Below, piece after piece: positions 1 through 41,342 of a DNA stretch of 41,342 bases. The notes under the pieces were generated by a model, which saw nothing but the letters and a program-made list of their open reading frames with translations, had not been told where the DNA came from and made no database searches. Every line of letters begins with the position of its first letter. Position 1 is the first letter of the stretch. A program made the position numbers and the translations under genes. Origin of the DNA: an uncultured Pelagibacteraceae bacterium (lineage in GTDB: Bacteria; Pseudomonadota; Alphaproteobacteria; Pelagibacterales; AG-422-B15); the NCBI GenBank assembly GCA_902524795.1, contig CABZEU010000012.1:1-41342 (forward strand), read 5' to 3'.

Positions 1-423
1 GTAGATATTTGTCCTTCAGATATCATGCATATTGATAAAGAAACAAGACGTGCCGTGAATATTGAACCAAATATGTGTTGGGAGTGTTATTCATGTGTGA
101 AGGCCTGTCCTCAAAATGCAATTGACGTCAGGGGTTATGCAGATTTTGCACCCATGCATCATAAAGTAAGAGTTTTAAGAGAAGAAGAAAAGGGAACTAT
201 TTCTTGGAGGATCAAATTTAGAAATGGCCATGAGAAGAATTTTGTTTCACCAATAACGACAAAACCATGGGGCAAGCACATTCCGAAACTAGCAGAAGAA
301 AGAGCTCCAACAAGCGATGAGTTAAACTCTCAACTTCTTTATTCAGAGCCAACTGGCTTAAATATAGAAACTGGACTGCCTGAAATTGATAAAGAAAAAT
401 TTAAAGAAGGCGTTTATTACTAA
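1..423 (+). CDS. aprB: Adenylylsulfate (APS) reductase beta subunit, 5' end outside window
   Basis: Iron-sulfur electron-transfer subunit of dissimilatory-type APS reductase, which interconverts APS with sulfite and AMP in the cytoplasm. The reading frame is open from base 1, so the gene starts upstream of the window and the ATG at 25 is internal. The visible part shows the last Cys of the first 4Fe-4S motif (VDICPSD), a complete second motif (CWECYSCVKACP), then the conserved region around YADFAPMHH and the C-terminal tail typical of AprB, which wraps the alpha subunit. It ends 3 bases before the aprA start, so the two are co-translated. In SAR11-type bacteria aprBA is thought to handle sulfite released from organosulfur compounds such as taurine; that role is inferred here. 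Confidence 0.93.
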   Translation, partial: VDICPSDIMHIDKETRRAVNIEPNMCWECYSCVKACPQNAIDVRGYADFAPMHHKVRVLREEEKGTISWRIKFRNGHEKNFVSPITTKPWGKHIPKLAEERAPTSDELNSQLLYSEPTGLNIETGLPEIDKEKFKEGVYY

Positions 424-426
424 TCC

Positions 427-2262
427 ATGGCTAAAATTAAAACTATTCATGAGGATTGCGATATCCTTATAATTGGTGGCGGTATGGCAGGCACAGGTGC
501 CACATTTGAGTCAAGGCACTGGGGAAGAGATTTAAAAATTGTCTGTGTTGAAAAAGCAAACATAGATAGAAGTGGTGCTGTTGCTCAAGGCCTATATGCA
601 ATCAATTGTTACATGGGCATGCAATGGAATGAAAATCAGCCAGAAGACCATGTTCGGTATGCAAGAAACGACCTCATGGGATTGGTTAGAGAAGACTTAG
701 CGTACGATATGGCAAGACATGTAGATTCAACTGTTCACATGTTTGATGAATGGGGTCTTCCTATCATGAGAGATAAGGAAACTGGAAGATATCAACGTGA
801 AGGTAAGTGGCAGGTTATGATTCACGGGGAGAGCTACAAACCTATAGTTGCCGAAGCTGCTAAGAAATCTGCTGATAAGATTTATAACCGTATCATGATT
901 ACTCACCTCTTGATGGATGAAGGTAAGGAAAATCGTGTAGGTGGAGCTGTGGGTTTCAACATGAGAACGGGGAACTATCATGTATTTAAAGCTAAAGCCG
1001 TTATAGTTGCCGCAGGTGGAGCTTCACATATTTTTAAACCAAGAGCTGTTGGCGAAGGCATGGGCAGAACTTGGTATGCGCCATGGAGCAATGGATCAGC
1101 TTACGCTCTACCTATTGCTGCTGGAGCTAAGATGACACAAATGGAAAATAGAATTGTTCTTACAAGATTTAAAGACGGTTATGGTCCTGTAGGAGCATAT
1201 TTCTTACATTTAAAAACGTACACTCAAAACGGAAACGGCGAGAACTATGAGAAAAAGTGGTATGAGGATACAAAAAAGTTAGTTGGAGAATATATTGATC
1301 ATGCTCCTGTGCCAACATGCCTTAGAAATCATGCATTTATAGAAGAAGTTAAAGCAGGAGGTGGACCAATTCATATGGTCACAACAGAAGCATTCCAAGA
1401 TCCTCACTTAGAAACTATTGGTTGGGAAAACTTTTTAGGTATGACTGTAGGCCAAGCTGTTGTGTGGGCGTCCCAAAATATTGACCCTAAATATACTAAT
1501 CCTGAGTTAACAACGTCTGAACCATACGTTATGGGTTCTCATGCAACGTGTTCAGGTGCATGGGTGAGCGGTCCCGAGGATTTGTCACCATCAGAATATT
1601 TTTGGGGATACAACCGAATGATGAGCGTTGATGGTTTATTTGGTGCAGGAGATACTGTCGGAGGCAGCGCGCATAAATTCTCATCAGGTTCGTTCACAGA
1701 GGGACGATTGGCAGCAAAAGCTGCTGTAAAATATATTATGGATTTAAAAGATGATGAAATATTAATAAATGAAGAACAGTATGAAGATTTAAAGGAAGTA
1801 ATTTATAAACCCCTTGAGAACTATAAAGTTGGGCGCAATGAAATAACAGCGGGAACCGTCTCTCCAAGTTATTTGTTGCCGATACAGGGGCTGCAAAGAC
1901 TGCAAAAAATTATGGATGAATATGTTGGCGGTGTTGGGGTTAATTATATGACTAATGAAAATCTTCTCAATAAAGGTCTTGAATTACTTCATATGCTTGA
2001 AGAAGATTTAGAGTATATTGGCGCTGAAGATTATCATCAGCTTATGAGGGCTTGGGAGCTAAAACACCGATTAATGACGTCACAATGTGTTACTCATCAT
2101 ACTCTATTTAGAAAAGAAACTAGATGGCCTGGATATTATTATCGAGGTGATCACATGAAACTTGATGATGACAATTGGCACTGCCTCACTGTATCAAGAC
2201 GTGATCCTAAAAGTGGGGAATTTTCTCTTGAAAAAGCTCCTCTATATCACATTGTTGACTAG
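427..2262 (+). CDS. aprA: APS reductase alpha subunit
   Basis: FAD-containing catalytic subunit (611 residues, normal for the family). The N-terminal dinucleotide-binding motif IIGGGMAGTGATFESR lies near residues 15-30, and the segment NIDRSGAVAQGLYAINCYMG is characteristic of AprA rather than of succinate dehydrogenase or other fumarate-reductase-family flavoproteins. The C-terminal part ends with the conserved ETRWPGYYYRGDH and LTVSRRDPKSGEF segments. It forms a heterodimer with the upstream aprB product. The start at 427 follows aprB by 3 bases. The next ORF begins directly after the TAG stop, suggesting one transcript of at least three genes. Confidence 0.96.
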   Translation: MAKIKTIHEDCDILIIGGGMAGTGATFESRHWGRDLKIVCVEKANIDRSGAVAQGLYAINCYMGMQWNENQPEDHVRYARNDLMGLVREDLAYDMARHVDSTVHMFDEWGLPIMRDKETGRYQREGKWQVMIHGESYKPIVAEAAKKSADKIYNRIMITHLLMDEGKENRVGGAVGFNMRTGNYHVFKAKAVIVAAGGASHIFKPRAVGEGMGRTWYAPWSNGSAYALPIAAGAKMTQMENRIVLTRFKDGYGPVGAYFLHLKTYTQNGNGENYEKKWYEDTKKLVGEYIDHAPVPTCLRNHAFIEEVKAGGGPIHMVTTEAFQDPHLETIGWENFLGMTVGQAVVWASQNIDPKYTNPELTTSEPYVMGSHATCSGAWVSGPEDLSPSEYFWGYNRMMSVDGLFGAGDTVGGSAHKFSSGSFTEGRLAAKAAVKYIMDLKDDEILINEEQYEDLKEVIYKPLENYKVGRNEITAGTVSPSYLLPIQGLQRLQKIMDEYVGGVGVNYMTNENLLNKGLELLHMLEEDLEYIGAEDYHQLMRAWELKHRLMTSQCVTHHTLFRKETRWPGYYYRGDHMKLDDDNWHCLTVSRRDPKSGEFSLEKAPLYHIVD

Positions 2263-2613
2263 ATGAGTCTTCTGGAAAAATCTGATAAAGAACTCCTGGA
2301 AATTGCTCAACCCATGTGGGATAACTTAATTCATTGCTCTAATAAGCAAGATTATTTTGGATTTACTCAGAATTTTTCAGCTCGAATGCTATTTGGTGCA
2401 AACGAAATTGAATTGGCAAAACAATGGGCTAATAATGACGTGATCACAAGTCTTACTGAAGAAAGAGAATTCCTCGGATGTCTTAGAAGAGATGAACATG
2501 TTACTGTTCTATTTAAACAAAAAAGTAGCAAGTCTGATGGCGATTATCTTGGAAGATTGGTATTGGGAATTGAGGATAATGAAATAAAAATCTTTGGAGC
2601 TACAATATTCTAA
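2263..2613 (+). CDS. Small unknown protein in the apr operon
   Basis: A 116-residue soluble protein with no signal peptide and no membrane segment. I do not recognise a family. The ATG follows the aprA stop with no gap (TAGATG), so translation is probably coupled to aprA. The sequence looks like a compact alpha+beta protein: an N-terminal helix (SDKELLEIAQPMWDNLIHCS), a middle segment with acidic and aromatic residues, and two C-terminal beta-like stretches (HVTVLFKQ and GRLVLGIEDNEIKIFG). The position suggests a role tied to sulfite or APS turnover, but nothing in the sequence shows it. The stop abuts the stop of the opposite-strand gene at 2614. Confidence 0.75.
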   Translation: MSLLEKSDKELLEIAQPMWDNLIHCSNKQDYFGFTQNFSARMLFGANEIELAKQWANNDVITSLTEEREFLGCLRRDEHVTVLFKQKSSKSDGDYLGRLVLGIEDNEIKIFGATIF

Positions 2614-3006
2614 TCACAGCTCATCCTGATCCCGCATTTTTTTTCTTATTTTAGTAGCAGAGATTTTATGGATTTCTTCACCTAAATCATGCTCAGTGAA
2701 GGTATACCCTACACCTCTTCCATATGAAATATCAGTAATATTTGGAACTTTGAGAACTATATACTCTTTGTCATACTTATAGCCATGAGATGATAGACCA
2801 TCAATTATTCTTTTTTTAACCTCTTCAAATTTAAAAGGATTATCCCCTTGACCTTCAACTCCTGCGTCAACTCCAGATACATCTCTGAACATAATGCATA
2901 CTTGACCTGTCTTTTTTAAAGCCTTTTCGAAAAGTGCAGTATGTCCATCATGCCATGGCTGCCATCGACCAAGCATCTGAGAGGTAGGTTTTTTCCAATC
3001 AAACAT
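2614..3006 (-). CDS. Cytidylyltransferase-like nucleotidyltransferase
   Basis: A 130-residue protein of the HxGH nucleotidyltransferase superfamily (NMNAT, PPAT and cytidylyltransferase group). The nucleotide-binding signature GRWQPWHDGH is at residues 13-22, and the second signature ISATKIR (the ISxTxxR type) is near the C-terminus. These enzymes transfer a nucleoside monophosphate from NTP to a phosphorylated acceptor; the acceptor cannot be read from sequence. It overlaps the upstream P-loop kinase gene by 8 bases, so the two are translated together and may act in one pathway. Being beside aprBA, an adenylyl or sulfonucleotide substrate is a tempting idea, but only an inference. Its stop abuts the convergent gene's stop. 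Confidence 0.82.
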   Translation of the reverse strand: MFDWKKPTSQMLGRWQPWHDGHTALFEKALKKTGQVCIMFRDVSGVDAGVEGQGDNPFKFEEVKKRIIDGLSSHGYKYDKEYIVLKVPNITDISYGRGVGYTFTEHDLGEEIHKISATKIRKKMRDQDEL

Positions 3007-3493
3007 TTTGAATTTCTACAGCTAAATTTTTTATTTCTTCGTCGCTTAAAAAAGATTTGATGACCTTATTAGCATTGTTTGGATTTTCAAACATTTTAGT
3101 AGTGTCTTTAAACGCTTCAGATTTTTCTAAGCTTTCTACTTCAAAAGGAAGATCTTTTGCCGCATCCAATTCTTCTTTTTTCTCCTCAACAACTCTTCCT
3201 TCCTTTATTGTATCAAGCCAAATTAAGTAATCAGGTTTAAAAGAAAGTCTTGATTGTTCTGTAGGTGCAACAAAGTCACAAATAACCGATCTTCCGTTGC
3301 TAACTTCAAAGTCTGCAAATGTTGTCATTCTGTTTGCCTGTCTTATTCTTCCTTCTAAAGAAAAATCCCAGTCATTTGAAGCTGTTCTTATAACATCTGC
3401 ATTGTACCATGCACAATTTTCGATACTGTCAGACAATCTCTTTGCAAGCCAAGTTTTGCCTGATCCAGGAAGTCCGCATATAAGAATTTTCAT
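2999..3493 (-). CDS. Adenylylsulfate kinase-like P-loop protein
   Basis: A 164-residue P-loop kinase. Walker A GLPGSGKT is at residues 7-14, followed by a CysC-like layout: YNADVIR (compare DGDNVR in APS kinases), an arginine-rich segment EGRIRQANRM, and VICDFVAPT in the place of the APS-kinase ISPF region. APS kinase makes PAPS from APS and ATP. The C-terminal 60 residues are charged and diverge from canonical CysC, so a related small-molecule kinase is also possible. The upstream 51 bases contain a fair minus-strand -10 (TATACT, 3504-3509) but no clear -35, so it may be a separate unit from the secretion operon that precedes it. It overlaps the next gene by 8 bases. Confidence 0.72.
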   Translation of the reverse strand: MKILICGLPGSGKTWLAKRLSDSIENCAWYNADVIRTASNDWDFSLEGRIRQANRMTTFADFEVSNGRSVICDFVAPTEQSRLSFKPDYLIWLDTIKEGRVVEEKKEELDAAKDLPFEVESLEKSEAFKDTTKMFENPNNANKVIKSFLSDEEIKNLAVEIQNV

Positions 3494-3544
3494 ATTGTAT
3501 TTAAGTATATCGAATTATGTTATTGTTATAAAGGGAGAAAGCTT

Positions 3545-4753
3545 TTATCTTTCTTGAAAAGATTGACCCAAAGATCCCATGAATGGTGAAAGTAAGTAAT
3601 TTGCAAGTGTTCTTTCTCCAATTTGTATACTTGCTGTTACTTTTACTCCGGGAACTAAATAATAAGTTTTTTCCTTACTTTCAAAATAGTTCTGTTCAAG
3701 TTCCACAAAGATATTGTAAAATACAATTCTATTGTCATTTTCGTCCTGTTCAGTATCAGGACTAATTCGATCAACAATCCCTTCAATCTGACCAAAATTA
3801 ACTGCATCTGAAGAAGAAAGTTTCACAACTGCATTTTGACCTGGTTTTACAAATCCTATGTCACTTTCCTGAAGTCTTGCTTCAACAATCAAATTATCTT
3901 TAGTTGGAACTATATCAAGGATTGCCTCACCAGGCCTTATGACGCCTCCAATTGTTACAAAAAATAAGTTTTTTACTACCCCGTCAACAGGTGCAACTAT
4001 TACAGTTCGACTTAAATTATCTTTAAGTGCCTTAATTGTTTCATTGAGCTCTGATATTTCCCTTTGTGCAACTTGTCTTTGATTTCTTGCATCCTCAATA
4101 AACTCTTTTGTAATATTCTCTTTTTCCTCAATCGCAGCTTCTAGTGTTCCCTTGGCTGCATTTAATTCCTTCAAAAGATTAAGATGAGCGAATTCAGTAA
4201 TGATGCCCTCTTCTAATAATTTTTGGCTCATGTCTGTTTGCTTAATTAAAATATCTATTGCGGTTTGATGCTGAATGATCGATGCCGTTACTTCTTTAAT
4301 ATCACCTTCTATTTTGTTTTTTCTACTTATAAATAGCTCAATAGATTTATTTACCAATTCTTCCCTATTATTTGCCAGATCGTCAGGAAAAACTGGCACA
4401 TCAAAATCATTAATTTCTGCCTCTAATCTAATAGATTGTATTACTTTCGCGTCTATTTGGACTTGGGCTTCGTCAACATCAACTTCACTTGCGGTGGCAG
4501 CAAGTATTACCAAGGGGTCACCCTCTTTTACTATATCGCTTTCTTTAACAAGTATTTGATCAATGATACCCCCTTCCAAATGTTGAATTGTTTTTACATC
4601 TCCAGCGGGAATAACTTGTCCTTCAGCGTTGCTAATAATATCGATATTAAATAGAAACATCCAAAGCATTGCTATAAATGCAAAAGAGGAGAATACTATG
4701 AAAAAAATTTGTGTATTTTTTCTATGCTTTTCAGGTAAAAGTGGGATTGTCAT
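3545..4753 (-). CDS. Type I secretion membrane fusion protein, HlyD family
   Basis: Periplasmic adaptor (402 residues) linking the inner-membrane ABC exporter to the TolC-like channel. It has a short cytoplasmic N-terminus, a single membrane anchor at about residues 15-35, and a biotinyl-lipoyl half-motif (QVIPAGDVKTIQHLEGGII). A long coiled-coil hairpin region follows at roughly 80-260, then the second lipoyl half (VIVAPVDGVVKNLFFVTIGG), and a beta-barrel region that ends with the SFQER tail common in HlyD/PrtE adaptors. The ATG overlaps the ABC transporter stop as ATGA. It is the last gene of the operon: TolC-like, giant substrate, ABC, HlyD. Confidence 0.95.
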   Translation of the reverse strand: MTIPLLPEKHRKNTQIFFIVFSSFAFIAMLWMFLFNIDIISNAEGQVIPAGDVKTIQHLEGGIIDQILVKESDIVKEGDPLVILAATASEVDVDEAQVQIDAKVIQSIRLEAEINDFDVPVFPDDLANNREELVNKSIELFISRKNKIEGDIKEVTASIIQHQTAIDILIKQTDMSQKLLEEGIITEFAHLNLLKELNAAKGTLEAAIEEKENITKEFIEDARNQRQVAQREISELNETIKALKDNLSRTVIVAPVDGVVKNLFFVTIGGVIRPGEAILDIVPTKDNLIVEARLQESDIGFVKPGQNAVVKLSSSDAVNFGQIEGIVDRISPDTEQDENDNRIVFYNIFVELEQNYFESKEKTYYLVPGVKVTASIQIGERTLANYLLSPFMGSLGQSFQER

Positions 4754-6405
4754 TTCTCGCCTTTCAAATCATAAGTCACTTGTGGTGATGGTTTTTTGTC
4801 CAGATCTAGTAGAATATTTGCTTGTTTAATTATGTTTTCATCCTGTGTTGCGACAATAATCGTTTTATTTTCCATCGCCATTTTGCTTATTAAATTATAT
4901 AATGAGGTTCGGCCTCGTTCGTCCAATGACTCACTTGGTTCGTCAAATACTACAACTTGTCCTGACACTATCATAGCTCTAGCAAGTGCAATTCTTTTTC
5001 TAATACCAAAAGGTAAATTTTCACCTCTGTTGGGCAATTGCATTTGTATACCACTTGGATCACTGTTGACAAAATCAATTAAGTCAACTGATTTTAAGAT
5101 TTCATTCATTTTATCTTTTTTAATTTCTGTTAAGCCCAATAAATTGTCTAGAAGTGTTCCATCAATAAACTTTGGTTCTTGAGGTAGGTATATTAAATTT
5201 GATCTCAGCCACTCTAAAGATAGTTGATTTAGTTCTACAGAGTCATAAAAGATCTGTCCTCTATTAAATTCTAAAATTCTTATAATTAACTTAATAAGTG
5301 TTGATTTACCTGAACCATTAGACCCTTTTATGGCAGTAATATCGCCAGGCTTTACAACACAATTTAGGCCTTCAAATACGGGAACTTTAGTGTTTGGATA
5401 TTGAAAGTGTAGATCTTTCATATCAATAATTCCTTTGAAATCTCGTATTTCTGATCCATCTTGTGAATCTTGAGGAATTCTTAAAAATTGATCCAACTCA
5501 CCCAATGAAACTGTTGCCTTATTTATAGGCTCCATATTTTGCACAAGCCTAATTATAGGAGCAATTGCTCTAGAACCTAAAATATTTGCGCCAATAAGGG
5601 CCCCTACTGAAATTTGACCATCAACAGCTAAAACGGCACCCCATGCAATTATTATGATTGTTAGCAATGTCGTAGATGACGCCATAAAAGAAGATAAGAT
5701 ATTTCTTTGCGCTTCTAAGTCTTCTTTTGTATTAATTGTTCTTTCAATAATTGAACTCCAAGCTTTTTTGACAGCATTAATTAAATTAAAATACTTAACA
5801 GTTTCAAAGCGTGAACTTGAGCTATCATGCAATCTAGCTGTGCCATAATTTAGCTGTGTCGAAACATTGCTTAACTTATTAATGCTGTTTCTATAAAAGT
5901 TTAAAATGATAAAGGGGACTAAAATAAATAATGTTGCAATGAGTCCTAACTGATAATTTATTAGAAATAGTGCAATTAGAAAGATTAAAACAAATGGCAC
6001 ATCAATTAAAATTAAGGTTGTTGATGCATTAAATGTATTTTGAACCAGATTAACGTTTCTGGTAACTATATCGGGCCTGAAATTTTTTTGAATTGAATAG
6101 TAACTTGATTTTATAGACACAAGCTTTTTCATAACCCTGTCTGCAAGCAAAGTGTTTTCTGCCTCTATTTCTCGAGTCATACGATGTCTGATGTTGCGAA
6201 AGAAAAATTCAAAAAGGCTTACAATAAGTATACCTACAATCAACGTTACTAATGTTGAGTTGACACCATAAGCTACATATCTTTGTAAAACCTGGATGAC
6301 ATAAATGGGTGTCGCCAGTGCAAGAATGTTTACAAAAAAAGAGGCTATTATTATTTTTGTAAATAAATTTGGGTTACGCTTTAATCTTTTAAAAATTTCA
6401 ATCAT
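4750..6405 (-). CDS. Type I secretion ABC exporter (PrtD/LapB type) with atypical ATPase motifs
   Basis: Inner-membrane exporter of 551 residues: a six-helix membrane domain (about 15-310) followed by a nucleotide-binding domain. It begins directly with the membrane domain, so it lacks the N-terminal C39 peptidase or C39-like domain of HlyB/LapB and has PrtD-like length. Walker A (GSNGSGKST, about 359-367), Q-loop (LPQEP, about 404-408) and Walker B (VVVFDEP, to about 490, with the catalytic Glu at 489) are intact. The signature motif reads LPFGI (464-468) instead of LSGGQ, and the switch His is Gln521 (VATQDEN). Both changes are confirmed in the DNA. The reading frame is otherwise undamaged and the partner genes are present, so it is probably functional but divergent. 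It presumably exports the adjacent 3176-residue protein. Confidence 0.92.
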   Translation of the reverse strand: MIEIFKRLKRNPNLFTKIIIASFFVNILALATPIYVIQVLQRYVAYGVNSTLVTLIVGILIVSLFEFFFRNIRHRMTREIEAENTLLADRVMKKLVSIKSSYYSIQKNFRPDIVTRNVNLVQNTFNASTTLILIDVPFVLIFLIALFLINYQLGLIATLFILVPFIILNFYRNSINKLSNVSTQLNYGTARLHDSSSSRFETVKYFNLINAVKKAWSSIIERTINTKEDLEAQRNILSSFMASSTTLLTIIIIAWGAVLAVDGQISVGALIGANILGSRAIAPIIRLVQNMEPINKATVSLGELDQFLRIPQDSQDGSEIRDFKGIIDMKDLHFQYPNTKVPVFEGLNCVVKPGDITAIKGSNGSGKSTLIKLIIRILEFNRGQIFYDSVELNQLSLEWLRSNLIYLPQEPKFIDGTLLDNLLGLTEIKKDKMNEILKSVDLIDFVNSDPSGIQMQLPNRGENLPFGIRKRIALARAMIVSGQVVVFDEPSESLDERGRTSLYNLISKMAMENKTIIVATQDENIIKQANILLDLDKKPSPQVTYDLKGEK

Positions 6406-6502
6406 ATCAATGCGTTAAGCATACAACATAATTTATTGATTTAACATACTTGATGTATAGCCAAAGATGCAAAGATAAGCTCAAAAAAACCTAAATGAAG
6501 TC

Positions 6503-9500
6503 TTATGTTACCACAGTTGTGACATCATCATCGTTAAGCGTTAACCTCAAATCTCCACTAGTGGTAAATATAAACTCACTGTTATCTGCTTTGTGTATAG
6601 CTGACATATTAAGACCACTATCGTAAGATATATCTAGAGCGCCAGATGCGAATGGATTAGCTGTAAATGTTGTACCCCCATCTTGTGAGTAAGCAATCTT
6701 ATCCACATCATTTCTAAAATCACCAATAAAATCAGCGAAGTTAGTATTAATCCCTCCTTGACCTTCAATAAACACAAAAGTATCCGCTACAGTTGAATCA
6801 TCTGAACTTGCCGTTAAAGGATTCATTGTCGCACTTTGGAACATTCCATCAGGATTATTGACATAACCTCCGAGAAGTACATCTGTTCCACTACCGCCCC
6901 AAAGAATATCTACGCCATTACCTCCAATTAGTATATCATTACCGGCATTACCGTACAATGTGTCATTGCCCTCATTGCCATGTAACCAGTCAGAACCTGA
7001 ACCACCCCAGATAACATCGTTGCCACCGTTACCGTCTATGTAGTCATCCATCATCATGCCACCTACTTCAATGTTAACATAGCCAGCTGTATCATCGCCA
7101 TCCATTAGTTCATATGCTGTGCCTGGTTTCGTTCCAACATTTGAGGATGATCCAGTTGCATAAACAACATCATTTCCAACAGTGGCAGCTTCATATCCAC
7201 CACCACCGCCTCCGCCGCCTTGAGCAGCAAGATAGTCTCCATAATTTATATAGTAAACTCCGTTATAAAATCTTGCAGCATCGTATGATCCTTGGTCATA
7301 GTATTGTACACCTCCCCATTCTCTTGGGAAGCCAGCATTCTCCTCTTCTTCAAAAAACTCATTTTCCTCAAAAAATTCATTTTCTCCAAAAAATTCATTA
7401 CCGTAATTCATGAATTCATTTCCTTGAGCGATGAATTCATTTCCTGGATTCATAAATTCATTGCCATACATTTGACCTGGGTCCATGCCCATCATTTGAC
7501 CTGGGTCCATGCCCATCATTTGACCTGGGTCCATGCCCATCATTTGACCTGGGTCCATGCCCATATTTTGCATGCCCATGTCATACATACCTTGCATTGC
7601 ACCCATCATACTAGGATCACCCATCATGCCAGGGTCCATACCCATGCCGCCAATCATGCCAGGGTCCATGCCCATCATCATTGGGTCCATGCCCATGCCG
7701 CCCATCATACCAGGGTCCATGCCCATCATCATAGGGTCCATACCCATGCCGCCCATCATACCAGGGTCCATATATCCATCCATTGGCATTCCACCCATCA
7801 TTGGGTCCATGCCCATAGGTCCCATGCCAGGCATGCCACCCATCATCATTGGGTCCATGCCCATCATCATGTCCATACCCATTTGACCCATCATCGGTCC
7901 ATCCATTGGATCAAATCCCATCATCATAGGGTCCATATATCCATCCATAGGCATACCCATCATTGGATCCATGCCCATCATCATTGGGTCCATGCCCATT
8001 TGCATCATGCCCATCATTGGATCGTCCATCATACCCATTTGTGTAGCCATCATAGGATCCATGCCCATCATGACCATGTTGTCCATCATCATTTGTGGAT
8101 CCATCCCCATCATCATAGGATCTGGTCCCATCATTGGTCCGCCCATCATCATTGGGTCCATACCCATCATCATAGGATCTGGCCTCATCATAGGGTCCAT
8201 ACCCATCATCATTGGATCTGGTCCCATCATTGGTCCGCCCATCATCATATCATTCATGCCCATCATCATCTCGTTCATCATGTTGTCAGGCCCGCCAAAG
8301 AAATCCATCCCCATTTGCATCATGCTTGGATCATTCATCATCATATCCATGCCCATATTCATTGCAGCCATTGGATCATTCATCATCATCATAGGATCCA
8401 TTCCCATGTTCATTCCAAGTTGCATCATTGGATCGGGCCCCATCATAAATGGATCTGGCCCCATAGGACCCATGCCCATCATCATTGGATCTGGTCCCAT
8501 CATTCCCATCATTGGATCTGGCCCCATCATAAATGGATCTGGCCCCATCATAGGACCCATTCCAGCCATTCCCATCATCATTGGATCTGGTCCCATCATA
8601 GGACCCATTCCAGGCATTCCCATCATCATTGGATCTGGCCCCATCATTGGACCCATGCCCATCATCATTGGATCTGGTCCCATCATTGGACCCATGGCCA
8701 TGTCCATTCCAGGCAGCATAGACATATCCATATCCATCATTCCGCCAAAGTCGGCTGGGCCCATCATGTCTCCTGTCATCATAGGACCCATAAACATATC
8801 TCCACCTTGCATTGCACTTTGCATCATTGATTGCATATCAGCCATTTGAGATTGCATATCAGCTTGTAATTGAGCTGCCATATCGGCTCCCATTACATCG
8901 CCCATATCAGCCATAAATGCTGCGCCTTGGTTACCCATCATTTGAGTCATCCCAGCTGCCATCATGCCAGCCATTTCAGGATTTGCTGCCGCCATTTGTC
9001 CCATAAATTCACCAGCTAAATCTGCCATACCACCTTGTGTAGCTAATTGTGCCATTCCACTTGCAATGTTTGCTGCCATATCAGGATTAGCAGCAACTAA
9101 ATCTCCAGCAAACTGCGCTGCAGCACCAGGATCAAACTGAGCCATACCAGCTGCAACTTGTCCTGCAATAGCTGGATTAGCTTCAGCCATAGAACCAGCA
9201 ATTGCTCCCACAGCATCTGGAGCAAATTCAGCTACTCCTGCAGCAACCATCGTTGCAGCAGCAGGGTTAGCAGTTGCCATCGCGCCTGCCATATCTCCTG
9301 CCAGTGCAGGATCAATTGCAGCCAAACCACCAGCCATTTCACCGGCAGCAACAGGGTTAGCTTGCGCTATACCTCCTGCAAAGGCACCAGCAGCCTCTGG
9401 ATTAGCAGCTGCGACATCTTGCATAATTCCAATAGCAGCTTCCCCATCAGGAACTGCCGCTAATACTCCACCAGCAACGGCACCAGCGGCGGCTGGGTTT

Positions 9501-12500
9501 GCTGTCATTGCTGCATCAATTACTCCAGCGGCAACATCAGGATTATCTGCGACCATCGCGCCAACAACACCGCCTGCAGTGGCAGGTGCCATCTCAGCAA
9601 CCCCGCCAGCAATATCATTAACTAAATTCGGATCAGCTCCAACCATTTCCATTGCAACGCCTGCTGCAACTTGTGGGTTGCCTGCGGCTGCTCCACCAGC
9701 AATGTCTCCAGCCATCTCAGGATTTGCTTCCATCATACCCACAGCAATATCTCCTGCTTGTTGAGGCGCGCCAGCAGCCATACCCCCTGCAATTTCACCT
9801 ACAAAATTTTCAGCCATTTCAGGATTGGCCATGGCAGCATCCATCATAATCCCTGCCATATCACCAGCTATATCAGGATCACCTACTGCCATACCTTGAG
9901 CAATTGCACCAACAGCATTTCCTGCGAAATTATCTACTAGTGCATCAAGTTGTTCAGGGCTCATATCTGGGTTCGCAGTAGCAGCATTCTCAGCAAAGTC
10001 AGAAGCGAAGTCAGGTGCCATTGCAATTTCCATCATGGCACCAGCAACATCGCCCGCAACTTCAGGTGCAGCATTTGCCATACCAGCAGCGGCTGCAGAA
10101 GCAGCAGCAGGGTTTGCCTCCATCATCGCACCAGCAGCTTCAGCGGCAAGTGCCGGGTCAGCTTCTGCTATAGCGCCTGCAACAGCACCAGCTGCTCCAG
10201 GAACATTTTCAGCAACTGCAGCCGCCATATCAGCAGCGCCATCAGGATTTGCTTCAACCATTGCTCCGGCTACATCACCGGCAGCACCAGGAGCCATCTG
10301 TGCTACACCTCCTGCAATATCTCCCATTAATTCTGGATTAGCGTTAACCATATCAGTTGCAACTTGAGCGGCGATGTCAGCATCTCCTCTTGCAACTCCT
10401 CCTGCAATTGCACCAGCAGAGTCAGGCGCAACTTCCATCATTGCCGTTGCAGCTTCAGCGGCTAATTCTGGGACAGCGTCAGCCATACTTTGAGCGGCAA
10501 AACCAGCAGCATCAGGATTAGCTTCAGCCATTGCGGCTGCAGCATCGGTAGCGATCTCAGGTGCAGCTTCAGCCATAGCTCCCATTGCAGCGCCAGCAGC
10601 AAGTGGGTTAGCTTCAGCCATTGCCGTAGCCATCTCTATCGCAGCTTCAGGATTGGCTTCAACCATAGCACCAGCAACATCTCCTGCAGCAGCAGGAGCA
10701 AACTCAGCAACACCACCAGCAATTTCACCAGCGGCGTCAGGGTTTGCAGCGGCCATCGCCGTTGCAATATCTGCAGCTTGTCCAGGGTCACCAGCAGCCA
10801 TTCCGCCAGCAATATCACCAGCAAATTCTGGATTAGCTTCTGCCATCGCACCAGCAACATCTGCAGCTTGATCAGGGGCTGCGGAGGCAATTCCTTGTGC
10901 AATTCCTTGTGCAGCTTTAGGGGCTGCATCCATCATCGCGCCAGCGACGTCACCAGCAATTTCAGGGTTAGCAGTAGCCATGCCTGCAGCAATATCTTTT
11001 GCTAAATCAGGATTAGCAGCGGCCATAGCGCCTGCTGCATCTGCAGCAAGTTCAGGTAATGTATCTGCTATTGCCCCAGCAGTTCCCTCAGCAGCCATTG
11101 GATTAGCTTCAGCCATTGCGCCAGCAACAGCAAGTGCGGCTTCAGGATTTATATCGGCAACGGTATTCATCATGTTATCTGCGGCACCTGGTGCAGTTTC
11201 AGCAAGAACAGCAGCCATAGTTGCTGTCGCTTCAGGATTAGCTTCAATTAAAGTACTAGCAACATCTTCCATTGCAGCAGGAGCACTCATCGCAACTCCA
11301 GTAGCGATGTCTCCGGCCATTTCAGGATTAGCTTCGACCATCGCACCTGCAATTTCTGCAGCAGCATCAGGATTAGCCATTGCCATTCCACCAGCAATAT
11401 CTGCGGCAGCTTCAGGAGCAGCAGCAGCCATCGCATTTGCAGCGTCCGCAGCAAGCTCAGGTGCAGCTTCCATCATACCTTCTGCGGCCATTTGTGCAGC
11501 GGCCGGGTTAGCTTCAGCCATTGCGGCTGCTGCTTCAACAGCAAGTTCAGGATTACTTTCAGCAATTGCTATTGCCATATCTCCAGCCATTTCAGGAGCA
11601 GCTTGAGCGACAGCACCAGCCATAGCAGCTGCAGCTTCAGGCGCAGCTTCCATCATAGCTCCAGCAACATCAGCAACTGCGTCTGGATTTGCATTTGCCA
11701 TTCCACCAACAATTGCGGCAGCGGCATCTGGATTAGCTTCAACTAAAGCGGTAGCAGCTTCAGCGGCAGCTTCGGGTGCTTGAGCAGCAACTCCAGCAGC
11801 GATTGCTCCAGCAGCATCTGGATTTGCTTGAATTAATGCGGCTGCAGCTTCAGCAGCAGCTTCTGGTGCTTGAGCTGAAACAACATTTGCAATTGCACCA
11901 GCGGCATTCGGATTAATAGCAGCCATATCTCCTGCTATGTCTGCAGCTAAATCTGGGTTTGCAGCAGCAACAGTTGCTGCAATATTTGCAACAGCTCCTG
12001 CCATGGCTTCAGGATTAACAGCGGCCATATCAGCAGCAATATCACCTGCGATTTCTGGTGCTGCTTGTGCAACAGAAGTGGCAATTAAAGCGGCGGCGGC
12101 TGGGTTAGCTTCAGCAAGCGAACCAGCAACATCTGCAGCAGCTTCGGGTGCAGCTTCTGCAACACCCGCGGCAATCATTCCAGCTGCTTGAGGGACTGCT
12201 TCTGCTAATGCAGCGGCAGTATCTGCGGCAGCGCCGGGATCAACTTCTACTATAGCGGCAGTAATATCTTGAGCAGCTGCGGGATTAGCTGCAGCCATCG
12301 CAGTTGCAGCAGCAACTGCAGCTTCTGGGTTTGCTTCTACAACAGCAGCCATTGCATCACCAGCAGCAGCTGGTGCAATTTGAGCAACGCCTGTTGCAAT
12401 ATCATTTAAAGCTTCTGGGTTGGCATCAGCCATTGCACCAATAACATCACCAACGGCATCAGGTGCGCTTCTAGCCATTCCCCCTGCAATTGCCGAAGCA

Positions 12501-15500
12501 GCATCAGGTGCAGCTTCAGCCATTGCAACAGCAACGTCAGCAGCCATCTCCGGGTTACCACTTGCAATACCAGCAGCAACCGAGGCAGCAGCTTCTGGTG
12601 CAGCTTCAGCCATAGCGGCAGCAGCTTGAGTTGCTATGTCAGCACTTCCACCGTCAAAGAAACCTGCGTCGGCAACGACAGCAGCCATACCTTGCGCAGC
12701 GGATGCAGCAGCAGCAGGACTAGCTTCAGCCATTGCTGTAGCAGCAGCCACAGCTTGTTCAGGAGCAGACTCCATCAATGCGCCAGCAATATCACCAGCA
12801 GCAGATGGGTTTGCTTCAGCCATTGCAGCCGCAAGTTCGCCAGCAGCTTCAGGATTATTAGAAATAAGTTCAGATGCAACAGATGCAGCAGCGTCTGGTG
12901 CAAATTGTGCAACAGCAGCAGCCATATCAGCCACAGCATCAGGATTAGCCTCAGCCATTGCAGCTGTAACTTCTGCCGCAAATTCTGGATTAGCAGCAGC
13001 TGTGCTTGCAGCGATTTGCGCAGCGGCTTCTGGATTAGCTTCTGCTAAAGCAAGAGCAGCTTCAGCTGCAACTTCTGGATTACCTTCTGCAACACCGGCA
13101 GCAACAATACCTGCTAATTCAGGAGCAGCTTCAGCAATTGCACCAGCAGCTTCAGCAGCTAACTCAGGAGCAGCTTCAGCTAGACCAGCCATTGCTTCTT
13201 GAGCGGCAGCAGGATTTGCTTCAGCCATTGCAGTTGCTAATTCTGCAGCTGCTTCAGGATCTGCGGCAGCCATTGCACCTAATACTTCACCAGCTGTTTC
13301 GGGAGCAACTCGTGCAACCTGCGCAGCCATATCATTATTAAATTCAGCCATATCTTCTGGAGAAACACCAGGAATCTCTGCCATTTGTTCCATCATTTGA
13401 CCAGCAATTTCACCCGCAGCTTCAGGATCAGCAGCGGCAACAGCAGTTGCTATGTTTGCAGTCATCTCTGCCATTTGTGCAGCAGGATCAAAGTCATCAG
13501 AAGCGCCAGGAATATCTGCCATTTGCTCCATCATTGCACCTGCTAATTCTGCAGCTTGCTCGGGAGCAGCGGCTGTAGCTTGTGTCGCAATATTAGTTGT
13601 CATATCAGCCATTTGACCAGCCATATCAAAATCTTCAGGAACATTTGGTATATCAGCCATAACATCCATCATGGCACCAGCTAAATCAGCAGCTCCTTCA
13701 GGATCAGCAGCAACAGCGGTTGCAGCCATGTTAGCTGTCATACCTGCACCAGTCTCAGCTAATGCTTCAGGTTCGATACCTGGTATCTCAGCCATTTGCT
13801 CCATCATGGTACTTGCTAAGTCAGCGGCTCCTTCTGGATCAGCTTGGGTTGCAGCAGAAGCAACATTAGCTGTCATTGCAGCAGCAGCTTCAGCTAAAGC
13901 ACCTTCACTAGCATTTCCTTCAATGCCTGTTGTCATTGACTCAACCATTGCGCTTGCAACCTCAGCGGCAGCTTCAGGTGCAGCACTTGCAACTTGAGTT
14001 GCAATTGCAGTTTGCATTGCTAGAGCTTCATCTTGAGAAAAGTTTTCAGTGTTTGCGGCAACGTTTGCCATTTCCGCTGCAATTTCAGTCGCAGCATCTG
14101 GATTTGCTTGAGCGACACTTGCAGCAATATTTGCTGCAGCTTCTGGAGCAGCTTCTGCCATAGCCACGGCAGCTTCAGTCGCCAATTCAGGTAAAGCTTC
14201 ACTGACTGCTTCCACAGCAGCGCCTGCAGCGGCAGGGTTTGCATCAGCCATTGTTGCGGCGGCCTCTACAGCTTGTTCTGGAGCAACCTCAGCTACAGCG
14301 CTCATCACACCAGCAGCAGTACCTGGTGCGGATTCAGCAACTTGTTCAGCAATATCAGCGACTGCTTCAGGGTTAGCTTCCATCATAGCGCCAGCAATAT
14401 CACCAGCTAAATCTTGCGCAGTTTCAGCTGCAGCACCTTGCACTTCTGCAATAGCTTCTTGACCAGCAGCTTGAGCGTCTGCAATTTGTGCTTGTGCATC
14501 TGCAAGAGTGGCTTGAGCATCGGCAACAATATTTGGATCATCAGAATTTAAATCTGCTTGTGCTTCACTAACAGCATCAGCAAGTCCCGCTTGAACCTCA
14601 GCTACTTGTGCTTGAGCTTCAGCTTGGGCCTCTGCAACCTCAGCTTGCGCATTAGCTTGAGCAGCAACAGCAACACCAGTTGCTATGTCTGCTGCAGCTT
14701 CAGGATCAGCGGCAGCCATTTCGTTTGCTACCTCAGCAGCAACTTCAGGATTACCTTGAGCAACTCCACCAGCAATTGCAGCAGCCGCTTCAGGTGCAGC
14801 TTCTTGCATTGCCATCGCAGCTTCACCTGCTTGTTCAGGAGCTAGTTCAGCCATTACCTCTGCAGCGGCACCGGCAGCAGCAGGCGCAACTTCAGCCATA
14901 GCCGCAGTAGCTTCAACAGCAAGTTCAGGATTGGACTCTATAATTGCCTCTGTTGCAAGAGCGGCGGCGGCGGGGTTTGCTTCTGCAATATCTGCACACA
15001 TTTCAACAGCGCCTTCTGGATTTGACACCATCATTTCTTGAACAATTTCTGCAGCAGCTTCAGGATTTGATGCTGCAGTACCAGCAATAATTTCTGCAGC
15101 AGCGTCAGGATTCATTGCAATCATTTCAGATATAATTTCAGCTGTAGCTTCTTGTGAAGCAGCGAGAGCAGCTTCTTGTCCTGCTTGATTGCTTTCAATC
15201 AGGGCATCTTGAGCTGCTGATTGAACATCTGCAATCTCACCTTGTGCGTCAGCAAGAGCGGACTCAGATCCAGCGCCTGTGGCTTCAGCAAAATCAGCTT
15301 GTGCATCGCCTATTTGACCTTGAGCTTCGGCTTGAATTTCAGCATTTGCTTTCGCTGTTTCTTGATTTACTTCTGCAATTGCAGCTTGAGCAACACCAGA
15401 TGCAACACCAGCAGCTACAGCAGCCGCAGCTTCAGGAGCAGCTTGTGCCATTGCGGTTGCTACTTGAGAAGCAGCTTCAGGATCAGCAGCAGCTACAGCG

Positions 15501-16033
15501 CTTGCAGCTCCACTTGCAGCTGCAGGGTTTGCAGCGGCCATTGAAGCAGCGGCTTCAACAGCATGTTCAGGAGCAGCTTGTGCAACAGCTGAGGCAACAG
15601 CTCCAGCAGCAGCAGGAGTTGATTCAGCAATTGCAGCAGCCATTTCGGCAGCACCTTCAGGATCTATTTGTGTAAGGGATGCGGCAACAGCACCTGCAGC
15701 GGCAGGAGCGTTATTTACAACATCTGATGCAACATCTTGAGCAATGTCAGGTGCAGCTGATGCCATTGCAGCAGCAGTAGCATTTGCGGTTTGTGGCGCT
15801 GCGGCAGCTATTGCTCCAGCGATTTCTGCAGCTTGTTCAGGTATTGCCTGTGCCGTTGCAGATGCAATTTGTGATGCGGCGGCGGGGTTCGCTTGAACCA
15901 CAGCGGCCAACATTTCGTCTGGATTATCATTATTAGCTGCGTAATCTTGTATTAATGCCTGCTGTTCTTCTGGTGAGGCTGCAGCTGCAACCTCCTGAAA
16001 AAACTCTTGAGCTTCTGCTGGAGTTACTGGCAT
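6503..16033 (-). CDS. Giant alanine- and methionine-rich RTX protein, predicted type I secretion substrate
   Basis: A 3176-residue secreted-protein candidate. There is no N-terminal signal peptide. Layout by residue: 1-48 unique; about 49-2355 Ala-rich 15-residue repeats; coiled-coil inserts near 208-299 and 459-540; five 45-residue super-repeats at 685-908; Gln/Met-rich linker 2360-2407; Met-rich region 2408-2856; six NEF motifs 2857-2899; an aromatic stretch and an eight-Gly run, about 2905-2955; six RTX nonapeptides 3001-3056; and a C-terminal domain with ADTFVF and a DFRNDVDKI element like serralysin-type secretion domains. A good Shine-Dalgarno (AGAAAGGA) lies 8 bases before ATG. Ala codons mostly end in A or T although local GC is far above the neighbours, so composition is driven by the amino acids. 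I recognise no family for the repeats. A surface fibre, coat or adhesin is inferred, not shown. Confidence 0.9.
6866..7033 (-). repeat. RTX nonapeptide repeats
   Basis: Six nonapeptides of the GGxGxDxLx type (for example [27 protein letters not shown]) at residues 3001-3056 of the giant protein. This is the calcium-binding beta-roll motif that folds after export by type I systems, and it places the protein among RTX type I substrates. Confidence 0.95.
7338..7465 (-). repeat. NEF motif repeats
   Basis: Six NEF tripeptides spaced 6-7 residues apart (residues 2857-2899), first as [21 protein letters not shown], then as acidic ENEFFE copies ending in EEEENAG. They sit between the Met-rich region and the aromatic segment. 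I know no function for this motif. Confidence 0.85.
7466..8812 (-). repeat. Methionine-rich repeat region
   Basis: Residues 2408-2856 of the giant protein consist of variations on [15 protein letters not shown] and MMGGPMMGP, with close to half of all residues Met and most of the rest Gly, Pro and Asp. Local DNA repeats are imperfect and mixed in length. Because ATG reads CAT on the other strand, this region creates long false His-rich and Ile-rich ORFs on the plus strand. Confidence 0.95.
7470..7565 (-). repeat. 24-bp tandem repeat, four copies
   Basis: Four head-to-tail copies of a 24-base unit (7470-7493, 7494-7517, 7518-7541, 7542-7565). The first three are identical and the fourth differs only in its last base. 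Each encodes MMGMDPGQ-type octapeptides in frame. Near-identity at the DNA level points to recent slippage or unequal crossover. Confidence 0.95.
8960..15889 (-). repeat. Alanine-rich 15-residue (45-bp) repeat array
   Basis: Well over one hundred units of about 15 residues with consensus [N/A/D]-P-[E/D/A]-x-A-x-x-[I/V/A]-A-x-x-[M/V/L]-x-x-A (residues about 49-2355). The N/D-P-E start is a classic helix N-cap, so each unit probably forms one short helix. Many units pair as 30-residue doublets, one ending GVAxxAP and the next ending AMxEANP, which suggests stacked helical hairpins. Identity is high at the protein level and only moderate in DNA. Confidence 0.93.
13310..13981 (-). repeat. 45-residue super-repeats in the Ala-rich array
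   Basis: Five copies (41-47 residues each, residues 685-908), each equal to three 15-residue units. The first carries the standard (D/A)PExAAxxA start; the second is changed to [10 protein letters not shown] or a variant; the third reads roughly AxMTANIATxxxA. The first copy (residues 685-731) is the most diverged. Confidence 0.85.
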
Positions 16034-16078
16034 TTAATTATTCCTTTCTAATTTAATCTAACTTTTTCTAATTAATCT

Positions 16079-17416
16079 TTATGATGAAGTATTAAACGTT
16101 CCTTCTTTTTTTGTATTTTCAATCATTGACGGGTCAAGCAAGTTGATCACATCAAGAATTTCATACACAGAAGTTATAAGAGACATACTGTCATCAGAAA
16201 GATCTTTTAATGAGCTTTCTAAAGTTTCCTCAGCAGATAAAACAGCGGCTGCATCAGTTTGGTCAGCGGCTCTTTCTTTTTGCGCAATGGTTAACAATTC
16301 CTGCGCAATCGTTGCTTCATTTTCACTGTAAGATAGCATTGTCCTTGCATTAGAATATTCAATCCAGGCGTCTTTCGCTTTTTTTACAGTATCTCTTTCT
16401 TTAACCGCGAGATCATTAATTGCTCTATCTAATGCAGAACGATCATTTAAATAACCAGGCATTTCCATATAAAATCCTGATATAGGAAATTCAACGGTTA
16501 CCTTCATTTGCTCCTCATGATGAGTACCCCCTGTATGAGAAGCATCTTTTTTATCAGAGTACTTTATTTCCCCGTCTATTGATGGACCAAAACCGGCAAG
16601 TGCGACGTTTAAATCGTTTCTTGCAATATCGACATCCATTCTTGATTTCAATAAATCTCTATTGTTAGAGAGTGCTAACTCGACGGTTGCATCCATAGAA
16701 TTTGGAACCATTGCTAACGCCTCAGGACTCAATCGGGGTTTAACAAGACTACTTGCTTCAACTGCATCAATTTTAAAAAGTTTCTCAAAGGTAAATACCG
16801 CAGATTTAAAACTTTTCTCATCAGTAATTACTGTTTTTTGAGCACTTGCTAATTGTCTTTTAGCTTTCAACACATCGGATGCTAAACCAGATCCTACCTG
16901 AACTCTGATCTCTTCTTGACCGGAAGTGGCCCTTGTATTTTCTTCAGCAGCGACTGAAGCCTCAAGTTTTTCTCCAGCTTTAATTAATCCTAGATATGCG
17001 TCTGCAGCCTCTATCAGTAAATCGTTTCTTGCAGTAATAAAGTCCAACTCAGATTTTTCAGACTCAAGTTGTTTGTTTCTGATACCGTTAAGGGTAGCTC
17101 CAGAGTCCATTATTTTTTGCTTCCATGTCCAATCCCACGTTTTAAAATCTAGTTGGGAGTTAGATGCAGCACCATACTTGTCATTTCTTCCTGCCTCATA
17201 TTTTACTGATAAATCTGGAGCATATGCTAGAAGAGCATCTGTTACATCTCTATCTGCCTCCTCTAATTCTTTTTTTGCATTTACAATATCCTCATGGCTA
17301 TCAAGAATTTGATTAACCATATTTGTTAATGTCTGTGCACTGGCATTTACGAAAGTAAATGAAGCAAATATTGTGATTACAAGAAATTTTTTTAAAATTG
17401 AAATGATTAAAGTCAT
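16079..17416 (-). CDS. TolC-family outer membrane efflux/secretion protein
   Basis: A 445-residue outer-membrane channel of the TolC/AprF/PrtF type. A signal peptide ends near residue 27 (FVNASA-Q). The mature part has the two-fold repeat of long helical coiled coils (about 35-110 and 150-215, then 240-290 and 340-420) with short beta-strand segments between them (for example DLSVKYEAG). It is the first gene of the secretion operon, 45 bases before the giant substrate gene, and should form the exit duct with the ABC and HlyD proteins. A 7-bp hairpin covers its Shine-Dalgarno sequence. The HTGGTHHEEQ loop is a local oddity with no assigned role. Confidence 0.93.
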   Translation of the reverse strand: MTLIISILKKFLVITIFASFTFVNASAQTLTNMVNQILDSHEDIVNAKKELEEADRDVTDALLAYAPDLSVKYEAGRNDKYGAASNSQLDFKTWDWTWKQKIMDSGATLNGIRNKQLESEKSELDFITARNDLLIEAADAYLGLIKAGEKLEASVAAEENTRATSGQEEIRVQVGSGLASDVLKAKRQLASAQKTVITDEKSFKSAVFTFEKLFKIDAVEASSLVKPRLSPEALAMVPNSMDATVELALSNNRDLLKSRMDVDIARNDLNVALAGFGPSIDGEIKYSDKKDASHTGGTHHEEQMKVTVEFPISGFYMEMPGYLNDRSALDRAINDLAVKERDTVKKAKDAWIEYSNARTMLSYSENEATIAQELLTIAQKERAADQTDAAAVLSAEETLESSLKDLSDDSMSLITSVYEILDVINLLDPSMIENTKKEGTFNTSS

Positions 17417-17423
17417 GCTAACT

Positions 17424-17440
17424 ATTCCTTCTTAAGGAAT
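17424..17440 (-). promoter_or_regulatory. Hairpin sequestering the tolC-like gene's ribosome binding site
   Basis: Perfect 7-bp inverted repeat with a 3-base loop: ATTCCTT (17424-17430), loop (17431-17433), AAGGAAT (17434-17440). In the minus-strand transcript the 3' arm contains the AAGGA Shine-Dalgarno, about 9 bases before the ATG at 17416. Folding would hide the site and limit translation of the first gene of the secretion operon. Confidence 0.55.
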
Positions 17441-17468
17441 CTCCCCTATTAAAAATTTACATATATAA

Positions 17469-17497
17469 AGTATCAGTTAATAGTGGCGGTTTTTCAA
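17469..17497 (-). promoter_or_regulatory. Candidate sigma-70 promoter of the secretion operon
   Basis: Minus-strand -35 TTGAAA (17492-17497) and -10 GATACT (17469-17474) with 17-bp spacing, about 50 bases upstream of the tolC-like start. It lies in the 170-base gap after ilvD, the only sizeable gap before the operon. Matches are 5/6 and 4/6 to consensus. Confidence 0.4.
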
Positions 17498-17586
17498 GAA
17501 AATTAGACTCTTTAAAACCTTGAATTTCTTAGGATTCACTAAAATCTAGTTTATTTCGCTATTTTTATTAAAACAATGAAAATCCT

Positions 17587-19302
17587 TTAAATATCTGCGT
17601 AAGTATGCGTTTCTTCCTTTGCTCCTGGATGGGTAACAGCTCCTGATGAGGCGGACCCTACAGTTTTTGAGTATTTCCATAGAGTTCCTGATTTAAAGTC
17701 TGTTTCTCTCTCTTCCCACTTACTTTTTCTCTCTTCCAGAACCCCTTCTGATACATTCAGTTGAATTTCACCTATTTCAGCATCTATTACTATTTCGTCA
17801 CCATCTTGAACCAATGCAATTGTTCCACAAACTGCAGCCTCAGGGGATACATGTCCAACACAAAATCCTCTAGTTGCTCCACTAAAACGTCCATCAGTTA
17901 TAAGCGCTACTTTATCACCCATGCCTTGACCATATATTGCTGCCGTTGTTGATAACATTTCTCTCATGCCAGGTCCTCCTTTGGGTCCCTCATAACGAAT
18001 AACAAACACATCACCTTCACTGTAATTATTATTTTTCACACATTCAAAGGCATCTTCTTCACAATTAAAACAAATTGCTTTACCTTTGAACTTAAGATTT
18101 TCCATTCCTGCGACTTTTACAATCGCGCCATCAGGTGCTAAATTTCCTTTCAGACCTACAACCCCTCCCGTTGTACTTAGAGGATTATCATATGGACGAA
18201 TTACTTCTTGTTTTTTATTAAATTCCACAGTCTCTAAATTTTCTTTAATTGTTTTACCAGTAACCGTTAAGCAGTCTCCATGAATATAACCGCCCTCAAA
18301 TAAAGTTTTTATAATGATAGGTACACCTCCAGCTTCATAAACATCTTTTGCAACATACTGACCACCTGGTTTTAAGTCGGCAAGATAAGGAGTGCGTTTA
18401 AATATTTCGACCACATCATCTAAATTAAATTTGATACCACACTCATGAGCAATTGCAGGTAAATGAAGCCCTGCATTTGTAGAGCCGCCTGTGGCGGCAA
18501 CAATTGTTGCTGCATTTTCAAGAGACTTTCGCGTAACAATATCTCTTGGTCGAATGTTTTTTTCAATCAATTGCATAACTTGCTTACCAGCTTCGTAAGC
18601 ATATTTATCTCTTTCCTCATATGGAGCAGGAGCACCCGAAGAATATGGCAACGCTAATCCAATTGCTTCTGAAACACATGCCATGGTATTTGCAGTAAAT
18701 TGACCACCACATGCTCCAGCGCTTGGACACGCCACGCATTCAAGTTCATGCAATTCTTCTTCGGTCGCATTACCAGATGAATACTTGCCAACTGCCTCAA
18801 ATACGTCAACTACAGTAACATCTTTGCCTTTATATTTACCTGGCAAAATGCTTCCCCCATACATGAAAACGCTAGGAACATTCAAACGACACATTGCCAT
18901 CATTAGACCTGGAAGAGACTTATCGCATCCTGCCAATCCAACTATTGCATCATAACAATGTCCTCTTACTGTAAGTTCAGTTGAGTCTGCAATTACTTCA
19001 CGAGATACCAAGGATGACTTCATGCCTTGATGACCCATCGCAATACCATCGGTAACTGTAATTGTGCAAAATTCTCTTGGAGTACCATCAGCTTCAGTAA
19101 CACCTTTTTTTACTGATTGCGCTTGTCTCATCAAGGCAATATTGCATGGGGCAGCTTCGTTCCAAGTAGATACTACCCCCACAAAAGGCTTACCTATATC
19201 GTCTTCATTCAATCCCATAGCATAATAATATGATCTATGAGGCGCTCTCTCTGGACCAACAGATACGTGGCGGCTAGGTAATTTTTTTTTATCAAATTTC
19301 AT
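17587..19302 (-). CDS. ilvD: Dihydroxy-acid dehydratase
   Basis: Converts 2,3-dihydroxy-isovalerate and its homologue to the 2-keto acids of valine and isoleucine synthesis. Length is 571 residues. Iron-sulfur ligands are visible: Cys53 (EAAPCN), Cys126 in GCDKSLPG, where Lys128 is the expected metal-site lysine, and Cys198 in [11 protein letters not shown]. The start lies 2 bases after the valS stop, so ilvD is co-transcribed with valS, pairing valine synthesis with valine charging. Its stop is followed by the promoter region of the secretion operon. Confidence 0.97.
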
Positions 19303-19304
19303 AA

Positions 19305-21947
19305 TTATCCCAAACTCTTAATAGCTGTTTCAATTTTTTCTTTAGAAAGTACATATTCTTTATGTCTATTTTTTTGTTCATCAATTATTTCTTTAGGAGC
19401 ATTTTGTATAAAGTTTTCACTTTTTAATTTATCGTTAATTTTACTCATTTCATTTTCTACTTTTGACAAACTTTTCTGTAACCGAATTTTCTCTTTTTCA
19501 AAATCAATAATACCCTTAAGCGACAAATAGATCAAACCGTCATTAAATATAACTTGAACCATACCTTCATCCTTTGAAAAATTTTTTTCAGTTATAGACT
19601 TTGACCTTGTTAAGCTTTGAATTGTATCTTCATGTTCATCAAAAATAGTAGATAATTCATTGCTAATCCTCGAGTAATTTATATCTATCTCTGCGTTTGC
19701 CGGTACATTCATTTCAGATCTGGTAGACCTTATTGAGGAAATAAACTCAAGTAATAAGTCTATTTTATTGTTATCCTGTTTGTCTACTCTTACAACTTTT
19801 GGCCATTCTGATTTGTTTATTTTTAATGTATCACTCTTTAATATACTTGAAGCCTGATGCCATAAATGTTCTGTAAAAAAAGGCATAATGGGGTGAAACA
19901 TTATTAAGATATTTGATAATACATATGAAGTTATGTTTCTTGTTTCTTCAATATCTACATCATTTTTGGATAAATAAATAACCTTCGAAAATTCTAAATA
20001 CCAATCACAAAAAATATTCCAAGTAAATTTATAAAGTTCAGTTGCTGCCTCATTAAATCGATAATGTTCTAAAGCGAATTGAGTTTTGCTGCGACAATTT
20101 TCATATTCGGACAGAATCCATTTATTAAAAATATTTTTGATATTTTTAGAATCTATTTCCTTATAAAAGCACTTATTAAGCTCGCAAAGTTTTACTGCAT
20201 TCCAAATTTTATTGATAAAATTTTTATAACCTTCAATTCTTTGTTTTGATAATTTAATATCTCTACCTTGGGCTGCCATCGAGCACAATGCCATACGCAA
20301 TGCATCTGCACCAAATTCATCCATTAACACAAGAGGGTCAATAACGTTGCCTTTTGATTTTGACATTTTCTGACCCTTCTCGTCTCTTACCAATGCATGC
20401 ACATAAACCTCATTAAATGGAACTTTTTTTGTAAAATAAAGGCCCATCATCATCATTCTAGCAACCCAAAAAAATATAATATCAAAACCAGTAACAAGAG
20501 TTGAGGTTGGATAGTATTTTTCTAATTCAGCCGTTTTTTCAGGCCACCCTAGTGTTGAAAATGGCCAAAGTGCTGATGAAAACCAGGTATCTAACACATC
20601 GTCTTCTTGAACAAGTTCTACATCTTTGCCATAGTATTTATTTGCAGAAATATGAGCTTCTTCACCTGTTTCTTCTACAAAAATATTTCCATCAGGACCA
20701 TACCAAGCGGGAATTTGATGGCCCCATGTAAGCTGTCTTGAGACACACCAAGGTTGAATATTTTCCATCCAATCGAAATAAACTTTATCCCAATTTTTAG
20801 GTATAAATTTTGTATTGCCATTTTTAACATTATTAATTGCTTCGACAGATAATTTTTTCGCATCAACAAACCATTGATCAGTGAGCAGAGGTTCTATTAC
20901 TTCTCCCGATCGGTCGCCGTATGGAACTGTATGCAAATTTTCTTCTTCTTTACTCAAGACTTTTTTTTCTTTGAGTTCACTAATTATTTTTTCTCTTGCT
21001 TTATAACGATCAAGCCCTTGATATTCTTTTGGGCAGTTTTTGTTAAGTTCAGCATTTTCAGAAAAAATATTTATCATTTCTAATTTATGTCTCTTTCCAA
21101 GCTCGTAATCATTAAAATCATGAGCAGGAGTTATTTTTACTGCGCCGGAACCCTGATCCATTTTTACAAATTCATCAGCAACAATTGGAATTCTTTTTTC
21201 AACAATTGGAAGGATAGCAAATTTTCCAACCATATCTGAAAATCTTTTATCCTTTGGATGAACAGCTATAGCAGTATCACCTAGCATTGTTTCAGGTCTC
21301 GTAGTGGCGATAGTTATATAACCATCTTCATTCTCAATTTTATAATTAATATACCAAAGTGTACCGCTTACCTCTTTCTGAATAACCTCTAAATCAGAGA
21401 TTGTTGTTTTCAATTTGGGGTCCCAGTTACTTAGTCTCTTATCTTTATAAATCAGGCCATCCTTATATAGTTTCACAAATACATGCCGTACAGAATTAGA
21501 AAGACCTTCATCAAGTGTAAATCGTTCCCTGGACCAATCGCACGAACAACCGAGTCTTTTCAGTTGATTTATTATTTCATTTCCTGATGAATCCTTCCAT
21601 TTCCAGACTTGTTCAATGAACTCTTCTCTAGATAGGTTAGCCTTTTCTACTTTTTTCTTCTTCAATTCTCGTTCGACCACCATTTCGGTTGCGATACCAG
21701 CGTGATCTGTTCCTGGCTGCCATAATACATCTCGTCCTCTCATTCGATAAAATCTAATTAAAATGTCCTGTAACATATTGTTTAATGCATGCCCCATATG
21801 TAAATTTCCAGTTACATTTGGTGGAGGTATGACTATGCTGTAGTATTTATTTTTTGAGTCGATTGGAGCCTTAAAGTCTCCATCTTCTTCCCATTGCTTA
21901 TAGATTTTTTCTTCAACTAAATCAGGCTGATAATATTTATCTAACAT
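19305..21947 (-). CDS. valS: Valyl-tRNA synthetase
   Basis: Class I synthetase charging tRNA-Val; 880 residues. The HIGH-type motif HMGH is at residues 50-53 (after PPPNVTGNL), the editing domain includes [22 protein letters not shown] is at about 527-531 ([10 protein letters not shown]), and there is a C-terminal anticodon-binding domain plus a terminal coiled-coil arm ([19 protein letters not shown]), as in bacterial ValS. The ATG directly follows the stop of the popZ-like gene (TAAATG). Confidence 0.98.
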
Positions 21948-22337
21948 TTATTCTTTGTTATCTTGAGAACTTATACTTATCTTTACTGAACTTAATCTTT
22001 CTAAAACAACTCTTTTGAGTTCTTCATTTATAATATTGTCGATTATCTCTTCAGGTAAAGAATCTATTGTACTTCTTATCACATTCCGAATTTGATCTTC
22101 GCTTATTTTCAAGTCCTGTGCTTCCGCAGTAACTGTTTCATCAAGCGCCTCATCAGTAACCAATTCTGTTAATTCAAGAACACTTGTTTCGCTTTCATTG
22201 ATTTGCTTTTCATCAATAGGTTTGGTTAATTCAATGATATCTTTTGGAAGCCGCTGCTCGATATTATGCTGATCATTGCTCATCATAGATTTAATGGCAT
22301 CTAATATGTCGTCAGTATCTTTTTTGCTTTGATTCAT
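21948..22337 (-). CDS. PopZ-like (DUF2497) pole-organising protein
   Basis: A 129-residue acidic protein with the outline of alphaproteobacterial PopZ/DUF2497: an N-terminal helix DTDDILDAIKSMMSND, a middle motif DIIELTKPI and ELTELV resembling the conserved VLELTE-type segment, an acidic linker, and a C-terminal helical oligomerisation region (EDQIRNVIRSTIDSLPEEIIDNIINEELKRVV... in character). PopZ forms a polar matrix that anchors the chromosome centromere. Placement directly upstream of valS is the usual neighbourhood of this family, which strengthens a call that sequence similarity alone would leave moderate. Confidence 0.75.
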   Translation of the reverse strand: MNQSKKDTDDILDAIKSMMSNDQHNIEQRLPKDIIELTKPIDEKQINESETSVLELTELVTDEALDETVTAEAQDLKISEDQIRNVIRSTIDSLPEEIIDNIINEELKRVVLERLSSVKISISSQDNKE

Positions 22338-22368
22338 AGGTTACACATGTTGTTATATCTATTGGCTA

Positions 22369-23025
22369 TCAAAAACTAAAGATGTTTTTCTCTTTAAAAG
22401 AAGGCAATACTGGCAGAGCGCAAGGAAATAATTGCTCGGAATGAAACATGGTTTCTTTTCTTGTAAACATTTTTGCATTGCATAAGCCATTTTCTGACAA
22501 AATTGCGATTAGTCTTCCTCTTTTTTCGAGTTGATTCAACAATTTTTGAGGAACATGATCAACGGCACCTTCAATAATAATAGCATTAAAAGGGCTTTGC
22601 TCAATACAACCGTTTGAAATGCTTTTATTTATATAAATAACGTTGTTAAGATTATTTTCCTTTGTAGCTATTTCTGAAAACTTTATATAACTATCATCTT
22701 CCTCTAAAACAATTACAGTTTCGGCTATTAATGATAATATTGCTGTTAAGTAACCAGTTGTTGAGCCTAAAATTAGTACATTTTCATTTTCTTTTAAATC
22801 TATATGCAATGCAATCTTTGCAACTATTTCAGGTTTTAGAATAACTCTATGATTAGATAAAACCAAATTTTTTTCAACGTATGCGCTTTCTTTAAATTCT
22901 TCGGGCATAAAGCCTTCTCTATCTAAAGAATTAAATATAGACACTAACTTTTCAGTCATCCCATTTATAGGCTTAATTTGACCATTAACCATTCTTAAAT
23001 TGTCAGCATTAATTTCCATTAGCAT
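22369..23025 (-). CDS. Protein-L-isoaspartate O-methyltransferase-like protein
   Basis: A 218-residue protein of the PCMT fold. It shows an N-terminal region like the family (LDREGFMPEEFKESAYVEKNL), a SAM-binding motif I VLILGSTTGYLTAIL (about 83-97) and the motif FNAIIIEGAVDHVPQKLLNQL in the place of the usual AAPxxxP segment. The family repairs isoaspartyl residues, but alphaproteobacterial members next to popZ/valS are divergent and their substrate is uncertain. ATG codons at 23025 and 23019 are both possible starts; neither has a strong Shine-Dalgarno. It lies 31 bases upstream of the popZ-like gene. Confidence 0.82.
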   Translation of the reverse strand: MLMEINADNLRMVNGQIKPINGMTEKLVSIFNSLDREGFMPEEFKESAYVEKNLVLSNHRVILKPEIVAKIALHIDLKENENVLILGSTTGYLTAILSLIAETVIVLEEDDSYIKFSEIATKENNLNNVIYINKSISNGCIEQSPFNAIIIEGAVDHVPQKLLNQLEKRGRLIAILSENGLCNAKMFTRKETMFHSEQLFPCALPVLPSFKEKNIFSF

Positions 23026-23108
23026 CTTTATAGAGTTAAGATTTGATATACATATCTATTAAAATTATTCACGGTTTTTAATTATTGATGGTATAAGCTT
23101 CATTGTTT

Positions 23109-23182
23109 GGCCACGTGGCGGAATGGTTACGCAGAGGACTGCAAATCCTTGTATACCGGTTCGATTCCGGTCGTGGCCTCCA
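23109..23182 (+). tRNA. tRNA-Cys (GCA)
   Basis: Seven-base acceptor stem GGCCACG (23109-23115) pairs with CGTGGCC (23172-23178); anticodon GCA at 23141-23143; T arm CCGGTTCGATTCCGG; encoded CCA at 23180-23182. A -10-like TATAAG at 23092-23097 sits at a suitable distance upstream. Confidence 0.97.
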
Positions 23183-23183
23183 T

Positions 23184-24200
23184 TCATGATATATGCTTTC
23201 TTAAACTCTCGATAATCTTATCTGCCTGATCTTCCTTGATCCATGAATGAAAATTTTTAATCATAGCAGGACTAAAATTGGGAAGAAGTTCCAAGAGCTT
23301 AGATTTCATAGATTTGATATTGTTACCTTTTTCAAATGTTGCAAGGTACCCGATATATGACTGAGGGTATTCAGGTTGAAGTTTAACTAATTTTTCTGCG
23401 TATTTTTTTGCATTATTGCTATCTTCATCAAGAAAACTAAATCGCCAAAGCTCAAAGAATGTTCTCCACTGCCCATATGCATCTTCATATAATTCAAGTG
23501 CTTTATCCATTTCTTTAGAAGCCCTTTTTTTATCACCAATTTGATAGAGAGAAGATCCAAATAATCTTCGACCATGAGCAAATTTTTTGTTTAGCTTAAT
23601 CGAGTTGTAAGAATGATTAAGAGATAGATCAAAATTTCCACCATAATAATATGATAAACCAAATGCAAATTGACAGAGATAATTGCTCTCATTTAATGAT
23701 ACTGAGCTCCTAGCAAGGTTAAGTAATGTCTTTCGTACTTTATTTGGATCTCTCACATTAAACATCCAAAGCTTATCTGCATACGACATAGCTATTTTTG
23801 ATATAGTTATTGCTAAGTCTTCTTTTGGTATTGAGTCGCTAAGAGTGTCATAGGAATTTTTAGATAGTAAAAATCTTATTGTTCTTTTATCTTTTTGATT
23901 TTTTGATTTTCTTATTACTCCATTCTCCTCAAGATATTTTAAGCGTCTCCATAAAGTTCTTTCAGGTGACTGGGTGAAGTACTGAATATCATAGAATGAA
24001 AGACCTTTAAAAAAATTAACATAAAGCCTGAATACAATTTCTAAATCAAGAATACTGCTCAGGGATAGTGATTTTAATACCCTGAATAAACCTCCATAAA
24101 GGAAACTAAATACAGCCTCGTCAAGAAGGTTGGTGTTCTTAGAAACATCATCACTTCTGCCAAATCCAAATTCATAAATATTGTCTTTTTGTACAGTCAC
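23184..24200 (-). CDS. Winged-helix plus TPR-repeat protein, putative regulator
   Basis: A 338-residue protein with no signal peptide or membrane helix. Residues about 65-115 look like a winged helix-turn-helix (SFYDIQYFTQSPERTLWRRL, then YLEENGVIRKS and RTIRFLL as the wing). Residues about 160-320 consist of TPR-like helical pairs (for example ALELYEDAYGQWRTFFELWR and KLVKLQPEYPQSYIGYL). This pairing suggests a transcription factor with a protein-binding or sensing module, but no named family is recognised. It runs convergent with tRNA-Cys, its stop lying one base after the tRNA 3' end, and divergent from tRNA-Asn. Confidence 0.72.
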   Translation of the reverse strand: MTVQKDNIYEFGFGRSDDVSKNTNLLDEAVFSFLYGGLFRVLKSLSLSSILDLEIVFRLYVNFFKGLSFYDIQYFTQSPERTLWRRLKYLEENGVIRKSKNQKDKRTIRFLLSKNSYDTLSDSIPKEDLAITISKIAMSYADKLWMFNVRDPNKVRKTLLNLARSSVSLNESNYLCQFAFGLSYYYGGNFDLSLNHSYNSIKLNKKFAHGRRLFGSSLYQIGDKKRASKEMDKALELYEDAYGQWRTFFELWRFSFLDEDSNNAKKYAEKLVKLQPEYPQSYIGYLATFEKGNNIKSMKSKLLELLPNFSPAMIKNFHSWIKEDQADKIIESLRKHIS

Positions 24201-24276
24201 AACTTACTATTTAATATATTTCTAGATAAAGTAAAACTAGATATGCAAGATAACATTTGATATAAAGTGTTGCTAT

Positions 24277-24352
24277 TCCCCGGTAGCTCAGTTGGTAGAG
24301 CAAGCGACTGTTAATCGCTTTGTCACTGGTTCGAGTCCAGTCCGGGGAGCCA
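24277..24352 (+). tRNA. tRNA-Asn (GTT)
   Basis: Acceptor stem TCCCCGG (24277-24283) pairs with CCGGGGA (24342-24348); anticodon GTT at 24310-24312; standard D arm and T arm; encoded CCA at 24350-24352. The convergent aapP stop begins 2 bases downstream. Confidence 0.98.
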
Positions 24353-24354
24353 TT

Positions 24355-25092
24355 TTAGAGAATCTGACTAAGAAATGTCTTAGTTCTCTCACTCTCAGGA
24401 TTGGAAAAGAAGTCAGTTGGGTTTTTACTCTCTACTATCTGCCCTTCATCCATAAATATAATCTTATCAGCAACTTCTTTAGCAAAACCCATTTCATGAG
24501 TCACAACAAGCATGGTCATACCGCCTTCTGCAAGCCCAACCATAACATCAAGGACCTCCTTTATCATCTCAGGATCCAGCGCCGATGTTGGCTCGTCAAA
24601 CAACATAATTCTTGGCTCCATACATAATGCCCTGGCAATTGCCGCTCTCTGTTGTTGGCCGCCAGATAGTTGTGCTGGATACTTGTGAGCTTGATCATCA
24701 ATTTGAACTCGTTTTAAATATTTCATTGCCTTTTCTCTGGCTTCAATTTTTGGTAACTTTCTAACCCAAATAGGTGCCAAAGAGCAATTATCTAATATAG
24801 ATAGATGAGGAAATAAATTAAACTGTTGAAATACCATTCCTACTTCTCCACGAATTTTTTCAACACTTCTGTTATCATTCGTTAACTCTGTTCCTTCAAC
24901 TACAATTTCTCCTCTTTGATGCTCTTCAAGTCTGTTTATACATCTAATCAAAGTAGATTTTCCTGAGCCTGAAGGTCCACAAATAACAATTTTTTCTCCC
25001 TTAGCTACTTTTAAATTAATATCGTTAAGAACATGAAGTTCTCCAAACCACTTATGAACGCTGCTCATTTCTATCATTGTTTCTGATGTCAT
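24355..25092 (-). CDS. aapP: General L-amino acid ABC transporter ATPase
   Basis: Cytoplasmic ATPase of the AapJQMP importer (polar amino acid uptake family); 245 residues. Walker [10 protein letters not shown] at 39-47, Q-loop [10 protein letters not shown] at 86-95, signature LSGGQ at 142-146, Walker B IMLFDEP at 162-168, switch His in VVTHEMG. Fourth and last gene of the operon aapJ-aapQ-aapM-aapP, 3 bases after aapM. Confidence 0.96.
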
Positions 25093-25095
25093 ATT

Positions 25096-26178
25096 TTAAT
25101 TTCCTGTATCTAATTTCTTTTCAAGTCTTTGACTATATCTGCTCATTCCAAAACAAAAAACCCAAAAAATAGTCGCTGCAAAAACGTATCCCTCATGAGA
25201 AAACCCAAGCCAATCAGGATTTGTTCCAACAAATTGAATAATACCTAAAAAATCAAACAAGCCTATGATTAATACAAGAGTTGTATCTTTAAATAATGCA
25301 ATAAAGCTACCGATAATGGCTGGAATAACTATCTTCAATGATTGCGGAAGAATAATTAAGGCCATCATTTTCCAATAAGTTAGCCCTGCAGCCTGAGATG
25401 CCTCGTATTGTCCTTTGGGCATTGCTTGCAATCCCCCTCTTACAACTTCTGCTAGATACGCAGCTGAAAAAAACATTACACCTATTAGAGCTCTTATTAG
25501 TTTATCAAAGTTGACACCTTCTGGCATAAATAGTGGAAACATATTTGATGCCATAAATAATACCGTGATTAAAGGAACTCCTCTCCATATTTCAATAAAA
25601 ATTGTTGAAAGCAGAGAAACAACTGGCAACTTAGATCTTCTTCCTAAGGCTAGCATAATTCCTATGGGCAACGATAAGACAATTCCAACTCCTGCAATTA
25701 CAAGAGTAAGGAAAAGACCTCCCCAAAGTCTAGTCTCAACATTTTCAAGACCTAAACCTCCTGAAAAAAGGAACACGCAAATGATGGGAAATATGATAAG
25801 AAGAAATATCCCTACGAAACCTTTATATTTCAGGTTAGGTATAAGTAAATAAATTATACTCACAGTAAGCAGAAAGTAAGCAATGTTAACTCTCCAAAGT
25901 TCATCGGAGGGATATAATCCATAAATAATTAGTTTTATATTCTGCTTAATAAATACCCAACAAGCCCCACTGCTTGTGCAATCCTCTCGATTTGTGCCTG
26001 AAAAAGTTGCATCAAAAAATATCCAAGAAAGAAGTGGTGGAATTATTAAATAAATAAAATATAGGCCAATTAAGGTCAAAATAGTATTGTACCAAGTTGA
26101 AAAAAGATTTTTTCTCAGCCAACCTATAACCCCTATCTCAATAACGGGAGGCGTAATATTCTTATTCATATCTGACAC
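25096..26178 (-). CDS. aapM: General L-amino acid ABC transporter permease AapM
   Basis: Inner-membrane permease (360 residues, GTG start). The N-terminal half has several helices, including a loop with Cys residues (NREDCTSSGACWVF) seen in AapM-type permeases. The C-terminal half is the HisM-type permease domain with the EAA-type cytoplasmic loop (KGQYEASQAAGLTYWKMMALIILPQ), which docks on AapP. The GTG start shares one base with the aapQ stop (TAGTG), so the two permeases are translationally coupled. Confidence 0.95.
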   Translation of the reverse strand: MSDMNKNITPPVIEIGVIGWLRKNLFSTWYNTILTLIGLYFIYLIIPPLLSWIFFDATFSGTNREDCTSSGACWVFIKQNIKLIIYGLYPSDELWRVNIAYFLLTVSIIYLLIPNLKYKGFVGIFLLIIFPIICVFLFSGGLGLENVETRLWGGLFLTLVIAGVGIVLSLPIGIMLALGRRSKLPVVSLLSTIFIEIWRGVPLITVLFMASNMFPLFMPEGVNFDKLIRALIGVMFFSAAYLAEVVRGGLQAMPKGQYEASQAAGLTYWKMMALIILPQSLKIVIPAIIGSFIALFKDTTLVLIIGLFDFLGIIQFVGTNPDWLGFSHEGYVFAATIFWVFCFGMSRYSQRLEKKLDTGN

Positions 26179-27347
26179 TACCGTTCACCTACTCTCATGC
26201 TACGATTGAAAAGATTCATTATGATTGAGGTAAAGAGACTGAGAAATAAATATACTCCCATAACCATCCCGATAATTTCTATGGCTTGGCCAGTTTGCAT
26301 AAGTGCAGTTCCTGCAAATACTAAAACCAGGTCTGGGTAGGCAATAGCGGCTGCAAGTGAGGAATTCTTAGTCAGATTTAGATACTGATTTGTTAAAGGT
26401 GGAACAATAACTCTCAGAGCTTGAGGGATTATTATTAACCTCAATACTAAACCTTCTTTGAGTCCCACTGATCTTGCGGCTTCAGTTTGGCCTTTAGAAA
26501 CAGCCATAATACCAGCTCTCACAACCTCTGCAATAAATGCTGCAGTATACATCGAAAGAGCAAAAGTTAAGGCTACAAGCTCGGGTATTAATTTCATACC
26601 ACCTTTAAAATTAAAGCCTTTAAGTTCTGGAATCTCAAAAGATACAGGAAAGCCAGTTGCTGCTAGTGACGCAAAAAATACTCCTACTATTAGAGCTGCC
26701 GAAAAATAAAACGCTGGAAATGTAATTCCAGTCCTATTTTGTCTTCGTTTTGACCAGATAAAAATGAAAATAGAAATAACGATAGTTATCCAGAACAAAT
26801 AAAAAATTACTGAAGAGCCTTCACTAAAGTTTGGATCGGGTAAAAATAAACCTCTGTTATTTAGAAAAATAGAATCCATAAATTCTATACTTTGTTTTGG
26901 CTTGGGTAAGGCTCTGAGAACTGCAAAATACCAAAAGAATATTTGGAGCAAGAGAGGGATATTTCTTATTACTTCAATATACGTCTCAGCAATCTTTGCA
27001 ATAAGCCAATTTGATGACAACCGCATAATGCCAAATGCGAAACCAACAATTGTTGCAAAAAATATTCCAATACCTGCTACAAGCAATGTATTTAATAGAC
27101 CTACAATAAATGCATCAAAATAAGTTGAGGTAGGAGAATATTCTATAAGAGTCATTCCAATGTCAAATTGAGACTCTACTCCTAAGAAATGGAAGCCGCT
27201 GGCCAAACCACGCGCCATCATATTCTCAGCAGTATTTTGAACAATATAATAAACACCAAGGATTACTATTGATAGAGTAATTGCTTGATAGAATGTTCCT
27301 TGAACATTCCTATTGAAGATGAAATTTGAAAATTTGGAAGGCCTCAT
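26178..27347 (-). CDS. aapQ: General L-amino acid ABC transporter permease AapQ
   Basis: Inner-membrane permease (389 residues), partner of AapM. It has an N-terminal helix, an extended periplasmic or loop insertion typical of AapQ (LPKPKQSIEFMDSIFLNNRG), and a C-terminal permease domain with the EAA loop KGQTEAARSVGLKEGLVLRL. It lies 122 bases downstream of aapJ, with a terminator-like hairpin between them that should set it and the following genes to lower expression than the binding protein. Confidence 0.95.
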   Translation of the reverse strand: MRPSKFSNFIFNRNVQGTFYQAITLSIVILGVYYIVQNTAENMMARGLASGFHFLGVESQFDIGMTLIEYSPTSTYFDAFIVGLLNTLLVAGIGIFFATIVGFAFGIMRLSSNWLIAKIAETYIEVIRNIPLLLQIFFWYFAVLRALPKPKQSIEFMDSIFLNNRGLFLPDPNFSEGSSVIFYLFWITIVISIFIFIWSKRRQNRTGITFPAFYFSAALIVGVFFASLAATGFPVSFEIPELKGFNFKGGMKLIPELVALTFALSMYTAAFIAEVVRAGIMAVSKGQTEAARSVGLKEGLVLRLIIIPQALRVIVPPLTNQYLNLTKNSSLAAAIAYPDLVLVFAGTALMQTGQAIEIIGMVMGVYLFLSLFTSIIMNLFNRSMRVGER

Positions 27348-27396
27348 AAGTATCTTAGTTTAGATATATACTACAATATTTAGACTTAAATCACAT

Positions 27397-27427
27397 AAAA
27401 AAAGGAAGGCCAAATTAATGACCTTCC
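27397..27427 (-). terminator. Intercistronic rho-independent terminator after aapJ
   Basis: On the minus strand, an 8-bp stem (GGAAGGTC with GGCCTTCC, one T-G wobble; 27420-27427 and 27404-27411) with an 8-base loop is followed by seven T (27397-27403). It lies between aapJ and aapQ, so partial read-through would give more binding protein than permease. Confidence 0.85.
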
Positions 27428-27469
27428 CTTCTTAACTTAAAGTAATCTTACTTATAAAATTAAAGCAAA

Positions 27470-28495
27470 TTATCTTGCTGGAGGTGCGTATAAAACTCCA
27501 CCATTTTTATAAGAAGCGTTCGGCGAACCTGCTCTTGCAAGACCCACTGGAGTATTTTCTCCTACGTGTTTCTCGTAGACATCACCATAGTTGCCAACTA
27601 GTGATACAATGTCATAAGACCAACTGTCGCCTAGGTTTAAGCCAGCACCTGTCCCACCTTCTTTACCACATAGTCTTGCAACCACAGGGTTAGAGGTAAT
27701 AGCACAAGTTGTCTTAACATTTGAATTTGTTAAGCCAAATTCTTCTGCTTCAATCATTGCATTTAAAGACCATCTTACAACGTCAGCCCAGTCTCCATCA
27801 CCTTCTCTTACAACAGGTCCTAAAGGCTCTTTAGAAATTGTTTCAGGTAACACAACGTGCGCATCTGGATCAGCAAGCTTTGTTCTTTGTGCAGCTAAAC
27901 CAGATTTGTCTGTAGTATAAGTATCACATCTGCCTTCATCATAAGCATTCACAACTTCGTCCGCTTTTTCAAAAACAACTGGCTCATATGCCATGCTGTT
28001 TGCTCTGAAAAAGTCAGCCATGTTTAACTCAGTAGTTGTACCAAGGTTAGTGCAAACACTTGCACCGTCTAATTCCATAGCACTTGTAATTCCTGAGTCT
28101 TTTGTCACCATGAAGCCTTGTCCATCATAGAAATTAACACCAGCAAATTCTAAACCAATCTGAGCATCACGTGACAAAGTCCAAGTTGTGTTTCTTGACA
28201 ATACGTCAATTTCACCCGCTTGAAGTGCAGTGAATCTCTCTTTAGCTGTTAAAGGGACATATTTTACTTTGTCCGCATCACCAAAAATAGCTGCTGAAAC
28301 TGCACGACATACGTCTACATCAATACCACTCCAGTTACCATTTTCGTCAGGGTTAGAGAATCCAGGAACTCCCTGGCTCACACCGCAGTTGAAAAATCCT
28401 TGTTCTTTAACAGTGTCAAGAGTGCCTGCGTAAGCAACTGGCATCATCAATACTGAGCAAAGTAATCCAAGAATCGCATTTTTTATATTATTCAT
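27470..28495 (-). CDS. aapJ: General L-amino acid ABC transporter periplasmic binding protein
   Basis: Periplasmic solute-binding protein (341 residues) of the AapJ/BztA family. The signal peptide ends near MMPVAYA-G (about residue 23). The mature protein begins with the conserved GTLDTVKEQGFFNCGVSQG and contains GIDVDVCRAVSAAIFGDADK and VLSRNTTWTLSRDAQIGLEF, hallmarks of the family, with the C-terminal NYGDVYEKHVG. First gene of the operon, preceded by a strong Shine-Dalgarno (AAAAAGGATT) and a 134-base upstream gap. In streamlined marine bacteria such binding proteins are usually very highly expressed. Confidence 0.97.
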   Translation of the reverse strand: MNNIKNAILGLLCSVLMMPVAYAGTLDTVKEQGFFNCGVSQGVPGFSNPDENGNWSGIDVDVCRAVSAAIFGDADKVKYVPLTAKERFTALQAGEIDVLSRNTTWTLSRDAQIGLEFAGVNFYDGQGFMVTKDSGITSAMELDGASVCTNLGTTTELNMADFFRANSMAYEPVVFEKADEVVNAYDEGRCDTYTTDKSGLAAQRTKLADPDAHVVLPETISKEPLGPVVREGDGDWADVVRWSLNAMIEAEEFGLTNSNVKTTCAITSNPVVARLCGKEGGTGAGLNLGDSWSYDIVSLVGNYGDVYEKHVGENTPVGLARAGSPNASYKNGGVLYAPPAR

Positions 28496-28541
28496 AAATG
28501 ATTAATCCTTTTTTTAATTAATTAATTAAACTTATGAATAA

Positions 28542-28547
28542 ATTATA
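28542..28547 (-). promoter_or_regulatory. Candidate -10 element for aapJ
   Basis: Perfect minus-strand TATAAT about 47 bases upstream of the aapJ ATG. The hexamer 17 bases upstream (TAGATT) is a poor -35, so this would be a -35-weak or activator-dependent promoter. Confidence 0.35.
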
Positions 28548-28629
28548 ATCATAGATCAAGAGGGAATCTAAATAAAAAAAATACATGAGAAGTTTTAAAA
28601 TATTTTCTTCAACATATAGTGTTTGATCT

Positions 28630-29286
28630 TTATTGGGATACTACTTGTCGTGCAATAGTAATTCTAATATCAACTTCTTTCATGTCATCTACGACCAAGG
28701 ATTTAGCTAATTCATATTGTTCCCCAGTTAGTTGATTAATTAAATCATCGATACCATCTACTCCAGCTCCACATAAAGAAGTGGTATTGCACTGTAAATA
28801 CCAGCGAACAGACTGGGTAAGATCTTTTTTTACTCCATCACCATGTTCGTACATATTGGCTACATTAAATTGTGCCTCAGGCACTCCTTGTTCAGCAGAA
28901 AACAAATAATACTTGAATGCCTTTGAGTAATTTTTGCTAAAGTACCAATGGTCATCATAAAATTCGCCAAGTGCATATGCAGCTCGTGGATCGTTATAGC
29001 TATGGTAAAGTTGAGTAAAAATTTTTTTTGCTACTTTGTAGTTCGAAAAATTTTGTCCTAAACAGAAATCCTCAATGCCACATAAATTTATGCTTGATGC
29101 ATCATTATATAGCAATCCCAGAACATATATTGCATCTTTATTATTCTCGTTTTCTGCAAGATCCCTTAAAATTGCAATTCCTTTTTCTCTTTCACCCGAA
29201 ATAAAAAGATCGTATACAGTTTCAGCTTTAATCTGAGAATACAAAACAATAAAAATAAATAAAGATAGTAAAAGTATTCTTTTCAT
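28630..29286 (-). CDS. Secreted Sel1-repeat (TPR-like) protein
   Basis: A 218-residue exported protein: signal peptide to about residue 21 (YSQIKA-E), then Sel1-like repeats. The clearest is KAFKYYLFSAEQGVPEAQFNVANMYEHGDGV, followed by SVRWYLQC. Earlier degenerate repeats include AIYVLGLLYND and AAYALGEFYDD. Pairs of Cys (GIEDFCLGQ, CNTTSLCGAG) could form periplasmic disulfides. Sel1 proteins usually act as scaffolds; no partner can be read here. It begins 8 bases downstream of the 3' end of tRNA-Arg and could be co-transcribed with it. Confidence 0.82.
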   Translation of the reverse strand: MKRILLLSLFIFIVLYSQIKAETVYDLFISGEREKGIAILRDLAENENNKDAIYVLGLLYNDASSINLCGIEDFCLGQNFSNYKVAKKIFTQLYHSYNDPRAAYALGEFYDDHWYFSKNYSKAFKYYLFSAEQGVPEAQFNVANMYEHGDGVKKDLTQSVRWYLQCNTTSLCGAGVDGIDDLINQLTGEQYELAKSLVVDDMKEVDIRITIARQVVSQ

Positions 29287-29294
29287 TTTCTATT

Positions 29295-29371
29295 TGGCGC
29301 GCCCGAGAGGATTCGAACCTCTGACCCACAGCTTAGAAGGCTGTTGCTCTATCCAGCTGAGCTACGGGCGC
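29295..29371 (-). tRNA. tRNA-Arg (TCT)
   Basis: Acceptor stem GCGCCCG (29365-29371) pairs with CGGGCGC (29299-29305); anticodon TCT (29335-29337 on the complement); T arm AGAGGTTCGAATCCTCT; CCA encoded at 29295-29297. The stop of the upstream gene ends at 29372, directly against the mature 5' end. Confidence 0.97.
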
Positions 29372-29650
29372 TCATTTAAAATTATCTGCGTAGGATTTAC
29401 TTATAACCCTCCTCACAGAGGTTTCAAGTACTTCATAATCTATATTATTCGACTTAGCATAATGAATAGCATCTTCTTTTGATTTAAAATTTAATTGAAT
29501 TTGAGATGATGTATTGCTACCTCCATTCCAACCCATCATCGTATCTTTAATTTGATTTTTGCTATCAGAGATTTTCAATACCCATTTATTAAATTTTGAT
29601 CTTCCAGACTGCATCGCAGTTTTGGAAGGCTTATATATTTTTGCCTTCAT
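29372..29650 (-). CDS. NADH dehydrogenase NDUFS4-type subunit (ETC complex I conserved region)
   Basis: A 92-residue protein matching the alphaproteobacterial and mitochondrial complex I accessory subunit NDUFS4/AQDQ family: KIYKPSKTAMQSGRSKFNKWVL, then MGWNGGSNTSSQIQLNFKSKEDAIHYAKSNNIDYEV. It acts at the NADH-oxidising arm of respiratory complex I. The TGA stop abuts the tRNA-Arg 5' end, so the tRNA must be cut from the same transcript or have its promoter inside this gene. Confidence 0.93.
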   Translation of the reverse strand: MKAKIYKPSKTAMQSGRSKFNKWVLKISDSKNQIKDTMMGWNGGSNTSSQIQLNFKSKEDAIHYAKSNNIDYEVLETSVRRVISKSYADNFK

Positions 29651-29652
29651 GA

Positions 29653-30525
29653 TTAATTTTCTGACCCATCTAGTTTAAGTAAATCACTATATAAATCTGT
29701 GCGTCTGTCTCTGTAGACACCCCATACATTTCGTAAATTTTCAGCTTCATCTAGATTAACTTTTCCTATCAATACTTCCTCTTTGTCTCTGCCTGCCTCA
29801 GCAATTTTATCTCCGACATGATTAGTAATAAATGATCGACCATAGAAGTAATTCGATATTTCTTCACCTTGCTCCGTCCCAATTCTATTAGATGCAACAA
29901 CTGGAATTTGATTTGCTGCAGAGTGACCAATCATTGCTCTTTGCCACATATCTGAACTATCAAATCCATCATCTTCTGGTTCACCACCTATTGCTGTTGG
30001 ATAGAGAAGAACTTCTGCACCCTTTAAGGCCATTATTCTTGCTACTTCTGGGAACCATTGGTCCCAGCAAATGCCAATTCCTATTTTTGCGTAAGCTGTA
30101 TCCCATACTTTAAATCCTGTATCTCCAGGATTAAAATAAAACTTTTCCTGATATCCCGGTCCATCCGGTATATGAGATTTTCTATATTTTCCTAATATAT
30201 TGCCATCCGCATTAATGACCGCAATTGCGTTGTAGTGTGCTCTATTTGCTTTTTCAAAAAAACTAACAGGAAGAACTACTTTAAGTTCAGATGCTAATTT
30301 CGACATACTTTTTAATGTGGGATGATTTTCAAATGGTTTTGATAATCCAAATAATTCATCTTTTTGATCCATGCAAAAGTAAGTTGATTCAAATAACTCT
30401 TGAATAAGTATAATCTGAGCTCCCATACCAGCTGCTTTTCTTATTATGCTTTCTGCTTTATAGATATTTTCTGAACTGTTTTTTGAACAAGTCATTTGAG
30501 TTGCTGCTAAAGTTACTTCTCTCAT
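29653..30525 (-). CDS. aguB: N-carbamoylputrescine amidase
   Basis: Nitrilase-family hydrolase that converts N-carbamoylputrescine to putrescine, CO2 and ammonia. With the start at 30525 it is 290 residues; the ATG follows a good Shine-Dalgarno (AAGGAG) and overlaps the aguA stop as ATGA, which rules out the longer ORF from 30558. Catalytic triad: Glu43 (IQELFES), Lys116 (KYRKSHIPDG) and Cys153 (GICWDQWFPE). The SHIPDGPGYQEKFYF segment is typical of AguB. It completes the agmatine route to putrescine with aguA. Confidence 0.96.
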   Translation of the reverse strand: MREVTLAATQMTCSKNSSENIYKAESIIRKAAGMGAQIILIQELFESTYFCMDQKDELFGLSKPFENHPTLKSMSKLASELKVVLPVSFFEKANRAHYNAIAVINADGNILGKYRKSHIPDGPGYQEKFYFNPGDTGFKVWDTAYAKIGIGICWDQWFPEVARIMALKGAEVLLYPTAIGGEPEDDGFDSSDMWQRAMIGHSAANQIPVVASNRIGTEQGEEISNYFYGRSFITNHVGDKIAEAGRDKEEVLIGKVNLDEAENLRNVWGVYRDRRTDLYSDLLKLDGSEN

Positions 30526-31559
30526 TTTACGCTCCTTGGTTGCTGCTGTGTAATACAATGAATATTCCCACCACCGAGCAATATATCACGACCATCAAGA
30601 CATACAATCTGTCTATTGGGAAACTGGGATTTAATAATTTTTTCTGCATTTTCATCAGCCACTTTATCTCCAAAAATTGGAAATATTATCGCGTCATTAG
30701 CGATATAAAAATTAATATAAGAACTTGGTTCATCATCATCAGGTATAATTCTCTTATTTGACATTTCTAATTCAATAATATTAAAAGGCTTTCCATTTTG
30801 ATCTTTTGCATTTCTTAATATATCTAAATTTTCTGACAAAAGATCATAATATGAGTCATTCTTATCAAAGCATGTCATTGTCAAAATAGTATCACTATTT
30901 GAAAAGCAAGCGACGTTATCTACGTGGCCATCCGTACCTTCATCCGTACCATGCTTTAACCAAATAATATTCTCTATTCCAAAATAGTTTTTTAAATTGT
31001 ATTCGATTTGATCTTTTGAAAGATCTGGGTTTCTATTTTTATTCAACAAACATTGTTCTGTAGTTATTAAAGTGCCTTTGCCATTCACATGTATAGAGCC
31101 ACCCTCCAAAACCATATTATTTTTAAAATATTTAGAGTTTGAATGGTCAATCATGAACTTTGCAACTTTATCATCAAGTTCATAGTTTTCTTTATAACCC
31201 CAACAATTGAAATCTGAGTCAACTCCTCCTAACTGATTTTTTTCGTTTAGTAAAAATATAGCCCCTGAGTCTCTACACCATGCATCGTTAATTGGTAGCT
31301 CTAGGATTTCAACATTGCTATTCAACAATTTCTTGGCACTATTAATATCACTTGGGTTAACAATCATCATTAATTTTTCAAATTTACTAATTGAGTTAGC
31401 AACATTGGCCCACGCAATACGACCCTTATCTAAATCAAAATGTGACCATGAAGGTGTTGCATTCGTAGGGAAAAAGTCCGTTGGCCACTGCATCCAACAA
31501 CATTCATGGGGATACCATTCAGGTGGCATATAAAATAAAGATTCAGATGGTGTACTCAT
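30522..31559 (-). CDS. aguA: Agmatine deiminase
   Basis: Hydrolyses agmatine to N-carbamoylputrescine and ammonia (345 residues from the chosen start). Motifs: [16 protein letters not shown] near the N-terminus, [23 protein letters not shown], and the C-terminal [13 protein letters not shown] with nucleophile Cys335. The ORF is open upstream to 31610, but those 17 codons read into tRNA-Pro, so the ATG at 31559 is taken as start. It lies 7 bases beyond the tRNA-Pro 3' end and overlaps aguB by 4 bases. Confidence 0.96.
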
Positions 31560-31566
31560 ATTTTTT

Positions 31567-31643
<77 letters not shown>

Positions 31644-31656
31644 AACATGGAATTCA

Positions 31657-32655
31657 CTATACTTCTTTAAGCCAATTTTCCAGAATTAAATTTAATTCTT
31701 CTGGCTTTTCTTGTGCCATCCAATGGCCGCTATCAATTCTTTTTTCAGTGAGATTTTTACATTTTTCTCTCATTTTATCTGCAGCACTAGTTGAAGTCGT
31801 ATCACATACATAATCATAAGTTGCGTGTATGAACAGTGAGGGCATGTCAATAATGCTGTCAGCTTCCTCTGCAAATGCTTTATTATCTTGGTGATTAACG
31901 TACCAACTATTTGGTCCAAAAAATCCATTCTTTTCCAAATATCCAGCATATTTTCGAGCATCTTCCTCATTTAGTATTTTGTTATCAATTGGAATATCAG
32001 GGAGTTCTCCACCTTCTGGAAGCCAACCATTATTTTTAGTTATTATTGAAGTTGGATAAGGCATGCCTGCAGTATTTGGATCCCCACTTCTAAAAACAAA
32101 TTTGATCATTTTGTAAGGATCACTATCCATATCTGCGCATGCTTTGTCAAAATCCTTCATATAAAAAACTTGATAATCCCACTGCCCGAAGGGATATAAG
32201 TCTTTAGGGTAGGTATTCCTATTAATCAATTTTTCTAAAGAAGAATCACTTACATCTAATTCTAACATTGCGTAGGGCACGCACAATGACGCAACTGCTT
32301 TTACAAGACCAGGATAATGCCTTGCCATTGACCATGCAGTTTCAGACCCCCAATCGTGCCCGATTATTATTACATTATCTTTGTTGAAACTTTGAAAAAG
32401 TTCAACCATATCTCTTACAATCTCTCTTTGAGAATAATCAGCTTTATTGTCATGAACTTTGGAATCGCCGTATCCTCGCATATCAGGCGCAATTACATGA
32501 AAGCCTTTTTCACCAAAATATTTAAGTTGATGACGCCAACTATATGATAATTCTGGCCATCCGTGAAAAAACATCACTAAAGGACCATCAACTGGACCAC
32601 TAGACAGATAGCTTGAAGTATGTCGTGCTGATTTAAAAATATTTTTGTTTATCAT
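31657..32655 (-). CDS. Alpha/beta hydrolase, epoxide hydrolase-like
   Basis: A 332-residue cytosolic hydrolase. Oxyanion motif HGWPE at 31-35, DMRGYGDS at 58-65, nucleophile Asp101 in GHDWGSE (as in epoxide hydrolases and some dehalogenases), and catalytic His311 in [11 protein letters not shown] cap domain with Tyr residues lies between ([12 protein letters not shown]). The HGxP motif favours epoxide hydrolase. Substrate unknown. Overlaps the thioesterase gene by 4 bases (ATGA), implying a joint role in an organic-acid or xenobiotic pathway (inference). Confidence 0.88.
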
Positions 32656-33086
32656 GATGGATCTTTCTTTCCTCTGTTTCTAATAATTTTGAAAATACCG
32701 TCTGCAGTAAATATAATATTTTCCTCAATAAATAATGTGCATTTTATAAATAAAATAGATTTCGTTTCCCTGGTAATTTCTGCGAAACCATATACCCATG
32801 AACCTTTGGGAGCCGGTCCAACGTAGTTTGCATTAAGTTTAGCCGTCAAACATGGAAAAGTACCTTTTTTCCATGCAGTGTACCCCATAATACCATCAGC
32901 GAACGCAATTAAAGTACCACCATGTGCTATTCCTGCTTTATTACAGTTTACTTCCTCTACTTTAAAGCCCTTAAAATAAGTTCCATCTAACTCCATATTG
33001 TATATAAAGCCATTATTTTTTGAAAAAGGTCCTGGATCTTTATCTTTTATAAAATTTGACTGATCTTTTAAAATATTAAATTGCAT
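32652..33086 (-). CDS. Hotdog-fold thioesterase, PaaI/YbgC-like
   Basis: A 144-residue single hotdog domain. The characteristic motif GIAHGGTLIAFADGIMGYTAWK carries the HGG turn and downstream Asp used in PaaI-type thioesterases, followed by ANYVGPAPKGSWVYGFAEITRETKSILFI, the usual beta-strand ending. It would hydrolyse an acyl-CoA. Co-translated with the downstream alpha/beta hydrolase. Divergent from the thiamine operon across a short intergenic region. Confidence 0.85.
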   Translation of the reverse strand: MQFNILKDQSNFIKDKDPGPFSKNNGFIYNMELDGTYFKGFKVEEVNCNKAGIAHGGTLIAFADGIMGYTAWKKGTFPCLTAKLNANYVGPAPKGSWVYGFAEITRETKSILFIKCTLFIEENIIFTADGIFKIIRNRGKKDPS

Positions 33087-33099
33087 TTGAAAAAAATAT

Positions 33100-33129
33100 T
33101 TGAAATTGAATAAGTTTTCAATGTATAGT
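33100..33129 (+). promoter_or_regulatory. Promoter of the thiamine operon
   Basis: -35 TTGAAA (33100-33105) and -10 TATAGT (33124-33129), 18-bp spacer, ending about 10 bases before the TPP riboswitch. Both hexamers match consensus at 5 of 6 positions. Confidence 0.6.
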
Positions 33130-33138
33130 TTAATTATT

Positions 33139-33209
33139 CACGGGGAGCAATTGCTGAGAGGTTTCTTTTGAAACGACCCTTAACCTGATCTAGATAATGC
33201 TAGCGGAGG
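33139..33209 (+). promoter_or_regulatory. TPP riboswitch (THI element)
   Basis: Conserved THI-box blocks are present in order: CGGGGAGC (33141-33148), GCTGAGAGG (33153-33161), ACCCTTAACCTGATCT (from about 33176) and TAGATAATGCTAGCGGAGG. The 3' end carries GGAGG (33205-33209), which is also the Shine-Dalgarno for thiB, 5 bases before ATG at 33215. There is no terminator hairpin, so control is most likely translational: TPP binding hides the ribosome site. Confidence 0.95.
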
Positions 33210-33214
33210 CAAAT

Positions 33215-34114
33215 ATGAAAAACAAAATATTATCATTATTTTTTATCTTAGTAACAATAAGTTCAGTATCTGCAAAGGAAGTTTTAGTTATAGGTACTTA
33301 TGACTCATTTTCTGCCGAATGGGGGCCTGGTCCTATAATTGAGGCTGAATTTGAAAAGATTTGTGATTGCGATATCCAATATATTTCAACAAGTCAGGCA
33401 GGTACGCTCGCCAATGAAATATTTTTAAAAGATAAGGATGTAATTCTCGGAGTTGAGATGCATGAGTTTGACTATTCATCTGAAAATTGGAACATCTATG
33501 ATTATGGTTATTTTTCATTTATATATAATAGTGAAATTTTAAATAAAATTCCAAGTTCCTTTGAGGAATTAATTAGCCAAGAAGACCTAAAAGTAGTCGT
33601 ACAAGACCCAAGAACTAGTCCAGTTGGAATGGGTTTATTGCGATGGATGAAGCTTACTCACCCAAATAACTTTCCTACAATACTCAAAGAATTTAATAAT
33701 AAAGTTTTAACTTATACTCCCGGATGGTCTGAAGCTTATGGTATTTTCCTTGAAGGCAAAGCTGACTTGGTCTTAAGCTATAGTACTTCACCATTTTATC
33801 ATCAAGAGTATGAAGATGAATATAAATATAAAGCTATCGAATTTGCAGGCGGACATCTTGTAACAAAAGAAATAGTTTATGTAAGGCCTGACTCAGAACA
33901 ACAAAAACTTGGGAGAGAATTTGTTGAATTTATGGTTCGCGATGACATTCAAAAAATAATAGCACAGATGAATATAATGTATCCTGCAATAGAGAATGTT
34001 AAAAATATTCCTGATAAGATGAGAAAGCTTAAGAAACCTAAAGAAATTCAATATGATGATTTTTTAGAGGCCGATCCTCTCATAAAAACATGGCTTGAAG
34101 TTGCTTCGTCTTAA
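33215..34114 (+). CDS. thiB: Thiamine ABC transporter substrate-binding protein
   Basis: Periplasmic thiamine-binding protein (299 residues). The signal peptide ends near ISSVSA-K (about residue 20). The family signature TYDSFSAEWGPGPIIEAEFEKICDCD follows, with VVQDPRTSPVGMGLL and the YSTSPFYHQ segment that line the binding site in ThiB/TbpA. The ATG at 33215 is chosen over 33197, which lies inside the riboswitch. Directly controlled by the TPP riboswitch. Confidence 0.94.
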   Translation: MKNKILSLFFILVTISSVSAKEVLVIGTYDSFSAEWGPGPIIEAEFEKICDCDIQYISTSQAGTLANEIFLKDKDVILGVEMHEFDYSSENWNIYDYGYFSFIYNSEILNKIPSSFEELISQEDLKVVVQDPRTSPVGMGLLRWMKLTHPNNFPTILKEFNNKVLTYTPGWSEAYGIFLEGKADLVLSYSTSPFYHQEYEDEYKYKAIEFAGGHLVTKEIVYVRPDSEQQKLGREFVEFMVRDDIQKIIAQMNIMYPAIENVKNIPDKMRKLKKPKEIQYDDFLEADPLIKTWLEVASS

Positions 34115-35627
34115 TTCTAGAAATTTTTTTCCATGGATATGTCTAACATTCGTGACATTAACAATTTTACTTCCTTTAATTGGTATTTTCTCTCACTACG
34201 AGATAAGTGAAAGGTTTAAATTTTCTAATTATATATACTCAATTATTTTTTTTACTATCTATCAATCATTGCTATCGGCTTTATTGTCGATCATTGCTGG
34301 TTCTCTTTTAGCCTTTTTATTAAATACATATAATAATTTTTATATTGTAAAAATTATTGCGCAATCACAGTCAATAATATTTGTGCTGCCAACAATAATA
34401 ACAATTTTTGGGATTCTATCTTTTTATGGAAATTATTTTGAAATTTATGGGCTTACAGGCATTCTCATCGGTCATGTAATTTTAAATACTCCACTCGTGG
34501 GTAGAATTATTTATCAATCATTAATTGAGATCAGTCCAAATGAGAAAATGCTATCAAGGCAAATGGGCTTACGAAAGATATCTTCTTTTCTTGCGTCAGA
34601 ATGGCCAATTATTAAAAAAAATATTCCTAGCCTCTTTGTTTTGGTAACATTTATTTGTTTTGTAAGTTTTACCCCTGTGTTAATTTTAGGGGGAGGCCCT
34701 AAGTACTCTACTTTGGAAGTATCTATTTATTATTCAGTAATATTTTCTAACGATTTTAATGCAGCTCTAAATTTACTTTTTTTCCAACTTATAATTTGTT
34801 TTTCCATTTATTTAATTTTTTTTAAAAGCTTTAAAAGCCAGAATTTTTTGATTGATGATAAACGACAGATTAAAACATATTTCGATCTCACTCTACTTAA
34901 TCTTCTTGGTTTACTAATTTTATTGATTATTACATTAATTATTTTTTCACCAATTTTATTTATAATTGTAAAGGGGATGAATAGAGAGTTATTTAATATT
35001 TTAACATACACATATCTTTGGGAAGCAATCTACAATACATTAATCATTTGTTTTTTCTCAGGAATTATATCTATACTTGTGGCATACAACCTTCTGGTGC
35101 TGACGAATAAGAAGACTAATGCATCAGAATCTTTGATCTATAGTTTAATAATTTTTTCACCTGCGGTTATGGCTGTTGGATATTACATATTATCATCTAA
35201 ATTGAATTTGTTGTATTTCCCAAATATTATTATTGTAATCATTCTAAATTCTTTTTTTGTTTTGCCATTTGCATACAATTACTTAGCCCCTTCATTTTTT
35301 CGAGTGATAAAAGAAAATGATGATATTTCGAATAGTTTAAATATATATGGATTTAGTAGATTTCTAACGATTGACTTTCCCGGGCTAAAAAAATCATTAA
35401 TAACAGCTTTTTGTGTTTCCTCAATATTGTCTGCAAGCGACTTAGTCGTAATCTCTTTTTTTGGAACGAATAACTTGTCAACCCTTACTCAAACAATATA
35501 TAGACTAATGGGGAGTTATAGAATAAATGAGGCATACTCAGTATCATTAATCTTGTTGATATTTTGTTTTATTTATTTCTTCTTAGCTCATAAAATATTG
35601 GAGAAAAATACATGGAACATTCATTAG
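34095..35627 (+). CDS. thiP: Thiamine ABC transporter permease
   Basis: Large double-domain permease (510 residues) with about 12 membrane helices and two EAA-type loops (MLSRQMGLRKISSFLASEWPI and a second near NSLNIYGFSRFLTIDFPG), as in ThiP and Fe3+ permeases. The frame opens at TTG 34095, overlapping thiB by 20 bases; a TTG start with translational coupling is likely, but the exact start is uncertain because no ATG is near. The partner ATPase thiQ, normally next, is absent. Confidence 0.88.
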   Translation: MKLLRLNSRNFFPWICLTFVTLTILLPLIGIFSHYEISERFKFSNYIYSIIFFTIYQSLLSALLSIIAGSLLAFLLNTYNNFYIVKIIAQSQSIIFVLPTIITIFGILSFYGNYFEIYGLTGILIGHVILNTPLVGRIIYQSLIEISPNEKMLSRQMGLRKISSFLASEWPIIKKNIPSLFVLVTFICFVSFTPVLILGGGPKYSTLEVSIYYSVIFSNDFNAALNLLFFQLIICFSIYLIFFKSFKSQNFLIDDKRQIKTYFDLTLLNLLGLLILLIITLIIFSPILFIIVKGMNRELFNILTYTYLWEAIYNTLIICFFSGIISILVAYNLLVLTNKKTNASESLIYSLIIFSPAVMAVGYYILSSKLNLLYFPNIIIVIILNSFFVLPFAYNYLAPSFFRVIKENDDISNSLNIYGFSRFLTIDFPGLKKSLITAFCVSSILSASDLVVISFFGTNNLSTLTQTIYRLMGSYRINEAYSVSLILLIFCFIYFFLAHKILEKNTWNIH

Positions 35628-36904
35628 ATTTAACTTATCACTGGGCTGGATTTTCCGCATTGGCAATTTTTGTTTTTGCTTACGCGCTAGTTATGGCTGA
35701 AGAATTTACTCATCTAAGAAAGTCCAAGCCCGTTGTTCTTGCTGCCGGTTTAATTTGGGGAATAGTAGCATTCGCTTACTCAGGAACCTCTCATTATGAA
35801 ATGGTTGAGCATGAGATAAGGCACAGTTTTCTTGAATATACTGAATTAGCATTTTTCTTATTGGTCGCCATGACTTATATAAATGCTTTGGAAGAAAGAA
35901 ATGTCTTTAACTCACTAAAAGCTTGGTTGATAAAAAATCAGTTTAGTTATAGACAATTGTTCTGGATTACAGGAGTTCTCGCTTTTTTTCTCTCACCGTT
36001 AGCCGATAATTTGACAACTGCACTTGTTTTATGCGCTGTTGTAGTAGCCGTTGGATCTTCAAGCCCTAAGTTCGTTGGGATAGCGTGTGTAAACATCGTA
36101 GTTGCAGCAAATGCTGGAGGCGCATTTAGCCCATTTGGTGATATTACAACATTAATGGTATGGCAAGCAGGCCAACTTGATTTTCTTCAATTTTTTGCTT
36201 TAGTAATTCCTTCGATTGTAAACTACATAATCCCTGCAGGAATAATGCATTTCTTTGTATCAGATCATAAACCTAATGTTGCAGAAGAAACTGTTGAGAT
36301 TAAATATGGAGGAAAGGTTATAATTCTTTTAGGACTTTTAACAATACTTACTGCGGTTAGTTTTCATAACTTTTTACATCTACCACCTGTATTTGGAATG
36401 ATGACCGGATTAGCTTACCTGCAACTTTATAGTTTTTATATAAAAATTAACACAACTAATATTGAAGAAAAAAAATATGATTTTTTTGAAAATGTCGCAC
36501 ATGTTGAATGGGACACTTTATTATTTTTCTTTGGTGTAATTTTATCTGTTGGAGGCCTTGGCTTTATCGGTTACTTGGAATATGTCTCTCAATTTATGTA
36601 TACAGATTTAGGGGCAACCAATGCGAATATACTAGTTGGAATTTTGTCAGCTATTGTCGACAATATCCCGGTAATGTTCGCCGTTCTAACTATGGAGCCT
36701 TCAATGCCTGACTCACAATGGCTATTAGTGACACTAACTGCTGGCGTTGGGGGAAGTATGCTTTCAATAGGTTCTGCTGCTGGAGTTGCTTTGATGGGAC
36801 AATCAAGAGGGATGTATACTTTTTTCGGTCATTTGAAATGGACGCCAATCATAGCAATCGGTTACTTTGCTAGCGTTTACGTACATATTTTAATAAATTT
36901 CTAA
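35612..36904 (+). CDS. nhaD: NhaD-type Na+/H+ antiporter
   Basis: Inner-membrane antiporter of the NhaD/ion transporter superfamily, 430 residues with about 11-12 helices. Key motifs: FFLSPLADNLTTALVL, NIVVAANAGGAFSPFGDITTLMVW (conserved ion-binding half-repeat) and SAIVDNIPVMFAVLTM, plus GVGGSMLSIGSAAGVALMG. NhaD homologues exchange Na+ for H+ in marine bacteria. The start overlaps thiP by 16 bases, placing the gene under the TPP riboswitch transcript. Whether it has a link to thiamine is unknown. Confidence 0.93.
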   Translation: MEHSLDLTYHWAGFSALAIFVFAYALVMAEEFTHLRKSKPVVLAAGLIWGIVAFAYSGTSHYEMVEHEIRHSFLEYTELAFFLLVAMTYINALEERNVFNSLKAWLIKNQFSYRQLFWITGVLAFFLSPLADNLTTALVLCAVVVAVGSSSPKFVGIACVNIVVAANAGGAFSPFGDITTLMVWQAGQLDFLQFFALVIPSIVNYIIPAGIMHFFVSDHKPNVAEETVEIKYGGKVIILLGLLTILTAVSFHNFLHLPPVFGMMTGLAYLQLYSFYIKINTTNIEEKKYDFFENVAHVEWDTLLFFFGVILSVGGLGFIGYLEYVSQFMYTDLGATNANILVGILSAIVDNIPVMFAVLTMEPSMPDSQWLLVTLTAGVGGSMLSIGSAAGVALMGQSRGMYTFFGHLKWTPIIAIGYFASVYVHILINF

Positions 36905-37449
36905 TGAAATATTTTGTTTTAATCACAATCACTCTTATTTTATACATGGGTACAGCTATGACAGAGAATGCGCACGACCACTCTTTTAAATCAATTAATG
37001 AAGAAGATATAATCAAATTGTCTGACTATAAAGGGAAAACCATTGTTGTTGTAAATACTGCTAGCCTGTGTGGCTTTACTTACCAATATGAGGGTTTGCA
37101 AGATTTATATAATACTTATTCGGATAGGGGATTGATTATTATAGGGGTTCCTTCTAATGATTTTGGAAATCAAGAGTCTGGCGATAATGCACAAGTTAAA
37201 GAATTTTGTGAAAGCACATTTAATATCACCTTTCCACTTACAGAGAAAAATGTTGTAAAAGGAAAAAATGCTCACCCTTTTTTTCAGTGGTCAAAAAAAG
37301 AATTAGGTTTTATTGGAGGAGTACCCAGATGGAATTTTCACAAAATTATTGTTGATAAAAATGGAAATGCGCTTGCTGGTTTTACAGCCTTAACTAAACC
37401 AGATTCAAAAAAATTCATTAATGAAATTGAAAAAGCTCTAAGTCTTTAA
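36904..37449 (+). CDS. Secreted glutathione peroxidase family protein
   Basis: A 181-residue thiol peroxidase with a predicted signal peptide (about residues 1-23; MGTAMTENA region), so likely periplasmic. Peroxidatic Cys56 lies in NTASLCGFTYQYEGLQ (the family Sec/Cys site), with the Gln/Asn/Trp partners in VPSNDFGNQESG and PRWNFHK. It reduces hydroperoxides, probably with thioredoxin-like donors. Overlaps the nhaD stop by one base (TAATG). Confidence 0.93.
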   Translation: MKYFVLITITLILYMGTAMTENAHDHSFKSINEEDIIKLSDYKGKTIVVVNTASLCGFTYQYEGLQDLYNTYSDRGLIIIGVPSNDFGNQESGDNAQVKEFCESTFNITFPLTEKNVVKGKNAHPFFQWSKKELGFIGGVPRWNFHKIIVDKNGNALAGFTALTKPDSKKFINEIEKALSL

Positions 37450-37462
37450 ATAATATAAATGT

Positions 37463-38941
37463 ATGAAAGATATATTTATAGTTTTAGGTAATCAATTATT
37501 TGACCCTCGACACCTAAAAGAGTTCAAAGATTATAAAATATTTATGGCCGAGGACTTAAGTCTTTGTACTTATGAAAAACATCATAAGTTAAAAATACTT
37601 CATTTCTTGTCATCAATGCGCAGTTATAACGATTTATTAATAGATAAAGGTTTTGAGGTTGATTATTATAATTGTAAAAATAAATTTTCCTCGCAGTACG
37701 AATATAAATTGGAAAAATCAATCAAAAAAAATAAATCAAGGAAAGTTTTATCGTTTGAGATTGAGGACAAGCCTTTTGAAAAAAAAATAAACAAATTTAT
37801 AAAAAATGCTGGTTTAGAACGAGTAATTGTCACCTCACCAATGTTTCTAAATACAAAAGATGAATTCAAAAAATACCTAGACAACAAAAAAAAGCCATTA
37901 ATGGCCAATTATTATAAAATGAGTCGCATTAAATTTGATTTGCTCGTCAAGGATGAAAAGCCAGTTGGAGGTAAATGGAGTTTTGATAAGGATAATAGAA
38001 AAAAATTACCTCAGACTGTAAAATTACCAAAACGCTTAATTGCTTCTGAAACAAAACATACAAAAGTTTTAAAAAAATTTGTAGAAGTAACCTTCAAGAA
38101 TCATCCGGGAAATACTAATAATTTTTGGCTGCCTACAACTCATAAAGAAGCATCAAAGTGGCTAGATAATTTCATAAAAGAAAAGTTAAATTTATTTGGT
38201 GATTATGAAGATGCAGTAAGCCAAAGAGATAATGTTTTGTTTCATAGTGCCCTCAGCCCGCTAATTAATACTGGATTAATCACTCCTAGGCAAATTGTCG
38301 AGGAATTAAGAAAATTAAAAAAGAAGGTAAACTTGAACTCGCTAGAAGGTTACATCAGACAGGTGATTGGGTGGAGAGAATTTATGAGAGGCATTTATCA
38401 GAATTACTCTGAAGAAATGGAAAAGAGAAATTTTTTTAAACATAAAAGAAAATTAAAAAAAGAATGGTACTCAGGTGAGACTGGGATACCGCCCCTAGAT
38501 CATTCAATTAACAATGCTTTGAAATATGGTTGGACGCACCATATTGAAAGACTGATGATATTATCAAGCCTAATGAATCTATGTGAGATCGAGCCAAAGG
38601 AAGTTTATAAATGGTTCATGGAAATGTTTGTTGACTCTTCTGAATGGGTAATGGTACCCAATGTTTATGGAATGGGTCTTTTTAGTGATGGAGGAATTTT
38701 TGCAACAAAACCATATATATGTGGTTCTAGTTATTATTTAAAGATGATGGATTTTAAAAAAGGTGAATGGTGTGAGACGGTGGATGGTCTTTATTGGAGA
38801 TTTATTAACAAAAATAGAAAATTTTTTAGTAGCAATCCAAGACTGAATATGATGGTAAACGTTTATGATAAAATGAAAAACGAAAGAAAGATAAAGATTT
38901 TGTCTAAAGCTGAATTATTTATCAATAAATTTACAACTTAA
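37463..38941 (+). CDS. Cryptochrome/photolyase family protein (FeS-BCP / PhrB-like group)
   Basis: A 492-residue member of the bacterial (6-4) photolyase-related group: N-terminal antenna domain IFIVLGNQLFDPRHL, catalytic FAD domain with SLEGYIRQVIGWREFMRG, YGWTHHIERLMILSSLMNLCEI, WVMVPNVYGMGLFSDGG and GLYWRF. It should repair UV damage in DNA using light. In PhrB a 4Fe-4S cluster is bound by four Cys including a CxxC; here the equivalent segment is shortened (DFKKGEWCETVDGLYW) and no CxxC is visible, so cluster binding is doubtful. It follows the peroxidase gene by 13 bases. Confidence 0.9.
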   Translation: MKDIFIVLGNQLFDPRHLKEFKDYKIFMAEDLSLCTYEKHHKLKILHFLSSMRSYNDLLIDKGFEVDYYNCKNKFSSQYEYKLEKSIKKNKSRKVLSFEIEDKPFEKKINKFIKNAGLERVIVTSPMFLNTKDEFKKYLDNKKKPLMANYYKMSRIKFDLLVKDEKPVGGKWSFDKDNRKKLPQTVKLPKRLIASETKHTKVLKKFVEVTFKNHPGNTNNFWLPTTHKEASKWLDNFIKEKLNLFGDYEDAVSQRDNVLFHSALSPLINTGLITPRQIVEELRKLKKKVNLNSLEGYIRQVIGWREFMRGIYQNYSEEMEKRNFFKHKRKLKKEWYSGETGIPPLDHSINNALKYGWTHHIERLMILSSLMNLCEIEPKEVYKWFMEMFVDSSEWVMVPNVYGMGLFSDGGIFATKPYICGSSYYLKMMDFKKGEWCETVDGLYWRFINKNRKFFSSNPRLNMMVNVYDKMKNERKIKILSKAELFINKFTT

Positions 38942-38944
38942 GCA

Positions 38945-39130
38945 TTATTGCTGCAGAGCATTATCTAGGTTCATTAGTATTGGCCTACCATCGTGAGCAG
39001 AACTTAAAGGGATTATTTTGTCATCAATTGACGCACATAATGTAGGTGCGCTCCTTTTTTTATCGCCTACATTAACTTCAAGTTCGACAATAATAAGTTT
39101 TGCATTATCAAATGTTTTTAAAATCTTCAT
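38945..39130 (-). CDS. Small unknown protein
   Basis: A 61-residue soluble protein, not recognised. The coding call rests on a good Shine-Dalgarno (TTAGGAG, 5 bases before ATG), 8-base spacing after the DUF4149-like gene in the same direction, and a stop that fits exactly between neighbours (3 bases from the photolyase stop). The sequence has a beta-rich start (KLIIVELEVNVGD) and an acidic-hydrophobic C-terminus. Confidence 0.6.
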   Translation of the reverse strand: MKILKTFDNAKLIIVELEVNVGDKKRSAPTLCASIDDKIIPLSSAHDGRPILMNLDNALQQ

Positions 39131-39138
39131 AATTACTC

Positions 39139-39552
39139 CTAATAAAAATAAATAAATAATAAATATAATGAGCCTAATAGCTGTAAAATAAAGAGTACCA
39201 CTGAAAGTAAATGAAATTGTTTAAATTTTTTTTCAGACAGAGGACTTCCTATTTTTGCTTCATCTCGATAATTGTTTATTTTGGGTGTGATTATATAGAG
39301 ATTTATTGCAAAGAAAATGGAGGAGAAAGCTGAAATAATCCAATAAATATCTAGCTGGCTACTTAAGGTACTTAGAGTTGCAAGTAGCATTACAATTAAT
39401 CCGTACAAAAACATGCGTGGAAAGAGCTGTCTTAGAAATGCTCCTGAGTTAGTTTCATCAAGTATCTTAAAAATTACAGGTGAGACTACAGCCATAAAGA
39501 AAATCATAAAACCCACTACTAGTGAATGTAAGAATATTCCTAATTGTAACAT
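39139..39552 (-). CDS. DUF4149/TMEM205-like membrane protein
   Basis: A 137-residue inner-membrane protein with four predicted helices (about 5-30, 43-65, 68-88, 115-135) and the DUF4149 layout: N-terminal GIFLHSLVVGFMIFFMAVVSPVIF, a middle FPRMFLYGL, a polar loop with TPKINNYRDEA, and a C-terminal FHLLSVVLFILQLLGSL. Function of the family is unknown. Placed 28 bases after the alternative oxidase gene, same strand, so a role near the quinone-oxidase system is possible. Confidence 0.8.
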   Translation of the reverse strand: MLQLGIFLHSLVVGFMIFFMAVVSPVIFKILDETNSGAFLRQLFPRMFLYGLIVMLLATLSTLSSQLDIYWIISAFSSIFFAINLYIITPKINNYRDEAKIGSPLSEKKFKQFHLLSVVLFILQLLGSLYLLFIYFY

Positions 39553-39580
39553 AATAGATTTATTGATGAGTTATAGGTAA

Positions 39581-40243
39581 TTACTTCTTAGATTTTAATT
39601 CCTTAGTTCTAATTAAATTTTTATTTGGAACCTCATTATCTAAAATAGAAACAAATTCATGATTAACATCTCTGTGACCCATTTCGTCTTCTCTAACTGC
39701 TATAATGACATCTCTTAGTTTGGCAAATTTTGATAGATTCCAATAATCTATTGCAATTTTTGGTGCAGGTGTATTTTCAATATTGCCACTATCAATTTCA
39801 TCCAGATATTCTGTATAACTTATTATAGCTTGCTCTTCAAAATACCCAACGATTCGGTGGCACGTACGTGGAGAAACTAAATACATAATGAAGTATAAGT
39901 TAAAAAATATTCCTTGAACAAATATTACTAAAAATCTCTCAAATGCAGATGGTTTTGCAATGTTAATGAATGTCATTAAATGCATTCTTTCATTCTCAGC
40001 TTCATCCAAGAGAATTTTAATCCAACCTCTACCCTCTTGCATCTTTCGAAGACTTTTTAAGTGATTTAACATACCTGCGACCATTCCAGGCACGGCAGCA
40101 ACTGTCTCTAAAATTACAGCTCGGTGCCCATATCTCTTCTTAAAGAAAAGATCGGCAAATAGCCTTAGCATTTTAGTGAATAAAAGGGCAATTTTATCAC
40201 TTAAGTTTCTGGGTTGATAATGAGAAAACATCTTATTATTCAT
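39581..40243 (-). CDS. aox: Alternative oxidase (di-iron ubiquinol oxidase)
   Basis: Membrane-bound ubiquinol oxidase (220 residues) that passes electrons from ubiquinol to oxygen without proton pumping. Di-iron ligands are all visible: Glu46 ([10 protein letters not shown]), Glu85 and His88 (AENERMHLM), Glu136 (YFEEQAI), Glu187 and His190 ([12 protein letters not shown]). Two membrane-interacting helices (about 45-62 and 103-123). It offers a cyanide- and NO-insensitive branch of respiration. First gene of a run aox, DUF4149-like, small ORF. Confidence 0.96.
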
Positions 40244-40298
40244 ACATCACAGATAATGGCTAAACGCATTTTTTAAATAGGTATTTTTGAATTTTTAT

Positions 40299-40311
40299 TG
40301 ACATATTGTCA
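40299..40311. promoter_or_regulatory. Palindrome upstream of the alternative oxidase gene
   Basis: TGACA-TAT-TGTCA, a perfect 5-bp inverted repeat with a 3-base centre, 56 bases upstream of the aox start and 6 bases from the tRNA-Glu 3' end. It could be an operator for aox or part of a terminator/processing signal after tRNA-Glu. It does not match the FNR/CRP half-site spacing exactly. Confidence 0.3.
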
Positions 40312-40317
40312 CAGATT

Positions 40318-40393
40318 TGGCGGTCCCTACGGGATTCGAACCCGTGATCTTCTGGATGAAAACCAGATATCCTAACCGCTAGACGAAGGGACC
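40318..40393 (-). tRNA. tRNA-Glu (TTC)
   Basis: Acceptor stem GGTCCCT (40387-40393) pairs with AGGGACC (40322-40328); anticodon TTC (40358-40360 on the complement); T arm ACGGGTTCGAATCCCGT; CCA encoded at 40318-40320. It lies between recJ and aox, same direction. Confidence 0.97.
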
Positions 40394-40438
40394 TAATGCC
40401 ATTTATATATCTAATAATAATATGAAATCAATAACTGT

Positions 40439-41342
40439 TTAATTTATTTGGGAATTCGCTATATCAATTATATGCAGTTGAGGAGTTTTTCTACCATTCC
40501 ATTCATTTATTTTTATCTTACCAAATATTGAAATATTTTCACCTTTATTCTTTTTTAATTCATCTCCGAGCTTTGTGTTTAAACTTCTAAATGCCATTGC
40601 CTCAATGAACGAGCTTCCATTTGATTTAATGAGACATTTAAGATGATCTTCTCCAATCTGATCCACAGAGGTAAGTTTAATATTTTCAAATATGAAATTT
40701 GGTTCAGGATTCTCTGAACCAAATGGTCCAACTTTTTCAATCTCATTGTATACTTCCAAGTTTACTGCTGAAATACTAAGTTTGTCATCAGCAAGCATGG
40801 TGGAAAAGTTTGATTGAATTTCGTCAACCTTCTTTAATCTCTTTTCAAAAAATTGACTTAGTTCATCTATTTTATTTTTTTCCATTGTTAGACCTGCAGC
40901 CATCGCATGACCGCCACCCTTTAAAATTAATTGACTTTGCTGAGCAGCGACCACTAAGCTTCCTAAGTCAATTCCTTTTAAGGATCTACCAGACCCCTTA
41001 GCAATGTCATCGTTAATTGCAAATACAATAGTAGGTTTGTTAAATTTATCTTTTAAACGACTAGCAATAATTCCTATTACTCCTTCATGCCAACCCTCAC
41101 CATAGACAATCAAAACTTTATTATTAAGTTTTTGCTCAGTTACTTGTTCAACGGCCTGATCTAATACATAACTTTCAATAGTTCTTCGTTCAGAGTTAAA
41201 TTTATTTAATTCTTCTGAAATCTGATCAGCTTTTAATTTCTCACTTGCTGTCAACAAATCTGTCCCAAAACTTGACCTTCCGAGTCTACCTGCGGCATTT
41301 ATTCTGGGACCCAATTTAAAACCCAAATCATAAACAGATACC
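40439..41342 (-). CDS. recJ: Single-stranded-DNA exonuclease RecJ, N-terminal part outside window
   Basis: C-terminal half of RecJ, a 5'-3' single-strand exonuclease of recombination and mismatch repair. The frame is open to the window end, so the gene starts beyond 41342. Visible motifs: KLGPRINAAGRLG, GEGWHEGVIGIIASRL, KGSGRSLKGIDLG and the DHHA1 motif GGGHAMAAGLTM, then the C-terminal OB-fold region (QIGEDHLKCLIKSNGSSFIEAMAF). The DHH part with motifs I-IV lies outside the window. Confidence 0.95.
   Translation of the reverse strand, partial: VSVYDLGFKLGPRINAAGRLGRSSFGTDLLTASEKLKADQISEELNKFNSERRTIESYVLDQAVEQVTEQKLNNKVLIVYGEGWHEGVIGIIASRLKDKFNKPTIVFAINDDIAKGSGRSLKGIDLGSLVVAAQQSQLILKGGGHAMAAGLTMEKNKIDELSQFFEKRLKKVDEIQSNFSTMLADDKLSISAVNLEVYNEIEKVGPFGSENPEPNFIFENIKLTSVDQIGEDHLKCLIKSNGSSFIEAMAFRSLNTKLGDELKKNKGENISIFGKIKINEWNGRKTPQLHIIDIANSQIN

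Follow-up and report, generated by a model that had tools for sequence, protein, structure and literature searches.

The signature serine and the switch (H-loop) histidine are regarded as central to catalysis in ABC proteins. In HlyB, the signature residue Ser607 hydrogen-bonds the gamma-phosphate, H662A has less than 0.1% of the ATPase activity, and a simulated S607G substitution raises the energy barriers (PMC6222333). In NBS2 of human MRP1, mutation of the H-loop His abolished transport, except for substitution by Gln or Asn, which were wild-type-like (reviewed in PMC7756269). Natural changes in both signature and switch are present at the degenerate sites of TAP1/TAP2, Pdr5 and CFTR (for example, Gln in TAP1 and LNVEQ in Pdr5), each of which combines one degenerate with one canonical site and where the catalytic Glu is usually lost. 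In TAP1 the switch residue is Gln, but Glu is changed to Asp, the signature of the partner is changed, and the site is non-hydrolysing.

The window analysed here is a 41,342-nucleotide stretch of DNA, contig C12 of a draft SAR11-type genome (1.1 Mb, 80% complete). Genes for a TolC-family protein, a giant protein, an ABC exporter and a HlyD-family adaptor are arranged in this order on the minus strand.

16079 to 17416, minus strand: TolC-family outer membrane protein (Pfam OEP), in the same position in the related loci L228 and L229
6503 to 16033, minus strand: presumed substrate, a repeat protein of 3176 aa that is rich in Ala, Met and Gly and carries four RTX-like nonapeptides near its C-terminus
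4750 to 6405, minus strand: T1SS ABC exporter, a TMD-NBD half transporter of 551 aa (Pfam ABC_membrane and ABC_tran)
3545 to 4753, minus strand: HlyD-family periplasmic adaptor (MFP), overlapping the ABC open reading frame by 4 bases (TIGR01843, above cut-off)

As expected of a T1SS ATPase, the exporter is encoded together with a HlyD-family adaptor and a TolC-family protein and has a giant open reading frame with C-terminal RTX-like repeats as its neighbour. The giant protein contains 29% Ala, about 60 NPEAA-like repeats, and a Met/Gly-rich stretch of 450 residues (42% Met, 20% Gly) followed by a short RTX tail; so Met-rich a presumed secreted giant looks unusual. The whole gene order is also complete in L228 and L229, downstream of genes that match valS and ilvD in length and place (the names are those annotated in the window), and the giant-protein equivalents there are 2958–3058 aa long. 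The other Pelagibacterales contigs examined stop inside the upstream giant gene, and we note that four SAR11 contigs (L035, L036, L039 and L041) end about 1–2 kb upstream of the ABC gene, within the giant repetitive gene. This gene seems to break assemblies, and gene absence in draft genomes should thus be read with care. The adaptor gene adjoins the ABC gene in the Pelagibacterales loci examined.

The motifs of the NBD were assigned by alignment with orthologues and with the genome's own canonical MsbA (L002), which has LSGGQ and His.

5302 to 5325, minus strand: Walker A, GSNGSGKS (residues 361–368), intact
5179 to 5181, minus strand: Q-loop Gln409, intact
5002 to 5016, minus strand: signature motif LPFGI (residues 464–468), where LSGGQ is expected
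4996 to 4998, minus strand: Lys470
4939 to 4944, minus strand: Walker B Asp488 and catalytic Glu489, intact
4921 to 4923, minus strand: D-loop Asp495, intact
4843 to 4845, minus strand: Gln521, at the switch (H-loop) position
4840 to 4842, minus strand: Asp522, adjoining the switch residue

From the canonical Ser2, Gly3 and Gly4 of an LSGGQ-like signature only Gly4 remains in LPFGI, and the switch is Gln rather than His; the canonical Walker A Lys, Q-loop Gln, Walker B Asp, catalytic Glu and D-loop Asp are all present. A preliminary description of this DNA had reported this combination, apart from the D-loop, in an intact gene within a full operon, and both statements are borne out: the alignment gives the same residues, and the 551-aa open reading frame is uninterrupted and has its three partner genes in order. 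In a structure model the NBD is confident (pLDDT about 85–94) and the membrane part is poor. The signature helix spans residues 466–479, so that Pro465 just precedes the first helical residue, and proline is well tolerated at the N-terminal edge of a helix.

Several described T1SS exporters resemble this protein in part. The best NCBIfam match is TIGR03375 (335.5 bits over residues 6–530, against a cut-off of 693), followed by TIGR01842 (270.8 bits, against 510). Three sampled members of the wider clade described below likewise score under both cut-offs, but a low score is not in itself diagnostic of the clade, since outgroup stretches cut to the matched part also fall below the cut-offs; it is the tree and the residues that tell the groups apart. 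The exporter shares with the LapB/LssB type (TIGR03375), besides the family match, a T1SS operon and a large, RTX-tailed, adhesin-like cargo. However, it is without the N-terminal 140 or so residues and has no C39-like domain, and it has LPFGI and Gln where the outgroup members have an LS[G/A/S]G-type signature and His. Length and TMD-NBD layout are those of the PrtD type (TIGR01842), whose structure 5L22 is among the top three chains matched by the model, whereas the signature, positions 470 and 522, and the switch residue differ. HlyB (8DCK and 7SGR) provides the best structural matches and also has a HlyD partner and an RTX cargo, but its Ser607 and His662, which simulation or experiment has shown to matter for catalysis (PMC6222333), are both replaced in the SAR11 exporter.

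The closest named matches are in SAR11-type 'Pelagibacteraceae' genomes, isolates labelled AG- or AH-. A single-protein search returned seven real orthologues together with 73 weak matches (21–28% identity); those whose motifs were read are Atm1/ABCB7-like ABC proteins found mostly through the pattern FETVKYFN, and some of the weak matches were reused as alignment depth for the structure model, and never as T1SS controls. Nothing was found in the viral contigs searched. In a search of 77 whole genomes the ABC gene was present in 27, of which 26 belong to the same genus (including that of the window) and one, with a partial gene, to a sister genus; at the threshold used it was not found in the sister family. 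One internal stop was reported in each of L016, L018, L026 and L028, located at the last codon of the match and consistent with the natural stop codon.

Twenty-three full-length proteins of the genus, with orthologues 44–96% identical to the window protein, were compared. All of them, down to 44% identity, have a signature of the form L[P/A]xGI, with Pro at position 465 in 22 and Ala in one. L464, G467, I468, K470 and R471 are each conserved in 23/23, and with P465 in 22/23 this is more than would be expected by chance, given a mean column identity of 67%. The switch residue 521 is Gln in 12, Asn in eight, and Ala, His and Ser in one each; K367, Q409, D488, E489 and D495 are invariant (23/23). 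Pairwise dN/dS is 0.03–0.09 for the whole gene and 0.05–0.14 for the NBD, in pairs with dS up to about 1.5.

These comparisons bear on two simple explanations for the altered motifs. The first, a sequencing or assembly error in a contig of a draft genome that is 80% complete, is refuted, its probability being next to nil, as the same residues are present independently in G016 (96% identical) and G012 (86%). The second is that the pump is impaired or decaying, with which its patchy distribution within the genus (27 of the 77 genomes searched) would be in keeping. Against this are the purifying selection just described, the presence of the same motif in all orthologues, and the occurrence of the adaptor gene wherever the ABC gene is found among 36 same-genus genomes, the adaptor-only cases lying at contig ends; we regard decay as very improbable. 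The preliminary description had left open a modified cycle, which it linked to slow export of a giant substrate, or an impaired pump, and had proposed that orthologues with normal LSGGQ and His would imply local decay or error. Such orthologues are not what was found, with LSGGQ in none of the 23 proteins and His in one; from the shared change, the low dN/dS and the conserved operon, a modified cycle is favoured and an impaired pump disfavoured. The altered motifs are real and lineage-wide, and the pump is probably functional.

A broader context is provided by profile searches of the class and phylum, in which the scores are bimodal: one group lies above roughly 490 bits, and canonical T1SS ATPases stay under about 400. 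Members of the high-scoring group occur in Alphaproteobacteria, on Azospirillum plasmids and in a second class of the phylum, and a genome often encodes two or three of them; their typical signature is L[S/A/P]xG[I/V/L]R[R/K]R, as against LSGGQRQR. Gly at position 466, the third of the signature, is absent from all 92 readable members (23 from Pelagibacterales and 69 others); 91 of them have Lys or Arg at position 470, where the outgroup T1SS ATPases have Gln (20/20), and 84 have Asp at position 522, where outgroups mostly have Ser or Arg. The switch His is retained in 53 of the 69 non-SAR11 members, the rest having Asn, Ser, Gln, Leu, Arg or Ala. When the motif columns were masked for tree building, a branch with SH-aLRT 100 separated 70 altered-signature rows from 23 canonical ones; this was a quick search with SH-aLRT support only, several long branches and an outgroup picked by profile similarity. 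The window exporter, which has K470, falls in the 70-row clade, within which Pelagibacterales form a clade of their own (SH-aLRT 100). Parsimony inside the clade requires at least seven changes of the switch residue between His and other residues, and at least 12 changes at the second signature position.

The residue pattern of the 92 members and the masked tree indicate that a wider T1SS subfamily inherited the altered signature from its ancestor. As the exporter also scores under the curated cut-offs of the named subfamilies, we describe it as a member of this unnamed group of T1SS ATPases; no description of it was found in the open literature searched, the coverage of which was incomplete. 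By the same comparison SAR11 is the extreme case, adding the changes of Ser to Pro and of His to Gln or Asn, and within the subfamily it is only this combination that is typical of SAR11. Pro is likewise found in Azospirillum oryzae and A. brasilense (LPVGH and LPTGH), but these retain His. The Azospirillum plasmid proteins (such as WP_042444997.1 on pAB510b) belong to the same clade, have LAPGI or LP[VT]GH, and are encoded in ABC-HlyD order with TolC and a giant VCBS-type protein alongside; they differ in retaining the switch His, and the Azospirillum sp. B510 operon has an additional Peripla_BP_6/MscS gene. Because altered versions are common to relatives in Alphaproteobacteria and a second class and are under strong selection, the SAR11 exporter seems to be a long-standing variant that works, and not a broken gene.

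In most loci of the wider clade the adaptor gene follows the ABC gene, with TolC and large repetitive genes nearby. Clade members with the switch His also adjoin giant genes, and thus cargo size alone cannot explain the loss of this residue. Many of these operons contain or adjoin a gene for a protein of about 1040 aa with Peripla_BP_6 and mechanosensitive-channel domains (L170:6903-9971 and G180:C6:266065-269169, and also L273, L274, L275, L276, L277 and L279), of which the SAR11 genomes searched yielded no full-length copy; whether this protein might be a secretion sensor is a question we raise here. Far more degenerate paralogues occur in T1SS operons of the other class (L249, L253, L254, L255, L256 and L270, with neighbourhoods L273–L278). 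These have LSPDL or LAPDL signatures, Arg or Lys for the Q-loop Gln, a switch Asn, loss of the D-loop Asp, or loss of the Walker A glycines (GERKAKSLL). In the L273–L278 stretches the degenerate ABC gene lies between TolC and HlyD genes, and no second ABC gene of the same family was found. Very divergent T1SS-like ABC proteins are also present in 1.4-Mb genomes of family f10 (L131, L137 and L138); their signature is ISKGI or YSKGI, Walker B has DD and not DE, the switch is Asp or Glu, and only a long branch connects them to the clade.

Whether one or both ATP sites are altered depends on the composition of the dimer. A heterodimer, in which the canonical motifs come from a different ABC half transporter, as they do in TAP or TM287/288, would accord with the altered signature and switch, since both changes are characteristic of the degenerate sites of heterodimers (PMC7756269), and some relatives do carry a third PF00664 exporter. 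However, the only PF00664 exporters in G019 (99% complete) are MsbA and the SAR11 protein, G038 (93%) likewise has only MsbA besides, and no ABC half transporter of the same family adjoins the gene in 20 neighbourhoods. In known degenerate subunits the catalytic Glu is usually missing, whereas Glu489 is kept in 23/23 Pelagibacterales proteins. A heterodimer is thus a distinctly improbable arrangement. The simplest reading is a homodimer, and the lack of any second T1SS ATPase in G019 speaks for it; in contrast to TAP1/TAP2, Pdr5 and CFTR, both sites of this presumed homodimer would be altered, with Glu kept.

We favour the interpretation, to which we give a probability of roughly two in three, that this is a functioning T1SS energy module that exports the adjacent giant, Ala-rich, RTX-tailed protein and uses an ATPase of a distinct subfamily. 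A plausible course is that the protein pairs with itself, giving two identical composite sites, in which Walker A Lys367, Gln409, Glu489 and the D-loop would support ATP binding and hydrolysis as usual. The trans contact to the gamma-phosphate, normally made by the LSGGQ Ser, would be provided by the N-terminus of the Pro-capped signature helix together with Gly467, and Gln521 (Asn in other branches) would replace His as a hydrogen-bonding switch, probably with slower hydrolysis than with His. Within the subfamily, K/R470 and D522 may be residues that compensate for these changes, and a K470-D522 salt bridge across the dimer was considered. The two switch residues tolerated in MRP1, Gln and Asn, are those present in 20 of the 23 SAR11 proteins, although hydrogen bonding by Gln or Asn is not universal, since the other three orthologues have Ala, Ser or His. 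By analogy, the effects of H662A and S607G in HlyB would count against a working ATPase, as would the natural His-to-Gln change at the non-hydrolysing site of TAP1, where, unlike here, Glu is not retained.

Export gated by ATP is an unlikely alternative account of the same residues. ATP binding would clamp the NBDs, hydrolysis would be very slow or serve only for reset, and translocation would be driven by membrane potential or by folding of the Ca-binding C-terminus outside the cell. Two gamma-phosphate contacts are lost at both composite sites, and other clade members also lose the signature Gly, the Q-loop Gln, the D-loop Asp or the Walker A glycines while the T1SS operon persists; an intact operon is thus no proof of hydrolysis, as some distant paralogues have lost such residues yet kept theirs. 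The strict conservation of Glu489, Lys367 and Gln409 in all 23 Pelagibacterales proteins is unexpected if hydrolysis is irrelevant. We also offer tentatively, as a possible if doubtful reading, that a widespread T1SS subfamily has abandoned the LSGGQ-Ser/His scheme, either for another trans contact (the helix N-cap with K/R470 and D522) and a Gln/Asn switch, or for a use of ATP mainly as a clamp with another force driving export of giant proteins; SAR11 would be the extreme, a probable homodimer with both sites altered.

Motif-based annotation would label such pumps inactive, and their scores lie below the curated T1SS cut-offs, so that caution is warranted. The subfamily spans SAR11-type ocean bacteria and Azospirillum, and purified domains from the culturable relatives are therefore directly testable. 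A family that has repeatedly replaced the signature Ser and the switch His but not the catalytic Glu, that probably forms homodimers and that is under strong purifying selection, constitutes a natural experiment on which of these contacts are needed.
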